NCBI RefSeq assembly: GCF_014466985.1
Contig: NZ_AP022826.1
Span: forward strand, 310,001-374,000
Source: Nitrosophilus labii
GTDB taxonomy: Bacteria > Campylobacterota > Campylobacteria > Campylobacterales > Nitratiruptoraceae
Reading direction: 5' to 3'
DNA length: 64,000 nucleotides
The translations under genes were made by a program, and so were the position numbers. The notes below the pieces were generated by a model. The model saw only the letters and a list, made by a program, of their open reading frames with translations. It had not been told where the DNA came from and did not search any database. Position 1 is the first letter of the stretch. Every line of letters starts with the position of its first letter. Below are positions 1 through 64,000 of the stretch, piece by piece.

Positions 1-543
1 CTCTATAGGAGTTGGATACTCAGTATTTGCATGTAAAATGGTTATATTGTCTTTTTTTGTTCCTGCGTCTATTAACACATCCAAAGCATCCTCAATCTCA
101 CCCAAATCAGCCATTCCAGTTGAAAGAATAACTTTTTTGTTTAATCTTCCAATAGCTCTTAGATAAGGCAGATTTGTTATCTCTCCGCTTGGTATTTTAA
201 AAATTTCAAGTCCTAAATCATTTAAAAATTCAATACTTTCTAAATCAAAAGGAGTAGATAAAAAAGTAATGCCTTTTTCATCACAATATTTTTTTAATTC
301 TGCAAACTCATCAAAACTTAACTCTAACTTTTTAATCATTTCAAGTTGAGATTCATCTTTATTAGTAGTTTTCTTTTGATAATCTGCTTTTTGAGCATTT
401 TTACTAACTAAATTTTTCGCTTTAAATGTTTGAAACTTAACTGCATCGACCCCTGCTTCTTTCGCCTTATCTACTAGTTTTTTAGCAAGTTCCAAATTGC
501 CATTATGATTTACTCCTGCTTCAGCTATTATAAACACACTCAT
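1..543 (-). CDS. N-acetylneuraminate/legionaminate synthase (NeuB family), C-terminus outside window
   Basis: NeuB-family synthases condense an N-acetyl-hexosamine with phosphoenolpyruvate to make a nine-carbon nonulosonic acid. The visible N-terminal 181 residues begin MSVFIIAEAGVNHNGN and continue with AGVDAVKFQTF, the TIM-barrel opening typical of NeuB/LegI/PseI; later the family block STGMADLGEIEDAL is visible. The start codon overlaps the stop of the upstream NeuD-like gene (ATGA), so the two are translationally coupled. With the LegC-type aminotransferase and dehydratase upstream, legionaminate or a related sugar is the likely product, but neuraminate cannot be excluded. The C-terminal antifreeze-like domain lies off the window edge. 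Confidence 0.88.
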   Translation of the reverse strand, partial: MSVFIIAEAGVNHNGNLELAKKLVDKAKEAGVDAVKFQTFKAKNLVSKNAQKADYQKKTTNKDESQLEMIKKLELSFDEFAELKKYCDEKGITFLSTPFDLESIEFLNDLGLEIFKIPSGEITNLPYLRAIGRLNKKVILSTGMADLGEIEDALDVLIDAGTKKDNITILHANTEYPTPIE

Positions 544-1118
544 TTAACTAAACTCCTAGCTTTTATAAAAGAGTTTTCTTCTATTTTTATATATTCTTTT
601 GCAATGGCACCACTTCCAAAAAAACTGTTTTTACCTAAAACCACACCGCCATTTACAGTAGCACCTGTTGAAATATGACAATTATCTTCTATAACCACAT
701 CATGTTCAATCAGTGCTTTTGAATTAATTATGCAGTTTTTTCCTACTTTTGCATTCGCATTGATTAATACATCATGCATAACAACTGTTCCTTCATCAAT
801 AAAAGAGTGTTTTGAAACATAAGCCCGTGGAGAAATAATGACAGGTAAATTATAATTTAAATTTTTGAGTAAGCTAAATAATTTTATTCTAATTTCTGCT
901 GACTTAATTTGTCCAATTGTAACTAATGCATAATCATATTTTTTTCTTAATTTTTCTAATTCATCATCACATCCTATTACTTCATAACCTAAAATCTTAT
1001 CACCAATTTCTAAATTATTATCAACAATTCCTGCAATTTTAAATTTTCCTTCCATTTCTATAACATCTATAACACTCCTGCAATGTCCACCTCCACCTAT
1101 TAAAATAATTTCTTTCAA
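540..1118 (-). CDS. NeuD/PglD-like sugar O/N-acyltransferase
   Basis: This 192-residue protein has the two-part architecture of PglD/NeuD acetyltransferases: an N-terminal nucleotide-sugar binding fold opening with IILIGGGGHCRSVIDVI, then left-handed beta-helix hexapeptide repeats from about residue 95 to the end. The candidate catalytic histidine lies in ALIEHDVVI, matching the EHD motif of PglD. In this cluster it would acetylate the 4-amino sugar made by the adjacent aminotransferase before the NeuB step. It overlaps both neighbours by 4 nt. O-acetylation of a finished nonulosonic acid, the other NeuD role, remains possible. Confidence 0.85.
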   Translation of the reverse strand: MKEIILIGGGGHCRSVIDVIEMEGKFKIAGIVDNNLEIGDKILGYEVIGCDDELEKLRKKYDYALVTIGQIKSAEIRIKLFSLLKNLNYNLPVIISPRAYVSKHSFIDEGTVVMHDVLINANAKVGKNCIINSKALIEHDVVIEDNCHISTGATVNGGVVLGKNSFFGSGAIAKEYIKIEENSFIKARSLVK

Positions 1119-2290
1119 AGTAGAACTCCACTTGGAATATTTACAACTCTCTCTTCTAAATAATCAGCATTTTTAAGACTATCTCTTTGGCAACTTTTAT
1201 ACATAGGCAATTTATTCATAAGTCTCCAAATAGGTCTTGTCATTACATCATTATTATTTGAGTACTCTAAAAATTCATCTCTCTCTTCTTTGTTGTCAAA
1301 CATTATTGCATTTAGCCAAAAGTTACTTTTAGCATATTGTGGTTCATTTACAAATTTTATACCTAAACTTTCAAAAAACTCTTTATATTTAAAAGCCAGA
1401 TCTCTTTTTATTTTTAAAAATTTATCCAAATTTTCAAGCTGGGCTAAAAGAAGAGCCGCATTTATATTCGGCATCCTGTAGTTATATCCTATCTCATCGT
1501 GAAAATATTCCCATTTGTGAGACACTTTTGCAGTAGTTGTCAAATGTTTGGCTCTTTTAGCCAACTCTTCATCATCTGTTACTATTATCCCTCCACCACC
1601 ACTAGTTACAATTTTATTGCCGTTAAAACTAAACACACCAATTTTTCCAAAAGTTCCTGTATGTTTGTTTTTATAAAAACTTCCAAGAGATTCTGCCGCA
1701 TCCTCTATTAAAACAATATTCCATTCATCGCAAATCTCTTTTATTTCAACAATTTTGCAAGGATGTCCAAATGTATGCATAGGCACACAAGCTTTGATGA
1801 TTTTTCCAGTTTTTTTATTTATACACTGGTTATTTTTTATTTCACAATTTTGCTCTAAAAAAAGTTTTAATGAATCTGGACTAAGACCTAAAGTATCCAA
1901 ATCTACATCAATAAAAACTGGTTTTGCCCCTGTATAATTTATTGCATTTACAGTTGCAACAAACGTTAAAGGTTGAGTTATCACTTCACTATTTTCATCA
2001 ACTCCAACTAAAATTAAAGCAATATGCAAAGCGCTTGTTCCATTTACAGTTGCTATTGCGTATTTAGCTCCTGTGAAATCACCTATCCACTCTTCAACTC
2101 TATTTACATATTCACCTACACTTGATACGAAAGTAGATTCAATTGTATCACACACATACTTTTTTTCATTACCTATAAAAACTGGCTCATGAAGAGGGAT
2201 TATAGGATTTAGAGGTTTGGATTTGGGATTTGGTGTATAGATAGATTTAATAAAATTAATAATTTTTTTAAAATTTTTATTTTTCTTCAT
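1115..2290 (-). CDS. legC: LegC-family PLP-dependent sugar aminotransferase
   Basis: DegT/DnrJ/EryC1-family aminotransferase of 391 residues that converts a 4-keto-6-deoxy nucleotide sugar to the 4-amino sugar. The PLP-binding lysine is in FSFNGNKIVTSGGGG and the substrate/PLP aspartate is in IEDAAESLG. The body resembles LegC, the aminotransferase of legionaminic acid clusters. Residues 20-29 (TPNPKSKPLNP) are encoded by a tandem heptamer tract at 2205-2232 and lie ahead of the conserved start of the fold (IPLHEPVFIGNE), so they are probably a dispensable tail. The downstream overlap with the NeuD-like gene is ATGA. Confidence 0.88.
   Translation of the reverse strand: MKKNKNFKKIINFIKSIYTPNPKSKPLNPIIPLHEPVFIGNEKKYVCDTIESTFVSSVGEYVNRVEEWIGDFTGAKYAIATVNGTSALHIALILVGVDENSEVITQPLTFVATVNAINYTGAKPVFIDVDLDTLGLSPDSLKLFLEQNCEIKNNQCINKKTGKIIKACVPMHTFGHPCKIVEIKEICDEWNIVLIEDAAESLGSFYKNKHTGTFGKIGVFSFNGNKIVTSGGGGIIVTDDEELAKRAKHLTTTAKVSHKWEYFHDEIGYNYRMPNINAALLLAQLENLDKFLKIKRDLAFKYKEFFESLGIKFVNEPQYAKSNFWLNAIMFDNKEERDEFLEYSNNNDVMTRPIWRLMNKLPMYKSCQRDSLKNADYLEERVVNIPSGVLL
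2205..2232. repeat. Degenerate heptamer tract inside legC
   Basis: Four 7-bp units in perfect register on the + strand: GGATTTA, GAGGTTT, GGATTTG, GGATTTG. The gene is on the other strand, so the G-free strand is the one translated, giving an Asn-Pro-Lys-Ser-Lys peptide at the N-terminus. Confidence 0.8.
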
Positions 2291-2322
2291 ATTTCCTCAC
2301 TTTCACAATTATTACTCTTACT

Positions 2323-2350
2323 AAATCCCACATCCTATATCCTAACTCCT
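2323..2350. repeat. Degenerate heptamer tract between the dehydratase and legC
   Basis: Four units in register: AAATCCC, ACATCCT, ATATCCT, AACTCCT. It fills most of the 63-bp gap between the stop of the dehydratase and the start of legC. It is the C-rich version of the words seen inside both neighbouring genes. Confidence 0.8.
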
Positions 2351-2353
2351 ATT

Positions 2354-3562
2354 TTACATTTTATCATCTAAATATTTTCCTCGCTCTAGATGCGAAAATT
2401 CAGGTAACATATATTCAAAAAGTTCCACTATCTCTTTTTTACTCCACTTAAGAGAGTTTTTCATCCTTTCTATCTCTTTCATAAAAAAGTTTAGCTTATC
2501 TTCTTCAAAAATTGGTTCATTTTTTATAACCCCAATTCCTTCAAATCTATCCCAATCAATGATATTTTCATCTGTATAAAACTCTTCAAAATCTTTCTCT
2601 CCTGTAGTATCACTAATGGTAAAAAGGCAAGGCCAATATTTGGATTTAGGATTTAGGGTTTTGGATTTGGAGTTAAAAAATTCTCTTGCTTCTTCTTCAC
2701 TCTCACAAATATAAGGCTCATATCCTTTAATTTTTAAATATTTAACTGCAATATCAGCAAATGTTATTAAGTGCAATTTTTCACTAAGTTTTGGGAAAAA
2801 TATATCCCTATTTTCTCCAAAAATTGCACTCATCAAACAAAGCTCTCCACTCTCTTTTGGTGTAACAAAATATCTCTTGATATCTTTTGGAGCAACAATT
2901 GGCTGATTTTTTTCAAGTCGTCTGTTAAATGAATATAAAAGACTCCCATCTGAGAAAGCCACATTTGCAAATCTAGCAGTAGATACAGGAATTTCTAAGC
3001 TTCTTCTCATTAAAAACAGTTCCATTATTCTTTTACTTGCACCCATCATATTTACTGGATTTGTTGCTTTATCAGTAGATACACAAAAATATTTTTTTGT
3101 TTTATTTGCAATAGATTGCATAAGTGTTTTTTCAGTATTCAAAATATTAACTTCTATCATTCTCATCAAAGTAAATGGGTCTTTTTCACTTCTAACATGC
3201 TTTAAGGCTGAAAAATTCAATACATAATTATATTTCCCATCCTTTTTTATAAAAGTATCATACTCAAAACTCCCAGCATCCAATGCAAATGTTTTAAACT
3301 CTCCATCAATATATCCTAAACTGCTTCTAATGTCTCTTACAAGTTCTACTAAATTATTCTCACTTATATCTACAACATGAAGTTTCTTTGGATTTCTTTT
3401 AAATATCTCTTTTACTGTTGCACTACCTATGCTTCCAGCACCACCAATTACTAAAAATGAAGAATTATTGATTATTTTACTAAGCTCTTTTTCATGTTTT
3501 TTTATATCTTCTTCAAAAAGCTCGCTATTTCTTCCTAGCAATTTTAATATTTCTTTATCCAT
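2354..3562 (-). CDS. Nucleotide-sugar 4,6-dehydratase (FlaA1/CapD family), LegB-like role
   Basis: SDR-family dehydratase of 402 residues with the NAD-binding motif IGGAGSIGSATVKEIF near residue 38 and the segment CVSTDKATNPVNMMGASK, where methionine occupies the usual tyrosine position of YxxxK, as in the WbpM/FlaA1/PglF dehydratases. It would form the 4-keto-6-deoxy sugar used by the adjacent LegC aminotransferase. About residues 296-308 (SKSKTLNPKSKYW) come from a heptamer tract and look like an in-frame insertion. The start overlaps the upstream wecC stop by 8 nt. Whether the carrier is UDP or GDP cannot be told from sequence. Confidence 0.85.
   Translation of the reverse strand: MDKEILKLLGRNSELFEEDIKKHEKELSKIINNSSFLVIGGAGSIGSATVKEIFKRNPKKLHVVDISENNLVELVRDIRSSLGYIDGEFKTFALDAGSFEYDTFIKKDGKYNYVLNFSALKHVRSEKDPFTLMRMIEVNILNTEKTLMQSIANKTKKYFCVSTDKATNPVNMMGASKRIMELFLMRRSLEIPVSTARFANVAFSDGSLLYSFNRRLEKNQPIVAPKDIKRYFVTPKESGELCLMSAIFGENRDIFFPKLSEKLHLITFADIAVKYLKIKGYEPYICESEEEAREFFNSKSKTLNPKSKYWPCLFTISDTTGEKDFEEFYTDENIIDWDRFEGIGVIKNEPIFEEDKLNFFMKEIERMKNSLKWSKKEIVELFEYMLPEFSHLERGKYLDDKM
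2642..2676. repeat. Degenerate heptamer tract inside the dehydratase gene
   Basis: Five units in register: GGATTTA, GGATTTA, GGGTTTT, GGATTTG, GAGTTAA. It is translated on the opposite, G-poor strand as a Lys/Ser/Asn/Pro-rich insert. Confidence 0.8.
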
Positions 3563-4763
3563 TAAACACTCCGCAAAAATCTAACACTTTTTTATTTCCA
3601 CTAATTCTTAGATTCTTAAATTCTTTATGTGCCACTAAAAATACAATAATATTTGCTTCATAAATAGCTTTTTCATAATTTACAATTTTAAATTCATTAA
3701 ACTCTTCAATATTAGGTTCTACTGCTAAAATATTATAATTTTCTTTTATTAATCTTCTAGTAATATAAAGTGCGGGAGATTCTCTTAAATCATCTATATC
3801 TGGTTTAAATGAAAGACCCATACAAGCAATTTTTGGTTTTCTTTTATTCTCAAGTTCATATTTTAATATTTCATTTTTAATCTTTTCTATAACCCATTCT
3901 GTTTTAAAAGTATTTACCATTCTTGCTGTTCTTATCAGTTTTGCCTCATCCTTAGCATCTGCTACAATAAACCAAGGATCAACTGCAATACAATGTCCGC
4001 CTACTCCAACTCCGGGGTAAAGAATATTTACCCTTGGATGTCTGTTTGCAAGTTCTCGTAATTCCCATACATCTATTCCAAATTTATCACAAATTATTGA
4101 TAATTCATTTGCAAACGCAATATTTACATCTCTAAAAGAGTTCTCCACCAATTTACAAAGTTCAGCCGTTTTTGCATCTGTTTTTAAAACTTCTCCTGTT
4201 ACAAACGTTTTATAAAACTCTGCAACTTTTTCTGTAGCTTCAGTAGTAATACCTCCAACTATTCTGTCATTTTCTACAAGCTCTTGCATAATTCTACCCG
4301 GTAAAACTCTTTCTGGACAATGAGCGATATAGATCTTTGATGTATCAATACCCTCATTTTTTAATGTCTCTTCAATCTTCTCTGTTGTACCAACAGGCGA
4401 AGTTGACTCTAAAATAACAATATTTCCATCTTTTATATAAGGAACAATTGACTTTGTTGCATCTATTACATAATCAATATTTGGAATATGGTTATCTTTA
4501 AATGGTGTTGGAACTGCAATTATAAAAATATCTGCTTCTGACGGCTTAATATCTGCTATGAGTTTACAACTGTTAACTGCTGCTTTAACAAAAGTATCTA
4601 GTTCAGGTTCAACTATATGTATCTCTCCTTTATTTATTGTGTCTACAACATCTTCAACTATATCAACACCATGAACATTATATCCTCTATTTGCCAAAAG
4701 AGCAGCTGTTGGCAAACCAATATATCCAAGCCCTAACATACATATTTTTTTATTTATTTCCAT
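3555..4763 (-). CDS. wecC: UDP-N-acetyl-D-mannosamine dehydrogenase
   Basis: Member of the UDP-glucose/GDP-mannose dehydrogenase family, 402 residues, oxidising UDP-ManNAc to UDP-ManNAcA with two NAD+. The Rossmann motif [16 protein letters not shown] is at residues 9-24, and the Asn/Cys region is visible as [14 protein letters not shown], where Cys is the catalytic thiolate; [13 protein letters not shown] marks the C-terminal domain. It overlaps the upstream epimerase gene by 10 nt, consistent with the usual wecB-wecC pairing. Closely related dehydrogenases act on UDP-GalNAc or UDP-GlcNAc, but the WecB neighbour favours ManNAc. Confidence 0.88.
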
Positions 4764-5890
4764 CTCAAAAACTCCACAATTCTTTTGCTTGCTTTACCAT
4801 CTCCATAAGGATTATGAGCCTTACTCATTTTTTCATACTCTTTTTTATTTTTTAGAAGTTTTTCTATCTCTTTTACAATTTTTTCTTTATCTGTTCCTAC
4901 AAGTTTCACTGTACCTGCTTCTACTGCTTCAGGCCTTTCTGTTGTTTCTCTCATAACTAATACTGGTTTTCCAAGTGATGGGGCCTCTTCTTGAACCCCA
5001 CCGCTATCTGTAAGAATAATATAACTTTTACTCATTAAATAAATAAACTCATGGTATTCAAGCGGTTCAATTAAGTAAATATTTTTTATATTCTGTAATA
5101 TTTTGTTTACAGGTTCTCTCACATTCGGATTTAAGTGAACAGGATAAACGATATTGATTTCGGGATTTTTAATAGCTATTTCTTTTAAAGCATAACAAAT
5201 ATTTAAAAAACCTTCTCCAAAATTTTCTCTCCTATGCCCTGTAACCAATATAAACTTTGAGTTTAAAGTTTTAAAAGATATAGCTTTAGTCAATTTTACT
5301 ATAATTTCTTCTTTTAAATTTAAATCATTTTCGATTTTATCAAGTACCATAAATAAAGCATCTATAACAGTATTTCCCGTAACAATTATGTTTTTATCTT
5401 CTATATTTTCCTTTAAAAGATTCTCTTTTGCTTTTTGTACGGGTGCAAAATGATATTTTGCCAATACTCCTGTTAATGTTCTATTTGCTTCTTCTGGCCA
5501 TGGGGAATACAAATTACCAGTTCTAAGTCCAGCTTCAATATGTCCTACATCTATTTTTTGATAAAAACATGCTAAACTTGTTGCAAAAGTTGTCGTTGTA
5601 TCACCATGTACTAAAACAAAATCGGGTTTAAAATCATTTAAAACCTCCCTCATACCGCCTAAGATATTTGATGTTATATCAAATAAATCTTGATTTTCTT
5701 TCATAATATTTAAATCATAATCTGCTTTAATTTCAAAAAGATTTAATACTTGATCAAGCATTTGACGATGTTGAGCAGTAACACAAACTTTCAATATAAA
5801 TCTATCCCCATTTCGTTCAAATTCTTTTACCAATGGAGCCATTTTTATTGCTTCTGGACGTGTACCAAAAACTATTAATATTTTTTTCAT
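4754..5890 (-). CDS. wecB: UDP-N-acetylglucosamine 2-epimerase, non-hydrolysing
   Basis: The protein interconverts UDP-GlcNAc and UDP-ManNAc in the cytoplasm. The chosen start gives 378 residues opening [20 protein letters not shown], the canonical WecB N-terminus; an AGGATA ribosome binding site precedes it, whereas the in-frame start 36 bp further upstream lacks one. [35 protein letters not shown] and [15 protein letters not shown] are all family blocks. It is the first gene of the minus-strand sugar operon and feeds WecC directly. Confidence 0.92.
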
Positions 5891-5906
5891 TTGTATCCTA
5901 CTAGAA

Positions 5907-5912
5907 ATTATA
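5907..5912 (-). promoter_or_regulatory. Putative -10 element of the wecB operon
   Basis: A TATAAT hexamer on the minus strand lies 17 nt ahead of the wecB start, with AGGATA between. This would leave a leader of roughly ten bases. There is no clear -35, as is common in Campylobacterota promoters. Confidence 0.35.
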
Positions 5913-6249
5913 GTTGCATTTATCATGTTTATTATGCATGCTCTCTTCTTTGCTGGAAATAGTTTTATAATATTTTTGATTTTTATCTAATTTCTCCATT
6001 CTTTAACCCCTTCATTTTTTCACTCTTTATGTATTATACACTGTGCAGTTGGCCAGGGGACAGTATACTAGAGCAGTCTGATAAACCTCTTTTAAAAGAT
6101 CTTTGAATTCTTCTAAGATTTTATCAAAATCTATCTCTTTTCTCTATTCAATAGTCTTTGCTATTTTTTCTCTATTAATATATCTAATTGGGCAAACACT
6201 TTCTTTTTCTTACTTAACTCAACTTTCGCACATAAGTTATATTAGTTTT
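5913..6249. other. Non-coding gap with possible decayed gene fragments
   Basis: No intact gene is visible. Minus-strand reading gives short, stop-interrupted peptide stretches such as FAQLDILIEK and FDKILEEFKDLLKEVYQTAL, which look like remnants of a coding sequence but are not recognisable. The stretch ends at the inverted-repeat element starting at 6250. Confidence 0.35.
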
Positions 6250-6425
6250 TTAACCCGGATTTTGCAATAGAATTTGTTTCAATAGTACTTTTACTTGAGA
6301 TTTAGAGGCTTTTTAAAAATTTTGAAGCCCTATCTATAAGATGATAAGTAAAAAAAATTTTTAATTGCCTATAAACGGGGTGTTAAGTGCTAATGTGATA
6401 AAGTCTATTGTAAAATCCAGGTTTA
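6250..6425. mobile_element. MITE-like element bounded by 21-bp inverted repeats
   Basis: The ends are TTAACCCGGATTTTGCAATAG at 6250-6270 and its imperfect reverse complement at 6405-6425 (18 of 21 positions match). The 176-bp interior has no ORF but contains a smaller inverted repeat (GGCTT...AAGCC). This is the layout of a non-autonomous transposable element. No second copy is seen in the window, and its right end lies almost against the IS1595 end. Confidence 0.5.
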
Positions 6426-6428
6426 TTT

Positions 6429-7166
6429 AGGGTCAAGACCCGTTTAGAGGTTCTTTTCTAAAGTTTTTTATAAGAATTTTAATAAATCATTATGACGATT
6501 ATTAAATCTAAACTCACACTCTTTTAAGTGTAAATTGAATTTGTCTTTAGAGAGTCTTCTAAATTTATATAATCTCATTTTAGCATAACTCCAAAATGAT
6601 TCTATGTCATTAATGTGATTCTTTCCATTTGCAAATTCATTGTCACCATGATTTACTCTAAAATGCTTGTCATAACCAATATCAAAAGTTAGTTATAACC
6701 TCTCAATTTGTCAGAATAAATTACACTCTCTATCGAAATTTTCCCTCTAATTATTGCCTGTAATGTGTCTTTTTGAACATCTGAAACTATCTCTGTATAA
6801 ACTTTACCATTTCTTTTTAAAATACCAAATACGATAGTTTTTCCTTTTGCTCCTCTGCCTCTTTTACCTTTTACTCTTTTTGCTCCAAAATAACTCTCAT
6901 TAACTTCAATTTCTCCCTGAAATGGAGAATCAATTTGACAAAGTCTCACTATTCTCTCTCTGAATTTATTAAAATATCTATTGATTGTATTTCGATTAAT
7001 TTTTGTTATTTCAGATGTCTGTTTTGCTGTTAAATCTAAGCAAAAACATTTCAGAATCTCTTTAAATTTTCTCTCTGAAATATGCGCATTTTTTTTATAT
7101 ATCTATTTTTGCCCTTCATATCGATATAGTTTAGCATATTTTTATTGCTAAACTAGTCTTGACCCT
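6429..7166 (-). mobile_element. Degraded IS1595-family insertion sequence
   Basis: Terminal inverted repeats are visible: AGGGTCAAGACCCGTTTAG at 6429-6447 against the reverse complement of 7148-7166, differing at two positions. Between them lies a frameshifted ISXO2-type transposase gene on the minus strand. No exact 8-bp target duplication is recognisable, so the flanks have probably drifted or been altered by the neighbouring 176-bp element. Confidence 0.8.
6468..7137 (-). pseudogene. IS1595-family (ISXO2-like) transposase, frameshifted
   Basis: Three frames must be joined to read the protein. An N-terminal part (MLNYIDMKGKNRYIKK, start 7137 or 7119) runs into an A8 tract (T8 on the + strand, 7089-7096). 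The central part at 6689-7090 or so contains LDLTAKQTSEITKINRNTINRY (a helix-turn-helix) and the ISXO2 block GEIEVNESYFGAKRVKGKRG. A second shift near 6689 leads to RVNHGDNEFANGKNHIND and SFWSYAKMRLYKFRRLSKD, then the stop at 6468. The second break is not in a homopolymer, so programmed frameshifting alone cannot rescue the gene. Confidence 0.8.
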
Positions 7167-7404
7167 TTAAAATTTATACAATTCTAAAATGAAATGTTAT
7201 AGACTTATACACACTATTCACTTAATTTTAAATCTCCGGTAAAATACCTTCTTGAAAATCATAATGAGTGCCATATGTATTGGACTTATACATAAACTTG
7301 ACAATAATAGTGGGTTAGTATAAAATAACGACACATATTTACTTAAAAACGCTCTTTTTATCTTTCATAAAATCTGCTGCAAACAAAATCACAAGAGGAA
7401 ATCA
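7167..7404. other. Intergenic region ahead of rho
   Basis: No gene is seen. It must contain the rho promoter; a TATAAAAT word on the + strand at 7319-7326 is a candidate, and AAGAGGAAATC just before the ATG is the ribosome binding site. Confidence 0.4.
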
Positions 7405-8760
7405 ATGAACGAAAATACAAATCAAAGCGAAACGACGACAAATTCAAACCAAAACGGACAATCTGCTCCAAAATCAAAAACAAGAACACATATACCGGTA
7501 GAGGGCTACACTATAGAAGAACTTAGAACAAAAACGCTTGACGAACTTATAGCGATTGCTACTCAACTTGGTATCGAAAACCCGCAAGAGTATAAAAGAC
7601 AAGATTTGATGTTTGAGATACTAAAGTCTCAAGTGAGCAAAGGCGGGTATATACTTTTTACGGGTATATTGGAAATAACTCCTGAGGGTTACGGATTTTT
7701 AAGAGGTATAAACGAAAACTTTTCAAATACTGCAAACGACGCTTATGTAAGCGCCACCCAGATCAGAAGATTTGCACTTAGAAACGGAGATGTTGTAACT
7801 GGACAAGTTAGACCTCCAAAAGATCAAGAGAGATACTACGCACTTTTAAAGATAGAAGCTATAAATTATCTTCCACCTGAAGAGAGTAAAAAAAGACCTC
7901 TTTTTGACAACTTAACCCCACTCTATCCAACTCAAAAAATAAAACTAGAATACGACCCAATGAAACTAACAGGAAGGGTTTTAGATCTCTTCACTCCTAT
8001 AGGAAAAGGTCAAAGAGCTCTTATAGTTGCACCTCCTAGAAGCGGTAAGACTGAGCTTATGAAAGAGTTGGCTCACGGGATAGCAAAAAATCACCCAGAA
8101 ATTGAACTTATCGTGTTGCTAGTTGATGAGAGGCCTGAAGAAGTTACTGATATGGAAAGAAGCGTAAAAGGAGAGGTTTACAGCTCAACTTTCGATATGC
8201 CAGCACGCAACCACGTTAGAGTAGCCGAACTGGTTATAGAAAAAGCAAAAAGAAGAGTTGAGATGGGCAAAGATGTGGTAATCTTGCTTGACTCTATAAC
8301 TAGACTAGCAAGAGCCTATAACACGGTGACTCCATCAAGCGGTAAAGTTTTAAGCGGCGGTGTTGACGCAAATGCTCTTCATAAACCAAAAAGATTTTTT
8401 GGTGCGGCCAGGAACATAGAAGAAGGCGGTAGCCTCACTATCATCTCTACTGCTCTTATCGATACTGGCTCAAGAATGGACGAAGTCATCTTTGAAGAGT
8501 TCAAAGGAACGGGTAACTGCGAAATAGTTCTTGATAGGAAGATAGCCGATAGGAGAATATATCCGGCCATAGACATACTGAAATCTGGTACAAGAAAAGA
8601 GGAACTTCTCCTTGATCCTAACACTTTACCTAAAGTTTGGGCTCTAAGAAACGCTATGCAGCAAATGGACGAAGTTGAAGCATTGAAGTTTTTATACTCT
8701 AAGATGCTAAAAACGAAAAACAATGAAGAGTTTTTAAGTATTATGAATGAAGGAGCATGA
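7405..8760 (+). CDS. rho: Transcription termination factor Rho
   Basis: Hexameric RNA-dependent ATPase that ends transcription. At 451 residues it is slightly longer than the roughly 420 of E. coli because of a low-complexity Asn/Gln/Thr/Ser-rich tail of about 30 residues. The Rho N domain ([18 protein letters not shown]) is followed by the RNA-binding cold-shock-like fold with GYGFLRG, then the ATPase with Walker A APPRSGKT at 209-216 and Walker B ending at Asp296 in [14 protein letters not shown] good ribosome binding site precedes the ATG. Confidence 0.97.
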
Positions 8761-8767
8761 GTAGACA

Positions 8768-8795
8768 TTAGTATTTAGTCGACAGTCGTTAGAAA
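8768..8795. repeat. Degenerate heptamer tract upstream of the four-helix gene
   Basis: Four units in register: TTAGTAT, TTAGTCG, ACAGTCG, TTAGAAA. It lies in the 47-bp gap between rho and the four-helix gene. Confidence 0.7.
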
Positions 8796-8807
8796 AAGGG
8801 AATCGTT

Positions 8808-9149
8808 TTGAAATGTGAAAATCTTGATGTATGGAAACGTTCTTCCAATTTATGTGTAGATATTTACAAATATTTTAAAAGTTTAAAAGATTACTCATTC
8901 AAAGATCAAATAACTAGATCTTCTCTTTTGATTCCAAGCAATATTGCAGAAGGATTTGAAAGAATATCAGATAAAGAGACAATAAGATTTATAGATATTT
9001 CAAAAGGCTCTATTGCAGAATTGAAAACTCAAATATTTATAGGTATAAAAATTGGTTATATTTCAAAAAATGTCGGTTTGTCTTGGATAGATGAACTAAA
9101 TGAGATTTCAAAAATGTTATCTTCTTTGATAAAAAAAACCAAATTCTAA
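8808..9149 (+). CDS. Four-helix-bundle protein (23S rRNA IVS / Avd-like), copy 1
   Basis: This 113-residue, all-helical protein carries the family signatures LDVWKRS at the N-terminus, DQITRSSLLIPSNIAEG near residues 38-54, and SIAELKTQIFIGIKIGYI. Members are encoded in 23S rRNA intervening sequences or stand alone, and a relative (Avd) is the accessory protein of diversity-generating retroelements, where it binds the reverse transcriptase and RNA. No reverse transcriptase or rRNA is present here. Heptamer tracts lie immediately on both sides. The cellular role of standalone copies is unknown. Confidence 0.88.
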   Translation: MKCENLDVWKRSSNLCVDIYKYFKSLKDYSFKDQITRSSLLIPSNIAEGFERISDKETIRFIDISKGSIAELKTQIFIGIKIGYISKNVGLSWIDELNEISKMLSSLIKKTKF

Positions 9150-9150
9150 A

Positions 9151-9171
9151 GACTAATGACTAAAGACTAAA
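9151..9171. repeat. Degenerate heptamer tract between four-helix gene and murI
   Basis: Three units in register: GACTAAT, GACTAAA, GACTAAA. They occupy the whole gap between the four-helix stop and the murI start. Confidence 0.75.
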
Positions 9172-9173
9172 AT

Positions 9174-9926
9174 ATGAAAGTGGCAGTATTTGATAGCGGC
9201 ATAGGTGGACTCACCGTTGTAAAGAGTCTTCTTGAACACAAACTTTTCGAAGAGATTATCTACTTTGGAGATACCGCAAGGGTCCCATACGGGATAAAAG
9301 ACAAAAACACAATTATTCGCTACTCTTTGGAAGCTTTGGAGTTTTTTAAAAACTTTGAGGTAGATATCTTGATAACAGCCTGCAACTCGGTAAGCGCCTA
9401 TGCTATCCCAGAACTTAAGCAAAACGCTCCTTTCCCGGTTGTAGGGGTTATAGAACCCGGAGTTTTGGCTCTAGAGAGAAAGATAAATGATAAAGAGGCG
9501 AATATCCTCATAATTGGAACTAACGCTACTATTAAAAGTCAAAAATACCAAAAACTTCTAAATCAAAAAGGTTTTTTCAACCTTGTTTCAAAACCTACCG
9601 GACTTTTTGTTCCTATCGTGGAAGAAGGTATATTTGAGGGAGAGGTTTTGGAAGCGGCTATGAGGCACTACTTTAAAGATATCAATAAACCTGACGCCAT
9701 TATACTTGGCTGCACACACTTTCCTTTGATAGCCAAAAATATAAAAAATTACTTCCAAAACGATACAACTCTCATTCACTCCGGAGAAGCGATAGTAGAG
9801 CATTTAGAAAAAGATTTCTCTCTTAAAAAGAGATTTTCAAAAACATCGTTGAAACTTTTCGCCTCCGAAAATCCCGAAAAATTAAAAGTTATCGCAAAAG
9901 TCTGGTTAAAACCTTCTATTGTATAA
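9174..9926 (+). CDS. murI: Glutamate racemase
   Basis: MurI converts L-glutamate to D-glutamate for peptidoglycan stem peptides. The 250-residue protein opens MKVAVFDSGIGGLTVVKSL, and the two catalytic cysteines are visible as Cys70 (TACNSVSA) and Cys180 (LGCTHFPL). PYGIKDKNTI is another family block. The start is fixed by the N-terminal motif; no strong ribosome binding site is visible because the heptamer tract runs up to the ATG. Confidence 0.95.
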   Translation: MKVAVFDSGIGGLTVVKSLLEHKLFEEIIYFGDTARVPYGIKDKNTIIRYSLEALEFFKNFEVDILITACNSVSAYAIPELKQNAPFPVVGVIEPGVLALERKINDKEANILIIGTNATIKSQKYQKLLNQKGFFNLVSKPTGLFVPIVEEGIFEGEVLEAAMRHYFKDINKPDAIILGCTHFPLIAKNIKNYFQNDTTLIHSGEAIVEHLEKDFSLKKRFSKTSLKLFASENPEKLKVIAKVWLKPSIV

Positions 9927-9952
9927 TATAAAAAAACATACTTGGAAAAAAG

Positions 9953-10243
9953 ATGAATAAAAATAGAGTTTTAAAAATAATAAAAGATAATAAAAAAGAG
10001 CTATCAAAATTTGGTGTAATAAAAATTGGTATTTTTGGAAGTTTTGCAAAAGGAACTTTTACAACAAATAGCGATATTGACATTTTAGTGGAAATTGAAA
10101 AATCAAAAAAAACTTTACACAACTTTTTAGAAATAAAACGTTTCTTAGAAAAAAAACTTCAAAAAAAAATAGATCTTACAACTCCTGAAGCTTTAAAAAA
10201 ATATATAAAAAAAGAGATATTAGAAACGGTTTTGTATGTCTAG
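9953..10243 (+). CDS. MNT-domain nucleotidyltransferase (MntA-like antitoxin), pair 1
   Basis: A 96-residue minimal nucleotidyltransferase. The active site reads G29-S30-F31 followed by nine residues and D41-I-D43, with a third candidate carboxylate at D74 (KKIDLTT). In MntA/HepT pairs this enzyme modifies the HEPN toxin with AMP groups and so neutralises it. Its last 8 nt overlap the HEPN gene downstream, the standard arrangement. The protein is very Lys-rich and the gene more AT-rich than murI and dnaX on either side, suggesting acquisition. Confidence 0.85.
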   Translation: MNKNRVLKIIKDNKKELSKFGVIKIGIFGSFAKGTFTTNSDIDILVEIEKSKKTLHNFLEIKRFLEKKLQKKIDLTTPEALKKYIKKEILETVLYV

Positions 10244-10583
10244 GGATCAAGTATTGTATCTTCTTGATATAAAAGAAAGCTGTGAAGCTATTTTTGAATA
10301 TCTAAAAGATATAGAATCTGCTCAAGATTTAGTTAAAGATAGAAAAACATATCAGGCAACTATAAGAGAATTTGAAATAATAGGAGAGGCGGTTTCTCAT
10401 ATATCGAAAGATATTAAGGAAAAATTTTCCGATATTGAATGGAGAGATATTAAAGATTTTAGAAATCTTTTAATTCATGAATATTTTGGCGTTGATTATG
10501 AGATAGTATATAAAACTGCTAAAAATGATTTAGAAATTTTATATATAACTGTTAATAAAATCTTAAAGGATTATGGTGTCTAA
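10236..10583 (+). CDS. HEPN-domain (HepT/DUF86) ribonuclease-like toxin, pair 1
   Basis: A 115-residue helical protein with an intact HEPN catalytic motif, R76-NLLI-H81-E-Y83 (RX4HXY), expected to cleave RNA. It overlaps the MNT gene by 8 nt upstream and the essential dnaX gene by 11 nt downstream, so dnaX translation probably depends on ribosomes leaving this gene. Toxin activity is inferred from the family; nothing here proves it. Confidence 0.85.
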   Translation: MSRDQVLYLLDIKESCEAIFEYLKDIESAQDLVKDRKTYQATIREFEIIGEAVSHISKDIKEKFSDIEWRDIKDFRNLLIHEYFGVDYEIVYKTAKNDLEILYITVNKILKDYGV

Positions 10584-12162
10584 AACTCTTGCGCTTAAAT
10601 ATCGTCCTAAACGTTTTGAAGATTTGATAGGTCAAGACTCAATTGCTCAAACATTGTCTTTAGCTCTAGATTCAAAACACCTTTCTCATGCTTATCTTTT
10701 TAGCGGTCTTAGAGGAAGTGGAAAAACAAGCACCGCTAGGATCTTCTCAAAAGCTATGATCTGCGATGAAGGACCTACAAGCAAACCATGTGAGTCTTGT
10801 GAAAACTGTATCGCAGCAAATGAAAACCGCCATATAGATATCATAGAAATGGACGCTGCTAGCAGCAGAAAGATAGACGACATCAGAGATCTTATAGAAC
10901 AGACCAAATACAAACCCGCAAGCGCAAGATTTAAGATATTTATCATAGACGAGGTTCATATGCTAACACGCGAGGCTTTCAACGCCCTTTTAAAAACTTT
11001 GGAGGAACCTCCCGAATATGTTAAGTTTATACTTGCAACTACCGATCCTTTAAAGCTGCCGGCAACTATTTTGAGTAGAACACAGCATTTTAGATTTAAA
11101 AAAATAAGCGAAAAAGAGATTGTGTCTCATTTAGCGCATATTTTAAATCTTGAAAATGTAGAGTATGAAGAGGAGGCTTTGCAGATATTAGCTAGAAGCG
11201 GTTCCGGGTCACTTAGAGACACTCTAACTCTTCTTGATCAAGCCATAATCTACTCCAAAAACTTCGTCAATACCCAAACTGTTACAGAAATGTTGGGTTT
11301 AGTGGACCCTAAAGTTTTAGAAAAGATTTTCGAAGCTATCTTAAGCGGCGATAAGAAAAAAGTAAAAGAGATTGTGGAAAATCTAAGAGATTATGAAGCT
11401 GAAATGGTGATAGATGAGATGATCATCTATCTAAAAGAGAGACTTTTTGAGGGTGATATAAGATTTTCCACGTTGATTCTGGATAGGTTTTTTAGAATTT
11501 TGAGCGAAGCCAAAAATCTTCTTTTTATAAATGCAGACGAAGATTTTGTTTTGACTCTATCTTTTTTAAAAATGATGGAGGCTCTAAAAATCAAAGAGAT
11601 AGACGAACTGATAGAATCTTTAAACAATGAAACAGATATAGAGCCTACTCAACGACCAACTCAACCTAAACCGATAGAGACAAAACCAAAAGAGCCTCTA
11701 CAGCAAAAACCGAAAGATTATAAAGTGGAGTTTAAAAAACTTATCAAAAAACTTTATGACAGAAATTATGAACTAGGAAAATGTTTTGAAAAGAGCATTA
11801 AATTTGTCTCTTTTGAAAACAAAGTTTTAACATGGCAAAGCGATCCCGATGAGGAGTGCAAAAAAACTTTAAAAATCTCTTACGGAATCATAAGACACTT
11901 TGTTCAAGAGATCTTCGGTATAGATACAAAGATAAAAAAGATAGTTCCACCGAAAAACGAAATCAAAGAGATGGAGCTACACGCAAACGAAGATAGCTCT
12001 TCTATGATAGAAGATATAGAGTCACAAAGCAGCTGTATAAGCGCTCAAGCGGGATTATCCGCTAAAGAGTTTGAAACTAAAGATATTTTAAACGAGCCTA
12101 TGGTGCAAAAAGCAAAAGAGCTATTTGACGCAAAAAGGATTATCGTAAAGCCTAAAGTTTGA
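10573..12162 (+). CDS. dnaX: DNA polymerase III subunit gamma/tau
   Basis: Clamp-loader ATPase of 529 residues. It has the N-terminal LALKYRPKRFEDLIGQD, Walker A GLRGSGKTS, a four-cysteine zinc site (CDEGPTSKPCESCENC), DEVHML for Walker B, and an arginine finger segment ILSRTQHF where Thr replaces the usual Cys of the SRC motif. The tau-type C-terminus after about residue 360 is charged and poorly conserved. An AAAGGA ribosome binding site lies inside the end of the HEPN gene. No gamma-producing slippery site was identified. Confidence 0.95.
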   Translation: MVSKTLALKYRPKRFEDLIGQDSIAQTLSLALDSKHLSHAYLFSGLRGSGKTSTARIFSKAMICDEGPTSKPCESCENCIAANENRHIDIIEMDAASSRKIDDIRDLIEQTKYKPASARFKIFIIDEVHMLTREAFNALLKTLEEPPEYVKFILATTDPLKLPATILSRTQHFRFKKISEKEIVSHLAHILNLENVEYEEEALQILARSGSGSLRDTLTLLDQAIIYSKNFVNTQTVTEMLGLVDPKVLEKIFEAILSGDKKKVKEIVENLRDYEAEMVIDEMIIYLKERLFEGDIRFSTLILDRFFRILSEAKNLLFINADEDFVLTLSFLKMMEALKIKEIDELIESLNNETDIEPTQRPTQPKPIETKPKEPLQQKPKDYKVEFKKLIKKLYDRNYELGKCFEKSIKFVSFENKVLTWQSDPDEECKKTLKISYGIIRHFVQEIFGIDTKIKKIVPPKNEIKEMELHANEDSSSMIEDIESQSSCISAQAGLSAKEFETKDILNEPMVQKAKELFDAKRIIVKPKV

Positions 12163-12324
12163 GTAAACTCAAGTGAAATAGACGAAAAAATATTGTCAGA
12201 GAAGATGTAAGCATTGTTTGCAATGACTGCAATCCAACCTTCACAATAAAATTATCAAAAATCACATCTGAAGTTGTTGAATTTTACAATTATAGATAAA
12301 ATTGTACATTTGACTAAACGATAA
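12163..12324. other. Gap with a truncated zinc-ribbon-like fragment
   Basis: A start-less + strand stretch at about 12200-12300 reads IVREDVSIVCNDCNPTF then TIKLSKITSEVVEFYNYR before a stop. The CxxC pair and the following Lys/Ile/Val-rich segment resemble the beginning of a zinc-ribbon domain. It may be a gene fragment left by the adjacent IS256 element. Not identified. Confidence 0.25.
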
Positions 12325-13401
12325 TGTCAAGAAAAATTCGCAATTTTCCTGATACTGTCAAGTTTTGTTCGCAATTTTACTTCCCAGCAAGTTGTATTTC
12401 ATTGGATATCAAGCAGCTTTAAGCTGCGCTTCATAGATTTCCATCACCTCTTGAAGCTTTTGTGGATGAATATAGCTTCTCTCAATCTCCCAGTCTTCAG
12501 TGTACTCCATCAAGTATGTGGTAATGAGTCTAATATAGGACTCTCTTGATGGAAAAACAGATACTACTTTAGAGCGTCTTCTAATCTCCTTGTTGATTCT
12601 TTCTAACACATTTGTCGAACTTATCCTCCTTTTATCAATTTGCGGGAAGTGATAAAACTGCAAAGAGTCTTCCAATCCATTTTGAAGCACTTGGGTAGCT
12701 TCAGGGAATTTTTTGCCATATTCATCGATAATAGCTTGGGCTATAAGATAAGCTTCCTTTTTGCTGTTTTGCAGCCAGATTTGTTTGAGTTTTGCTGCAA
12801 ATTTCTCTTTTGCTTTAGGTGGAACATGAGCCAGGATATTACGCATAAAATGGACTTTACACCGTTGCCATGATGCGCCAATAAAACTCTCTTTGAAAGC
12901 CTTTTGAATCCCTAAATGTACATCACTGATAAGCAATGCTATTTTTTTGTAATCCTCTTTCTTTGAGTCTCTCAAAGAAATTTCTCCAAGTTTCATAAGA
13001 CTCATTGATAAATGGCTCTATGGCTAATACTTCTCTTTTGCCTTCTAGTGTTACACCATAAGCTATCATAATAGCGGTAGATACCACTCTTCCTTCATAG
13101 TCTCTCACTTTCTCATACAAAGCATCAACCCTTGCGTTGGGATACTCTTTTTGCAGCGGTCTGTTTCGAAACTCTTCTACTTGTTCATCTAGCCCTTTAT
13201 TGATTTGAGATACTTGCGAAGCACTAATATTTTCTATCCCCAACTCTTTGGCCAAACGCTCTATCTTTCTTGTGGATACTCCATTCACATCAAATCCTGT
13301 AAAATATCAAGACACCCTGACCCCTCTCTTCTAAACCTCTCTAAACCTATTTTTATGGGACTTCTGCTCCCTCTCTTTAAAAAGTGAGAATATCAGGAAA
13401 A
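12325..13401 (-). mobile_element. Broken IS256-family insertion sequence
   Basis: The left end carries two direct 23-bp words, TGTCAAG-AAAAA-TTCGCAATTTT at 12325-12347 and TGTCAAG-TTTTG-TTCGCAATTTT at 12356-12378. The 11-bp word TTTTCCTGATA at 12344-12354 recurs inverted at 13391-13401, suggesting the terminal repeats. Between them is a frameshifted, N-terminally truncated transposase gene. The boundaries are approximate and no target duplication was recognised. Confidence 0.65.
12409..13288 (-). pseudogene. IS256-family transposase, truncated and frameshifted
   Basis: The N-terminal fragment (13288 down to 12923) begins MNGVSTRKIERLAKELGI and includes FRNRPL and the first catalytic Asp region (ARVDALYEKVRDYEGRVV). 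The reading frame breaks at an A7 tract (T7, 12942-12948), then continues as KIALLISDVHLGIQKAF, WQRCKVHFMRNILAHVPP and STNVLERINKEIRRRSKVVSVFPS to the stop. Joined, this is about 285 residues against roughly 400 in the family, so around 100 N-terminal residues are missing. Dead even if the frameshift were programmed. Confidence 0.85.
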
Positions 13402-13472
13402 AATTAGAAAAATGATAATTAGATTGATTGAATATAATAAAAACAAAATTCATTAATAACTATACTAACTTT

Positions 13473-13507
13473 TTACTGATCACTGCTTACTGTTTGCTGA
13501 TTACTAA
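13473..13507. repeat. Degenerate heptamer tract downstream of the IS256 remnant
   Basis: Five units in register: TTACTGA, TCACTGC, TTACTGT, TTGCTGA, TTACTAA. It lies in the 384-bp gap between the transposase remnant and the cytochrome gene, in which no gene is seen. Confidence 0.75.
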
Positions 13508-13635
13508 CTTATTTCTATTTATCCAAAAGATACCTAAGCAAGGCTAAGAGGATAGGTTGGGCAAATCAGACCGCTATTTGAGGAGTTGCGGGATTTTTCA
13601 ATATGTCTTGCAAATTTGTTATAAACTTAAAACTA

Positions 13636-13660
13636 TTTTTCGGGCAAAATGCCCGAAAAA
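13636..13660. terminator. Rho-independent terminator of the cytochrome c gene
   Basis: A perfect 11-bp stem (TTTTTCGGGCA, loop AAA, TGCCCGAAAAA) lies 12 bp after the cytochrome stop codon, with T runs on both strands, so it could act in both directions. Confidence 0.85.
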
Positions 13661-13672
13661 TCTTAAGTAAAT

Positions 13673-13972
13673 TTAGAATTTAGAGATATATTCTGATACA
13701 GCTTCGATGTCAGCATCGCTGTAAGAAGCAACTTGACCTTTCATAAGGCCGCCCATTCCGTAAACGTTTCTTGTACCCGCTTTATATCCTTTAAGAGACT
13801 CAACTAGCTTATCTTTACTCCAACCTTTAATTGGCTTAGATTTTCCAAGTGCGTGTTTTTCACCATGAGCGCCGTGGCATCCCGCACATTTTTTATATAG
13901 AGCCGCTCCGTCAGCCGCCATTAGGCTCATAGTTCCAGCGGCGATAAGTCCTATTATTGCCAATTTTTTCAT
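13673..13972 (-). CDS. Small periplasmic c-type cytochrome (c553-like)
   Basis: This 99-residue protein has a cleavable signal peptide (MKKLAIIGLIAAGTMSLMA, probable cleavage near residue 19-20), the haem attachment motif C29-A-G-C32-H33, and methionines in GMGGLM that could supply the axial ligand. It is a class I monohaem cytochrome acting as a soluble electron carrier, the c553 type of Campylobacterota. It stands alone between a probable promoter (-10 near 14030) and a strong terminator. Confidence 0.92.
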   Translation of the reverse strand: MKKLAIIGLIAAGTMSLMAADGAALYKKCAGCHGAHGEKHALGKSKPIKGWSKDKLVESLKGYKAGTRNVYGMGGLMKGQVASYSDADIEAVSEYISKF

Positions 13973-13990
13973 TTATGCTCCTTTATAGAT

Positions 13991-14009
13991 TTTGCACAAT
14001 AGGTGCAAA
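13991..14009. promoter_or_regulatory. Palindromic site in the cytochrome c leader
   Basis: A perfect inverted repeat TTTGCAC-AATAG-GTGCAAA lies between the minus-strand TATAAT at 14028-14033 and the cytochrome start at 13972. It could be an operator or a short 5' leader hairpin; which regulator would bind is unknown. Confidence 0.4.
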
Positions 14010-14027
14010 TTTGATTAAGTCGTACAT

Positions 14028-14033
14028 ATTATA
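14028..14033 (-). promoter_or_regulatory. Putative -10 element of the cytochrome c gene
   Basis: TATAAT on the minus strand 55 bp before the start codon, in an AT-rich setting without an obvious -35. Confidence 0.45.
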
Positions 14034-14146
14034 AATTATGAAATCTTTAATAAAGATAAAGAGTTGTAGAATTGCATTAAAATATTGTTTGTGATAAGAA
14101 AAGAAACAAAATAGTTTTAAATATCGACAATGAAGGAAGGTTCAGT

Positions 14147-14653
14147 ATGAATAAAGCTATTTTTTTAGATAGAGACGGAGTTATAAATATAGATAAATCT
14201 TATGTTTACAAAATTGATGACTTTGAATTTGTTGAAGGATTGATTAAAGCGCTAAAACATTTTCAAGGTTTAGGGTATTTGCTTATAGTCGTAACTAATC
14301 AGTCCGGAATAGGTAGAGGATATTATACTATTGATGATTTTAAAAAACTTACCGAGTGGATGTTGAGAGAGTTGAAAAAAGAGGAGATAGACATAAAAAA
14401 AGTATTTTTTTGTCCTCATTCTCCAGATGAAGGGTGTGAATGTAGAAAACCTAATCCTGGAATGATAAAAGAGGCAGTCAAAGAATTTAATGTAGATCTA
14501 ATAAACTCTTGGATGATAGGAGATAAAGAGAGAGATATAGAAGCGGCTTTGAGTGCCGGTATAAAAAATACGATATTGATAGGAGATATGGAAACGAAAG
14601 CGAAATTTAAAGTTAAATCGATTTTAGATACAATTTCTATAATTAAAAAGTAG
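14147..14653 (+). CDS. gmhB: D-glycero-beta-D-manno-heptose 1,7-bisphosphate 7-phosphatase
   Basis: HAD-superfamily phosphatase of 168 residues, third step of ADP-heptose synthesis. The nucleophile motif is D8-R9-D10-GVIN, VVTNQSGIGRG is HAD motif 2, and the zinc-binding region reads CPHSPDEGCECRKPNPGM, specific to the GmhB group. It heads a plus-strand run gmhB-hldD-(four-helix)-hldE-gmhA with a GAAGG ribosome binding site. Confidence 0.93.
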   Translation: MNKAIFLDRDGVINIDKSYVYKIDDFEFVEGLIKALKHFQGLGYLLIVVTNQSGIGRGYYTIDDFKKLTEWMLRELKKEEIDIKKVFFCPHSPDEGCECRKPNPGMIKEAVKEFNVDLINSWMIGDKERDIEAALSAGIKNTILIGDMETKAKFKVKSILDTISIIKK

Positions 14654-14683
14654 AACGTAGCCGGTAAGTTACAAGGAGAAAAG

Positions 14684-15688
14684 ATGAGATATTGCGATAT
14701 AGACTTTAATAATAAAACCGTTTTGATAACAGGAGGAGCCGGTTTTATAGGGAGCAATCTGGCTTTCTATTTTCAAGAAAATTTTCCCGAGTGCAAAGTG
14801 GTTGTTTTTGACAAATTTAGAACCGAAGAGAAGTTTTCAAACGGTAATTTGACTAGTTTTGGCCATTTTAAAAACCTTATAGGTTTTAAAGGTGAAATAA
14901 TAAGCGGAGATATCACAAATAAAGAGGATCTTGAGAGATTAAACGATTTTAAGTTTGACTATATTTTTCATCAAGCCGCTATTAGCGATACTACGGTTCA
15001 AGATCAAAAGATAATGGTAGATACAAACGTAAATGCTTTTAAAGACCTTTTAGATATGGCGGTTATGATGAAAGCGGGGATGATTTACGCTTCTAGCGGG
15101 GCGGTTTACGGAAAACTACCGGCTCCTCATAGCGTCGGCAAAGAGGCTCCCGCAAATATATATGGATTTAGCAAACTTATGATGGATAATTTAGCTTATG
15201 AATATATAAAAAAAAGTGACATTCCTATCGTAGGACTTAGATATTTTAATGTTTACGGTCCTAGAGAATACTACAAAAACAAAACCGCATCTATGATACT
15301 TCAGTTTGGTTTACAGATACTTAGAGGACAAAACCCTAGACTTTTTGTAGGAAGCGACAAGATAAAAAGGGACTTTGTGTATGTGGAAGATATTATACAA
15401 GCCAACATCAAAGCCTGTGATCCGAAAAAAAGCGGAGTTTATAACGCCGCTACTGGGATTGCTAGAAGTTTTCAAGATATAGTCGATATTTTACAAAAAG
15501 AGTTAAACACTGAACTTCCTTGTGAATATATTCCAAACCCTTACGAAAAACAGTATCAGTTTTTTACTCAAGCCGATATCGAACCAACCAAAAAGTTTTT
15601 AGATTATGAACCTAGATTTTCTTTAGAAGAGGGTATAAAAGCAGATATACCTTATATTAAAAAGATTTATGATGAGGAAGTAAGGTAG
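14684..15688 (+). CDS. hldD: ADP-L-glycero-D-manno-heptose 6-epimerase
   Basis: SDR epimerase of 334 residues that inverts C6 of ADP-D,D-heptose. The NADP-binding motif is VLITGGAGFIGSNLAFYF (near residue 12), the catalytic segment SSGAVYG followed by YGFSKLMMD supplies Tyr/Lys, and YFNVYGPREYYKN is diagnostic for HldD. AAGGAG lies 7 nt ahead of the ATG. Confidence 0.94.
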   Translation: MRYCDIDFNNKTVLITGGAGFIGSNLAFYFQENFPECKVVVFDKFRTEEKFSNGNLTSFGHFKNLIGFKGEIISGDITNKEDLERLNDFKFDYIFHQAAISDTTVQDQKIMVDTNVNAFKDLLDMAVMMKAGMIYASSGAVYGKLPAPHSVGKEAPANIYGFSKLMMDNLAYEYIKKSDIPIVGLRYFNVYGPREYYKNKTASMILQFGLQILRGQNPRLFVGSDKIKRDFVYVEDIIQANIKACDPKKSGVYNAATGIARSFQDIVDILQKELNTELPCEYIPNPYEKQYQFFTQADIEPTKKFLDYEPRFSLEEGIKADIPYIKKIYDEEVR

Positions 15689-15699
15689 AAGGGAATAAA

Positions 15700-16059
15700 A
15701 TGAGAAATAATCAATATAGAGATTTAATTGTTTGGCAAAAAGCAATGAAACTAGTTGAATTAGTTTATGAGAAATTGCTATATTTTCCGAAAGAAGAAAT
15801 ATATGGTTTGGCATCTCAGATAAAAAGATCAGTGATATCTATTCCAACTAACATTACAGAAGGTAAAGGAAGAAAAACAGATAAAGAGTTTATACAGTTT
15901 TTACATATTGCTTTAGGCTCTTTATATGAACTTCAAACTCAAATTGAACTTGCCAAAAGATTAAATATGATAGAAAATATTGATGAAATAGAAAATAGAA
16001 GTTTAGAAATAGAAAAAATGTTAAATGCATTGATAAATTCTAAAAAGGAATATAAATGA
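15700..16059 (+). CDS. Four-helix-bundle protein (23S rRNA IVS / Avd-like), copy 2
   Basis: A 119-residue family member with YRDLIVWQKAMKLVELVY, SQIKRSVISIPTNITEGKG and HIALGSLYELQTQIELAKRL. It sits between hldD and hldE, and its stop codon overlaps the hldE ATG (ATGA), so it is an in-operon gene coupled to an LPS enzyme. A heptamer tract starts 4 bp after its stop, inside hldE. Role unknown; see copies at 8808, 32644 and 53511. Confidence 0.87.
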   Translation: MRNNQYRDLIVWQKAMKLVELVYEKLLYFPKEEIYGLASQIKRSVISIPTNITEGKGRKTDKEFIQFLHIALGSLYELQTQIELAKRLNMIENIDEIENRSLEIEKMLNALINSKKEYK

Positions 16060-17501
16060 TATCTTCATCCTTCAACCTTCATCCTTCAACCTATATTCCT
16101 AAAATCCTGGTAGTGGGTGATCTTATGATAGATCACTACCTTTGGGGAGAGTGTGAGAGGATATCCCCTGAAGCGCCAGTTCAGGTAGTCGATGTCAAAG
16201 AGGAGAGCTTTGTTCTTGGTGGAGCGGGAAATGTTTTAAACAATCTAAAAGCTTTTGGAGCTGAGGTAAGCGTAGTTAGTGTTGTGGGAGATGACGAAAA
16301 CGGAGAGTGGCTAGAGAGAAGATTAGAAAAAAGAGGCATAAAAAAACTAGTTCTCATAAAAGAGAAGGGAAGAAAAACCAGCAAAAAAAGTAGAGTTATC
16401 GCTTCTCATCAACAGATAGTAAGGTTTGATAAAGAGAGTAAAGATGATATCTCTAAAAGAAGCGAAGAAGAGATTTTGAATGTTTTAAAGAAAAATTTCT
16501 CGGATTTTGATCTAATTTTGCTTTCCGATTACGGTAAAGGGGTTTTAACTCTTTCGTTGACTCAGGAGATAGTTTCTTTAGCAAACGGAAAGATTCCGAT
16601 CTTTGTTGATCCAAAAGGAAAAGATTATAGCAAATACAAAGGAGCCGATCTAATAACGCCTAACAAAAAAGAGGCGTCAATCGCTACTGGTATCGAGATA
16701 AAAGATGAAAAGAGTTTAAAAGAGGCCGGATTTTATTTGAAAAATGAGTATGATTTAAAAAATGTGATAATAACTTTGTCAGAAGAGGGAATGGCAATAT
16801 TTGAAGATAAGATGGTTAAAATCCCTACCGTAGCTAAAGAGGTTTATGACGTTACGGGAGCTGGCGATACGGTATTGGCGGCTTTGGGTTTTGCGGTTGC
16901 AAGCGGAAAGAGTTTAAAAGAAGCCGCGCGGTTTGCCAATCTTGCGGCCGGAGTAGTTGTAGGAAAAGTTGGTTGCGCTACTGCTACTTTAGAAGAGATA
17001 GAAGAGTATGAAAGCTCTTTGCATAAAAGTAGTTCCGAGGAGCAAATAAAAAGCTTTGAAGAGATCAAAAAAGTCGTTGAATATCTAAAAAGTAAAAATA
17101 AAAAGATTGTCTTTACCAACGGCTGTTTTGATATTTTACATATAGGGCATGTGAAATATCTTGAAAAAGCTAAAAAATTGGGCGATGTTTTGATAGTAGG
17201 CGTTAACGCCGATGAAAGCGTTAGAAGATTAAAAGGTGATGATAGACCCGTAAATCCTGAGTATGACAGAGCTTATTTGCTAGCAGCTTTGGAAGTGGTG
17301 GATTTTGTTGTGATTTTTAAAGAGGATACTCCTTATGAGCTTATAAAGATAATTCAGCCTGATATTTTGGTAAAAGGAGCCGATTATAAAGGTAAAGAGA
17401 TAGTCGGTAGCGATATAGCAAAAGAGGTAAAACTTATAGAATTTGTTGAAGGTAAGAGTACGAGTAAGATTATTGAGAAAGTGAGAAATAAGTCGAATTA
17501 G
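16056..17501 (+). CDS. hldE: Bifunctional heptose-7-phosphate kinase / heptose-1-phosphate adenylyltransferase
   Basis: Two-domain enzyme of 481 residues. A PfkB-type kinase occupies about residues 15-320 (LGGAGNVLNNL, VDPKGKDY, and the catalytic GAGDTVLAALGFA near 270). A cytidylyltransferase-like domain follows from about 345 (VFTNGCFDILHIGHVKYLEKAK with the HxGH motif). It carries out steps two and four of ADP-heptose synthesis. Residues 4-12 (SSFNLHPST) are encoded by four 7-bp repeats and precede the conserved fold at PKILVVGDLMIDHY. The start overlaps the four-helix stop. Confidence 0.95.
   Translation: MISSSFNLHPSTYIPKILVVGDLMIDHYLWGECERISPEAPVQVVDVKEESFVLGGAGNVLNNLKAFGAEVSVVSVVGDDENGEWLERRLEKRGIKKLVLIKEKGRKTSKKSRVIASHQQIVRFDKESKDDISKRSEEEILNVLKKNFSDFDLILLSDYGKGVLTLSLTQEIVSLANGKIPIFVDPKGKDYSKYKGADLITPNKKEASIATGIEIKDEKSLKEAGFYLKNEYDLKNVIITLSEEGMAIFEDKMVKIPTVAKEVYDVTGAGDTVLAALGFAVASGKSLKEAARFANLAAGVVVGKVGCATATLEEIEEYESSLHKSSSEEQIKSFEEIKKVVEYLKSKNKKIVFTNGCFDILHIGHVKYLEKAKKLGDVLIVGVNADESVRRLKGDDRPVNPEYDRAYLLAALEVVDFVVIFKEDTPYELIKIIQPDILVKGADYKGKEIVGSDIAKEVKLIEFVEGKSTSKIIEKVRNKSN
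16063..16090. repeat. Heptamer tract encoding the HldE N-terminus
   Basis: Four units in exact register, CTTCATC, CTTCAAC, CTTCATC, CTTCAAC, alternating at two positions. The G-free strand is the coding strand. Confidence 0.85.
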
Positions 17502-17556
17502 TATACTAGTATATTTGTATATTGGTATATTATTTCTCAATATTCTAATACATTAA
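17500..17556. repeat. TATA-type short tandem tract ahead of gmhA
   Basis: Approximate 8-bp units around TATATTGG (TATACTAG, TATATTTG, TATATTGG, TATATTAT). The same word family recurs at 52040-52080, 56780-56815 and 62965-62990. Confidence 0.6.
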
Positions 17557-17588
17557 ATATACTAAACTTTTACGAATAAAGGAAAAAA

Positions 17589-18152
17589 ATGTTGGAAATA
17601 ATAGAAAAAGATTTTGAGTCTCATTTAAAAACTTTTGAAAAGGTTGTTGAAGAGTTAAAGTTTCATATATATACCGCTTCGATAATCTGTGTTGAGGCAC
17701 TAAAAAATCAAAAAAAGATTTTACTTTTTGGAAACGGAGGAAGTGCGGCTGACGCTCAACATCTTGCGGCTGAGCTTGTGGGGAGATTTAAAAAAGAGAG
17801 ACGCTCTTTGCCGGCTATTGCCCTAACAACAGATACTTCCGCTTTAACGGCTATAGGAAACGATTACGGCTTTGAGGAAGTTTTTGCAAGGCAGTTAGAT
17901 GGCTTAGCGAACGAAGGGGATGTAGCTATAGGTATAAGTACTAGCGGAAATAGCGAAAATGTTTTGAGAGCTTTGGAAATTGCAAAAACAAAAGGGTGCA
18001 AAACTATAGGGTTAAGCGGTAGAGATGGTGGGAAAATGGCTGCTTTATGTGATGCAAATATTGTTGTTCCATCAAATGAAACACCTCGTATCCAAGAGAT
18101 GCATATTATGATAGGTCATATTATATGCAATGTTATTGATGAGAATTTTTAA
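17589..18152 (+). CDS. gmhA: Sedoheptulose-7-phosphate isomerase
   Basis: SIS-domain isomerase of 187 residues producing D-glycero-D-manno-heptose 7-phosphate, the first step of ADP-heptose synthesis. Family blocks are LLFGNGGSAADAQHLAAELVGRF, the ligand loop GISTSGNSENVL, and TPRIQEMHIMIGHIICNVID near the end. An AAAGGA site precedes the ATG. Its stop overlaps the start of the following MNT gene by one base (TAATG). Confidence 0.95.
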   Translation: MLEIIEKDFESHLKTFEKVVEELKFHIYTASIICVEALKNQKKILLFGNGGSAADAQHLAAELVGRFKKERRSLPAIALTTDTSALTAIGNDYGFEEVFARQLDGLANEGDVAIGISTSGNSENVLRALEIAKTKGCKTIGLSGRDGGKMAALCDANIVVPSNETPRIQEMHIMIGHIICNVIDENF

Positions 18153-18451
18153 TGAGATTGACAGAATTTGAGATAGAAGCTATTAGAAAATGTGCTAAAG
18201 ATATTATCAAAGAGGGTAGAGTTTATCTTTTTGGTAGTAGAGTTGATGATACAAAAAAGGGTGGAGATATCGATTTGTATATTGAACTTCCAAAAAAACC
18301 TGATTTCATGATGAAAATAGATTTTTTGGTATGTTTAAAAAAAATAATAGGTGAACAAAAAATAGATATAGTTTTACATTATCCTGAGAAAAAAAGAAAG
18401 TTAATAGATGATATTGCTAAAAAAGAGGGAATATTGCTATGGAGCAATTAA
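18152..18451 (+). CDS. MNT-domain nucleotidyltransferase (MntA-like antitoxin), pair 2
   Basis: A 99-residue minimal nucleotidyltransferase with G28-S29-R30 and D39-I-D41, and a third acidic candidate in KIDIVLHYP. It shares only the family pattern with the pair at 9953, so the two modules are not a recent duplication. It is coupled to gmhA by a one-base stop/start overlap and overlaps the HEPN gene by 13 nt. Confidence 0.82.
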   Translation: MRLTEFEIEAIRKCAKDIIKEGRVYLFGSRVDDTKKGGDIDLYIELPKKPDFMMKIDFLVCLKKIIGEQKIDIVLHYPEKKRKLIDDIAKKEGILLWSN

Positions 18452-18897
18452 AAGAGAAAATTTTTATGCTTGAACAACTTTTTAAAAAAACTGATTTTGA
18501 CTTTGACGAGTTAACAAAAATGGATTTAAATGAAAAAATATATGAAAATATTGAAAAAGAAAGGATTGTAAATAGTTTTTTATTTAGGTATGCAAAAATA
18601 CAAGACAGTATGGGAGCAAAGCTTTTTAAAGAGATTTTATATGCTTTGAAAGAGATAGATAACTATTCTATTCCTATGAAAGATGTGTTAAATAAAATGG
18701 AAAAATTGGGGATTATAAAAGATGCTACAACTTGGGATAGATTAAGAGAAATTAGAAATGATATATCGCACGAATATCCGTTAGATTATGAAGAGAGATT
18801 GGAAAATCTTAAAAAAGCTATGTGGGGTTATGCAAATCTAAAATCAATATTTAATGATATAAAAATTTATTTAAAAAGAGAAAGTCTTTTAGATTAA
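18439..18897 (+). CDS. HEPN-domain (HepT-like) toxin, pair 2
   Basis: A 152-residue helical protein with the HEPN motif R106-NDIS-H111-E-Y113 intact (RX4HXY). It is longer than the HepT at 10236 and its N-terminal half (about residues 1-60) has no match I recognise. The 3' end overlaps the converging waaF gene by 9 bp. It probably forms a toxin/antitoxin pair with the MNT protein upstream. Confidence 0.78.
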   Translation: MEQLKEKIFMLEQLFKKTDFDFDELTKMDLNEKIYENIEKERIVNSFLFRYAKIQDSMGAKLFKEILYALKEIDNYSIPMKDVLNKMEKLGIIKDATTWDRLREIRNDISHEYPLDYEERLENLKKAMWGYANLKSIFNDIKIYLKRESLLD

Positions 18898-19890
18898 CTC
18901 GTTTGCAGCTTTTATAACCATATTTGGAGTTAAATCTTTCATACATTTATGATGTTTTAGCGGACAGACTCTTTTCATACAGGGTGAGCAGTCCAAGTTT
19001 AGAGTGACTATTTTACTTTTTGGGTTTTCCCATTGGGAAGTGGAAGTATAGTCGGTAGGGCCAAAAATAGCAACAGTTGGTATCTTAAAAGCTGCCGCTA
19101 TGTGCATAGGTCCGCTATCGTTTGTTATAAAAAGATCCAGTTTTGAGATTGCTGCCATCAACTCTTCTATAGTAGTTTTTCCGGCTAAATTTATATAGTT
19201 TTTAATACCCAATATTTTGAGTTCTTTTTCTATATCTTTTGCTATCTCTTTTTCGTTTGGGCCTCCAAAAATTACTATATTAAATCTATCCGAGAAGGTA
19301 GCCGCTACTTTTGCAAACTTTTGAGGATACCATCTTTTTGCACTTCCGTATGTTGCGCCTGGATTTATACCTAATAGAGGAGAAGGCGGTAAGGTGATAA
19401 GGTGGTAAGGATTAAGATAGAGTTTTAAGTCGCTGGGCGGTAGATCTGTTTTAAAAACGGAGTTTATGAAGTAGTTGTACTTTTCTACTTGATGCAAAGA
19501 GGTTGAAGGTTGAAGGTTGAAGGTTGAAGGAGAATAAAAAAATCTTTTTTTTGAATCTGTTAAAAAGAGTAGAAGTTTAGAAAAAAAGTGGCTTCTAAAA
19601 GATACTGCGATATCATGAGAACCGATTTTTTTAGCTAGTTTGTATGTTGAAAAGAGGCGATTTTTACTCTTTTTGGTTTCGTCGATGAAAACTTTATTTA
19701 TTTTTGGATGGTGTTTTAACGCTTCGGTAGATACGTAACTTCCTACTATAGTTATCTCTTTAGGATTTAGAGTTTGTATGAGATTTTCGATAGCCGGTGT
19801 TGCCATAACAGTGTCACCAAGCCATGTGGGAAGTTCGATAAGTAAGTTTGAAGTTTGAAGTTTGAAGTTTGAAGGGTTAGACAAGTTCAT
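18889..19890 (-). CDS. waaF: LPS heptosyltransferase II
   Basis: GT9 enzyme of 333 residues adding the second heptose to the inner core. It has LLIELPTWLGDTVMATPAIENL, GINPGATYGSAKRWYPQKFA, and FITNDSGPMHIAAAFKIPTVAIFGPTD, all WaaF signatures. Two heptamer tracts lie in the frame: one gives residues 6-14 (PSNFKLQTS) ahead of the conserved start, with the ATG inside the end of the upstream gene; the other gives about residues 120-129 (TFNLQPSTS), an insert in the N-terminal domain. The C-terminal Cys cluster (CSPCMKRVCPLKHHKC) is typical of Campylobacterota WaaF. Confidence 0.92.
   Translation of the reverse strand: MNLSNPSNFKLQTSNLLIELPTWLGDTVMATPAIENLIQTLNPKEITIVGSYVSTEALKHHPKINKVFIDETKKSKNRLFSTYKLAKKIGSHDIAVSFRSHFFSKLLLFLTDSKKRFFYSPSTFNLQPSTSLHQVEKYNYFINSVFKTDLPPSDLKLYLNPYHLITLPPSPLLGINPGATYGSAKRWYPQKFAKVAATFSDRFNIVIFGGPNEKEIAKDIEKELKILGIKNYINLAGKTTIEELMAAISKLDLFITNDSGPMHIAAAFKIPTVAIFGPTDYTSTSQWENPKSKIVTLNLDCSPCMKRVCPLKHHKCMKDLTPNMVIKAANELI
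19501..19530. repeat. Perfect heptamer tract inside waaF
   Basis: Four identical GGTTGAA units plus two bases. Translated from the other strand as an Asn/Leu/Gln/Pro/Ser/Thr insert of about ten residues. Confidence 0.9.
19846..19873. repeat. Perfect heptamer tract at the 5' end of waaF
   Basis: Four identical GTTTGAA units. The waaF start codon lies just outside it, within the end of the upstream glycosyltransferase gene. Confidence 0.9.
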
Positions 19891-20896
19891 AGATAACCTC
19901 TAACGTTTTTTGGACATTTTTTTCTATGGTAAAGTTTTTTGAAATTTCTCTCATCTTTTTTTGCGTTTTATTGAGTTTTTCTTCATCTTTTAAGAACAAA
20001 TCTATCTTTTTAGCAACCGAAAAATCTTTTGGTTTTTTTAAAATAAACTCTTTAGGTAATATCTCGGAAGCGCCATTTTGGGCCGTAGTAAACGTTACAT
20101 TTTCAAAACTCATAGCCTCCAAAACAACGTTGGAAAAGGGCTCGTAGTGAGTTGGAAATAAAAATATATCGGAAGCCGCGTAAAAATAGTCGATATCCTT
20201 TCTTGGACCCGTAAAGGTAACTTTTGCATCAATTCCCAAATCTTTTGCCATTTTTTTATATTTTGATATATTTTTCTCTTTACCAAGAACAAAAGCGTGA
20301 AAATCACTTTCAAGCAATGCCAAAGTCTGTAAAAACTCCACAACTCCTTTTCTTTTAAAACCGCTTCCGGCATATAGGATAATTTTGATATCTTTATCTA
20401 TTCCAAACTCTTTAGAAAGAAGGACTCTAGACTCAATCTTATCAAACTCTTTTATCTCTATACCGTTGTAGATGACAACTATTTTTTCAGGAGGAACATT
20501 GTAATTTTTGAGGATTTGATCTTTTATCATATTAGAGTTTGCTATGATCTTTTTTGCGTTTAGAAAAGCTTTTTTCTCAAGATAGAGATATGTTAGATGA
20601 AGTGGATTTAAAGATATACCTTTAGTTTTTAAAAACTCTTTGTGGACCCCGTCTCCTGCTCTGTATATATCGGGGCAGGCGATACGATCTAGAGAAAAGT
20701 AAAACTTTTTATTTTTTTTGCTGCAAATTTGTCTATTAAAAAGTAAAGCTTTTATCCAAGAAGGAAGCCAATTTGGAAAATTTGCATGTATGATCTCAAA
20801 ATCGATATCTTTTTCTTTTAAAACTTTTGTAAGTCTCTCAAGATATCTTTCCGCTCCTCCGTAGGGAGTATATTTTTGACGGATGAAACTAATCAT
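19877..20896 (-). CDS. LPS core glycosyltransferase family 4 (WaaG-like)
   Basis: Retaining GT4 enzyme of 339 residues. It opens MISFIRQKYTPYGGAERYLERL, has YRAGDGVHKEF, which is typical of WaaG-like core transferases, and the C-terminal nucleotide-sugar site FPTHYEPFSNVVLEAMSF with the EX7E spacing. It probably adds a hexose to the heptose region. It overlaps waaL by 4 nt and waaF by 14 nt. Sugar specificity cannot be assigned. Confidence 0.85.
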   Translation of the reverse strand: MISFIRQKYTPYGGAERYLERLTKVLKEKDIDFEIIHANFPNWLPSWIKALLFNRQICSKKNKKFYFSLDRIACPDIYRAGDGVHKEFLKTKGISLNPLHLTYLYLEKKAFLNAKKIIANSNMIKDQILKNYNVPPEKIVVIYNGIEIKEFDKIESRVLLSKEFGIDKDIKIILYAGSGFKRKGVVEFLQTLALLESDFHAFVLGKEKNISKYKKMAKDLGIDAKVTFTGPRKDIDYFYAASDIFLFPTHYEPFSNVVLEAMSFENVTFTTAQNGASEILPKEFILKKPKDFSVAKKIDLFLKDEEKLNKTQKKMREISKNFTIEKNVQKTLEVIYELV

Positions 20897-22098
20897 AAAA
20901 GGATATTGTCTTTATTTTTATTTTCTATATAATTCAATGTACTAGCCCAAATAAGAGACAACAGCATAGCATTTTCATGATGAAAAGTAGTGTTAGCTAA
21001 AGAGATTATCATATTTGCAACCCATATTAATATAGATACTTGTACAATGTCCAAATTTTTATGCTTAATAAATTTATAAAATATTGTAAAACAAAATATT
21101 AGATATGAAATGAGAGCTAACACTCCTCTTTCAACAAGAAAATTTGTAAAGGTGTTATGTGCATGAGAATTTCGTTCAAATGGAGAGTATGGAAAATAGT
21201 CGTGAATATTAATATTGATAAAATTACCTGGTCCTATGCCAAATAGTAAATCTCCATCTAGCCACTTTAAAATAGCAGTTTTAAAAAGAACATCTCTGTA
21301 GCTTGGCCAAAGTCCTTGTTGAATTTTCATAAATAGTCTTGAATCTTGTAGTAAAAAATAAAAAATCGCTAGTAAAATCAAAGACAAAAAAATAAAAAAC
21401 AATATGTTTTTTAAATTCATTTTTTTATCAATTATTAGATATAAAAAATAGATTATAGGAAAAGTGAAAATTGCTGCTCTACTTCCAGTGTTTAATATGC
21501 CAAAAATCGCAATAAAGGTAGAGAAAAAAAACAAAACTTTAAGTCTAATATCATTTATTTTTAAAAAAAAGACTAAAGAGAGTGAAAACATAAAGATTAT
21601 ATAAATTGCAGAATGGTTAACATGTCCTACGGAATGAATATTCATATATTGATTTAATACAAATTTATCATAAAATCCCCAAAAAGAAGCGATTATAAAA
21701 GATAATAATAAAGGAAAAATAATATAGTATTTTATATTATTTTTTGTTAATGGTGTATTTCTTAAAATTATAAATATTAATAATATTCTAAAAATATCTA
21801 AATTTTTCCGTAAATTATATATTACAGTGTTTTGATATTCTGATTGAAAAGAGCTTATTAAAGAAAATATAAAAAACATTAAAAATGACCAAAAAATTAC
21901 ATCTTTTTTTATTTTTATTTTATATTTAATTATTATTGATAATCCAAGCAAAATAGTTAAATATGAAAAAATCTGTTTTCCAGCTTCAGTTAGAGGTAGC
22001 GATAAACATAGTAAAAAAAGAGAAATTAAAAAACTTCTAAATAAAATATCTGTTTCCGCAGATGTATTTTGTAAGAGGTTATCTTTATCAAATCTCAT
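20893..22098 (-). CDS. waaL: O-antigen ligase (WaaL family)
   Basis: Inner-membrane protein of 401 residues with about ten to twelve hydrophobic segments. A periplasmic loop at about residues 270-310 contains GIGPGNF and PFERNSHAHNTFTNFLVERG, the Wzy_C/WaaL block whose His is required for joining O-polysaccharide to lipid A-core. The gene is markedly AT-rich compared with the heptose genes, as is common for surface-variable functions. It overlaps the GT9 gene upstream by 11 nt. Confidence 0.85.
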   Translation of the reverse strand: MRFDKDNLLQNTSAETDILFRSFLISLFLLCLSLPLTEAGKQIFSYLTILLGLSIIIKYKIKIKKDVIFWSFLMFFIFSLISSFQSEYQNTVIYNLRKNLDIFRILLIFIILRNTPLTKNNIKYYIIFPLLLSFIIASFWGFYDKFVLNQYMNIHSVGHVNHSAIYIIFMFSLSLVFFLKINDIRLKVLFFFSTFIAIFGILNTGSRAAIFTFPIIYFLYLIIDKKMNLKNILFFIFLSLILLAIFYFLLQDSRLFMKIQQGLWPSYRDVLFKTAILKWLDGDLLFGIGPGNFININIHDYFPYSPFERNSHAHNTFTNFLVERGVLALISYLIFCFTIFYKFIKHKNLDIVQVSILIWVANMIISLANTTFHHENAMLLSLIWASTLNYIENKNKDNILL

Positions 22099-23182
22099 AA
22101 TTTTTTCCGTGTTTGTTGTTTAATGCTTTATCTATTTGTTCAATAACTTCTTCTATGCTAATACTCATCATAGCAGTACTTATTTTTTTGCCGTTTTTAA
22201 AAACGATTTTATCGTTTGGATGTTGTATAATAACATGTTTACCGTTGAATTGGGTTTGTTTGATTTTTTTATAGCTAGATTTTTCCGTTTGATTGTCCCA
22301 TGGACCCCAAATAGTAGGTTCAGTGGGACCTAAAAGAGCAATAACCGGAATATCCAGGGCTGCAGCCATATGCATCGGCGCCGTATCTACGCCTAAATAT
22401 AGAGTTGCTTTTGAAATAAGAGCGGAAAGCTCATATAAAGAGATTTTGCCTCCAAGATTTAAAGGGGTGCTTTTACAATACGAGAGTATTGTATTTACCT
22501 TATCTAACTCTTTTTTTTCTGGAGAAGAGGTTATGATGACTTTGAAGTTTGTTTCGTTTTCTATATAGTCTATAACTTTGGCGAATTTTTCGTCGTCCCA
22601 ACATTTAAACAGCCATCTTGAGACCGGATGAACTATTATAAACTTTTCGATATTGTGAGATTTTAAAATATTTTCTATCTTTTTGTTGCTAATATCATCT
22701 ATATAAATTTCTACTTTTTTTTCTAAGATATTTTTTCCCAAGTGTTTTACAAATTGTAAGTCTTTTTCGACTGTGTGAATAAACGGATCAAAAGATATTT
22801 CTTTAGTATACGGTTTTAAAAGGTTTAAAAATTTGTTCCTGGTTCTTATACCTAATCTTTTTGGTGCTTTAGATAATATAGATATTATAGCTCCTCTATC
22901 GCCTTCTGTTAAATTTATAACAATATCATATCTATTTTTGATTATCTGCTTTGTAAAATCAATTTCATATTTTATTTTTTTTAAAAAACTTTGACTTTTA
23001 TTTTTTCTATCGTATGAGAAAATTTTATTGATATTAGGATTATTTTTAAGAATAGGCAAGCTTTCTTGGTTTAATACGAAATCTATCTTTGAATTTGGAA
23101 AATTTTTCTTTAAATTTTTTATAAGGGCAGTAGATAAAAGAACGTCTCCTATATGTCTAAATTTTATTAGAAGAATTTTCAT
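22088..23182 (-). CDS. Glycosyltransferase family 9, heptosyltransferase III-like (RfaQ type)
   Basis: A 364-residue protein with MKILLIKFRHIGDVLLSTALIKNL, ILLS-type GT9 opening, the mid-domain HPVSRWLFKCWDDEKFA, and YLGVDTAPMHMAAALDIPVIALLGPTEP. These match the putative LPS heptosyltransferase III group. It probably adds a branching heptose. Its final 80 residues include an extra charged segment (HVIIQHPNDKIVFKNGKK). First intact gene of the minus-strand core operon. Confidence 0.85.
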   Translation of the reverse strand: MKILLIKFRHIGDVLLSTALIKNLKKNFPNSKIDFVLNQESLPILKNNPNINKIFSYDRKNKSQSFLKKIKYEIDFTKQIIKNRYDIVINLTEGDRGAIISILSKAPKRLGIRTRNKFLNLLKPYTKEISFDPFIHTVEKDLQFVKHLGKNILEKKVEIYIDDISNKKIENILKSHNIEKFIIVHPVSRWLFKCWDDEKFAKVIDYIENETNFKVIITSSPEKKELDKVNTILSYCKSTPLNLGGKISLYELSALISKATLYLGVDTAPMHMAAALDIPVIALLGPTEPTIWGPWDNQTEKSSYKKIKQTQFNGKHVIIQHPNDKIVFKNGKKISTAMMSISIEEVIEQIDKALNNKHGKNYEI

Positions 23183-23301
23183 TATAGAACCTAATATATA
23201 AAATCTTTTTTTCTTTTAAAAACTGAATTCTAGTAAAGTTGCAAATAATTAAAACTGAAAAAACTTTTTATATATACATTTTTACAATAGTTTAAACTTA
23301 T

Positions 23302-24165
23302 TTAATTTAGTTTTTTTAAAAAATTATCGAAATTTTTGCTTCTGTTTTTGTAAGAAAATTTTTTTGCCAATTTATTCATTTTTGTTATTTTTTTCTTTTG
23401 ATTTTTATCTGTTACTATTTTTTCTATAGTCCTTGCAAACTGTATCGGATCGTTATCCGCAAGATATATTTCATCGTTTTTAACAATAAGATTTATTGAT
23501 GGATAGTTAACCGCCAATACAGGAATTCCTGTTGCCATATATTCAAATAGTTTCATAGGGGAAGTTAAATATTTTGATTGAATATTATTTCCTAATGGTA
23601 AAAGTAATACGTTAGAATTATTAAGGACTTTTTTTTACAATTTCATTTTGCTTTATAAATCCAAGATAGTTTACTCTTTTTTTGTCAATATTGTATTTTT
23701 TAATTAATTCTTCTATTATTTCAATACTTTTTCTATCCCCTTTTCCTCCTGCTATTTTTAGGGTAAATTTTTCATCAAGTAGTGAAAAAGATGAAAAAAT
23801 TAGATCAATATTTTTCCATTTATTAAACTGTCCAAGATATGTTAAGACAAAATTATCTTGTTTTTGTGTATATTTAAACTTGTCTATTTCAACACCGTTA
23901 GGTAAGATGATATAATTAACGGGAGAGTTTTTCTTAAACTCTTTTTTAAAAAAAATCACTTGTGAAAAGTTTGTAAAAATAAGTCCATCTAGCTTTGAAA
24001 TTGATTTAAAAAACTTGTTTTTCGTTTTTCTTGATCATAAAAGCCGTATAGATATATTTTATAACCTAAATTAGATAAACTCTTATAATCTCTTATTATT
24101 TGAATAGTTTGTACGGAAGTAAAAGTTAAATAAAGTGGATGAAAATAAAAAACAGTTTTTTTCAT
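23302..24165 (-). pseudogene. Decayed glycosyltransferase family 4 gene
   Basis: Reads from MKKTVFYFHPLYLTFTSVQT through KIYLYGFYDQEKRKT, then in another frame SKLDGLIFTNFSQVIFFKKEF, PNGVEIDKFKY and LTYLGQFNKWKN, then after a shift at an A8 run (T8, 23629-23636) LLLPLGNNIQSKYLTSPMKLFEYMATGIPVLA to the stop. Removing one A joins the last two parts exactly. The first junction near 23990 also lacks about 60-100 residues normally present between the two Rossmann domains, so there is a deletion in addition to frameshifts. It was probably a core or O-chain transferase. Confidence 0.75.
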
Positions 24166-24231
24166 TAAAACTTTTCTTATTATGCTTAGATGATGTTTAT
24201 TGAATTTTTTTGGTATATTATTATATCGTAG

Positions 24232-26439
<2,208 letters not shown>

Positions 26440-26456
<17 letters not shown>

Positions 26457-27180
26457 TCTTTTTGTCATAATTCAGGCCCGTATGACCTCTACCAGGCTTC
26501 CTGGAAAGGTTATGCTCCCTCTTTGCGGCAAAACCGTATTGGAGGTAATGATAGAGAGATTAAATAGATTTGCAAAAAACATTATCATAGCCACTACTGA
26601 CGACGGAAGCGAAAAACCTATAATTGAACTTTGTGAAAAAAAAAGATTGCGATTTTTTAGAGGAGATACAAACAACGTACTAGATAGATACTACAAAGCC
26701 ACTACTGCTTTTGGCGCAAAAAATAGTGATACGATAGTTAGGCTTACGTCTGATTGTCCTTTAATAGATCAAGAGATTTTGAAAAAGATGTTGGAAGAGT
26801 TTGGAAAAAAGAAGTGCGATTATCTTTCAAATACGATTGAAAGAAGTTTTCCAAGAGGACTCGATATAGAAATTTTCAGTTTTGAAGCGTTAAAAAGAGT
26901 CTATGAAAATGCAAAAATGGAGTTTGAAAAAGAGCATGTGACTACTCACATTCACACTACCCATAAAGACGAGTTTATGATTTGTCAATATAAAGATAAG
27001 GAGGATAATTCAAAATATCGTCTGACTTTGGATGAAGAGGCTGATTATGAAGCAATAAAAGAGATATATAAACTTTTAAAGTGTAAGACGGATTTTAGTT
27101 ATGAGGATTTGATAGAGATATTGGAAAAAAATCCCTACATATACGAAATAAACAGCCATGTAGAACAAAAAAAGGTATGA
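26440..27180 (+). CDS. pseF: SpsF-type cytidylyltransferase, probable pseudaminate activation (PseF role)
   Basis: A nucleotidyltransferase-fold protein of 246 residues with VIIQARMTSTRLPGKVMLPLCGK and RLTSDCPLIDQEI, plus HTTHKDEF. In pse operons this SpsF-like family takes the place of NeuA-type PseF and would make CMP-pseudaminate. The assignment rests on position between pseC and pseG and on the family; the biochemical role here is inferred. It overlaps pseC by 17 nt and pseGH by 4 nt. Confidence 0.8.
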
Positions 27181-28664
27181 AAAAAATTTTAGTCAGAGCG
27201 GACAGCTCAAAAGAGATAGGAACAGGGCATATAACAAGAACTCTTGTTTTGGCAAAAGAGCTAAAAAAAAATGGTTTTGATGTAATATATCTAGTGAAAA
27301 ATCTGCCTGGAAATATAAATTTCAAGATAAAAAAGGCTGGATTTAAGAAAATTGAACTTAAAAGCAAAGATAAATATAGCGAGATTAAAGAGGTAAAGAG
27401 CATTATAAAAGAACAAAACGCATCTTTTATAGTGTTCGATCATTATGGAATTGATGAAGATTATGAAAGAGAGATAAAAAATAGTGGTGTAATGATCTTT
27501 TCCTTCGACGATCTATATAAGAAACACTATTGTGATATATTGTTAAATCAAAATATTTACGCAAAAAAAGAGGATTATAAAGGACTGGTACCAAAGGAGT
27601 GTAGCCTACTTTGCGGGATCGAATTTGCACTTATAAGAGATGAGTTCAAAAGAATCAAAGATATAAAAAAATCAGAATCCAATAAGAAAAATTTGAGAAT
27701 TTTAGTTACTCTTGGCGGAGCCGATCCTGAAAATGTGACTTTTGAAGTTATAAAAGCTTTAGATGAGGTTGAAGATGTTTTTTTTGAAGCGGATATTGTA
27801 GTTGGTGCCGCAAACAAACATCTAAAACAGCTTCAAGATTTTGCGAAAAATAGCGAAAAAGGATTTAATATTATTGTAGATGCCAAAAATATGGCTGAGC
27901 TTATGAATAGATCAGATATAGGAATTATATCTTGTGGAACTACAAGTATAGAAGTTCTATATATGAAACTTCCTTTTATAGCTCTACGATTAGCAGATAA
28001 TCAAAAGAAAATTTTTGAGTATCTTACTAAAAATGGTTATGCTATTGGTGCAAAAAACTGTAAAAATGAAATAAAAAATGCCTTTGTGACTCTTGCAAAT
28101 GATGAAGAAACGAGAAAATTTTTGATAGAAAAGATGAAAAATCTATCTATAGGAAGAGTTGATAAAGTTACAAAGACAATAATCTGCAAAATATATGAAG
28201 ACTTTTATATAAGGAAAGCGGAAAAACAGGATATAAAAATAATTTTTGATATCTCTAACGATGAAGAGGTTAGAAGAAACTCTTTCAACAGTGAAAAAAT
28301 AGTTTTTGATAACCATCAAAAGTGGTTTTTGAATAAGTTAAAAGATAGAAATACTCTGTTTTTAGTTGCACAAAAAGATGATGAGGTCTTTGCCCAAGTA
28401 AGATTTGAAAAAGATAATGAAGGCTATATTATAAGCATATCTTTATCCTCTAAAGTTAGGGGATGCGGGTTGGGAGTAAAAATATTGGAAAAGAGTTTAG
28501 AATATTTCAAGGAAAAAATAGGCAATGAAGAGATTTACGCTTATATAAAAAGAGAGAATATCTCTTCTATAAAAATATTTGAAAAAATCGGTTTTAGAAA
28601 GGAAAAAGAGACTTTGTATAAAAATATTCCTACCTACATTTTTAAAAGGTCAAAAGATGATTAA
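27177..28664 (+). CDS. pseGH: Fused PseG (UDP-sugar hydrolase) and PseH (N-acetyltransferase)
   Basis: A 495-residue protein joining two consecutive pathway steps. Residues 1 to about 340 are PseG: ILVRADSSKEIGTGHITRTLVLAKEL with the catalytic His of GHxxR, VTLGGADPENVT, and IISCGTTSIEVLYMKLP. From about 345 to the end is a GNAT acyltransferase: YIRKAEKQDIKIIFDISND, VRGCGLGVKILEKSLEYF for acetyl-CoA binding, and IKRENISSIKIFEKIGFRK. PseH normally acetylates the 4-amino group just before PseG releases UDP. The gene order in the chain is hydrolase first. Confidence 0.92.
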   Translation: MKKILVRADSSKEIGTGHITRTLVLAKELKKNGFDVIYLVKNLPGNINFKIKKAGFKKIELKSKDKYSEIKEVKSIIKEQNASFIVFDHYGIDEDYEREIKNSGVMIFSFDDLYKKHYCDILLNQNIYAKKEDYKGLVPKECSLLCGIEFALIRDEFKRIKDIKKSESNKKNLRILVTLGGADPENVTFEVIKALDEVEDVFFEADIVVGAANKHLKQLQDFAKNSEKGFNIIVDAKNMAELMNRSDIGIISCGTTSIEVLYMKLPFIALRLADNQKKIFEYLTKNGYAIGAKNCKNEIKNAFVTLANDEETRKFLIEKMKNLSIGRVDKVTKTIICKIYEDFYIRKAEKQDIKIIFDISNDEEVRRNSFNSEKIVFDNHQKWFLNKLKDRNTLFLVAQKDDEVFAQVRFEKDNEGYIISISLSSKVRGCGLGVKILEKSLEYFKEKIGNEEIYAYIKRENISSIKIFEKIGFRKEKETLYKNIPTYIFKRSKDD

Positions 28665-29700
28665 AATAGGTTCCAAAACCATCTCAAACGATAGTCCAGT
28701 ATATATAATCGCAGAAGTTTCGGCAAATCATAACCAAGATTTTGAAATAGCCAAAGAGATGATAAAGGCTGCAAAAGAGGCAGGGGCAGATGCGGTAAAG
28801 CTTCAGACTTACACTCCAGATACTATAACTTTAAAATGCGACAATGAGTATTTTCAGATAAAACAAGGTACCATCTGGGATGGAAAAACTTTATATGAAT
28901 TGTATGAGGAAGCGTACACTCCTTGGGAGTGGCAACCAAAACTTAAAAGTTACGCAGACTATATAGGAATCGATCTTTTCTCTTCTCCTTTTGATAAAAG
29001 TGCGGTAGATTTTCTTGAAAAGATGGATGTGTCCGCCTATAAAATTGCCTCTTTTGAGATAACGGATATTCCTTTGATAGAATATGCGGCTTCAAAAGGA
29101 AAACCTATGATTATATCTACGGGTATTGCGACTCTTTGCGATATTGAAGAGGCGGTGAATGCTTGTAGAAGAGTCGGCAATGAACAGATCGTACTTCTTA
29201 AATGTACATCTGCTTATCCGGCACCCTTGGAAGATGCAAATTTAAGAACCATTCCCAATCTATCCGAGACTTTTGGCGTAATAGCGGGATTTTCCGATCA
29301 CACTTTAGGTATTACCGCTCCCGTTGCAGCTGTAACTTTGGGGGCCAAAGTTATAGAAAAACACTTTATTTTGGATAAAAGTTTAGGTGGTCCTGATGCT
29401 GCATTTAGTTTGGACATAAATGAATTCAAAGAGATGGTAAAGGCTGTTAGAGATACTGAAAAACTTCTTGGAAGAGTTGACTACACTATGGACGAAAAGA
29501 AAAGAAAAAACAGGGAGTTCTCGAGAAGCCTTTTCATAGCTAAAGATATTAAAAAAGGTGAAATTTTGACTGAGAAGAACATTCGTTCTGTCAGACCCGG
29601 TTTTGGGCTTCATCCAAAATATTTAAAGGATATTTTAGGCAAAAAAGCGGCGGTCGATCTAAAACAGGGAACGCCTCTTAAGTGGGAGCATATTAGCTAA
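28657..29700 (+). CDS. pseI: Pseudaminic acid synthase
   Basis: NeuB-family synthase of 347 residues condensing the 2,4-diacetamido-trideoxy-altrose with phosphoenolpyruvate. The start chosen at 28657 gives MIKIGSKTISNDSPVYIIAEVSANHNQDF and has AAAAGG upstream; the longer frame beginning at 28579 only reads through pseGH. KLQTYTPDTITLKC, FSSPFDKSAVDFLE and VIEKHFILDKSLGGPDAAFSLD are PseI blocks, and the C-terminal SAF antifreeze-like domain runs from about residue 285. It overlaps pseGH by 8 nt and the converging GT4 gene by 8 nt. Confidence 0.95.
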   Translation: MIKIGSKTISNDSPVYIIAEVSANHNQDFEIAKEMIKAAKEAGADAVKLQTYTPDTITLKCDNEYFQIKQGTIWDGKTLYELYEEAYTPWEWQPKLKSYADYIGIDLFSSPFDKSAVDFLEKMDVSAYKIASFEITDIPLIEYAASKGKPMIISTGIATLCDIEEAVNACRRVGNEQIVLLKCTSAYPAPLEDANLRTIPNLSETFGVIAGFSDHTLGITAPVAAVTLGAKVIEKHFILDKSLGGPDAAFSLDINEFKEMVKAVRDTEKLLGRVDYTMDEKKRKNREFSRSLFIAKDIKKGEILTEKNIRSVRPGFGLHPKYLKDILGKKAAVDLKQGTPLKWEHIS

Positions 29701-30787
29701 GCAGATTTTGATAAATATATAAGATTTTGTCTGCCATTACTTTTTTAGAAAAATTTTTAACAACAAAATCCCTAGCTTTGAGGGAGTGGTTTTCTCTAAG
29801 CTCGGGATTTTGTATCAATTTATCCACACTTTCAACCAAATTTTTCATATTTTTGGGCTCAACTAGTATAAAATTTTCATCGCGCCACAAATCTTTTACG
29901 CTGCCCACATCTGTAGCCACAACGGGCAATCTCATCATAAGAGCCTGCATAACCGATTGGGGAACGCCCTCGTTTGAATCGGAAGTGAGAGTGAAGATAT
30001 CCAGAGCCGAGAGGAATTTTGCCGGCTCATTTATATGACCCAACATTTTGACTTTTTTTTCAAGTCCGAAATCTTTTACCAATTTTTTAATGCTTTCTCT
30101 TCTTGGACCGTCACCTGCTATCAAAAAAATGGTATTTGGATGTTTTTTTGATATCTCTTTTGCCATTTCTAAAAATAGATCATGCCTTTTAAAACCTCTT
30201 AAAACCGCTAAGATTCCTATGGCGATTTTGTCTTTTTCTATACCGAAAAGCTCTCTGTTTTTTTCTTTGTCGTATTTTGAAGGATCAAAAATCTCTTCAT
30301 CTATACCTGTTGGAATGGATTCTATTTTTTGTGGCTTTATTCGATTGTAACGGATCATATTTTCTTTTACGCTTTCCCCTGTAGTGATGATAAAATCGGC
30401 CATCTCGTTGATGAAGTTTAATCTTGAAGGATTAATTTTATTTGATAAATGTCTGGTTCTGATAAATTTTACTCCGGCTATTTTAGCCGCAAATCCTCCC
30501 ACCCAAGTATCTTTACCGCTGTGGGTGTTTACTATATCGATATTTTCATCTTTTATGATTTTAACTAAACTAAATAGTGTCTTTAAGTCTGCATTTCCTT
30601 TGAAAGGAAGTGTGTGGACTTTAAACCCTTTTTTTAAAGCTTCCTTTTTTATTTTGGCATGATCTCGACAAGCAAGTTGAAGCTCCACTCCTTTTTCACG
30701 CAGAGTCTCCATTTCTGAAATGATTCTTATTTCTTGTCCGCCCCATCCGTCAGACCATTCTGTATGTAATACTTTTATCTTTTTCAT
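29693..30787 (-). CDS. Glycosyltransferase family 4
   Basis: A 364-residue GT-B enzyme: EWSDGWGGQEIRIISEMETL at the N-terminus, VNTHSGKDTWVGGFAAKIAG, GILAVLRGFKRHDLFLEMA, and the nucleotide-sugar motif TSDSNEGVPQSVMQALMMRLPVVATDVG. It lies last in the minus-strand LPS operon headed by waaC, so a core hexosyltransferase role is likely. Donor and acceptor are unknown. Confidence 0.85.
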   Translation of the reverse strand: MKKIKVLHTEWSDGWGGQEIRIISEMETLREKGVELQLACRDHAKIKKEALKKGFKVHTLPFKGNADLKTLFSLVKIIKDENIDIVNTHSGKDTWVGGFAAKIAGVKFIRTRHLSNKINPSRLNFINEMADFIITTGESVKENMIRYNRIKPQKIESIPTGIDEEIFDPSKYDKEKNRELFGIEKDKIAIGILAVLRGFKRHDLFLEMAKEISKKHPNTIFLIAGDGPRRESIKKLVKDFGLEKKVKMLGHINEPAKFLSALDIFTLTSDSNEGVPQSVMQALMMRLPVVATDVGSVKDLWRDENFILVEPKNMKNLVESVDKLIQNPELRENHSLKARDFVVKNFSKKVMADKILYIYQNLLS

Positions 30788-30803
30788 CTTTTTAAAATTA
30801 CCT

Positions 30804-31517
30804 TTAGAGTTCTTTTTTGCTTTTTACATATTTCCAAAAAGTATATTGGCTGTATAGTCTTGCTATCAAAAATCCTTCCCAACCATCGAGAAAACCCAGC
30901 TTTAAAAAATATATTTTAAAAAAAGTCCAAAAAGGGTTTATTAAAGCTTTGAGCTTGTTTGGTTTGGCACCAAGAGAAGAGTATCGGTTTTGTTTAGATA
31001 TAAACTCTTCAACGCTTTCATAAGCAAGATGGATCATATGGTTTTTTAGCGAGCCAGTTTTACCTTGCGTAACTACTTTTTCGTGAACCTCGTCTTGAGT
31101 GAAATGGGCTTTTTCTTTATCGAATAGCCTGATAGTTTTATCTGGATAAAGCCCGCAATATCTTATAGGTTTTCCAAAAAAGTAGTTTAGTCTTGGAACT
31201 TCATAAGCCTCAAATTTTGGATTTTTCAAAATTTCATTTATCTCAATTTGGAGATTTTCGGTTATTCTCTCATCACTGTCAAGCACGAAAACCCATCTGT
31301 TTTTGGCTAAATCTACCGCTTTTTGTTTTTGCTTTCCAAAACCCAGCCACTTTTGATACTCCACTCTTGCACCAAGACTTTTTGCCACATCTAATGTTTT
31401 ATCACTAGAGCCGCTATCGAGGATCAAAACTTCGTCCGCAAATGAAGCGCTCTTTATAGCATTTTTTATATATTTTTCACTATTAAAAGTTATGATAACT
31501 ACAGTTAGCTTTTCCAA
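30804..31517 (-). CDS. Glycosyltransferase family 2, WaaE/KdtX-like
   Basis: A 237-residue inverting transferase with LTVVIITFNSEKYIKNAIKSA, the metal-binding FVLDSDERI (DxD type), and RLNYFFGKPIRYCGLYPDKTIRLF, which together match the WaaE group that adds glucose to the heptose of the inner core. A C-terminal amphipathic region (INPFWTFFKIYFLKLGFLDGWEGFLIAR) would hold it at the membrane. It abuts the epimerase gene with no gap. Confidence 0.87.
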   Translation of the reverse strand: MEKLTVVIITFNSEKYIKNAIKSASFADEVLILDSGSSDKTLDVAKSLGARVEYQKWLGFGKQKQKAVDLAKNRWVFVLDSDERITENLQIEINEILKNPKFEAYEVPRLNYFFGKPIRYCGLYPDKTIRLFDKEKAHFTQDEVHEKVVTQGKTGSLKNHMIHLAYESVEEFISKQNRYSSLGAKPNKLKALINPFWTFFKIYFLKLGFLDGWEGFLIARLYSQYTFWKYVKSKKEL

Positions 31518-32570
31518 TCAAACTCCATAAAACTCTCTATACCATTTGACAAACTGTTCTACTCCATATTCGATAGGTGTGCCTGGCTTATAGCCTAGAT
31601 CTTTTTCCAAAGAGGAAGTATCCGCCCAAGTTGCAGGAACGTCTCCTGGCTGCAAAGGAAGATAATTTTTCTTAGCCTCTTTGCCTAGAGATTTCTCTAT
31701 AGCTTTTATAAAATCCATCAGTTCAACAGGAGAGCCGTTTCCTATGTTATATACTTTATAAGGAGCTTTACTAGTGGCAGGATCGGGCGTTTTACCGCTC
31801 CAGTTTGGGTTGGGTTTGGCCGGATTGTCTATGACTCTGACAACACCTTCGATGATATCGTCGATATATGTAAAATCTCTTTTCATTTTTCCATAATTAA
31901 AAACGTCAATAGTTCTATCTTCCAAAATCGCTTTAGTAAACAAAAACAGAGCCATATCCGGTCTTCCCCAAGGACCGTAAACGGTGAAAAATCTAAGTCC
32001 GGTTGTAGGAATATTGAAAAGATATGAGTATGTGTGAGCCATTAGTTCGTTACTTTTTTTGCTTGCTGCGTAAAGGCTTATTGGATGATCTACGTTGTGA
32101 TGAACGTTAAATGGCATAGTCTCATTTAGTCCGTAAACACTGGAACTGCTTGCATATGATAGATGTTCAACTTCGTTATGACGGCAAGCTTCTAAAATAT
32201 TGATAAATCCCACTATATTGCTTTGAGCATAAGCGTGCGGATTTGTCAATGAGTACCTAACACCTGCTTGAGCGGCGAGATTACATACTCTTTGAGGATT
32301 TTCGTTTTTGAAAATTTTCTCAATAGCCTCTTTGTCTTCGAGATTTGCTCTGTAAAATGTGTGGTTGGAATATCTTTTGCTTACATACTTTTTTCCAAAT
32401 TCAAAATCTTTCTCTTCAAATCCAAGTTCTTTTAATCTTCCGTATTTAACCCTGATATCGTAATAGTCGTTAATATTGTCTACTCCTACTACTTCGTCTC
32501 CTCTTTCAAGAAGTTTAATTGCTAGATGAAAACCTATAAATCCTGCCGTTCCTGTTACAAGGATTTTCAT
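31518..32570 (-). CDS. UDP-glucuronate 4-epimerase-like NAD-dependent epimerase
   Basis: SDR epimerase of 350 residues: [61 protein letters not shown] and [13 protein letters not shown] (Tyr/Lys pair), and [17 protein letters not shown]. These are hallmarks of the LpsL/CapI uronate epimerase group converting UDP-glucuronate to UDP-galacturonate. With ugd in the same operon the pair could supply UDP-galacturonate for the LPS core or capsule. Confidence 0.88.
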
Positions 32571-32586
32571 TTGAAAATCCTTTTAG

Positions 32587-32628
32587 TTAATGGTTGATGG
32601 TTTATGGTTGATAGTTGTTTGTTGATTA
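32587..32628. repeat. Degenerate heptamer tract between epimerase and four-helix copy 3
   Basis: Six units in exact register: TTAATGG, TTGATGG, TTTATGG, TTGATAG, TTGTTTG, TTGATTA. Confidence 0.85.
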
Positions 32629-32643
32629 TTATAATAGAGTTTT

Positions 32644-33000
32644 TCATTTTGTTTTTCCTTTCAAAGAACTTATAAGACTGTTTAACATTTTTCTTAATTT
32701 TGTTATTTCGAGAATATAATTTTCAATATTATTAATATATCCAATTTTTTTTGCAATTATAATTTGAGTTTCTAATTCAGAAGCAGAACCTAAAGCTATA
32801 TATAAAAATTGTATAAACTCTTTTTTAGTATTTCGAGATGCACCTTCTGCTATATTACTTGGAATTGAAATTGCTGATCTTCTAATTTGATCTGATAATA
32901 CATATATTTCACTATTTGGGAAACTTTTAATAAGCTGATATATTTTTTCCACTAAGGATATGGAGTTTTGCCAAACCTTCAAATCTTTGTAATCATTCAA
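32644..33000 (-). CDS. Four-helix-bundle protein (23S rRNA IVS / Avd-like), copy 3
   Basis: A 118-residue protein with YKDLKVWQNSISLVEKIYQL, SDQIRRSAISIPSNIAEGAS and YIALGSASELETQIIIAKKIGYI. It sits inside the LPS operon between ugd and the uronate epimerase on the same strand, with heptamer tracts on both sides. No rRNA or reverse transcriptase nearby. Function unknown. Confidence 0.88.
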   Translation of the reverse strand: MNDYKDLKVWQNSISLVEKIYQLIKSFPNSEIYVLSDQIRRSAISIPSNIAEGASRNTKKEFIQFLYIALGSASELETQIIIAKKIGYINNIENYILEITKLRKMLNSLISSLKGKTK

Positions 33001-33033
33001 CTATTATCCTTTCAAAACTATCAACTATCCACC
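32999..33033. repeat. Degenerate heptamer tract between ugd and four-helix copy 3
   Basis: Five 7-bp units in register, AACTATT, ATCCTTT, CAAAACT, ATCAACT, ATCCACC; the tract overlaps the ugd C-terminal codons and the four-helix start. Confidence 0.6.
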
Positions 33034-34425
33034 AGAAACACCTACTTGGTAATATTCAAATCCCATCTCTTTGAGTTTATCTTTATTGTATTGATTTCTT
33101 CCGTCAAAAATTATAGGGTTTTTGAGTCTTTTTTTCATCTCAAAAAAGTCCGGGCTTCTGAACTCTTTCCATTCAGTTACTAGTATCATAGCGTCCGAGT
33201 CGTTTAGAGTGTCGTATTTGTTGTCGAAATACTCGATATTTTCAACACCTTTAAGCCAAAAGTTTTTTGCCTCATCCATAGCTTTTGGATCGTAAGCTTT
33301 GATTTTAGCGCCTCTTTTGGTAAGCTCTTTTATGATTGTGATGGAGGGAGCTTCTCGCATATCATCCGTTTCTGGTTTAAAGCTTAGTCCCCATATAGCA
33401 AAAGAGAAGCCTTTTAATGGCTTATCTTTTGAGTTGATAGTTGATAGTTGATAGTTGATAGAAAAGCGGTTTAAGATTTTGTTTAGAAAATAGATTCTTT
33501 GCTCTTTGTTTACCTCTTCGACAGCTTTTACGATCTTTGGATCAACTCCCGAATCCAGCGCTATCTTTTCAAGAGCCTTCACATCTTTTGGAAAACAGCT
33601 GCCGCCATATCCGACTCCAGGATATATAAAGGCATAACCTATACGACTATCGCTACCGATTCCAACTCTTACTTTATTAATATCGGCTCCTACCGCTTCG
33701 GCGATACGCGCCATTTCGTTCATAAAAGATATTTTAGTTGCAAGCATTGCGTTTGCGGCGTATTTGGTAAGTTCGGCGCTTCTAACGTCCATACCTATAA
33801 ACCTTTCATGACTTCTTGTAAAAGGAGCATATAACTCTTTTAAAACTTCCATTGATTTTGGATTATCGGCGCCTATGACTACTCTATCTGGTTTCATAAA
33901 ATCATTTACCGCGTCACCCTCTTTCAAAAATTCAGGGTTGCTGACAACGTCGAACTTCATTAGCTCTTCAAATTCGCCTTCGGTGATATCTTTGTTATGA
34001 AGTCTGTTTTCGAGCTCTTTTTTTATAGTTTCTCTAACTTTATCTGCGGTTCCTACGGGAACAGTGGATTTATCCACTACTATCAAAGGATGGCTCATAT
34101 ATTTTCCGATATCTTTTGCTACAGCTAAGACATACTGCAAATCTGCACTTCCATCTTCACCTTGTGGAGTTCCTACTGCAATAAAAACTATATCAGAGTT
34201 CTCAAGTGCATATTTTATATCTGTGGTAAATTCCAAAGTACCGATTTTGAAGTTATTTTTAACTATCTCTTCAAGACCTGGTTCATATATGGGTATAATT
34301 CCCTTTTTTAGATTTTCAATCTTTTTTTCGTCGATGTCAACGCATACTACGCTATTTCCCATCTGTGCAAAACAAGCACCGGTAACGAGTCCTACATAAC
34401 CTGTACCAATAATGCTTAGCTTCAT
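33025..34425 (-). CDS. ugd: UDP-glucose 6-dehydrogenase
   Basis: Converts UDP-glucose to UDP-glucuronate with two NAD+. The 466-residue protein has [36 protein letters not shown], the catalytic Cys in [18 protein letters not shown], and [17 protein letters not shown]. About residues 322-331 (NYQLSTINS) come from four perfect GTTGATA repeats and form an insert between the central helix and the C-terminal NAD domain; the usual length is about 440-450. Second gene after waaC/lpxL in the operon. Confidence 0.93.
33433..33460. repeat. Perfect heptamer tract inside ugd
   Basis: Four identical GTTGATA units on the + strand; the gene reads the complementary G-free strand. Read the other way the tract would contain TGA and TAG codons. 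Confidence 0.92.
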
Positions 34426-34434
34426 TTTTTTCCT

Positions 34435-35328
34435 TTATTTATAAATCTCTTCATACTGATTTTTCCACCTTTTATGAAACCAAAACCACTCATCAGGTTT
34501 TTGACGTATCACTTTTTCCGTTATATCTGCCTGAGCCTGGGTGCATTTTCTTATATCCTCTTCGCTGTTTTGGGTTTTTTTGCAGATTATGGGTTCATAA
34601 AAGGTGATTGTATATTTTTCATAATCGTTTGTGCTTATGAACGTAGGTATAATTTTAGCATTAAATCGTCTAGCCAGTAAAGCCGCACTTGGGGTATGGC
34701 GTGCACGTTTGCCAAAAAAGTCTATCAATATCCCTTCGCTTTCAGCTGTGTTTTGATCTACTAAAAGTCCAACCATTCTTCCTTTTTTAAGATCGTTTAT
34801 AAGTCCCTTCATGGCTCCTTTTTTATCGAGTATTCTTATATCATACTGCTCTCTATTTCTTTTTAAGATATCGTTCATCGTTTTAGAGTCAAGCGCTCTT
34901 CCTACTGCAGTAAGTGGTCCAAAAAAAGCGGCTATGGATAGTGGCAGAAGCTCCCAGTTTCCGTAATGGGCTGTTATGAGTATAACTTTTTCGCCATTTT
35001 TCAAAGCGTCTTTTAATATCTTTTCGTTTTTAAATTCAATCTTTTTTAACAGTTCCTCTTTAGAAATACCTTGGTTTTTTACAAAATCTGCCAAATTATA
35101 AAGCATATTTTTATAGCATTTTTTAATGATTTTATCTTTCTCTTTTTTGCTAAGTTTATCTCCAAAAGCAAAATCCAGATTGGTTTTTATTATTTTTCTA
35201 TGCTTTTTATCCAAAATATATATCAGCCATGAGAGTGAGTTTAAAATGGCGTTTAAAACCTTTTTTGGAGTATGTCTGACTGTCCATTGGAAGATATTGA
35301 AAAGTCCCAGATATATTTTATCTTTCAA
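34435..35328 (-). CDS. lpxL: Lipid A biosynthesis acyltransferase (LpxL/HtrB family)
   Basis: Membrane-associated late acyltransferase of 297 residues adding a secondary acyl chain to lipid A. The catalytic HX4E motif is H-YGNW-E in ITAHYGNWELLPL; VGLLVDQNTAESEG and FFGKRARHTPSAALLA are family blocks, and PDEWFWFHKRWK is the usual C-terminal signature. An N-terminal amphipathic/hydrophobic segment replaces the longer anchor seen in E. coli. Overlaps waaC by 11 nt. Confidence 0.92.
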   Translation of the reverse strand: MKDKIYLGLFNIFQWTVRHTPKKVLNAILNSLSWLIYILDKKHRKIIKTNLDFAFGDKLSKKEKDKIIKKCYKNMLYNLADFVKNQGISKEELLKKIEFKNEKILKDALKNGEKVILITAHYGNWELLPLSIAAFFGPLTAVGRALDSKTMNDILKRNREQYDIRILDKKGAMKGLINDLKKGRMVGLLVDQNTAESEGILIDFFGKRARHTPSAALLARRFNAKIIPTFISTNDYEKYTITFYEPIICKKTQNSEEDIRKCTQAQADITEKVIRQKPDEWFWFHKRWKNQYEEIYK

Positions 35329-36313
35329 GAAGCTCCTTTGCTTTTTCTATAATTTTTTTAGGCTCTATCAGCTTGATTGAATCGTCACTTTTATCAAATC
35401 TGCAAGCTCCGGCGGATGACGGAGATTTTATAGCTATATTTTTAGGTGTTTGATACATTAAAGTAACAGGGGTATAGCCAAAAAGAACTATCGAGGCTCT
35501 ATTCATAGCCCAGGCCATATGAACCGGTCCCGTGTCCCCTCCGATTATAAGATCCATTTTAGAGATAAGATATTTTAAATCGTTTAAAGATAGTTTTGGC
35601 AAAACTTTAGCGCCACTTTTTTGGGAGATATACTCTGCCTTTTTCCTCTCCTCTTCATTTCCCCATAGAAGCAAAATATTTTTCTTTAAACTTTTAGCTA
35701 CTTCAATAAAACCTTCACTAGGATAGTTTTTGTTCTCTTTGCTTGAACCTGGAATGAACAAAATATTTTTATCTTCTAAAAAATTATTGATAACTGAGTA
35801 GTCTTTAGAAGTATCATAAAAAAGATAAGCCTCTTTTTTTAAAATCTCTTCATCATTATATTCAAATCCGAAAATTTTGGAAACAAAATCTAAGTTTCTA
35901 TAGATCACATTATTTTCGCAAGGAATTATTACTCTATCTGTATAAAAAAGGGAAGCTAAAGATTCTCTTATGCAACCAACTTCCAAACCGTATCTTTTTT
36001 TACCCAAAAAAAAGGAGATAGTAGCCGATTTTATAAGCCCTTGTATATCTAAAACATAATCAAAACTATCAAGACTTTTTAAAAACTTGGCTGTTTTTTT
36101 GAACTCTTTTAAAGATTTTTTAGTTTTTAGTTTTTTAATATCTATTCCCACAACTTGTTTTATACCGGGATTGAAGTTTAGTACATCTTCGAAGTTTTTT
36201 TGAGTAACCCAAGTGATATTGGCATCCGGAAAATGTTTTTTTATAAACTGTAAAACAACCATAGAATGAACGATATCCCCAAGCGCACTAAGTCTAATAA
36301 TTGCTATATTCAT
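35318..36313 (-). CDS. waaC: LPS heptosyltransferase I
   Basis: GT9 enzyme joining the first heptose to Kdo2-lipid A. The start at 36313 gives 331 residues opening MNIAIIRLSALGDIVHSMVVLQF, with AAGGAG 6 nt upstream; the in-frame ATG 30 bp further upstream lies in the intergenic promoter zone. FIPGSSKENKNYPSEGFIEVA and LIIGGDTGPVHMAWAMNRASIVLFG are family blocks. It is the promoter-proximal gene of the seven-gene minus operon. Confidence 0.93.
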   Translation of the reverse strand: MNIAIIRLSALGDIVHSMVVLQFIKKHFPDANITWVTQKNFEDVLNFNPGIKQVVGIDIKKLKTKKSLKEFKKTAKFLKSLDSFDYVLDIQGLIKSATISFFLGKKRYGLEVGCIRESLASLFYTDRVIIPCENNVIYRNLDFVSKIFGFEYNDEEILKKEAYLFYDTSKDYSVINNFLEDKNILFIPGSSKENKNYPSEGFIEVAKSLKKNILLLWGNEEERKKAEYISQKSGAKVLPKLSLNDLKYLISKMDLIIGGDTGPVHMAWAMNRASIVLFGYTPVTLMYQTPKNIAIKSPSSAGACRFDKSDDSIKLIEPKKIIEKAKELLER

Positions 36314-36368
36314 CTTACTCCTTGAGATTTGGTATTTTATCAAAACTGCAAAAAATTGACAATTTTTG

Positions 36369-36374
36369 TATAAT
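36369..36374 (+). promoter_or_regulatory. Putative promoter of the exonuclease gene
   Basis: TTTTTG followed by TATAAT, an extended -10 in a T-rich context, 29 bp before the ATG at 36403. A TTGACA word lies just upstream but at the wrong spacing for a -35. The region is divergent with waaC. Confidence 0.5.
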
Positions 36375-36402
36375 ATTTGTTAATTTTATCTACGGAGTAG
36401 CA

Positions 36403-37194
36403 ATGATTTGTGTATTTGACTGTGAAACGATCCCAGATACCGAGCTTATAAAAAAACAGTACTCTTTTAATGAGGATTTGGATGAGTTAAATCTAAGTTT
36501 AAAGGCTATGAGCCTTCAAGAGGCAAAAAACGGTTCTTCTTTTTTACCTGTTCCATACCATAAAGTTGTGGCTATTTCGGCAGTTATAGCCGATGATTTT
36601 GGAAATTTCAAAAAAGTCAGCTCCATTGATGGCACAAATGAAAAGGAGATGATAGAAAACTTTTTGAATTTTATCGACAAACACAATCCAAAGCTCATTA
36701 GTTTCAATGGAAGAGGTTTTGATATTCCTATGCTTTTTATAAGAGCTTTAAAATACAACCTTTCATGTCCTGCATATTTTGAGCAGGACAATCAGATGTT
36801 AAATAAGACCAAATGGGAAAATTATCGATCAAGATACAGCGAACAGTTTCATATAGATCTTTTGGAAGTTCTGGGACATTACGGTGCCGTTAGAAATCTA
36901 AAACTAGATACTATCTGTACTATGGCTGGAGTTCCAGGAAAATTTGACATAAGCGGCGATATGGTGTTGGAGCTTTATTATAAAGGCGAAATTAAGAAAA
37001 TAAAAGAGTATTGCGAAAGTGATGTTTTAAATACTTATATTCTATTTTTGAAGTATGAGATATTAAAAGGAAATCTCTCTCAAGAAGATTATAAAGCTAT
37101 CCTTTTGCAAATGAGTGATAAAATGCCAAAAGAGAAAAGTTACAGCAAAATTTTTTTAGATTTTATAAAAAAAGAGGTAAAAGATGATAGTTAG
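36403..37194 (+). CDS. Predicted 3'-5' exonuclease, PolB-like DnaQ fold
   Basis: A 263-residue protein with an RNase H-type exonuclease core: MICVFDCETIPD (DxE of Exo I), LISFNGRGFDIPMLFIRAL (Exo II, NxxxFDxP), and YCESDVLNTYILFLKYE (Exo III, YxxxD-like). It belongs to the predicted PolB-like 3'-5' exonuclease family found without a polymerase domain. The start is set by CGGAG and by conservation; the longer frame from 36301 runs into the waaC start. Overlaps the next gene by 11 nt. Confidence 0.82.
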   Translation: MICVFDCETIPDTELIKKQYSFNEDLDELNLSLKAMSLQEAKNGSSFLPVPYHKVVAISAVIADDFGNFKKVSSIDGTNEKEMIENFLNFIDKHNPKLISFNGRGFDIPMLFIRALKYNLSCPAYFEQDNQMLNKTKWENYRSRYSEQFHIDLLEVLGHYGAVRNLKLDTICTMAGVPGKFDISGDMVLELYYKGEIKKIKEYCESDVLNTYILFLKYEILKGNLSQEDYKAILLQMSDKMPKEKSYSKIFLDFIKKEVKDDS

Positions 37195-38092
37195 AGAGAT
37201 TGAGCAGTACGCCGAGATAAGAACGAAAGCTAGAGCCTATTTATGTTATTTGTTACAGCGTTACATACCGAACTATATGCCGGTTCCTTCGTTAGACAAC
37301 ATTATCAATACGTTAAAAATACTTAAAAAAGAGCTTCCTCAAGCGGAGGCTTTTTACGTATTGGATAAAAGCGGAATGCAGATCATCGATGCTATCTCAA
37401 AAAATCCCGAATATAGAAAAGGAAAAGGGATTAACAGAAGTATGAGAGCCTATTACTATCGTGCTGTAAAAGAGAAAAGATGCATTTTGACAGATCCTTA
37501 TCCCTCTTTGTTAACTCATGAACTTACAGTAACGGCCTCATATCCTATATATAACGATAAAAAGCAGTTAGTTTATATAGTCTGTATCGATCTCTCTTTA
37601 ACGGATGTTTTAAAAGTTTTTCATCCTACCTCTATAGATTCGATTTTTGGTAATTTTTCCAAAATCTCATATTTTCTTTTTACTTTTGCACTTTTGATAG
37701 TGGCTATTCTTCTTTTTTTTAAAGGGATTATGAGTGTTATGGCTCACGGCATTCACGTATATAATCTAGACGTAAAAGAGATTTTTGAATCCACTATTTT
37801 GATAACTTTGTCCTTAGCCATATTTGATCTGGTTAAAACTCTTTTTGAAGAGGAAGTATTAGGCCGTCATAAACAAAGAAGTACCTCCGATATACATAAA
37901 ACTATGATACGATTTTTAGGTTCGATTATAATCGCTCTATCTATAGAAGCTTTGATGTTGGTTTTCAAGTTTGCTATAATCGGGCCGGAAAAAATTATAT
38001 ATGCTGTTTTCTTAGTAGCAGCCGTTACGATGCTACTATTTGGTCTCTCTTTCTATCTAAAATCTATGCAAGGGTATAGAGAGGAAGAGTAG
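37184..38092 (+). CDS. Cache (PDC)-domain membrane protein
   Basis: A 302-residue protein. Residues about 40-150 look like a PDC/Cache ligand-binding domain (FYVLDKSGMQIIDAIS, GINRSMRAYYYRAVKEKRC, VTASYPIYNDKKQLVYIVC). Four hydrophobic segments follow (about 163-187, 205-225, 247-270, 272-293) and then a short charged tail. No hydrophobic segment precedes the Cache domain, unlike most Cache receptors, and no output domain is present. Coupled to the exonuclease gene by an 11-nt overlap. Function unknown. Confidence 0.65.
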   Translation: MIVREIEQYAEIRTKARAYLCYLLQRYIPNYMPVPSLDNIINTLKILKKELPQAEAFYVLDKSGMQIIDAISKNPEYRKGKGINRSMRAYYYRAVKEKRCILTDPYPSLLTHELTVTASYPIYNDKKQLVYIVCIDLSLTDVLKVFHPTSIDSIFGNFSKISYFLFTFALLIVAILLFFKGIMSVMAHGIHVYNLDVKEIFESTILITLSLAIFDLVKTLFEEEVLGRHKQRSTSDIHKTMIRFLGSIIIALSIEALMLVFKFAIIGPEKIIYAVFLVAAVTMLLFGLSFYLKSMQGYREEE

Positions 38093-38103
38093 ATTTTAGA
38101 TGT

Positions 38104-38159
38104 TTGATGTTGGATAATTGATAATGAATTGTTCAACATTTAACATTTAACATTCCATA
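38104..38159. repeat. Degenerate heptamer tract upstream of hisH
   Basis: Eight units in register: TTGATGT, TGGATAA, TTGATAA, TGAATTG, TTCAACA, TTTAACA, TTTAACA, TTCCATA. The second half is roughly complementary to the first, so the tract can fold on itself. Confidence 0.8.
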
Positions 38160-38176
38160 TTTTTCAAAGAGGTATT

Positions 38177-38791
38177 ATGAAAGTAGCGATAGTTGACTAT
38201 AATATGGGAAATCTAGCAAGTGTTAAAAATGCTTTTTTAAAAATAGGTGCAAAGCCAGAGATTGTAAAAGAAGGTGAAAAACTAAAAGGTTTTGATAAGC
38301 TTATTTTACCTGGAGTTGGGGCTTTTGGAGACGCAATCTCTCATCTAAATCAATATGGCCTAATTGAGCCTATTTTAGAGTTTGCAAAAAGTGGAAAACC
38401 TCTTCTTGGGATTTGTCTTGGAATGCAGCTTCTTTTTGATAAAAGTTATGAGTTTGGCGAGCATAACGGGCTTGGACTAATTTCTGGAGAGGTGGTTCCT
38501 TTTTATAAAAGCAGATTCGATCATAGGCTGAAAGTTCCACATATGGGGTGGAATGAACTTTTTGTTCAAAAGGAGACTCCTATCTTCAAAGGACTTCCAA
38601 AAGCTTTTTATCTCTATTTTGTTCACAGTTTTCATGCCGTATGCGATGAAAAGTATGTTATCGGGAAAACTATATACGGCTATGAATTTGTAAGTGCGGT
38701 TCAAAACGAAAATGTATTTGGCCTTCAGCCGCATCCGGAAAAGTCACACGAAAACGGACTTAAAATTTTGGAAAATTTTGTGAGACTTTAG
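38177..38791 (+). CDS. hisH: Imidazole glycerol phosphate synthase, glutaminase subunit
   Basis: Class I glutamine amidotransferase of 204 residues supplying ammonia to HisF in histidine synthesis. It has VDYNMGNLASVKNAF, the oxyanion/nucleophile segment GICLGMQLLFD with the catalytic Cys, VPHMGWNEL, and the His-Glu pair in GLQPHPEKSHENG. hisA follows after a repeat-filled gap of 116 bp; hisF is not in the window. Confidence 0.95.
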   Translation: MKVAIVDYNMGNLASVKNAFLKIGAKPEIVKEGEKLKGFDKLILPGVGAFGDAISHLNQYGLIEPILEFAKSGKPLLGICLGMQLLFDKSYEFGEHNGLGLISGEVVPFYKSRFDHRLKVPHMGWNELFVQKETPIFKGLPKAFYLYFVHSFHAVCDEKYVIGKTIYGYEFVSAVQNENVFGLQPHPEKSHENGLKILENFVRL

Positions 38792-38793
38792 GG

Positions 38794-38896
38794 TGAATAG
38801 TGTGAGTGTGAGTGTGAGTGTGAGAGGATTATCCCTTACCACTTACCTCTTATCACTAATTACGCTTTACAATTCAAGATTCACGAATCACAAAAT
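38794..38896. repeat. Short tandem tract between hisH and hisA
   Basis: Starts with GTGAGT units (38801-38824), then CTTACCA, CTTACCT, CTTATCA, CTAATTA and AATCACGA-like words. An open frame runs through it but is made of repeats. Confidence 0.75.
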
Positions 38897-38907
38897 AAAG
38901 GAATATA

Positions 38908-39624
38908 ATGACGATTTATCCGGCAATAGATCTAAAAGATGGAAAAGCGGTAAGACTAACAAAAGGTTTGATGGAAAGCGCCAAAATCTACAGTAATGAG
39001 CCGTGGGAGCTTGCTAAGAAGTTTGAAGAAATGGGTTCAAAATGGCTTCATTTAGTTGATCTAAACGGTGCTTTTGCAGGTGAACCTAAAAATCTTGAGC
39101 AGATAAAAAAGATTAGAGAAAATTCCTCTTTAAAGATGCAGTTGGGCGGCGGTATAAGAGATGAAGAGACTATAAAGAGATATCTTAATATTGGTATTAA
39201 CAGGGTTATTTTGGGTTCAGTCGCGGTAAAAAATCCTAGTTTTGTTAAAGAAATGGCAAAAAAATATCCCATTGTAGTTGGAATAGACGCAATTGATGGC
39301 TATGTGGCGGTAGAGGGATGGGCAAAAACCAGTACTATGAAAGCTACTGAACTTGCAAGAGCTTTTGCGGATAGCGGAGTAGAAGCGATAATCTGTACCG
39401 ATGTTGGGCGTGATGGAACTTTAAGCGGAATAAATGTGGATTTTACCGTAAGTATAGCCGAAGCTAGTGGCATTGAGACGATTGCTAGTGGCGGTGTCAA
39501 AGATATAGAAGATATAAAAAGATTGCTTGAAACTAAGAAAGTAGCCGGTGTAATAATAGGTAAAGCTTTTTATGAAGGTACTTTAGATTTGAATGAGGCG
39601 TTTGAACTAGTCATTAGTTATTAG
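38908..39624 (+). CDS. hisA: ProFAR isomerase
   Basis: TIM-barrel isomerase of 238 residues in histidine synthesis. It opens [20 protein letters not shown] with the catalytic Asp8, and has [17 protein letters not shown]-type phosphate loops, [12 protein letters not shown] with the second catalytic Asp, and [14 protein letters not shown]. Confidence 0.95.
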
Positions 39625-39692
39625 TCATTGGTGTCGATAAACTTAAAATTGCCGCTAATGACTATTATGTATTACATGTTATGTATTACGGT
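39610..39692. repeat. Heptamer tracts between hisA and prmA
   Basis: GTCATTA, GTTATTA, GTCATTG at 39610-39630 (overlapping the hisA stop) and ATGACTA, TTATGTA, TTACATG, TTATGTA, TTACGGT at 39658-39692. Confidence 0.75.
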
Positions 39693-39705
39693 TTAAAGGA
39701 TTGTT

Positions 39706-40530
39706 TTGAGAGATTATTACTATGAAGTTACGATTACTCCATCCTCTCATAAAGAGGAGATAGAGAGTTTTTTGATGGATCATTTTTATAACGGTATCGA
39801 AGAAGTCGGAAACTCTTTAATCTTAAGAAGTGAAGAGCCGCTAGAGGATATTATTGAAAAAACTAAAGAGTATGCAAATGCTTTGAGTAAGATTTTTTCT
39901 GAAAAAGTAGAACTAGATATAAAGATTGAAAAAAAAGAGAATCAAGACTGGATAGAAAACTATAAAAAAAGTATTACGCCTGTTGAAGTAGAAGAGTTTT
40001 ATATACGTCCAAGCTGGTATGAAAAAAAAGAAACCAAGATAGATATTGTTATGGATCCGGCTTTAGCTTTTGGCTCGGGGCATCATCCAAGCACTCTTAA
40101 CTGTTTGAAAATAGTAAGTCAAAAGGTAAAAAAAGAAGATAAAGTATTGGACGTAGGTACCGGTAGCGGTATATTGGCTATTGCTGCGGCTAAAAAGGGA
40201 GCGATAGTCGATATTTGCGATACGGACGAACTTGCCGTTAAAGAGGCAAAGAAAAATTTTAGATTAAACAAAGTTGAATTTAATAAAGCATGGATTGGTT
40301 CGGCCGTAAATCTCAAGGAAAAGTATGATATAGTAATAGTCAATATAGTAGCTGACGTTTTGGTATTTTTAGCCAAAGATTTAAAAAGTTGCGTAAAAGA
40401 TGGAGGATACTTGATACTTTCGGGGATAGTGGAAAAGTATCTTTCAAATGTATTGGAAAGATATAACGATTTGAAACTTATAAAAAAAATTCAAGAAAAA
40501 GAGTGGATCACTCTTTTGTTAGCAAAATAG
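39706..40530 (+). CDS. prmA: Ribosomal protein L11 methyltransferase
   Basis: SAM-dependent methyltransferase of 274 residues modifying L11. The N-terminal substrate domain is followed by MDPALAFGSGHHPSTLNCL and motif I VLDVGTGSGILAIAAAKKGA, then VNIVADVLVFLAKDL. The start is TTG at 39706 with AAAGGA five bases upstream; no ATG in frame fits. In Campylobacter the order prmA-ftsH is the same. Confidence 0.92.
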   Translation: MRDYYYEVTITPSSHKEEIESFLMDHFYNGIEEVGNSLILRSEEPLEDIIEKTKEYANALSKIFSEKVELDIKIEKKENQDWIENYKKSITPVEVEEFYIRPSWYEKKETKIDIVMDPALAFGSGHHPSTLNCLKIVSQKVKKEDKVLDVGTGSGILAIAAAKKGAIVDICDTDELAVKEAKKNFRLNKVEFNKAWIGSAVNLKEKYDIVIVNIVADVLVFLAKDLKSCVKDGGYLILSGIVEKYLSNVLERYNDLKLIKKIQEKEWITLLLAK

Positions 40531-40531
40531 T

Positions 40532-40537
40532 TATAAT
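40532..40537 (+). promoter_or_regulatory. Putative -10 element of ftsH
   Basis: TATAAT two bases after the prmA stop codon and 61 bp before the ftsH ATG. Confidence 0.4.
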
Positions 40538-40598
40538 ACGTTAAAGTAAATGGAGCTTTAACTCTAAAATATTTAAATTTTTCAAGAAAAGGATACAG

Positions 40599-42608
40599 AT
40601 GGCAAAAAAGAGACCGAACAGAGATAAAAAAGATAATTTTTTCAACCAAAATCCTCTTATAACTTTTGCAATTTTTTCGATTATTATCATACTACTTTTC
40701 AAATCGATGATAGGTCCAACTGGCGGGAATATGGGAGAGGGTGCGGCTACGCATATGGTAGGAGCGCCTATACAAAAGAGTAAAGAGGTTAGTTATTCTG
40801 AACTCAAAAATCTTATAAAACAAGGACAAATAAAGTATGTTGCTATTGGCCAAAGAACCATTAAGGCAATAGCCGACGAAAATGGTTATAAAGTTATATA
40901 CTTTGCAAATAGAGTACCAGAAGACAACACTTTGATACCTCTTTTGGAGCAAAAAGGCGTTGATTATGGTGGATATAGTGAAAGCAACTGGGTAAGCGAG
41001 GTTATTTTTGGCTGGGTTATTCCTATTTTTATCTTTTTTGCGATATGGATGTTTTTAGCAAGCCGAATGCAAAAGAGTGTCGGTGGCGGGATTCTTGGTA
41101 TGGGTAGTGCCAAAAAACTTATAAATAGCGAAAAACCTAATGTAAAATTTAGTGATGTGGCCGGAGCGGAAGAGGCGAAAGAAGAGGTAAAAGAGATAGT
41201 CGATTTTCTAAAATATCCCGATCGTTACGTTAAGCTTGGGGCTAAGATCCCAAAAGGGGTTTTGCTTGTAGGACCTCCTGGAACAGGAAAAACTCTTTTG
41301 GCAAAAGCTGTTGCCGGTGAAGCGAGTGTTCCCTTTTTCGCCGTTAGCGGTTCAAGTTTTATAGAGATGTTTGTTGGGGTAGGCGCGGCAAGAGTAAGAG
41401 ATCTTTTTGAACAGGCTAAAAAAGAGGCTCCTGCGATAATTTTTATCGACGAGATAGATGCCATAGGAAAAAGTAGAGCTGCTACGGGACCTATCGGCGG
41501 AAACGATGAGCGAGAGCAGACGCTTAATCAGCTTTTAGCAGAGATGGACGGTTTTGATAGTGCGAAATATCCGATTATAGTTTTGGCTGCCACAAATAGA
41601 CCCGAAGTTTTGGATCCGGCACTACTTAGACCGGGACGTTTTGATAGAACGGTAGTTGTGGATAAACCGGATTTTGAAGGAAGGTTAGCCATACTTAAAG
41701 TTCACGTGAAACATATAAAAATGGCTAAAGATGTAGATTTGACAGAGATTGCAAAGTTAACGGCCGGACTTGCGGGAGCCGATTTGGCAAATATTGTCAA
41801 TGAAGCCGCTCTTTTAGCAGGTAGAAAAAATAAAAAAGAGGTAGAACAAGAGGATTTCCTGGAGGCGGTTGAGAGAGCTATAGCCGGGTTAGAAAAGAAA
41901 AGCAGAAGAATAAGTCCAAAAGAGAAAAAAATAGTAGCATATCATGAGAGTGGGCATGCACTGTTAGCCGAGACCACGCAAGGTGCAAAAAGAGTAACAA
42001 AAGTCTCTATTATTCCTAGAGGGCTTGCCGCTTTGGGTTATACTCTCAATACTCCCGAAGAGAACAAATATCTTATGCAAAAACATGAGCTTGTTGCTGA
42101 GATAGACGTACTTCTTGGAGGTAGAGCGGCCGAAGAAATTTTTATAGGGGAAATTAGCACCGGTGCCGCTAACGACCTTGAAAGGGCAACCGATATAGTA
42201 AAAGCTATGGTTATGATGTACGGGATGAGTGAAGTAGCGGGCTTAATGGTGTTGGAAAAGCAGAGAAACCTCTTTTTAGGCGGTGGAATGGCGCCTGTTA
42301 AAGAGTATAGCGAGAAATTGGCCGAAGATATAGACGAGTTTATAAAGAGATTTTTAAACCAGAGATACGAGCACGTTAAAGATCGGCTTAAAGAGTATAG
42401 CGAAGCGATAGAGGAGATGGTTAAAGAGCTTTTTGAAAAAGAGGTTATAGAGGGTAAAAGGGTAAGAGAGATAATCAGAGAATTTGAAGAGAAACACTCT
42501 ATAGAATCAAAGTTGGTTTCTGACGACTTGGAAGATATAAAAGAGGCTAAAGAGAGAGCGAAAAAAGAGTCTCAAAAAGAGGATGAGCCAAAAAGGGAGA
42601 AGGAGTAA
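40599..42608 (+). CDS. ftsH: ATP-dependent zinc metalloprotease FtsH
   Basis: Membrane AAA+ protease of 669 residues. TM1 is at about 22-42 and TM2 at about 132-155 flanking a periplasmic domain. Walker A GPPGTGKT is at 225-232, Walker B is [11 protein letters not shown], the arginine fingers lie in [12 protein letters not shown], and the zinc site is H449-E450-SG-H453. The C-terminal tail is acidic and lysine-rich (EDEPKREKE). Three bases separate it from the next gene. Confidence 0.97.
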
Positions 42609-42611
42609 ACT

Positions 42612-43241
42612 TTGAGCCTCTTCTTTGATTATTTTGCTTACGAAGGACGTAAAAAGTTGGTAATAAGCGTGTTAATTGCGCTTATTGTGGTAGTTTTTGC
42701 TAAATCTTGGTTTTTGAAAGCTTTTTTTATTTCTGTCTTTTTGTTTTTTTTATATATCTACTATATTCCGAAAAACAGAGTCGAACTTTTAGAAAAAGAT
42801 GCCATTTTTTCTCCCGTAGATGGACAAGTTACCGATATTTTCGAAAAAGATGGAAAAAGAGTTATAGAGATTTATAAAAACCTAGAACACGGTTCTGTTA
42901 TAAAATCTCCTATGAGCGGGATAGTAGAGGATATTTACTTTAGACACGGAGCATTTTTGGATTTGACCTCAAGAAAATCGCATAATTTTAATGAAAGATT
43001 TACTTTTGTGATAAAAGATGATAAAAAGATGATAAAAGTTGTTTCATTGGCCGGAAAATTGGGTTTTTTTGGACATTCGTTTTATAAACCTAAAAATAAC
43101 CGATGCGATTTCTCTGAAATTTTGGGATTTTGTACCGAGGCGTTATTTAACATAGAGTTACCCGAAGAAGCCGTATTGAATGTGAAAAAAGGTGAAAACC
43201 TAGTTGCAGGTATAAGTGTATTGGCTTATCTAAAGGGATAA
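42612..43241 (+). CDS. Phosphatidylserine decarboxylase-related protein, probably non-catalytic
   Basis: A 209-residue protein with two N-terminal hydrophobic segments (about 17-50) and a Psd-like beta domain (AIFSPVDGQVTDI, SPMSGIVEDIYFRHGAFL). True Psd enzymes self-cleave at a Gly-Ser near the C-terminus to make pyruvoyl; here the corresponding region reads VAGISVLAYLKG, with no Gly-Ser, and the His of the usual VHxNRxP block is not evident. It lies between ftsH and pssA as in Campylobacter. Start is TTG. A structural or regulatory role in phospholipid synthesis is a guess. Confidence 0.68.
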   Translation: MSLFFDYFAYEGRKKLVISVLIALIVVVFAKSWFLKAFFISVFLFFLYIYYIPKNRVELLEKDAIFSPVDGQVTDIFEKDGKRVIEIYKNLEHGSVIKSPMSGIVEDIYFRHGAFLDLTSRKSHNFNERFTFVIKDDKKMIKVVSLAGKLGFFGHSFYKPKNNRCDFSEILGFCTEALFNIELPEEAVLNVKKGENLVAGISVLAYLKG

Positions 43242-43243
43242 AA

Positions 43244-43966
43244 TTGAATAAACCTAGTTTTCATTTGATGTATATATTGCCTAATCTTTTTACCGCAGCA
43301 AGTGCATTTATTGGCGTTATAAGTATCATAGCAGCTTCTAAAGGCGAATTTCAAAAGGCCGCATGGCTTATACTTTTGTCTTTGATTTTTGACGGTATAG
43401 ACGGAAGAGTAGCAAGACTTACCCATACTACTAGTAAGTTTGGCGTAGAGTTTGACTCTTTAGCTGATATTGTCGCTTTTGGTGTCGCGCCGGCTATGCT
43501 TTTGTATTTTTGTTGTGGTCACGAATATGGAAAATTTGGCTCTTTGGTATCGGCTATGTTTGTAGTTTTTGGTGCGATTAGACTAGCTAGATTTAACGTA
43601 ATGGCACCATCGAGTGAACCATCAGTATTTATAGGTGTGCCTATACCTACTGCAGCAGTTTTTGTGGCTGTATGGATATTGCTTTTTCAAGAGTATCCTA
43701 TTTTGCTTAAATACTCCTATTTTCTTTTGATTGGCGCTCTGCTTTGTGCATTTTTAATGGTCAGCAATATAAGGTATCCTAGTTTTAAAAAGATAGAGCT
43801 TCAAAAAATAAATGCCATAAAAATTTTGATAATTTTGGTTATTGTTTTATCTCTTTTGTATCTTTTTCCTATTGAGGGTATAACTATACTTACTACAATT
43901 TATATACTTTATGGTATTTTTAGAGCAGCCTATTTTGTTATATTTAGAAAAAAGAGAAAAATATAG
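43244..43966 (+). CDS. pssA: CDP-diacylglycerol--serine O-phosphatidyltransferase
   Basis: Integral membrane enzyme of 240 residues making phosphatidylserine. The CDP-alcohol phosphatidyltransferase motif is FDGIDGRVARLTHTTSKFG followed by VEFDSLADIV (DGX2ARX8GX3DX3D), then GVAPAMLLYF. Six or more hydrophobic segments. TTG start at 43244, two bases after the upstream stop. Confidence 0.92.
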   Translation: MNKPSFHLMYILPNLFTAASAFIGVISIIAASKGEFQKAAWLILLSLIFDGIDGRVARLTHTTSKFGVEFDSLADIVAFGVAPAMLLYFCCGHEYGKFGSLVSAMFVVFGAIRLARFNVMAPSSEPSVFIGVPIPTAAVFVAVWILLFQEYPILLKYSYFLLIGALLCAFLMVSNIRYPSFKKIELQKINAIKILIILVIVLSLLYLFPIEGITILTTIYILYGIFRAAYFVIFRKKRKI

Positions 43967-43972
43967 TATAAT
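43967..43972 (+). promoter_or_regulatory. Putative -10 element of the leuA leader transcript
   Basis: TATAAT lies directly after the pssA stop codon and 30 bp before the leader ORF at 44002. It gives leuA its own transcript with a roughly 160-nt leader. Confidence 0.45.
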
Positions 43973-44001
43973 AATGGAAAAAAATTATTAAGGGAAAATA
44001 A

Positions 44002-44079
44002 ATGAGTGATGCAGGTGTTGTTAAGGCTATCAAAATTCTTCCTAAAATAGAGATTAAAAACCTTCTCCTGCGCTTCTGA
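44002..44079 (+). CDS. Candidate leucine leader peptide (25 codons) upstream of leuA
   Basis: MSDAGVVKAIKILPKIEIKN is followed by Leu-Leu-Leu-Arg-Phe and a TGA. The three consecutive leucine codons are CTT, CTC and CTG, then CGC; CTC, CTG and CGC are uncommon in this AT-rich sequence. AGGGAAA lies ahead of the ATG. The gene fills the otherwise empty 171-bp gap between pssA and leuA. This suits a ribosome-mediated attenuator, but no strong terminator is visible: TGATA-GATTT-TATCA overlapping the stop (44077-44091) is weak, with a T6 run at 44115-44120. A truncated gene remnant is the alternative. Confidence 0.45.
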   Translation: MSDAGVVKAIKILPKIEIKNLLLRF

Positions 44080-44137
44080 TAGATTTTATCAACAGATATA
44101 TAATAATCAAAACATTTTTTAATTTAAAGGATAGAAA

Positions 44138-45691
44138 ATGAGCGATATAGTAAAAATTTTCGATACAACTTTAAGAGATGGTGAACAAAGTCCCGGAGCA
44201 TCTATGAATACAGAAGAGAAGATACAGATAGCAAAACAGCTAGAAAAGCTTGGAGTAGATATCATAGAAGCAGGTTTTGCAGCGGCAAGTCCGGGAGATT
44301 TTGAAGCTATAAATAGAATAAGTGAAATTGTAAAAAAAAGTACCGTATGTTCTTTAGCGAGAGCAGTTGAAAAAGATATTAAAGCAGCAGGGGAAGCTAT
44401 AAAACCGGCAAAAAAGAAAAGAATACACACTTTTATCGCTACAAGCGATATTCATATGAAATATAAGCTTAGAATGAGTCCTGATGAAGTTGTAAAAAGA
44501 GCAATCGAGGCAATTAAATTTGCTAAAGAGTTTGCGAATGATATAGAATTTAGTTGTGAAGATGCAGGTAGAAGTGAGATGAGTTTTTTAAAAGAGATAA
44601 TAGATGAGGCTATAAAGGCAGGTGCTAAAACTATAAATATACCGGATACCGTTGGTTATAGATTGCCTCACGAGATGGGTGAGATGATTAAAGAGTTAAA
44701 AGAGTTTATTGGTGATAGAGCCATAATTTCCGTTCATTGCCATAACGATTTGGGACTTGCTACTGCAAACTCTTTATATAGTGTTTTAAACGGGGCAAGA
44801 CAGGTTGAGTGTACTATAAATGGACTTGGCGAACGAGCAGGTAATGCGGCTTTGGAAGAGGTTGTGATGGCCATTAAGACTAGAAAGGATATCTTTGAAG
44901 GTATTGAAACAAATATCAATACAAAAGAGATTTATCCTACTAGCCGTTTAGTTTCTACAATAACAGGTATTGAGCCTCAACCAAATAAAGCGATTGTTGG
45001 AAGAAATGCTTTTGCTCATGAAAGCGGCATCCATCAAGATGGGGTATTGAAACATAAAGAGACTTATGAGATAATGAGAGCCGAAGATATAGGATTTGAG
45101 ACAAATTCTATAGTTTTAGGTAAACATTCAGGACGCCACGCTTTTAAAGAAAAAATCAAATCTTTAGGCTTTGATTTAAGTAATGATGAGATTAATAAAG
45201 CTTTTGAGAGATTTAAGATCTTAGCAGATAGAAAAAAAGAGATAACTGACGATGATTTAAGGATGATAATAACTAGCGAATTAACTAGCATACCGGAAAT
45301 TTATAAACTTAAAAAGTTACAGATAAATGATTGTAGTGAAGGGGTTCCTAGTGCCGCCGTAACAATAGAGCATAATGGAAAAGAGATAACTGATGCCGGT
45401 ATTGGCGACGGCACTATTGACGCTATATTTAAAACTATAGATAGAATAAGTGGTTATAGCGGAACATTAAACGATTATGAAGTAAAAGCTGTAAGTAAAG
45501 GAAAAGATGCTTTAGCTAAAGTCGTAGTCAAAGTCGTATTTGATGAAAACAAACCTGCGGTTATTGGTCATGGCTTAAGTATAGATACCATGATGGCAAG
45601 CGCCAAAGCCTATATAGGAGCTTTAAACAGCTTTATTTCTATGAGAGATATTTTAAAGAAAAAAAGTTGCGTTGAAGGAGATGATATATAG
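44138..45691 (+). CDS. leuA: 2-isopropylmalate synthase
   Basis: First committed enzyme of leucine synthesis, 517 residues. The N-terminal TIM barrel has [17 protein letters not shown], the metal HxH in [16 protein letters not shown], and [17 protein letters not shown]; from about residue 385 a leucine-binding regulatory domain gives feedback control. AAAGGA precedes the ATG. It is followed by a strong terminator and preceded by a candidate leader peptide. Confidence 0.96.
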
Positions 45692-45725
45692 CAGGTCAAG
45701 TTTATACTTGACCTGAATTTCTTTA
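45692..45725 (+). terminator. Rho-independent terminator of leuA
   Basis: Perfect 9-bp stem CAGGTCAAG / CTTGACCTG with loop TTTATA, starting one base after the leuA stop, followed by a T-rich run. Confidence 0.85.
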
Positions 45726-45730
45726 TATAT

Positions 45731-46555
45731 TTAGTATTTTTTCACTTTTTTTAAAAAGCACTCCGGCATATTTATAAACTCTAAACCGATTTGATAACTA
45801 TCATCTTGTAAGATATATTTTATCTTTGCCTCTGTTGATTTAAATTCATTATCAAACAAAATATTTAATGTGACTGTTTTGTTTCTATCTATATCAATAT
45901 TTTTTTCATTAGTAGTTACTTTTACACCGTCTAAACTAATATTTTCGACCACACAGTTAAATGAGCTAACAAATCCTTTTTGGGTTTTATAAGTCAGTTT
46001 TGCTTTCAAATTAGTTTTATATCTTTCATGGCCTCTTGTTTCTTTATATGATAGTGAGGTACTATGTTCAGTTGTAATAATACACCCGCTTTCGCTAAAA
46101 TCGATAGATATTATTTTTGTATTAAATTTATAAAAACGCTTATCTTCACTTCTTGAAAAGCCTATTTCTATTTTTTCACCTTCGTTCAAATATTTTACTT
46201 GATTACAATCTATATACCAGAATAGTTTTGATTCTGAGTTTCTTTGAAGAGATATAGGTATATTGTTTTTACTGATAACTACTGCTTTTTCCCTATCTTT
46301 GATATGTTTTGTATTTGATAGGGCATACTTTGTATCATAAAAGTTTAGTTTTTCTCTTATATTATTAAGAAGATTTTTCTCTTGATAAGTCAATCCTTCT
46401 ATATGCTGTTTTAGCCAATCTGCAACACTATTTTCAAATTCTGAAATATTTTTTATCTCTATATCATATTGAGAAAAAATTTTACGTAGAAGATCTTTTT
46501 CGTTTTCTGTGAGTTGTATCTCTTTTAGTATTTTTTCTATCTTGTTTCTATCCAT
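45731..46555 (-). CDS. PilZ-domain protein, probable c-di-GMP effector
   Basis: A 274-residue cytoplasmic protein. The PilZ domain occupies about residues 180-270, with RGHERYKTNLKAKL and ENISLDGVKV giving the RxxxR and (D/N)xSxxG elements, although the arginine spacing is slightly off the canonical pattern. Residues 95-175 form a second beta-rich region that may be an N-terminal YcgR-like partner domain. The first 70 residues are helical. It stands alone and converges on leuA. Confidence 0.72.
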   Translation of the reverse strand: MDRNKIEKILKEIQLTENEKDLLRKIFSQYDIEIKNISEFENSVADWLKQHIEGLTYQEKNLLNNIREKLNFYDTKYALSNTKHIKDREKAVVISKNNIPISLQRNSESKLFWYIDCNQVKYLNEGEKIEIGFSRSEDKRFYKFNTKIISIDFSESGCIITTEHSTSLSYKETRGHERYKTNLKAKLTYKTQKGFVSSFNCVVENISLDGVKVTTNEKNIDIDRNKTVTLNILFDNEFKSTEAKIKYILQDDSYQIGLEFINMPECFLKKVKKY

Positions 46556-46658
46556 TTCTAATGTCCTTGTATATACTATAACATTTAATTAAATAATATC
46601 ATAAAAATATTACAAAAAAAATATTGAATTGATTAATATAATAAATATTTAATAAATA

Positions 46659-47903
46659 TTAAAAATAACTTTTCAAAACTTCCGGGATTTTGATAGAACC
46701 GTCTTTTTGCTGATAATTTTCCATAATGGCAATAAGTGTTCTTCCCACCGCAAGGCTTGAGCCGTTGAGGGTATGGACCAGCCTGTTTTTTTTACCATCT
46801 TTAAATCTTATCATGGCTCGTCTTGCTTGAAAATCTCTGGTATTTGAGACGGAGCTTATTTCACGGTATTTTCCTTGTCCCGGTAGCCATACTTCAAGGT
46901 CTATCGTTTTAGCGGCGCTAAATCCCAGATCTCCGGTACAAAGCATAACTAGTCTATGAGGAAGTCTGAGAGACGTTAAAAGATCACTGGCGGTATTTAC
47001 CATCTCTTCGAAAACTTTGTCGCTATCTTCGGGTTTTGTGATGGCTACAAGCTCCACCTTGTCAAATTGATGCTGTCTTATCATACCTCTTACGTCTTTC
47101 CCGCCGCTTCCTGCCTCTTTCCTAAAGCACGGGGTATAGGCAGTGAGTTTTATAGGTTCTGTTAAATCGGCAATGATCTCGTCTCTATAAAGGTTTGTAA
47201 GAGGCACTTCAGCTGTAGGTATGAGATACAAATCTTCATCGCAAACTTTAAAAAGATCCTCTTCAAATTTAGGCAGTTGTCCTGTTCCAAGAAGCGTGGA
47301 TGAATTTACCATAAATGGGACATATACCTCTTCGAATCCTCTGTTTTTATTGAAATCTAGCATATAGTTGATTAAGGCTCTCTCTAGTACGGCAGCCTCT
47401 TTTTTAAGAACGCTAAAGCGGCTTTTTGCAAGTTTTACCCCTCTTTTAAAATCTATCCAGCCGAGATCTTCCCCAAGCTTGAAGTGCTCTTTTGGTTCAA
47501 AATCAAACTCTTTTGGTTCCAACACTTTTTTTATCTCTACATTATCCTCTTCGTCTTCTCCTATAGGAACGTCCGGATCTGGAATATTTGGAATTTGAAG
47601 GGCGATTTTTTTCAAATCCTCTTCTATGTCTCTAACTATCTCTTGGTGGGCTGATATTTTGGCTTTGTTGCTATCTACCTCTTTTTTTAGTTCATTTATA
47701 TCTTTTCCCTCTTTTTTGTATATTCCAAAAAGTTTAGAAAGTTTGTTCTGTTTTGCCTGAAGCTCTTCTAAAACTTTTTTTTCCGATTTATATTTGGTAA
47801 AGAGCTCTTTAAGTTCGGCCAAAAGTTTTTCCTCTACACCTCTGTTTTTAAGTTTTTCGGCAATCTCGTCAAAATTTTTTTCTAAAAGTTTAAGGTCAAG
47901 CAT
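46659..47903 (-). CDS. serS: Seryl-tRNA synthetase
   Basis: Class II synthetase of 414 residues: an N-terminal antiparallel coiled coil (about 30-105) that recognises tRNA-Ser, motif 2 in [22 protein letters not shown], and motif 3 in [28 protein letters not shown] is a SerRS block. In Campylobacter serS and trpS are also near each other. Confidence 0.96.
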
Positions 47904-47989
47904 AAAGGCTCCTGTTAAATTTATTAATAAAAGTTAAAAAAGCTGAATAACAAAAAAAATATTTAAACATTTGCTATTTTAAAATCAGA

Positions 47990-48676
47990 TTATATATAAA
48001 TATTGCTATGAGTGTGATAAATTTTGGCATATTTGATGAAATGTTTGAAAATTTTGTGAGAGGTTTTAGAGAAGGGGATAAACTCCGGATGCCACTGGAC
48101 GCCGAGTATGTATCTGTTTTTAATATGCTCTATGGCTTGGGTTATACTGTTTTTGTCATAAGCGGCGATTTGCAGATCTTTTCCTAATATATCTATAGCT
48201 TGGTGATGTAAAGCATTTACTTTGATTTTTTTTCTTTTTAGAATTTTATATAGATGCGAGTCTGAGTCGATAATAACCGTTTTTAAAGGAAGAGGGGTTT
48301 TTGAGTGAGGATGATTTAGATCAAGTTCGTTTATATCATAATGCAACGTTCCTCCAAAAAAAACGTTTATAAGTTGCATACCTCTGCAAATCCCTAAAAT
48401 AGGAATCTCTTTTTTAACTGCCTCTTCAATGAGAGACAACTCAAGTAAGTCTCTTTTTTTATCGCCGTTTTTTATATAACGTTTTTTGCCGTAGATAGAT
48501 GGATCGATATCGACTCCCCCACTAAGAATGAGTCCTTGAAAGTTTTTGGGATTTTTTTTAGAAGAGGGAGAAACAAAAACAAGTTTGATTCGATATGGTG
48601 TAAGCATAAGTTTGATAAAGCTCCATACAATTTTACTTCCTTTATCTGAACCTGTAATAACTATCTTTATACTCAA
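47990..48676 (-). CDS. Class I GATase-like hydrolase (peptidase C26, PuuD type)
   Basis: A 228-residue protein with LILSGGVDIDPSIYG, the nucleophile elbow ILGICRGMQLINVFFGG with catalytic Cys, and LGVQWHPEF for the His-Glu. The family hydrolyses gamma-glutamyl amide bonds. It overlaps the amidoligase gene by 4 nt, so the pair probably makes and trims an amide-linked product. Substrate unknown. Confidence 0.85.
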   Translation of the reverse strand: MSIKIVITGSDKGSKIVWSFIKLMLTPYRIKLVFVSPSSKKNPKNFQGLILSGGVDIDPSIYGKKRYIKNGDKKRDLLELSLIEEAVKKEIPILGICRGMQLINVFFGGTLHYDINELDLNHPHSKTPLPLKTVIIDSDSHLYKILKRKKIKVNALHHQAIDILGKDLQIAAYDKNSITQAIEHIKNRYILGVQWHPEFIPFSKTSHKIFKHFIKYAKIYHTHSNIYI

Positions 48677-49647
48677 ATAATACCTCTATCGTTTAATATT
48701 GTATCTACTCTTTTTACCCACATTGATGTAATAAACCAAAAAGGAGATTCTAAAAAGTCTCTATACTCTTTGGATAAGATATATAATCTATTTTCGTCAA
48801 AAGCCAATTTTTCTATCAACGCCCAATAGTTAAACTCATAAGCTATAGACCAGATATCCTCGTCTATTCTGGAGTTTGGCAGTCTATAATGAAAAGCCGG
48901 TCTTGGGGTTATTTTTTCATTTGGTAGTTTTTTTTTGACCTCTTTATCTAAATAAGCAAAAAGAGGAAGCATATCCAAAGCTCTGTTTCTTGTCGGATTG
49001 AATCGGATATAATCATCTATCAACTTTTTAAAATCAGGTGTGTAGTTTGAAGCCATTACTAAAAGAATATACTCTTTATCAAATGGCTCTATAAACCATG
49101 AGAGTTTCCTTGTTAAGTCTATATTGTCCTTCTCTTTTATCCAATCATATAAGATCAAAAAAGCTCTAAAAATATTTAGAATATGTTTTAGTTCCAATGA
49201 TGGAGTCTCTATGTTTATATGAAGGCCAAAGGCGTAAAAAGCGGAAGATTTCGTACCCAAAGCGCCTCTTCCTTTTAGTTTTTCTCTTAGATAATCTATC
49301 TCATCTAATCTATCAAAGGGTATAGGGGGAGTTACTATTTCGTATGGTATAAAGATTTCCGATACAAAAAAGAGAAGATCTTCAAAGAATTTTTTATCAC
49401 CATTTTTTTTGTTTTTTTCATAATCTTGTAAAAGTTTGCTATCTATGTAAATCTTAAAATCTCCAAATAGAGTCTCTTTGACTATTAACGAGTGCTCTTG
49501 CTCGTACTGTGCTCTTCCTCCAAAAAGTTCAATGATTGTTGCGGCACTTTGAGTGGGGGTTAGGCCGCTAAACTCAATCTCAAATCCAGCTTTTCTTATT
49601 TTGCCTTCTTGATTTTTTAAAAGCGGAGGAAGAGAGAAACCATCCAT
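48673..49647 (-). CDS. Putative amidoligase (glutamine synthetase fold)
   Basis: A 324-residue protein of the amidoligase_2 family: KAGFEIEFSGLTP supplies the metal-binding Glu-x-Glu, EIVTPPIPFDRL is the second acidic strand, and AFGLHINIETPS carries the HxN/HIN block. Such enzymes form amide bonds between unknown small molecules or peptides using ATP. It is coupled to the C26 hydrolase downstream (4 nt overlap) and to a small Cys-bearing protein upstream (1 nt). Confidence 0.8.
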   Translation of the reverse strand: MDGFSLPPLLKNQEGKIRKAGFEIEFSGLTPTQSAATIIELFGGRAQYEQEHSLIVKETLFGDFKIYIDSKLLQDYEKNKKNGDKKFFEDLLFFVSEIFIPYEIVTPPIPFDRLDEIDYLREKLKGRGALGTKSSAFYAFGLHINIETPSLELKHILNIFRAFLILYDWIKEKDNIDLTRKLSWFIEPFDKEYILLVMASNYTPDFKKLIDDYIRFNPTRNRALDMLPLFAYLDKEVKKKLPNEKITPRPAFHYRLPNSRIDEDIWSIAYEFNYWALIEKLAFDENRLYILSKEYRDFLESPFWFITSMWVKRVDTILNDRGII

Positions 49648-49877
49648 TATATCTCTTTAGGAGATGAAAGCTCAACCATTATTTTCATAACATTTCCCTC
49701 CTCAACAGCGTAAAATCTATGTTTTTTACACCAGTTAGCGTTTGCGTGGTTAGCGAGTCTCAAAGCTTCAAACTCGGCCTCTTTTTTATCTTTAAATGTT
49801 TTGTTTAGCCATTTTTCTTTTAGTGTTTCATCTTTTTTGGCACATCCGCACATCATTTGCATCTGGATTTTATACAT
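49647..49877 (-). CDS. Small conserved-looking protein with CGC and Cys-Lys-Lys-His motifs
   Basis: A 76-residue soluble protein, MYKIQMQMMCGCAKK at the N-terminus and NWCKKHRFYAVEEG in the second half. The three cysteines and one histidine could bind a metal, or the segment could be a substrate for the amidoligase. The gene overlaps both crcB and the amidoligase by one base, so it is an obligate member of the transcription unit. I do not recognise a named family. Confidence 0.6.
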   Translation of the reverse strand: MYKIQMQMMCGCAKKDETLKEKWLNKTFKDKKEAEFEALRLANHANANWCKKHRFYAVEEGNVMKIMVELSSPKEI

Positions 49878-50263
49878 TATAAACCTCCATAAATTTTTTT
49901 AAAAACTATTATACCCATTATTGTTGCTCCAAGCGATAAAATTACGTTTAAAGTTATGTTTATAAGAGCTCTATAATAGAGTGAATTTTGAAGCATGGTT
50001 ACTGTTTCATAGCTAAATGTTGAAAATGTTGTTAAAGCTCCTAAAAAACCGGTAACAAGCAGAGCTTTTTGAGTTGGGTTTATTACATTTTCGAAGTAAA
50101 CTATCAAAAAACCTATTAAGAAACTACCGATAACGTTTACGCTTAAAGTACCGAAAGGAAAAAATGAAGAGCTTAATTTTTGAATGAAACTTGAGATTAA
50201 AAATCTGCTTATTGCTCCAAAAAAACCGCCGACTCCTACGGCAATTATCAAACTTATATTCAT
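49877..50263 (-). CDS. crcB: Fluoride channel CrcB/FluC
   Basis: Small membrane channel of 128 residues with four hydrophobic segments: VGGFFGAISRFLISS at the N-terminus, GTLSVNVIGSFLIGFL with the conserved Asn, and GFLGALTTFSTFSYET with the Phe/Thr-Ser track of Fluc channels. It exports fluoride as a dimer. It heads the minus-strand run into the amidoligase genes; a foldback element separates it from the DUF190 gene. Confidence 0.93.
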   Translation of the reverse strand: MNISLIIAVGVGGFFGAISRFLISSFIQKLSSSFFPFGTLSVNVIGSFLIGFLIVYFENVINPTQKALLVTGFLGALTTFSTFSYETVTMLQNSLYYRALINITLNVILSLGATIMGIIVFKKIYGGL

Positions 50264-50348
50264 TATTTACCTCGTAATTTAAAATCCGGGATAATTTGAG
50301 TGAGTAACAAAATCTTACTTCACACCTTTTCCCTTATTCCCAATTCCT

Positions 50349-50533
50349 AATTGAGTACTCTGAAAAATTAAGAAATTTCACTCAAGCGAGTTACAATTTT
50401 TCCTAACGGATTGCTTGAAAATTTTATTAAAAAGTGCTAAACAAGCGCACTTTTTTAGCCTTTTGGCGAACATAAAATTTTCAAGCTAAAATTACAAAGC
50501 TTTCGCTCAATTTTGATTTTCCAGAGAGTTCAA
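50349..50533. mobile_element. 187-bp-class foldback element, copy A
   Basis: A 185-bp long imperfect hairpin. It has terminal inverted repeats around CTCTGAAAAATTA, nested pairs GCTTGAAAATTTTAT / ATAAAATTTTCAAGC, and the core AAAAAGTGC-TAAACAAGC-GCACTTTTTT. Flanked by the direct repeat TTCCT (50344-50348 and 50534-50538), inside a heptamer tract. It separates DUF190 from crcB. No ORF. Confidence 0.8.
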
Positions 50534-50543
50534 TTCCTAATTA

Positions 50544-50891
50544 CTAATAATCAAATTTCTGATGTTTATAACTTATTACTTCCGTATCTGATAGCGTTAC
50601 CAAACCTTCTTTAACCATGAGATCTACAACTCTTAAAAAACTCATGATTTTATCTTCTTTATCGATTATCTCTATGACTATAGGTAGTTTTTGGCTAAGA
50701 CTCCATACCGAAAACGAACTTATCTCAGAGTGAGCACCCATTCCGGCAACTCCTTTGAAGACGGTTGCACCGGCAATACCGTTTTCCTTTGCGGCAGATA
50801 AAATAGCTTCCCAAAGAGGTTTTTCATCGTAAGTGTCGTTATTGTCTATATAGATTCTTAAAATCTTTCTTGGTCCTAGATAGCGCTTCAT
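50544..50891 (-). CDS. DUF190 family protein
   Basis: A 115-residue PII-like ferredoxin-fold protein: LRIYIDNNDTYDEKPLWEAI, GIAGATVFKGVAGMGAHSEI and LPIVIEIIDKEDKIM. DUF190 genes are commonly next to crcB and may regulate fluoride export. Here the two are on the same strand but separated by foldback copy A. Confidence 0.88.
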   Translation of the reverse strand: MKRYLGPRKILRIYIDNNDTYDEKPLWEAILSAAKENGIAGATVFKGVAGMGAHSEISSFSVWSLSQKLPIVIEIIDKEDKIMSFLRVVDLMVKEGLVTLSDTEVISYKHQKFDY

Positions 50892-50912
50892 AGGTTTCCT
50901 TTTTTTGCTCTA

Positions 50913-51902
50913 CTATCCAATATCACATTTTATCTCAAATATGGCTCTATTTACTTTTTCCATCTTTTTAGCGGTGATCTCTTTTGCCTTTTCGTTTCCT
51001 TTTTTTATGATGTTGTCTATCTCTTCGTTGCTTAAAGAGGCTCTTTTTTCTCTAATGGGTTCCAATACTTTTTCTATCGATTGGGCGCACCATTTTTTAC
51101 ACTCAACGCAGCCAATAGTTGCGCTTTTACAACCATCTTCCACTTTTTTGACTATCTCTTCGTTGCTGAAAGCTTTGTGATAGTCGTAAATGAGACACAC
51201 TTCGGGATCTCCTGGATCTGTTCTTTTGACTCTTTGAGGATCTGTTTTTGCACCTCTTAGTTTTTGCCAAACCTCATCTTTTGAATCGTTTAAAAATATG
51301 GCGTTATTGTAACTTTTGCTCATTTTTCTACCGTCCAATCCCAAAAGACGCGAAGTTGAACTTAAGAGCTCTTTTGGTTCAGTGAAAATTTCGCACTCGA
51401 AAAGATGATGAAAACGTCTAACAATTTCTCTAGCTATCTCTAGATGAGGTCTTTGGTCTTCGCCTATGGGGACTCTATTTGCGTCATAGAGTATGATATC
51501 CGCCGTTTGCAAAACGGGATAAGTTAAAAAACCGGCGGTGTGGATTTCTTTATTTTTCATCTGCTGAAGTTGATCTTTGTAGGTAGGGTTTCTCTCAAGC
51601 CAGCCAAGAGGTGTTATCATATTTAGTATTACGTATAGTTCGGCATGCTCTTTGATGCTGCTTTGTATAAAGATGGTTGAACTATTTGGATCAATACCCG
51701 AAGCCACCCAATCTTTGACGAGTTCTAAACTAAGCGACTTTAGGTTTAGTTTATCTTCGTAACTTGTAGATAATGCGTGCCAATCTGCAACGAAAAAGAA
51801 ACATTCGTTTTCTTTTTGTAGCTCTATCCAGTTTTTCAAAACACCTAGATAGTGTCCTAAATGAAGTTTGCCTGTTGGCCTCATACCGCTTACAATTCGC
51901 AT
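50913..51902 (-). CDS. trpS: Tryptophanyl-tRNA synthetase
   Basis: Class I synthetase of 329 residues: RIVSGMRPTGKLHLGHYLG contains the HIGH-type motif, FFVADWHAL follows, and GRKMSKSYNN is the KMSKS loop. DPGDPEVCLIYDYHKAF and CVECKKWCAQS are usual TrpRS regions. Stands at the 3' side of der across a repeat-filled gap. Confidence 0.96.
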   Translation of the reverse strand: MRIVSGMRPTGKLHLGHYLGVLKNWIELQKENECFFFVADWHALSTSYEDKLNLKSLSLELVKDWVASGIDPNSSTIFIQSSIKEHAELYVILNMITPLGWLERNPTYKDQLQQMKNKEIHTAGFLTYPVLQTADIILYDANRVPIGEDQRPHLEIAREIVRRFHHLFECEIFTEPKELLSSTSRLLGLDGRKMSKSYNNAIFLNDSKDEVWQKLRGAKTDPQRVKRTDPGDPEVCLIYDYHKAFSNEEIVKKVEDGCKSATIGCVECKKWCAQSIEKVLEPIREKRASLSNEEIDNIIKKGNEKAKEITAKKMEKVNRAIFEIKCDIG

Positions 51903-51914
51903 TTTTCTCCTTTT

Positions 51915-52131
51915 TTATTAGTATGGGTGTGGGTGTTTGAATTTCGTAATCCGTAATACCTAATTCTCAAATCATGAATCGTAACATTTTCTTCCATACC
52001 ATTAACCATCAACCATGAACCAAAAATCCTAATTTCCAATATACCAAATATACTAATATACTAATAATATACTAAATTCCTCTCACTTAAAACTTGAAAC
52101 TTTACCGCTTCACTACTTATCGCCTTACCTC
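51915..52131. repeat. Repeat-filled gap between der and trpS
   Basis: Contains several tandem word families in succession: ATTCGTAATCC-like, TTAACCA-TCAACCA-TGAACCA (about 52002-52022), TATACTAA units (about 52038-52075) and ACTTGAAACTTT. No gene. Confidence 0.75.
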
Positions 52132-53514
52132 CTAATCATCATCCAATATCTCCTCCCTCTCTCCTCTTTTCCTTGGACTTAAAATAACCGGGCTTCCTTC
52201 TAAGTCGAAATTTTCTCTTAGTTTATTTATAAGATATCTTTTATAACTAAAATGGAGTCCTTCGGGTCTATTCATAATAAGAGCAATTTTAGGCGGTTTT
52301 GTTTCATATTGAGTGGCAAAGAGGATATTTACCACCTTTGAGTAGTATGCCGGTATAGCGTGGCGTTGGGTAGCCTCTTTTATAATTTTGTTTAGTTGTG
52401 ACGTAGGTAACCACTGAGAGTAGTTTTTATAGACTCTAAGTATTAGATCGTATATTTTGTCCACTCTTTTTCTCGTTTTTGCCGAAACGGTTATTATAGG
52501 AGCAAAACTTAAAAACTTAAATCTATCTCTAACCTCTTTAACCGCCTCTTCGTAACTCATCTTAGCCTTGTCCCATTTGTTTAAAACGATAATGCAGCCT
52601 AGTTTATACTTATCTACAAGTCCCGCGATCTTTTCGTCTTGTTCGGCAAAGCCTTCGCTAGCGTCTAAAACTACCAAAGCTATGTCAGCGCGCTCAAGCA
52701 TCTTTTGGGTTCTGTTTAGCGCGTATTTTTCTATGCCTACAATCTTGCCTCTTCTTCTAATACCCGCAGTGTCTATAAAAGTGATAAGTTTATCTCTATA
52801 TAGATACGTCTCATCTACTACGTCTATGGTTGTTCCCGCAATATCGCTTACGATTGATCGTTCCTCTTTCAAAAGAGCATTCAGTAAAGAGCTTTTTCCC
52901 ACGTTGACTCTTCCTATAATTGCGACTCTGATTTCGTTTGAATCCTCCTCTTTTTTGTTAATTTCAAACTCTTCTAAAAAAGATTCGATATCTAACTCTT
53001 CATCCTCTTGGATATTTAAACTCTCTTCGTTGGGTATTTTGCTCTCTATCCACTCAAGCAGTTTTTTAACTTTTCTATTGTGGGAAACGGAGATTGGAAA
53101 TATGTTTTTAGTTCCGAAACTGTAATATTCCCAGACGTTTTCTTCTAGTTTGTCGTTGTCTATCTTGTTTATGACCAAAGCTATATCTTTATCAAGTTTT
53201 TGAAGCTCGAAAAATAGTTTTCTATCCTCTTCATCGGGAAGCTCTTTCCCGTCAACCATATAAAGGATTATGTCCGCCTCTTTTGCGGTCTGCAAGGATT
53301 TTTCTTTAACTTTGTTAAAAAGCTCGTCTCTGTCTTCAAGCCCGCCGGTATCTATTAGCTCTATCTCCTTTTCTCCCAAATTGGCTATCTTTTTTTTTAT
53401 ATCTCGCGTTGTTCCGGCTACTTCCGAGGTTATGGCGTCACGCTGTTTTAAGATTCTGTTAAAAAGCGAACTTTTGCCCACATTTGGTTTTCCTAAAATT
53501 ACTACTTTTTTCAT
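52132..53514 (-). CDS. der: Ribosome-assembly GTPase Der (EngA)
   Basis: Two tandem GTPase domains plus a KH-like domain, 460 residues, needed for 50S assembly. G1 of domain one is VILGKPNVGKSSLFNR at residues 5-20, of domain two AIIGRVNVGKSSLLNA near 199; DTGG and DTAGIRRRG are the G3 motifs and NKID/NKWD the G4 motifs. The KH-like region is after about residue 365. Its start codon overlaps the stop of the four-helix gene (ATGA). Confidence 0.96.
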   Translation of the reverse strand: MKKVVILGKPNVGKSSLFNRILKQRDAITSEVAGTTRDIKKKIANLGEKEIELIDTGGLEDRDELFNKVKEKSLQTAKEADIILYMVDGKELPDEEDRKLFFELQKLDKDIALVINKIDNDKLEENVWEYYSFGTKNIFPISVSHNRKVKKLLEWIESKIPNEESLNIQEDEELDIESFLEEFEINKKEEDSNEIRVAIIGRVNVGKSSLLNALLKEERSIVSDIAGTTIDVVDETYLYRDKLITFIDTAGIRRRGKIVGIEKYALNRTQKMLERADIALVVLDASEGFAEQDEKIAGLVDKYKLGCIIVLNKWDKAKMSYEEAVKEVRDRFKFLSFAPIITVSAKTRKRVDKIYDLILRVYKNYSQWLPTSQLNKIIKEATQRHAIPAYYSKVVNILFATQYETKPPKIALIMNRPEGLHFSYKRYLINKLRENFDLEGSPVILSPRKRGEREEILDDD

Positions 53515-53915
53515 TGCTCCTCTTTTTGGTGTGAGTGTGAGTGTGGGTGGATGTAAGTGAGAGATTTTATTAGATTATAAAGCATTTTACTAATTTTATC
53601 TGTTTCTTTTATTAAAAAATTATAATTTTCTTTTGTAATATATCCAATATCTTTTGATAATCTAAGAAAATATTTCAATTCACCAGCAGAGCCTCGTGCA
53701 ATTCCTACAAATTGTTTAAACTCTTTTTTATTTATTCTGTGTGAGCCTTCCATTAAATTTGCTCCTATAGAACTTGCAGATCTCCTTAGTTGGCTTGTTA
53801 TACCATATTTTTCATATTCTGGAAAATAATTTGTAATCTCATATATTTTTATTGTTAATTTATGTGCTATTTTAAAAACTTCCAAACCTTCTGCACTTTT
53901 TATCTCATTATTCAT
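53511..53915 (-). CDS. Four-helix-bundle protein (23S rRNA IVS / Avd-like), copy 4
   Basis: A 134-residue family member: LEVFKIAHKLTIKIYEITNY, SQLRRSASSIGANLMEGSHR and GIARGSAGELKYFLRLSKDIGYI. The last 13 residues (HPHSHSHQKEEQ region) are encoded by the GTGAGT tract, so the repeat has been taken into the frame. It ends with ATGA overlapping the essential der gene. Tracts flank both ends. Confidence 0.87.
   Translation of the reverse strand: MNNEIKSAEGLEVFKIAHKLTIKIYEITNYFPEYEKYGITSQLRRSASSIGANLMEGSHRINKKEFKQFVGIARGSAGELKYFLRLSKDIGYITKENYNFLIKETDKISKMLYNLIKSLTYIHPHSHSHQKEEQ
53526..53556. repeat. GTGAGT tract at the 3' end of four-helix copy 4
   Basis: Units GTGTGAGTGTGAGTGTGGGTGG on the + strand at about 53530-53551, translated on the complement as a His-Pro-His-Ser-His-Ser tail. 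Confidence 0.8.
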
Positions 53916-53927
53916 ATTATATCACCT

Positions 53928-53985
53928 TTAACACACACCCACACCCACACTAACATCCACACCCACACTGTTCACCCACACTATT
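53928..53985. repeat. CACACCC tract between mscS and four-helix copy 4
   Basis: ACACACCCACACCCACACTA, then ACATCCACACCCACACTG and TTCACCCACACTA. It is the complement-strand form of the GTGAGT tract on the other side of the four-helix gene, so the two tracts are in inverted orientation. Confidence 0.8.
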
Positions 53986-55957
53986 TTACAATTTTCTCAA
54001 CATATATAGATTGGCTAGGAAAGGCAAACTCAGCTCCGGCACTTTCCACTATATCCATAATTTTTAGATTTACATCCTCTTTGATTTCAAGATATTTTTG
54101 CCAGTTAGCCGTATTTGTAAAACAGTAGATGAATATGCTTAGACTGCTATCTTGAAACTCATCGAAATTAACAAGCATAGTCGCTTTTTTATCGATTCTT
54201 GGATGGGATTTTAACATATTTCTTATATTTTTGAGAATTTCGTCCATCTGCTCTTTTGTTGTGGAGTAGGTTAGTCCAACTCTCATTTTGATTCTTCTTA
54301 TATCTCTTCTTGAAAAGTTTTCGATAGGATTGTTTGCCACTATCTGGTTGGGAACCGTAACGAGAGATTTTTCGAAAGTTCTTACCTTTATGGTTCTAAG
54401 ACCTATATCCTCTACCGTTCCTTCCACATCTTGAACTTTTATCCAGTCATCTATCTTAAGCGATTTATCGGCTAGTATGGTTAGTCCTCCAAAAAGATTG
54501 GCCGCCGTATCTTTGGCAGCTAAAGCAAATGCAAGACCTCCAAGTCCCAAGGAGGCTATAAAGGCGCTTACGTTTATGTTCCACTCTTGTAAAACTGCCA
54601 CAAGACCAACCGAAAAGATGAATATCTTAAGTGTTTTTATAAAAAAGTTTCCAATTTCACGATACAACTCTTTTCCAAATTTTTTAGCGAAATTGAAGAT
54701 GGTCTTTTCAAGGACGCTAACGGCGTCAAAAAATAGCCAAAATATAGCGACGATAACCATCGAACGGACTATCTTGTCAACCGTTTCGCTATCTATATCC
54801 ATTACCTTTACTGAAAGGTAAAAGCCTACGATTATAAAGGCAAATTTTAAAGGTTCAGTTACGATTGCCAAAACTTTGTCGTCTAATGAAGATTTCGTTT
54901 TTTCGGACATCTTTTTAAGAATCTTTAAAACAATAAGGACAAAAAGTTTTCTTAAAAAGAGAAATAGTAAAAATATCCCTATACCGGCTACGATTTTATA
55001 AAGGGGGATATTAAAAAATCTGTTTTGAGTTAGAAAAAACATAGCATTTTCTTTTAGTTGATATATATACGTAGTGGTTTTTCCTAACCTTGATTCGATA
55101 AAAATATTTAGAGCTTCGTTGAGGGCATCCTTAATATCTACGTTTTTAGATGAAAACTTGGAGGCGGTCTCTAATATGTCGATTTTAAGTTGAAATACTT
55201 TTTCGCTTTTTTGCTTTAATGCTTTAAAAAAAAGGAGAAGTTGCGATTTTATCTCTTTTTTTATATAGCTATCTTTGAGATTTGTTAATCTTTGAATCTC
55301 TTTTTCAAGGTTTTCAACATACCTTTTTTTATCAAGTATTCTCCATCTCTCTTTTTCTATCTCTAACTTTTTTATCTTTTTATCTATCTGTAATATTTTT
55401 TTTTGCAGCTCTTTTACGCTTTTATTGTTATTTGTAGTTTTAAACTCGATTTTTGGCAAGTATTTTAACAGCTGTTTTAACCAAACCTCGTAAAGTGTCT
55501 CTACCTTTTCGATATCTTTTTTTATTTTGTCGTATTTTTTATAGTAATAGGCGTACTCAAGCTGCAAAGTTAAAAGGTTGGTTGCGTTGGAGTCTAGTTT
55601 AGAGATATCCTCTTCTATATCGCTTAGTTGCTCTTTGAGTTGTGATAGACTCTTTTTATACCTTTTTGCTTCGGCTATTTTTTCAACGATTGTAAAAAAC
55701 GTATCTATAAAATTTTTTTGGTTACTTACTTTATAGTTGTATATATCAAAACTTTTAATACCCTCTTTTTTAATATTTAATATCTTTACGATAAGAGTTT
55801 TTTGCAAGGCGGTTTCCGGGTTATCGGAAGTTTTTAACGACTTTAGAATATTTTTGTAGATAGCGCTGGTGTTATTGTCCTTTAAAAGAGTAGTGTTAAG
55901 GTCGGCCGCTTTTATAAACGTTATAAGAAGAGATATTATTAAAAAAATCTTTTTCAA
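53981..55957 (-). CDS. MscS-family mechanosensitive channel with long periplasmic N-terminus
   Basis: A 658-residue inner-membrane protein. A signal peptide (MKKIFLIISLLITFIKA) precedes a coiled-coil-rich periplasmic region (about 90-260), then membrane segments from about 320. The pore-lining TM3 block is SLGLGGLAFALAAKDTAANL, followed by FGGLTILADKSLKIDDWIKV and the beta domain with GTVEDIGLRTIKVRTFEKSL. It is the MscK/YbdG-like long class. It releases solutes at high membrane tension. Confidence 0.88.
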   Translation of the reverse strand: MKKIFLIISLLITFIKAADLNTTLLKDNNTSAIYKNILKSLKTSDNPETALQKTLIVKILNIKKEGIKSFDIYNYKVSNQKNFIDTFFTIVEKIAEAKRYKKSLSQLKEQLSDIEEDISKLDSNATNLLTLQLEYAYYYKKYDKIKKDIEKVETLYEVWLKQLLKYLPKIEFKTTNNNKSVKELQKKILQIDKKIKKLEIEKERWRILDKKRYVENLEKEIQRLTNLKDSYIKKEIKSQLLLFFKALKQKSEKVFQLKIDILETASKFSSKNVDIKDALNEALNIFIESRLGKTTTYIYQLKENAMFFLTQNRFFNIPLYKIVAGIGIFLLFLFLRKLFVLIVLKILKKMSEKTKSSLDDKVLAIVTEPLKFAFIIVGFYLSVKVMDIDSETVDKIVRSMVIVAIFWLFFDAVSVLEKTIFNFAKKFGKELYREIGNFFIKTLKIFIFSVGLVAVLQEWNINVSAFIASLGLGGLAFALAAKDTAANLFGGLTILADKSLKIDDWIKVQDVEGTVEDIGLRTIKVRTFEKSLVTVPNQIVANNPIENFSRRDIRRIKMRVGLTYSTTKEQMDEILKNIRNMLKSHPRIDKKATMLVNFDEFQDSSLSIFIYCFTNTANWQKYLEIKEDVNLKIMDIVESAGAEFAFPSQSIYVEKIVK

Positions 55958-56035
55958 CTAACTACCTTTTTGAAAGTATAAAGTATTATATAATTTTGTG
56001 CTATTTTAACACAGATGAATTGATAAAGGTTTTAT

Positions 56036-56779
56036 ATGAGAGCTTTAGCGTTAGGTTTTTTTCTGATTTTTACTCTCTATTCTCAAACAATTGAAGCAAA
56101 ATATAGAGTAACTTACGGTATTTTGGGCAAAGTTGGATACTCAGTCGCCACATTTACGAAAAACAAAGATAGATACGTTATAAAAGTAAAGGCTAAAGCT
56201 ACCGGTCTGGCTAAAATTTTAAGCCGAGGAAGAGAAGAGGAGTATATAAGCGAAGGCGTAGTCCAAAAGGGGATTTTGATACCAAAGGTTTATAAAAAGG
56301 TTCGAAAAAATGCATCTAAAAAAAGTATAAAAGTCTATAGATTTGATCATGAAAAAAAGAGGATTTTCGTTCATACAAAAAGATATAAAAGCGGTAAATT
56401 AGAGAGTAAACACGATGAAATTTTGCAATACTACGCAAAAGATGATATTTTAAGCCTCTATTTTAACCTAAAAAAGTATTTTATTAACGGCAAAAAACAT
56501 CTTGTATTTTTTGCGGTGGGAGGAAATAGAAAAGATGGAAAGGTTGATGTTTACTTACCGGAAGGAAAAGAGCTGAAAAAACTAAAATCTCTTTTTGGTA
56601 ACGAAAAAGGTCTCTATATGGACGTTGTTATACATCAAAAGATTTTTGCCTCTAAAGAGGGAAGGCTTCATATAGTTATGGATGAGAAGAGTGGAGTCGC
56701 TAAAAAAGCTCTTTTAAAAGATGTGATATTTTTTGGGGATATTGTTGGAAAATTGGATAAATTAAAGATTAAATATTAG
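56036..56779 (+). CDS. DUF3108-family exported protein
   Basis: A 247-residue protein with a signal peptide (MRALALGFFLIFTLYSQTIEA). The mature part is beta-rich and strongly basic, opening KYRVTYGILGKVGYSVAT; the pattern of KVKAKATGLAKILSRGREE and the later VYLPEGKELKK fits DUF3108. Periplasmic or outer membrane-associated. Function unknown. Confidence 0.7.
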   Translation: MRALALGFFLIFTLYSQTIEAKYRVTYGILGKVGYSVATFTKNKDRYVIKVKAKATGLAKILSRGREEEYISEGVVQKGILIPKVYKKVRKNASKKSIKVYRFDHEKKRIFVHTKRYKSGKLESKHDEILQYYAKDDILSLYFNLKKYFINGKKHLVFFAVGGNRKDGKVDVYLPEGKELKKLKSLFGNEKGLYMDVVIHQKIFASKEGRLHIVMDEKSGVAKKALLKDVIFFGDIVGKLDKLKIKY

Positions 56780-56945
56780 TGTATTGGTATATTAGTATAT
56801 TTGGTATATTGGAAATTAGGATTTTTGGTTGAGTGGTTGAGTGGTTGAGTAGTAAATTAACACACCCACACTTACACCCCTTTAGCCTTCATTTTTTGAA
56901 TCGTAAATCGTGGTAAGGGGATAAGGGGGTAAGGGGATTGCTTGC
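56778..56945. repeat. Repeat-filled gap between DUF3108 and EamA genes
   Basis: Successive tracts: TATATTGG-type (56780-56812), three GGTTGAGT octamers (about 56828-56851), CACACCC (56862-56879), and AAGGGGAT octamers (about 56914-56938). No gene. Confidence 0.75.
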
Positions 56946-56971
56946 ACTACACTACTATATAAAGGAGGAGG

Positions 56972-57853
56972 GTGATAAAAAGAGTAGAAATCGGTATTTG
57001 GTATATGCTTTTTGCCTCGCTTTTGTTTGCTGGAATGGGAGTGTTTGCCAAACTGTTGAGTCAAAACTTGCCCTCTTTGGAGGTCGTTTTTTTTAGAAAC
57101 CTATTTGGCGTTATACTTATAAGCGCTACGCTTTTTGCAAAACCTATGAGGCATAAAGGCGGGAGGCCTTGGCTACTTCTTTTTAGAGGTTTGATGGGTT
57201 TTTTGGCACTTTTGTGTTTTTTTTACGATATAGCGCATATTCCTTTGGGAGAAGCTATGACTTACTCTAAAACTTCTCCTATATTTACAGCGCTTTTTGC
57301 TTTTTTGTTTTTAAAAGAAGCTCTAGGTAAAAGGGGTTGGTTTGCGCTTTTTATAGGTTTTGTCGGAATCGTTTTTATAACAGATCCCTTTCATACCCCT
57401 TTTGATAAATACGACATTTTAGGGATTTTAAGCGGTGTTGGAGCCGCTTTGGCTTACACGAGCGTAAAAGAGTTAAAAAAGTATTACGATACTAGGGCCA
57501 TAGTTCTTTCTTTTATGGTGGTAGGAAGTGTCGGGCCTCTTATATTGATGGGTGTTTCAAGATTTGTAAAAGTTGAAGAGCTCGATTTTATGTTGGCCGA
57601 ATTTGTAATGCCCGAGGGTGAGATGTGGGTATATATTTTCTTTATGGGGCTTTTGGCTACTTTGGCACAAGTATATATGACAAAGGCTTACGGCGCTAGT
57701 AAAGCGGGAGTCGTAGGGACTATAAGCTATTCTAATATACTTTTTTCCATCGCTTTAGGGATAGTTTTTTTAAACGATCCTTTTCCTGAAACTATCAAGA
57801 TTTTGGGTATAATCTTAATAGTGATTAGTGGAATTTTGGTAGCTAGGAGATAA
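56972..57853 (+). CDS. DMT-superfamily (EamA) transporter
   Basis: A 293-residue membrane protein with ten predicted helices in two EamA repeats: WYMLFASLLFAGMGVFAKLL, PLGEAMTYSKTSPIFTALFA in the first and GSVGPLILMGVSRF, AYGASKAGVVGTISYSNILF in the second. GTG start with AAAGGAG four bases ahead. Exporter of unknown metabolite. The downstream Uma2 gene begins three bases after its stop. Confidence 0.87.
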   Translation: MIKRVEIGIWYMLFASLLFAGMGVFAKLLSQNLPSLEVVFFRNLFGVILISATLFAKPMRHKGGRPWLLLFRGLMGFLALLCFFYDIAHIPLGEAMTYSKTSPIFTALFAFLFLKEALGKRGWFALFIGFVGIVFITDPFHTPFDKYDILGILSGVGAALAYTSVKELKKYYDTRAIVLSFMVVGSVGPLILMGVSRFVKVEELDFMLAEFVMPEGEMWVYIFFMGLLATLAQVYMTKAYGASKAGVVGTISYSNILFSIALGIVFLNDPFPETIKILGIILIVISGILVARR

Positions 57854-57855
57854 TA

Positions 57856-58398
57856 ATGGCAGCTTTGGATTTATTGGATAGATATACATATGAAGATTAT
57901 AAAAAATGGGAAGATAGATGGGAATTGATAGATGGAATTGCATATGCAATGAGTCCGGCGCCAAGTCTGAAACATCAGAGTGTTGTAGCAAGAATATGGA
58001 AAGAGTTGGATGAAAATTTAGATTGTGATAAATGTAAAGTCTATATCTCACCCGTTGACTGGGTAATAGACGATAGAAATGTTGTTCAACCGGATGTTTT
58101 GGTAACTTGCGAAGAGGTAGATGAGGATGCAAAATTTTTGACAAAACCTCCGAAAATTGTTATTGAGGTTTTATCATTATCAACTGCATTGAAAGACTTA
58201 ACTACTAAATTTACTCTTTATGAAAAGGTAGGAGTACAATACTACGTTGTTATAAATCCAAAAACAGAAGAACTTGAGATATTTGAACTAAAAAATAGCA
58301 AATATCAATTGCAAGAGAGATTTAAAAGTAAAGGCGTATATAATTTTCAGTGGGATAGTTGTAAAACCCAAATAGATTTTGAAAAGGTGTTTAAATGA
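57856..58398 (+). CDS. Uma2-family (DUF820) PD-(D/E)XK endonuclease-like protein, copy 1
   Basis: A 180-residue restriction-endonuclease-fold protein: [20 protein letters not shown], then [11 protein letters not shown] (PD) and [20 protein letters not shown] (ExL...K), the DUF820 core. Its stop codon overlaps the kdsA start by 4 nt (ATGA). Domain function is unproven; these genes are abundant in cyanobacteria and scattered elsewhere. Confidence 0.85.
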
Positions 58399-59219
58399 TT
58401 TTGATAGCGGGACCTTGTGTTATAGAGAGCAAAGAGCAGTTAGAGATCATTGCCTCAAAATTGAAAGAGTACGATGAAGACTCTAGTATAGATTTTTATT
58501 TTAAGGCTAGTTTCGATAAGGCCAACAGGACGAGTCTTGATAGCTACAGAGGGCCAGGTTTGAAAAAGGGTCTTCAGATGTTGGCGGATATAAAAGATAG
58601 TTTCGGTTATAAGATATTAACGGACGTTCACGAATCTTATCAAGTTGAAGCGGCAAGCGAAGTTGCCGATGTTATACAGATCCCTGCCTTTTTATGCAGG
58701 CAAACCGATCTTTTGGTCTCAGCGGCAAAAACCGATAAGATAGTCAATATAAAAAAAGGGCAGTTTATGAACCCCAAAGATATGAAGTATAGCGTTTTGA
58801 AGGTATTAAAAAGTAGGGAAAGTGTATTGGAAATAGGGAATTGGGAAGTTGAGTCTTTGTATGAAATCAGTAAAAAAGCCGGGATTTGGCTAACTGAAAG
58901 AGGAACGACTTTTGGATACGGTAATCTTGTGGTAGATATGAGAAGTTTAGTCATTATGAGAAGGTTTGCTCCCGTTATTTTTGACGCAACCCATTCGGTT
59001 CAGATGCCAGGAGGCGCTGGAGGGAAAAGCGGCGGTAAAAGGGAGTTTGTAGCGCCTCTTGCTCGCTCAGCTACGGCTGTTGGGGTAGATGGGTACTTTT
59101 TTGAAACCCATTTTGATCCGGATAACGCATTGAGCGACGGGCCAAATATGCTAAAACTAGAAGAGTTAAACCAAGTTATATCAGATATCAAAAAAATCAG
59201 GAGTTGCCTTGAGTCTTAA
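58395..59219 (+). CDS. kdsA: 3-deoxy-8-phosphooctulonate (Kdo-8-P) synthase
   Basis: TIM-barrel aldolase of 274 residues making Kdo 8-phosphate from arabinose 5-phosphate and phosphoenolpyruvate. It opens [19 protein letters not shown] and has [51 protein letters not shown] and [12 protein letters not shown]. Coupled to the Uma2 gene upstream; the small ORF downstream overlaps its last codons. Confidence 0.96.
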
Positions 59220-59379
59220 TAAAACAAGATCTATTTTGTATGCGATTGCGAAATATTTAGGCGATATTCAGGCGATACAGAAAGCTTTGAAAAAAGGTGA
59301 TTTTAGACCTGTAATAATGAGGATTTTAAGAAGGATCTACGGTAAAATAACCGGACGAGGGATGGGTAAAATAAGATAG
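59209..59379 (+). CDS. Small basic protein overlapping the end of kdsA
   Basis: A 56-residue ORF from a TTG at 59209, with AGGAG five bases ahead, overlapping kdsA by 11 nt. The sequence [20 protein letters not shown] is followed by [20 protein letters not shown] and a Gly/Arg/Lys-rich end ([12 protein letters not shown]). It is strongly basic (13 Lys/Arg after residue 20) with a short amphipathic start. I recall similar short proteins in other bacteria but cannot name a family. Confidence 0.6.
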
Positions 59380-59515
59380 TTAAAAAATGTTTAGATTGTA
59401 AAGAACGAAACGTAAACGTAGTAAAGAGATAAGAAAAGAGGCGATAAAAGATGAAGTTGGGAGATGAACAAATATCATTTAGCGCTAGATTTTATGAATC
59501 ATACAAAGGTGGTTT
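59380..59515. other. Gap ahead of the HEPN pseudogene
   Basis: Contains an open stretch reading LGDEQISFSARFYESYKGGLW without a start codon, which could be the remnant of an antitoxin gene that once preceded the HEPN gene. Not identifiable. Confidence 0.25.
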
Positions 59516-60056
59516 ATGGATGTTAGATTGCAAGATATTGTTGAGAGAATGTTTAAAATAGAAGAAGATTTGAATTTTTTAAAACAATATGTAAAAATTG
59601 TCATAAAGTTATAAAAGATAAAATTATAGACGATGTAATTTTATATAATAGAATGCTCTGAAAAATTACAAAATTTCACTCAGGAGAGTTGAAATTTTTA
59701 GTAAAACTAACGCTTGTAAATTTTATTAAAAAGTGCTAAACAAGCGCACTTTTTTAGCCTTTTGGCGAACATAAAATTTTCAAGCCAAAATTTCAAATCC
59801 TTCGTTCAATTTGTAATTTTTCAGAGGTCTCAATTTATATGTTTTAAGTGATAGAGTTTTAAGGTTTGCTGAGATTATTTGTAAATTTAAAAATGCAGGA
59901 TATTTCGATAGATATAGTGGATTTATTTACAGGTGAAATTTTTTGGCACATCAATATGATGAAATAAATAAAAACATAGTTTGTAATGAATTGTAAGATA
60001 ATCTTAAATCTGTAGAAAAATTTTTAGAGCAAGTAAAAAACAATATAGGAGTATAA
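59516..60056 (+). pseudogene. HEPN (HepT/DUF86) gene disrupted by a foldback element
   Basis: The 5' part reads MDVRLQDIVERMFKIEEDLN then FLKQYVK, and later DDVILYN up to the insertion at 59647. The 3' part continues LYVLSDRVLRFAEIICKFKN, then RNFLAHQYDEINKNI, which contains the RX4HXY motif, and DNLKSVEKFLEQVKNNIG before the stop. Two in-frame stops and at least one frame change occur besides the insertion. The stop lies directly before the ribH ATG, so the intact gene would have been the upstream partner of ribH. Confidence 0.78.
59647..59833. mobile_element. 187-bp-class foldback element, copy B
   Basis: Nearly identical to the copy at 63045. Inverted termini (CTCTGAAAAATTACAAA / TTTGTAATTTTTCAGAG), inner pair GTTGAAATTTT / AAAATTTCAA, core AAAAAGTGC-loop-GCACTTTTTT. 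Flanked by the 7-bp direct repeat TTTATAT (59640-59646, 59834-59840), as expected for a target-site duplication, within a HEPN gene. Confidence 0.88.
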
Positions 60057-60524
60057 ATGAACCTTATAGAAGGAAAATTAAGACTTACCGGAAAAGAGAG
60101 AGTGGCGATCATCGCTAGTAGATTTAACCATATAATAACAGATAGATTAGTTGAAGGCGCTAAAGACGCGTTTTTAAGGCATGGCGGAGAAGAAAAAAAT
60201 CTAGATCTCATCTTGGTTCCTGGAGCTTTTGAACTGCCTTTTGCTTTAGACAAGGTTTTAAATAGCCAAAAATATGAGGGTGTTTGTTGTTTAGGCGCTA
60301 TCATAAGAGGATCGACTCCACATTTTGATTATGTAGCGGCTGAAGCGACGAAAGGTATCGCAAATACCACTTTAAAGTATCAAAAACCTGTTACGTTTGG
60401 AGTTTTAACAACCGATACCATAGAGCAGGCGATTGAGAGAGCCGGTAGCAAAGCGGGAAATAAGGGTTTTGAAGCAATGACGGGGCTTATTGAGCTTATC
60501 GATTTGTATAGGAATTTTGGTTAG
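60057..60524 (+). CDS. ribH: 6,7-dimethyl-8-ribityllumazine synthase
   Basis: Penultimate enzyme of riboflavin synthesis, 155 residues, forming a 60-meric or pentameric shell. It has [58 protein letters not shown] and [17 protein letters not shown]. The order kdsA-ribH-nusB is conserved in Campylobacter; the HEPN remnant interrupts it here. Confidence 0.96.
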
Positions 60525-60531
60525 ATATTGG

Positions 60532-60628
60532 TAAATTAGGAATAGGTTTTTGGTTGATAGTTGATAGTGGATGGTGGATGGTGGATGGTGCGGAAAAAAT
60601 GTTATGATTTACGAATTACGAAAACGAA
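60532..60628. repeat. Heptamer tract between ribH and nusB
   Basis: GTTGATA, GTTGATA, then GTGGATG and GTGGATG-type units at about 60552-60590, followed by ATTTACGAATTACGA. The reading frame upstream of nusB runs through it but is not credible coding. Confidence 0.75.
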
Positions 60629-60636
60629 AGGGAAAA

Positions 60637-61065
60637 ATGGCAACGAGACATCAAGCAAGAGAAGCCGTGATTGGCCTTTTGTACGCATACGATTTGGGTA
60701 ATCCTGAGATTAAAAAGTTTGCGGAAGATATTTTGGAAGAGAAAAAGATAAGAAACAGACAAAGAGAGTTTGCTTTATCTTTGTTTAACGGCGTTACGGA
60801 TCGTTTAAAAGAGATAGACGAAGAGTTGAAAAAACATCTTGAGAGCTGGGATTTGGATAGAGTTGGACATATAGAGAGGGCAATTCTTAGACTTGGAGCA
60901 TATGAACTGATGTTTAGCGAACTTGATAAAGCGATTGCGATAAATGAGGCTATAGAGCTTGCAAAAAAACTTGGAACGGATCAGTCTCCAAAGTTTATAA
61001 ACGGTGTTTTAGATGCTATAGCTAAGAAGAGGGGAGAAGTGAGCGAGGGCAAGCCGAAGGCTTGA
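60637..61065 (+). CDS. nusB: Transcription antitermination factor NusB
   Basis: All-helical factor of 142 residues for rRNA antitermination. The start at 60637 gives MATRHQAREAVIGLLYAYDL and is preceded by GAAAGGGAAAA; the longer frame from 60571 consists of repeat-derived sequence. LESWDLDRVGHIERAILRLG and AINEAIELAKKLGTDQSPKF are NusB blocks. The last residues (GEVSEGKPKA) run into the hairpin cluster downstream. Confidence 0.95.
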   Translation: MATRHQAREAVIGLLYAYDLGNPEIKKFAEDILEEKKIRNRQREFALSLFNGVTDRLKEIDEELKKHLESWDLDRVGHIERAILRLGAYELMFSELDKAIAINEAIELAKKLGTDQSPKFINGVLDAIAKKRGEVSEGKPKA

Positions 61066-61215
61066 GAAAGCAAACTGTTTTGCTTTCGTCCCGAAGCGAA
61101 AGCCTTGAGTATATGTGAGCCCTAAATTCGAGGAATTTAGTGGCGAACATACGAGAGGCTGGTTTACCTAAGAGCAAATCAAATGAGCGAAGCGAATGAT
61201 GATTTGCGGTTATTT
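61040..61215. other. Cluster of short perfect hairpins after nusB
   Basis: Consecutive stem-loops: CAAGCC-GAA-GGCTTG (about 61049-61063), AAAGCAAA-CTG-TTTTGCTTT (61068-61088), CTAAATTC-GAG-GAATTTAG (61122-61140) inside a larger GTATATGT...ACATAC pair, and GCAAATCA...TGATTTGC (61173-61206) enclosing AGCGAAGCGA. It may be a transcript end structure, an untranslated RNA or a DNA-structural element. No coding potential is seen in it. Confidence 0.5.
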
Positions 61216-61237
61216 TGGTAAGGGTGAAGGTGTGAAG

Positions 61238-61346
61238 GGATGTGAGTGTGAGTGTGGGTGTGAGTGGGGATTAACCACCTTATCCCTTATCACTCGTTAC
61301 TCGTCACTCATCACTGATTACGCTTTACGAATCACGATTTACGGAA
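61238..61346. repeat. Tandem tracts ahead of the second Uma2 gene
   Basis: GTGAGT units (about 61241-61267), then ACTCGTT, ACTCGTC, ACTCATC, ACTGATT (61292-61319) and ACGAATCACGATTTACG. No gene in this gap. Confidence 0.75.
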
Positions 61347-61358
61347 CAAAGGTAAAAG

Positions 61359-61901
61359 ATGGAAGCAAAAAAACTTGAAAATTATAGTTATGAAGATTAT
61401 CTGCAAATAGATAAAACTACAAAAGAGAGAGTAGAACTTATTTTTGGAAAAATTTATATGATGGCTGGGGCAAGCGCAAAACATCAGGATGTTGTATTAA
61501 ATATTGCAATGCTTATAAAAGCTTTAAATAAATGCAAACCAAGAGTTGCTCCGTATGATTTAAAGTTAATTTGCGATTTTGGAGGCAAAGATAGTATCAA
61601 TATAGTTCAGCCGGATATTATGATTTTTTGCGAAGATAGAGATACTCCCTGCGCGATCTTTGAAGTTTTAAGTCCATCAACCGCCCAAAAAGATAAAAAA
61701 GAAAAATTTAGCCTATATGAGTGTTCCGGTATCGAAGAGTATTATATAGTTGAGCCCGAATATAGAAGTGTTGAAAAGTTTATACTAGATAACGGTAGTT
61801 ATAAATTTGGCGGAAATTATGTATTAAGCGATAAAATGTTTATTGAGTGTATAGGCCAAGAAGTTGAGATTGAGAAGTTTTTTGAAGGGATTGAGGAGTG
61901 A
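61359..61901 (+). CDS. Uma2-family (DUF820) PD-(D/E)XK endonuclease-like protein, copy 2
   Basis: A 180-residue homologue of the gene at 57856: YEDYLQIDKTTKERVELIFGK, GASAKHQDVVLNIAM, VQPDIMIFCED (PD) and AIFEVLSPSTAQKDKKEKFSLYE (ExL...K). Identity with copy 1 is limited, so this is not a recent duplication. Its TGA overlaps the GTG start of mqnC (GTGA). Confidence 0.85.
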   Translation: MEAKKLENYSYEDYLQIDKTTKERVELIFGKIYMMAGASAKHQDVVLNIAMLIKALNKCKPRVAPYDLKLICDFGGKDSINIVQPDIMIFCEDRDTPCAIFEVLSPSTAQKDKKEKFSLYECSGIEEYYIVEPEYRSVEKFILDNGSYKFGGNYVLSDKMFIECIGQEVEIEKFFEGIEE

Positions 61902-62944
61902 GGTTAAGTAAAAAAGAGGCGTTAGAACTTATAAGAGAAGCCGACTTAAGAGAGCTTGGCGAAATGGCATTGGCTAAAAAAAGGGAGCTTCATCCTAAAA
62001 AGATAACAACTTTCATAGTAGATAGAAATATAAACTATACAAACGTATGCTGGGTTGATTGTGATTTTTGCGCTTTTTACAAACACGCAAAAGATGATGG
62101 TAGTTATATACTTAGTTATGAAGAGATCGATAAAAAGATAGATGAGCTTATAGAAATAGGTGGAACGCAGATTCTGTTTCAAGGAGGAGTCCATCCGAAG
62201 TTAAAGATTGACTACTACGAGAGATTAGTGGAGCATATTCATAAAAAATATCCGCAAATAACCATACACGGTTTCAGTGCGGTAGAGATAGATTTTATCT
62301 CCAAAGTAAGTCGTATAAGTTATGAAGAGACTCTGCAAAGATTAAAAGAAAAAGGTCTAAGCTCCATTCCGGGAGCGGGTGCGGAGATTTTAAGTGACAG
62401 GGTCAGAGATATCATAAGTCCTAAAAAGCTAAGTTCTAAAGAGTGGCTGGATATTCACAAAACAGCGCATAAGATCGGTATGAAGACAACCGCTACGATG
62501 ATGTACGGTACAGTAGAGACCGATGAAGAGATAGTTGAGCATTGGGAAAAGATAAGGGAACTTCAAGATGAAACTGGAGGGTTTAGAGCTTTTATAATGT
62601 GGTCTTTTCAACCGTATAATACGAAGCTTCAAAAAGATGACATCGTAAAACATAAAACCTCTTCAAATAGATATCTAAGACTTTTAGCTGTAAGTCGTCT
62701 ATTTTTGGATAATTTTAAAAATATTCAAAGCTCTTGGGTAACGCAAGGAAGCTATATAGGTCAGCTTGCACTCCTTTTTGGGGCTAATGATCTCGGTTCT
62801 ACTATGATGGAAGAGAACGTTGTCAAAGCGGCCGGAGCTCAAAATAGGATGAATCAAGAGGAGATGATAAAACTCATTAAGGATGTAGGAGAGATACCGG
62901 CAAAACGAAATACGGCTTATGAGATATTGGAGATGTTTGATTGA
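61898..62944 (+). CDS. mqnC: Cyclic dehypoxanthinyl futalosine synthase
   Basis: Radical SAM enzyme of 348 residues in the futalosine pathway of menaquinone synthesis. The iron-sulfur cysteines are C51-WVD-C55-DF-C58. INYTNVCWVDCDFCAFYK, ILFQGGVHPKLKIDYYE and IPGAGAEILSDRVR are MqnC blocks. GTG start at 61898 within the Uma2 stop. Menaquinone by futalosine is usual for Campylobacterota. Confidence 0.94.
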   Translation: MRLSKKEALELIREADLRELGEMALAKKRELHPKKITTFIVDRNINYTNVCWVDCDFCAFYKHAKDDGSYILSYEEIDKKIDELIEIGGTQILFQGGVHPKLKIDYYERLVEHIHKKYPQITIHGFSAVEIDFISKVSRISYEETLQRLKEKGLSSIPGAGAEILSDRVRDIISPKKLSSKEWLDIHKTAHKIGMKTTATMMYGTVETDEEIVEHWEKIRELQDETGGFRAFIMWSFQPYNTKLQKDDIVKHKTSSNRYLRLLAVSRLFLDNFKNIQSSWVTQGSYIGQLALLFGANDLGSTMMEENVVKAAGAQNRMNQEEMIKLIKDVGEIPAKRNTAYEILEMFD

Positions 62945-63044
62945 AATTGGAAAATTTTGTTATTTGTGTATTAGTATATTGGTGTAATTAGAAAAAGAAG
63001 ATTATAAATCAAACCAATATATAAATGTACCAATAACAATTTAA
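62945..63044. other. Gap after mqnC with TATATTGG-type tract
   Basis: Contains GTATTAGTATATTGGTGTAA at about 62967-62986 and AT-rich sequence up to foldback copy C. No gene. Confidence 0.5.
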
Positions 63045-63232
63045 CAATTGAATGCTCTGAAAAATTACAAAATTTCACTCAGGAGAGTTGAAATTTTTAG
63101 TAAAACGAACGCTTGTAAATTTTATTAAAAAGTGCTAAACAAGCGCACTTTTTTAGCCTTTTGGCGAACATAAAATTTTTAAGCTAAAATTTCAAATCCT
63201 TCGTTCAATTTGTAATTTTTCAGAGGTCTCAA
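63045..63232. mobile_element. 187-bp-class foldback element, copy C
   Basis: 188 bp, almost identical to copy B at 59647. Same terminal inverted repeats and core hairpin. Flanked by the 5-bp repeat TTTAA (63040-63044 and 63233-63237). It lies between mqnC and the M16-like gene. Confidence 0.86.
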
Positions 63233-63286
63233 TTTAATTTTTAGCACGTAACACTAAAAAATTAGACACATACAAAAGAGGTATCT

Positions 63287-64000
63287 ATGAAAAAATTGAT
63301 AACTATTTTATTTTTTATTCAAGGGGTGATAATGGGTGCTGTTTTAGATAGTGTTGAAGTTAAAGGCGTGAAGATTCCCGTAATATTTGAAAAAAGCGAC
63401 GCTCTTCCTATCGTTTCTATGCAGTTGGTTTTTCAAAAAAGTGGAAGTATAGAAGACGGAAGGCTTCCTGGACTTGCAAAATTTAGCGCTCGGATGTTAA
63501 ATCAAGGAACAAAGAGTTTGGGAAACGTGGGCTTTGCTAAAAAACTGGAAGAGAGAGCTATCCATTTTGGAGTAAATACGGGTATAGAGACTCTTGTTTT
63601 GGAACTTAGCGCACTAAAAGAGGAGTATAAAAAAGGGATAGAGCTTGTTTCAAAACTTTTAAAAGAGCCTAACCTTACTCAAGAAGTCTTTGAAAAGGTA
63701 AAAATCAATACTTTGGGGATGTTATCTCGAAAAGAGGATGATTTTGATTATATTGCCGGTATAAATCTAAAAAAGATACTTTTTAAAGATACTCCACTAG
63801 AACATACTAGTAATGGTACTTTTGAAAGTATCAACAATATAACTTTAAAAGATGTAAAAGAGTTTTTGAAAAAACATCTTGTTTTAAAAAGAGCTATAGT
63901 GGTAGTAGGTGGGAAACTTGAACTAAGTGAAGCAAAAGAGAGCGCAAGAGAGCTTTTGGGGCAGCTTTTACCAGGGGAACTGGAACCTTTGACATTTTAC
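63287..64000 (+). CDS. M16-like (insulinase family) protein, C-terminus outside window
   Basis: The visible 238 residues begin with a signal peptide (MKKLITILFFIQGVIMGA) and an M16 N-terminal domain: SMQLVFQKSGSIEDGRLPGL, AKFSARMLNQGTKSLG, FAKKLEERAIHFGVNTGIET. The position of the zinc motif HxxEH in active M16 peptidases (AHFLEHM) reads AKFSARM here, so it lacks the zinc ligands and is probably a non-catalytic M16 subunit or paralogue. It is exported to the periplasm. Confidence 0.82.
   Translation, partial: MKKLITILFFIQGVIMGAVLDSVEVKGVKIPVIFEKSDALPIVSMQLVFQKSGSIEDGRLPGLAKFSARMLNQGTKSLGNVGFAKKLEERAIHFGVNTGIETLVLELSALKEEYKKGIELVSKLLKEPNLTQEVFEKVKINTLGMLSRKEDDFDYIAGINLKKILFKDTPLEHTSNGTFESINNITLKDVKEFLKKHLVLKRAIVVVGGKLELSEAKESARELLGQLLPGELEPLTFY

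Follow-up and report, generated by a model that had tools for sequence, protein, structure and literature searches.

The 25-codon open reading frame (ORF) that lies directly before leuA in Nitrosophilus labii is a real leucine leader, and one of a kind that is already known (LeuL), an identification well supported by its conservation, position and codon choice. In our preferred reading, to which we give a probability of roughly 0.6, this LeuL-type leader gene senses charged leucine tRNA and controls leuA, in that a leucine-starved ribosome would stall on the leader and leuA would then be expressed, probably by the blocking of Rho.

The leader locus and its occurrence before leuA

The preliminary description had pointed to a 25-codon ORF with its own Shine–Dalgarno (SD) site, an upstream TATAAT and the codons CTT CTC CTG near the stop, and all of these are present in the window, i.e. 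the whole stretch of 64,000 nucleotides that was analysed (Table 1). In the window leader the three Leu codons are followed by CGC TTC TGA (two codons and then the stop), with 58 nt between the leader stop and leuA. CTT is the commonest Leu codon in window ORFs of at least 250 codons (29.7%); CTC and CTG, at 5.5 and 4.2% of the Leu codons in these ORFs, are both rare, as had been proposed. A scan of the leader region against Rfam returned chance matches only, and neither Pfam nor NCBIfam gave a family for the leader peptide.

Table 1. Features of the leuA leader locus in the window
Feature	Position	Strand	Basis or remark
-10 box TATAAT of the leader promoter	43967..43972	+	sequence; promoter scan
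Conserved 18-bp block ATAATGGAAAAAAATTAT between the -10 box and the leader SD	43971..43988	+	
Leader Shine–Dalgarno AAGGG	43990..43994	+	sequence; AAGGA at the aligned site in relatives
Leader ORF, LeuL type, 25 codons plus stop	44002..44079	+	encodes MSDAGVVKAIKILPKIEIKNLLLRF
Codons of the conserved peptide core KILPKIEIKN	44032..44061	+	
Leu codons CTT CTC CTG	44062..44070	+	proposed stall site
Untranslated gap lacking an intrinsic terminator	44080..44126	+	holds a second TATAAT (44099-44104)
leuA Shine–Dalgarno AAGGA	44127..44131	+	sequence
leuA, 2-isopropylmalate synthase	44138..45691	+	proposed controlled gene

Homologues of the leader were gathered by DNA and protein searches of relatives and, separately, by a survey that worked outward from leuA. 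The leader is present as a single copy in its own genome. Across the order, some 95 distinct loci from six families carry it ahead of leuA: besides the window's family, some genomes of which bear the title Nitratiruptor, the same peptide was found immediately 5' of leuA in Hydrogenimonas, Sulfurospirillum, the Campylobacter concisus group and two more families. A single genomic copy together with the same peptide before leuA in six families argues that the ORF is more than a chance one. We also looked for a longer homologue, of which the ORF might be a fragment, and found none, the weak matches inside long ORFs being at chance level. In addition, the survey from leuA showed that, within the order, numerous leuA genes are preceded by a leader of some kind whose peptide carries a Leu run at its C-terminus, and that the LPKIEIKN core is absent from such leaders in several families (f6, f9, f13, f14 and others).

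The leader has nevertheless been lost from three of the five sampled genomes of the window's own genus (G001, G003 and G004), in which the promoter is kept; in G003 a deletion has removed nearly the whole leader, up to the leuA SD. The expectation of conservation among relatives is thus borne out across families and fails for these three congeners. A TATAAT stands 5' of 18 of the 21 leaders in the window's group, compared with 1.2 expected, and a second such box lies between leader and leuA in the window, where it might give leuA a leader-independent promoter; 6 of the 21 gaps of the group hold such a box (1.8 expected). These losses, the box in the gap and the disappearance of leader SD pairing from the window's family (see below) would fit a decaying leader, one that is disappearing while leuA is transcribed mostly from a separate promoter inside the gap; we regard this as very unlikely, as the window and its nearest relative have kept every part intact, from promoter and SD to ORF, core and Leu run.

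The 18-bp block ATAATGGAAAAAAATTAT is found as an exact copy once per genome, at leuA, in G000, G002, G004, G007, G009 and G018, and is therefore retained in a congener (G004) that has lost the leader. A near copy occurs in the leuA promoter of a genome from another family (G033) and, reversed, in the leuA promoters of L240-L243. This block may be an operator.

Some loci depart from the common arrangement. Three of them (L039, L093 and L072) carry 156 to 285 nt extra between leader and leuA, where most relatives have about 40-80 nt. In family f6, the leader–leuA gaps of L214, L215, L216 and L219 share a segment flanked by GGGTA and AATT, which is preceded by CCC in most and is GGGTAAAATTAGACAATT-like. 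In one Campylobacter genus (L299-L316) a leuA match was found in only 17 of 49 genomes, about 49% identical to that of the window, and several of these matches carry a different leader, which suggests that leuA was replaced together with its leader.

Selection on the peptide core

A conserved peptide core, KxLPKIEIKN, which the preliminary description had not noticed, sits just ahead of the Leu run. In 84 distinct core leaders the core codons (x omitted) gave a pS of 0.82 and a pN of 0.03, i.e. a pN/pS of 0.039, compared with a pN/pS of 0.375 for the four codons ahead of the core; most leaders were collected, and all of those counted were selected, through the core itself, which lowers pN, whereas the high pS is independent of that selection. 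The invariant Leu-Leu of the same leaders had a pS of only 0.35. Codon choice in 79 leaders shows how the two elements differ: the core Leu is TTA or TTG in 63, and all four Pro codons and all three Ile codons occur in the core, whereas the first codon of the Leu pair is CTC in 60 of 79 and the second CTG or CTA in 78 of 79. Selection thus acts on the core at the level of amino acids and on the Leu pair at that of nucleotides.

The spacing of the two is equally strict, since exactly one residue separates the core Asn from Leu-Leu in 98 of 98 core leaders, which have 11 to 17 residues before the core and 4 to 12 after it. At the sequence level the leaders thus share with nascent-chain arrest leaders a set of residues just ahead of the proposed stall codons that is conserved as amino acids and in fixed register. 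With a ribosome paused on the Leu codons, the core would lie in the upper exit tunnel, and the pattern is that expected of a nascent-chain effect and not of a mere codon counter; the growing peptide may itself contribute to leucine sensing by the ribosome. Not every leucine leader can depend on the core, since several families have the Leu run and lack it.

The strong amino-acid selection on the core, and the fact that the peptide always adjoins leuA, might also be expected of a small protein that acts on its own, e.g. on LeuA, and whose gene merely adjoins leuA. This appears unlikely to us, given that the Leu pair is constrained in its nucleotides and uses rare codons, that the core keeps a fixed register to Leu-Leu, that the C-terminus varies in both length and sequence, and that related families have a Leu run with no core.

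Pairing of the Leu codons and readout behind the leader

The CUCCU of the Leu codons is complementary to AGGAG, and we therefore compared native duplexes between SD sites and Leu codons with swapped ones. For the leader's own SD and the Leu end the native duplexes were the stronger, at -11.1 compared with -10.1 kcal/mol, with 0 of 5000 permutations as low. The signal was clearest in leaders lacking the core (-11.3 native compared with -9.6 kcal/mol swapped), in which, taking about one per genus, the longest SD:Leu helix was 8.0 pairs compared with 6.95 when swapped (p 0.0008). Some leaders have altered and yet complementary flanks of SD and Leu codons, namely AGGAGGATAGA/TCTATCCTCCT, AGGATAGAAGA/TCTTCTATCCT and AGGAGTGTAC/GTACACTTCT, and codon resampling pointed the same way for the Hydrogenimonas-like group and the Sulfurospirillum-like group. 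Among core leaders from other families than the window's the stem could form, with no significant covariation, and within the window's family it is weak and gave no signal by duplex energies, codon resampling or helix length. We thus consider the stem a property of the wider leader family and do not claim it for the window.

The same complementarity extends to leuA, where UCCU of the Leu codons could pair with AGGA of the SD, so that a stalled ribosome would free the leuA SD and control would be translational, as has been suggested for the Actinobacterial LEU element, which is built on such pairing (PMC1262725). We consider this improbable here, since native pairing with the leuA SD was no stronger than swapped (-5.06 compared with -5.29 kcal/mol) and several families have AAGGT before leuA. 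Two further pairings of the Leu codons were rejected for the window's group: that with the opening codons of the leader (in the window, GCAGG with CCTGC) was no better than swapped, and that with the downstream gap was likewise unsupported, a marginal signal being seen in the Campylobacter-type group only.

The preliminary description had judged the downstream hairpins to be weak, and our data agree with this, as the fold of the window leader RNA is no more stable than those of shuffled versions (z +0.81) and a terminator scan found no terminator-like site in the window. Terminator-like hairpins are also absent from the window's group and the Hydrogenimonas-like group, and none in the Sulfurospirillum-like group reaches -6 kcal/mol. 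They are present in a few leaders lacking the core and in the Campylobacter concisus group, where the last Leu codons form a short hairpin, GCTAC-NNNN-GTAGC, at the leader stop; leaders with this hairpin are L057, L064, L066, L177, L261, L262, L265 and L267. As a hairpin occurs in that group and none in the window, the readout may differ between lineages. Classical attenuation, in which a stalled ribosome decides whether the RNA forms an antiterminator or an intrinsic terminator hairpin, would fit these hairpins at the ORF end and was proposed for C. jejuni LeuL, the RNA of which ends shortly behind the leader stop (PMC3847290). For the window it seems to us a poor candidate, since the fold is no better than that of shuffles and neither the window nor its group shows a terminator-like hairpin.

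The base composition behind the leader stop points elsewhere. Across 114 leaders we counted 824 C and 223 G after the stop (C/G 3.7), compared with 443 C and 446 G in 68 control gaps (C/G 1.0); C exceeds G in 90% of the leader gaps and in 43% of the controls, with a p-value of 7e-17 that is inflated by related genomes. Some leader gaps are free of G, e.g. that of L088, CCCCACACTCTACCTCACCAACCAACAACCACTCCACCTA, whereas the bias in the window's own gap is weak, at only 4 C and 2 G. Rho is encoded in the same genome and indeed inside the window, by an open frame of 478 codons with its RNA-binding domain at about 7660-7881. Gaps that are rich in C and poor in G across the family, together with the lack of an intrinsic terminator, favour a Rho-type readout for the leader family. 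Of the earlier suggestion that the readout could be translational or via Rho, the part that dispensed with an intrinsic terminator fits, Rho gains from the composition of the family (more weakly in the window itself), and the translational part is not supported by the pairing with the leuA SD.

Relation to known leaders and proposed mechanism

The enterobacterial leu leader is a classical attenuator in which successive Leu codons stand in a leader ORF ahead of leuA. The window leader resembles it in this arrangement, with rare codons in its Leu run, but differs in that no terminator or antiterminator was found, in having a conserved core and in placing the Leu codons at the end of the ORF. E. 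coli tnaC is a Rho-dependent leader that works through its nascent chain, and a stall site near the stop, a Rho-type readout and conserved nascent residues would be plausible for the window leader also; the signal, in contrast, would be a lack of charged Leu-tRNA at the Leu codons. The Actinobacterial LEU element has a leader ORF with a Leu run before leuA, the Leu codons of which pair with the leuA SD (PMC1262725). Its Leu codons thus double as an anti-SD, as do those of the present leader family, but other families of this phylum pair them with the leader's own SD, and the window's family does so detectably with neither.

The closest relative is LeuL itself. The preliminary description held that no leucine leader had been described in Campylobacterota, which proves incorrect: LeuL was named in C. 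jejuni by Porcelli et al. 2013 (PMC3847290), with orthologues predicted in most Epsilonproteobacteria, and Ribo-seq has since shown translation initiation at C. jejuni LeuL (PMC11955535). The window ORF agrees with LeuL in its length (within 20-35 amino acids), its SD, its several Leu residues near the C-terminus and its place directly before leuA, and one of the Campylobacter-genus leaders that we sampled has 28 amino acids and five Leu residues, as described for C. jejuni. The sampled Campylobacter-genus leaders differ from the window type, however, in ending in FNLLLQLSL or similar with no KxLPKIEIKN core, in showing no strong SD pairing and in preceding a leuA that is only about 49% identical to that of the window. 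This divergence of both leader and leuA may be why searches with LeuL miss the core type; a tBLASTn search found LeuL mainly in Campylobacter (PMC11955535). Compared with the known LeuL, the selection on and register of the core, the SD pairing in relatives and the probable Rho readout are new points. In the open-access literature we found no description of the core selection and register, of nucleotide-constrained Leu codons that pair with an SD, or of a gap rich in C, poor in G and devoid of a terminator; the core may already be visible in the alignments of the 2013 LeuL paper.

From these comparisons we infer a response to leucine that works by stalling and Rho, with a role for the core. 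RNA polymerase would start at the promoter at 43967 and a ribosome would load on the leader. With leucine plentiful, the ribosome would pass the Leu codons, reach the stop and leave, exposing the unstructured RNA behind it, and transcription would end before leuA, most likely by Rho. With leucine scarce, it would park on the rare CTC-CTG by the stop and cover the stretch of the gap, and transcription would run on into leuA; KxLPKIEIKN would then occupy the nascent-chain segment closest to the peptidyl transferase centre and would probably aid the pausing. In other families, where the Leu codons pair with the leader SD, the ribosome held there would also keep the leader open for more ribosomes, whereas the window's family would work with no such stem. 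Counting against this reading are the three of five congeners with no leader, the C/G count of 4 to 2 in the window and the possible second promoter in the gap. More tentatively, and as a possibility we would not put first, the nascent peptide may be part of the sensor, the core tuning the stalling from within the tunnel, while in many relatives the anti-SD Leu codons would close the leader's ribosome-binding site each time a ribosome has passed; to keep the leader accessible, and Rho off leuA, would then require a ribosome that stalls.

Amino-acid attenuators are taught as codon counters in which the peptide is irrelevant. A near-invariant peptide, precisely positioned relative to the hungry codons, would connect attenuation with arrest peptides, and covariation of the Leu codons with the SD of their own leader suggests a leader that closes itself. 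Such a leader element would explain the control of leuA in a phylum that includes both vent bacteria and animal-associated species.
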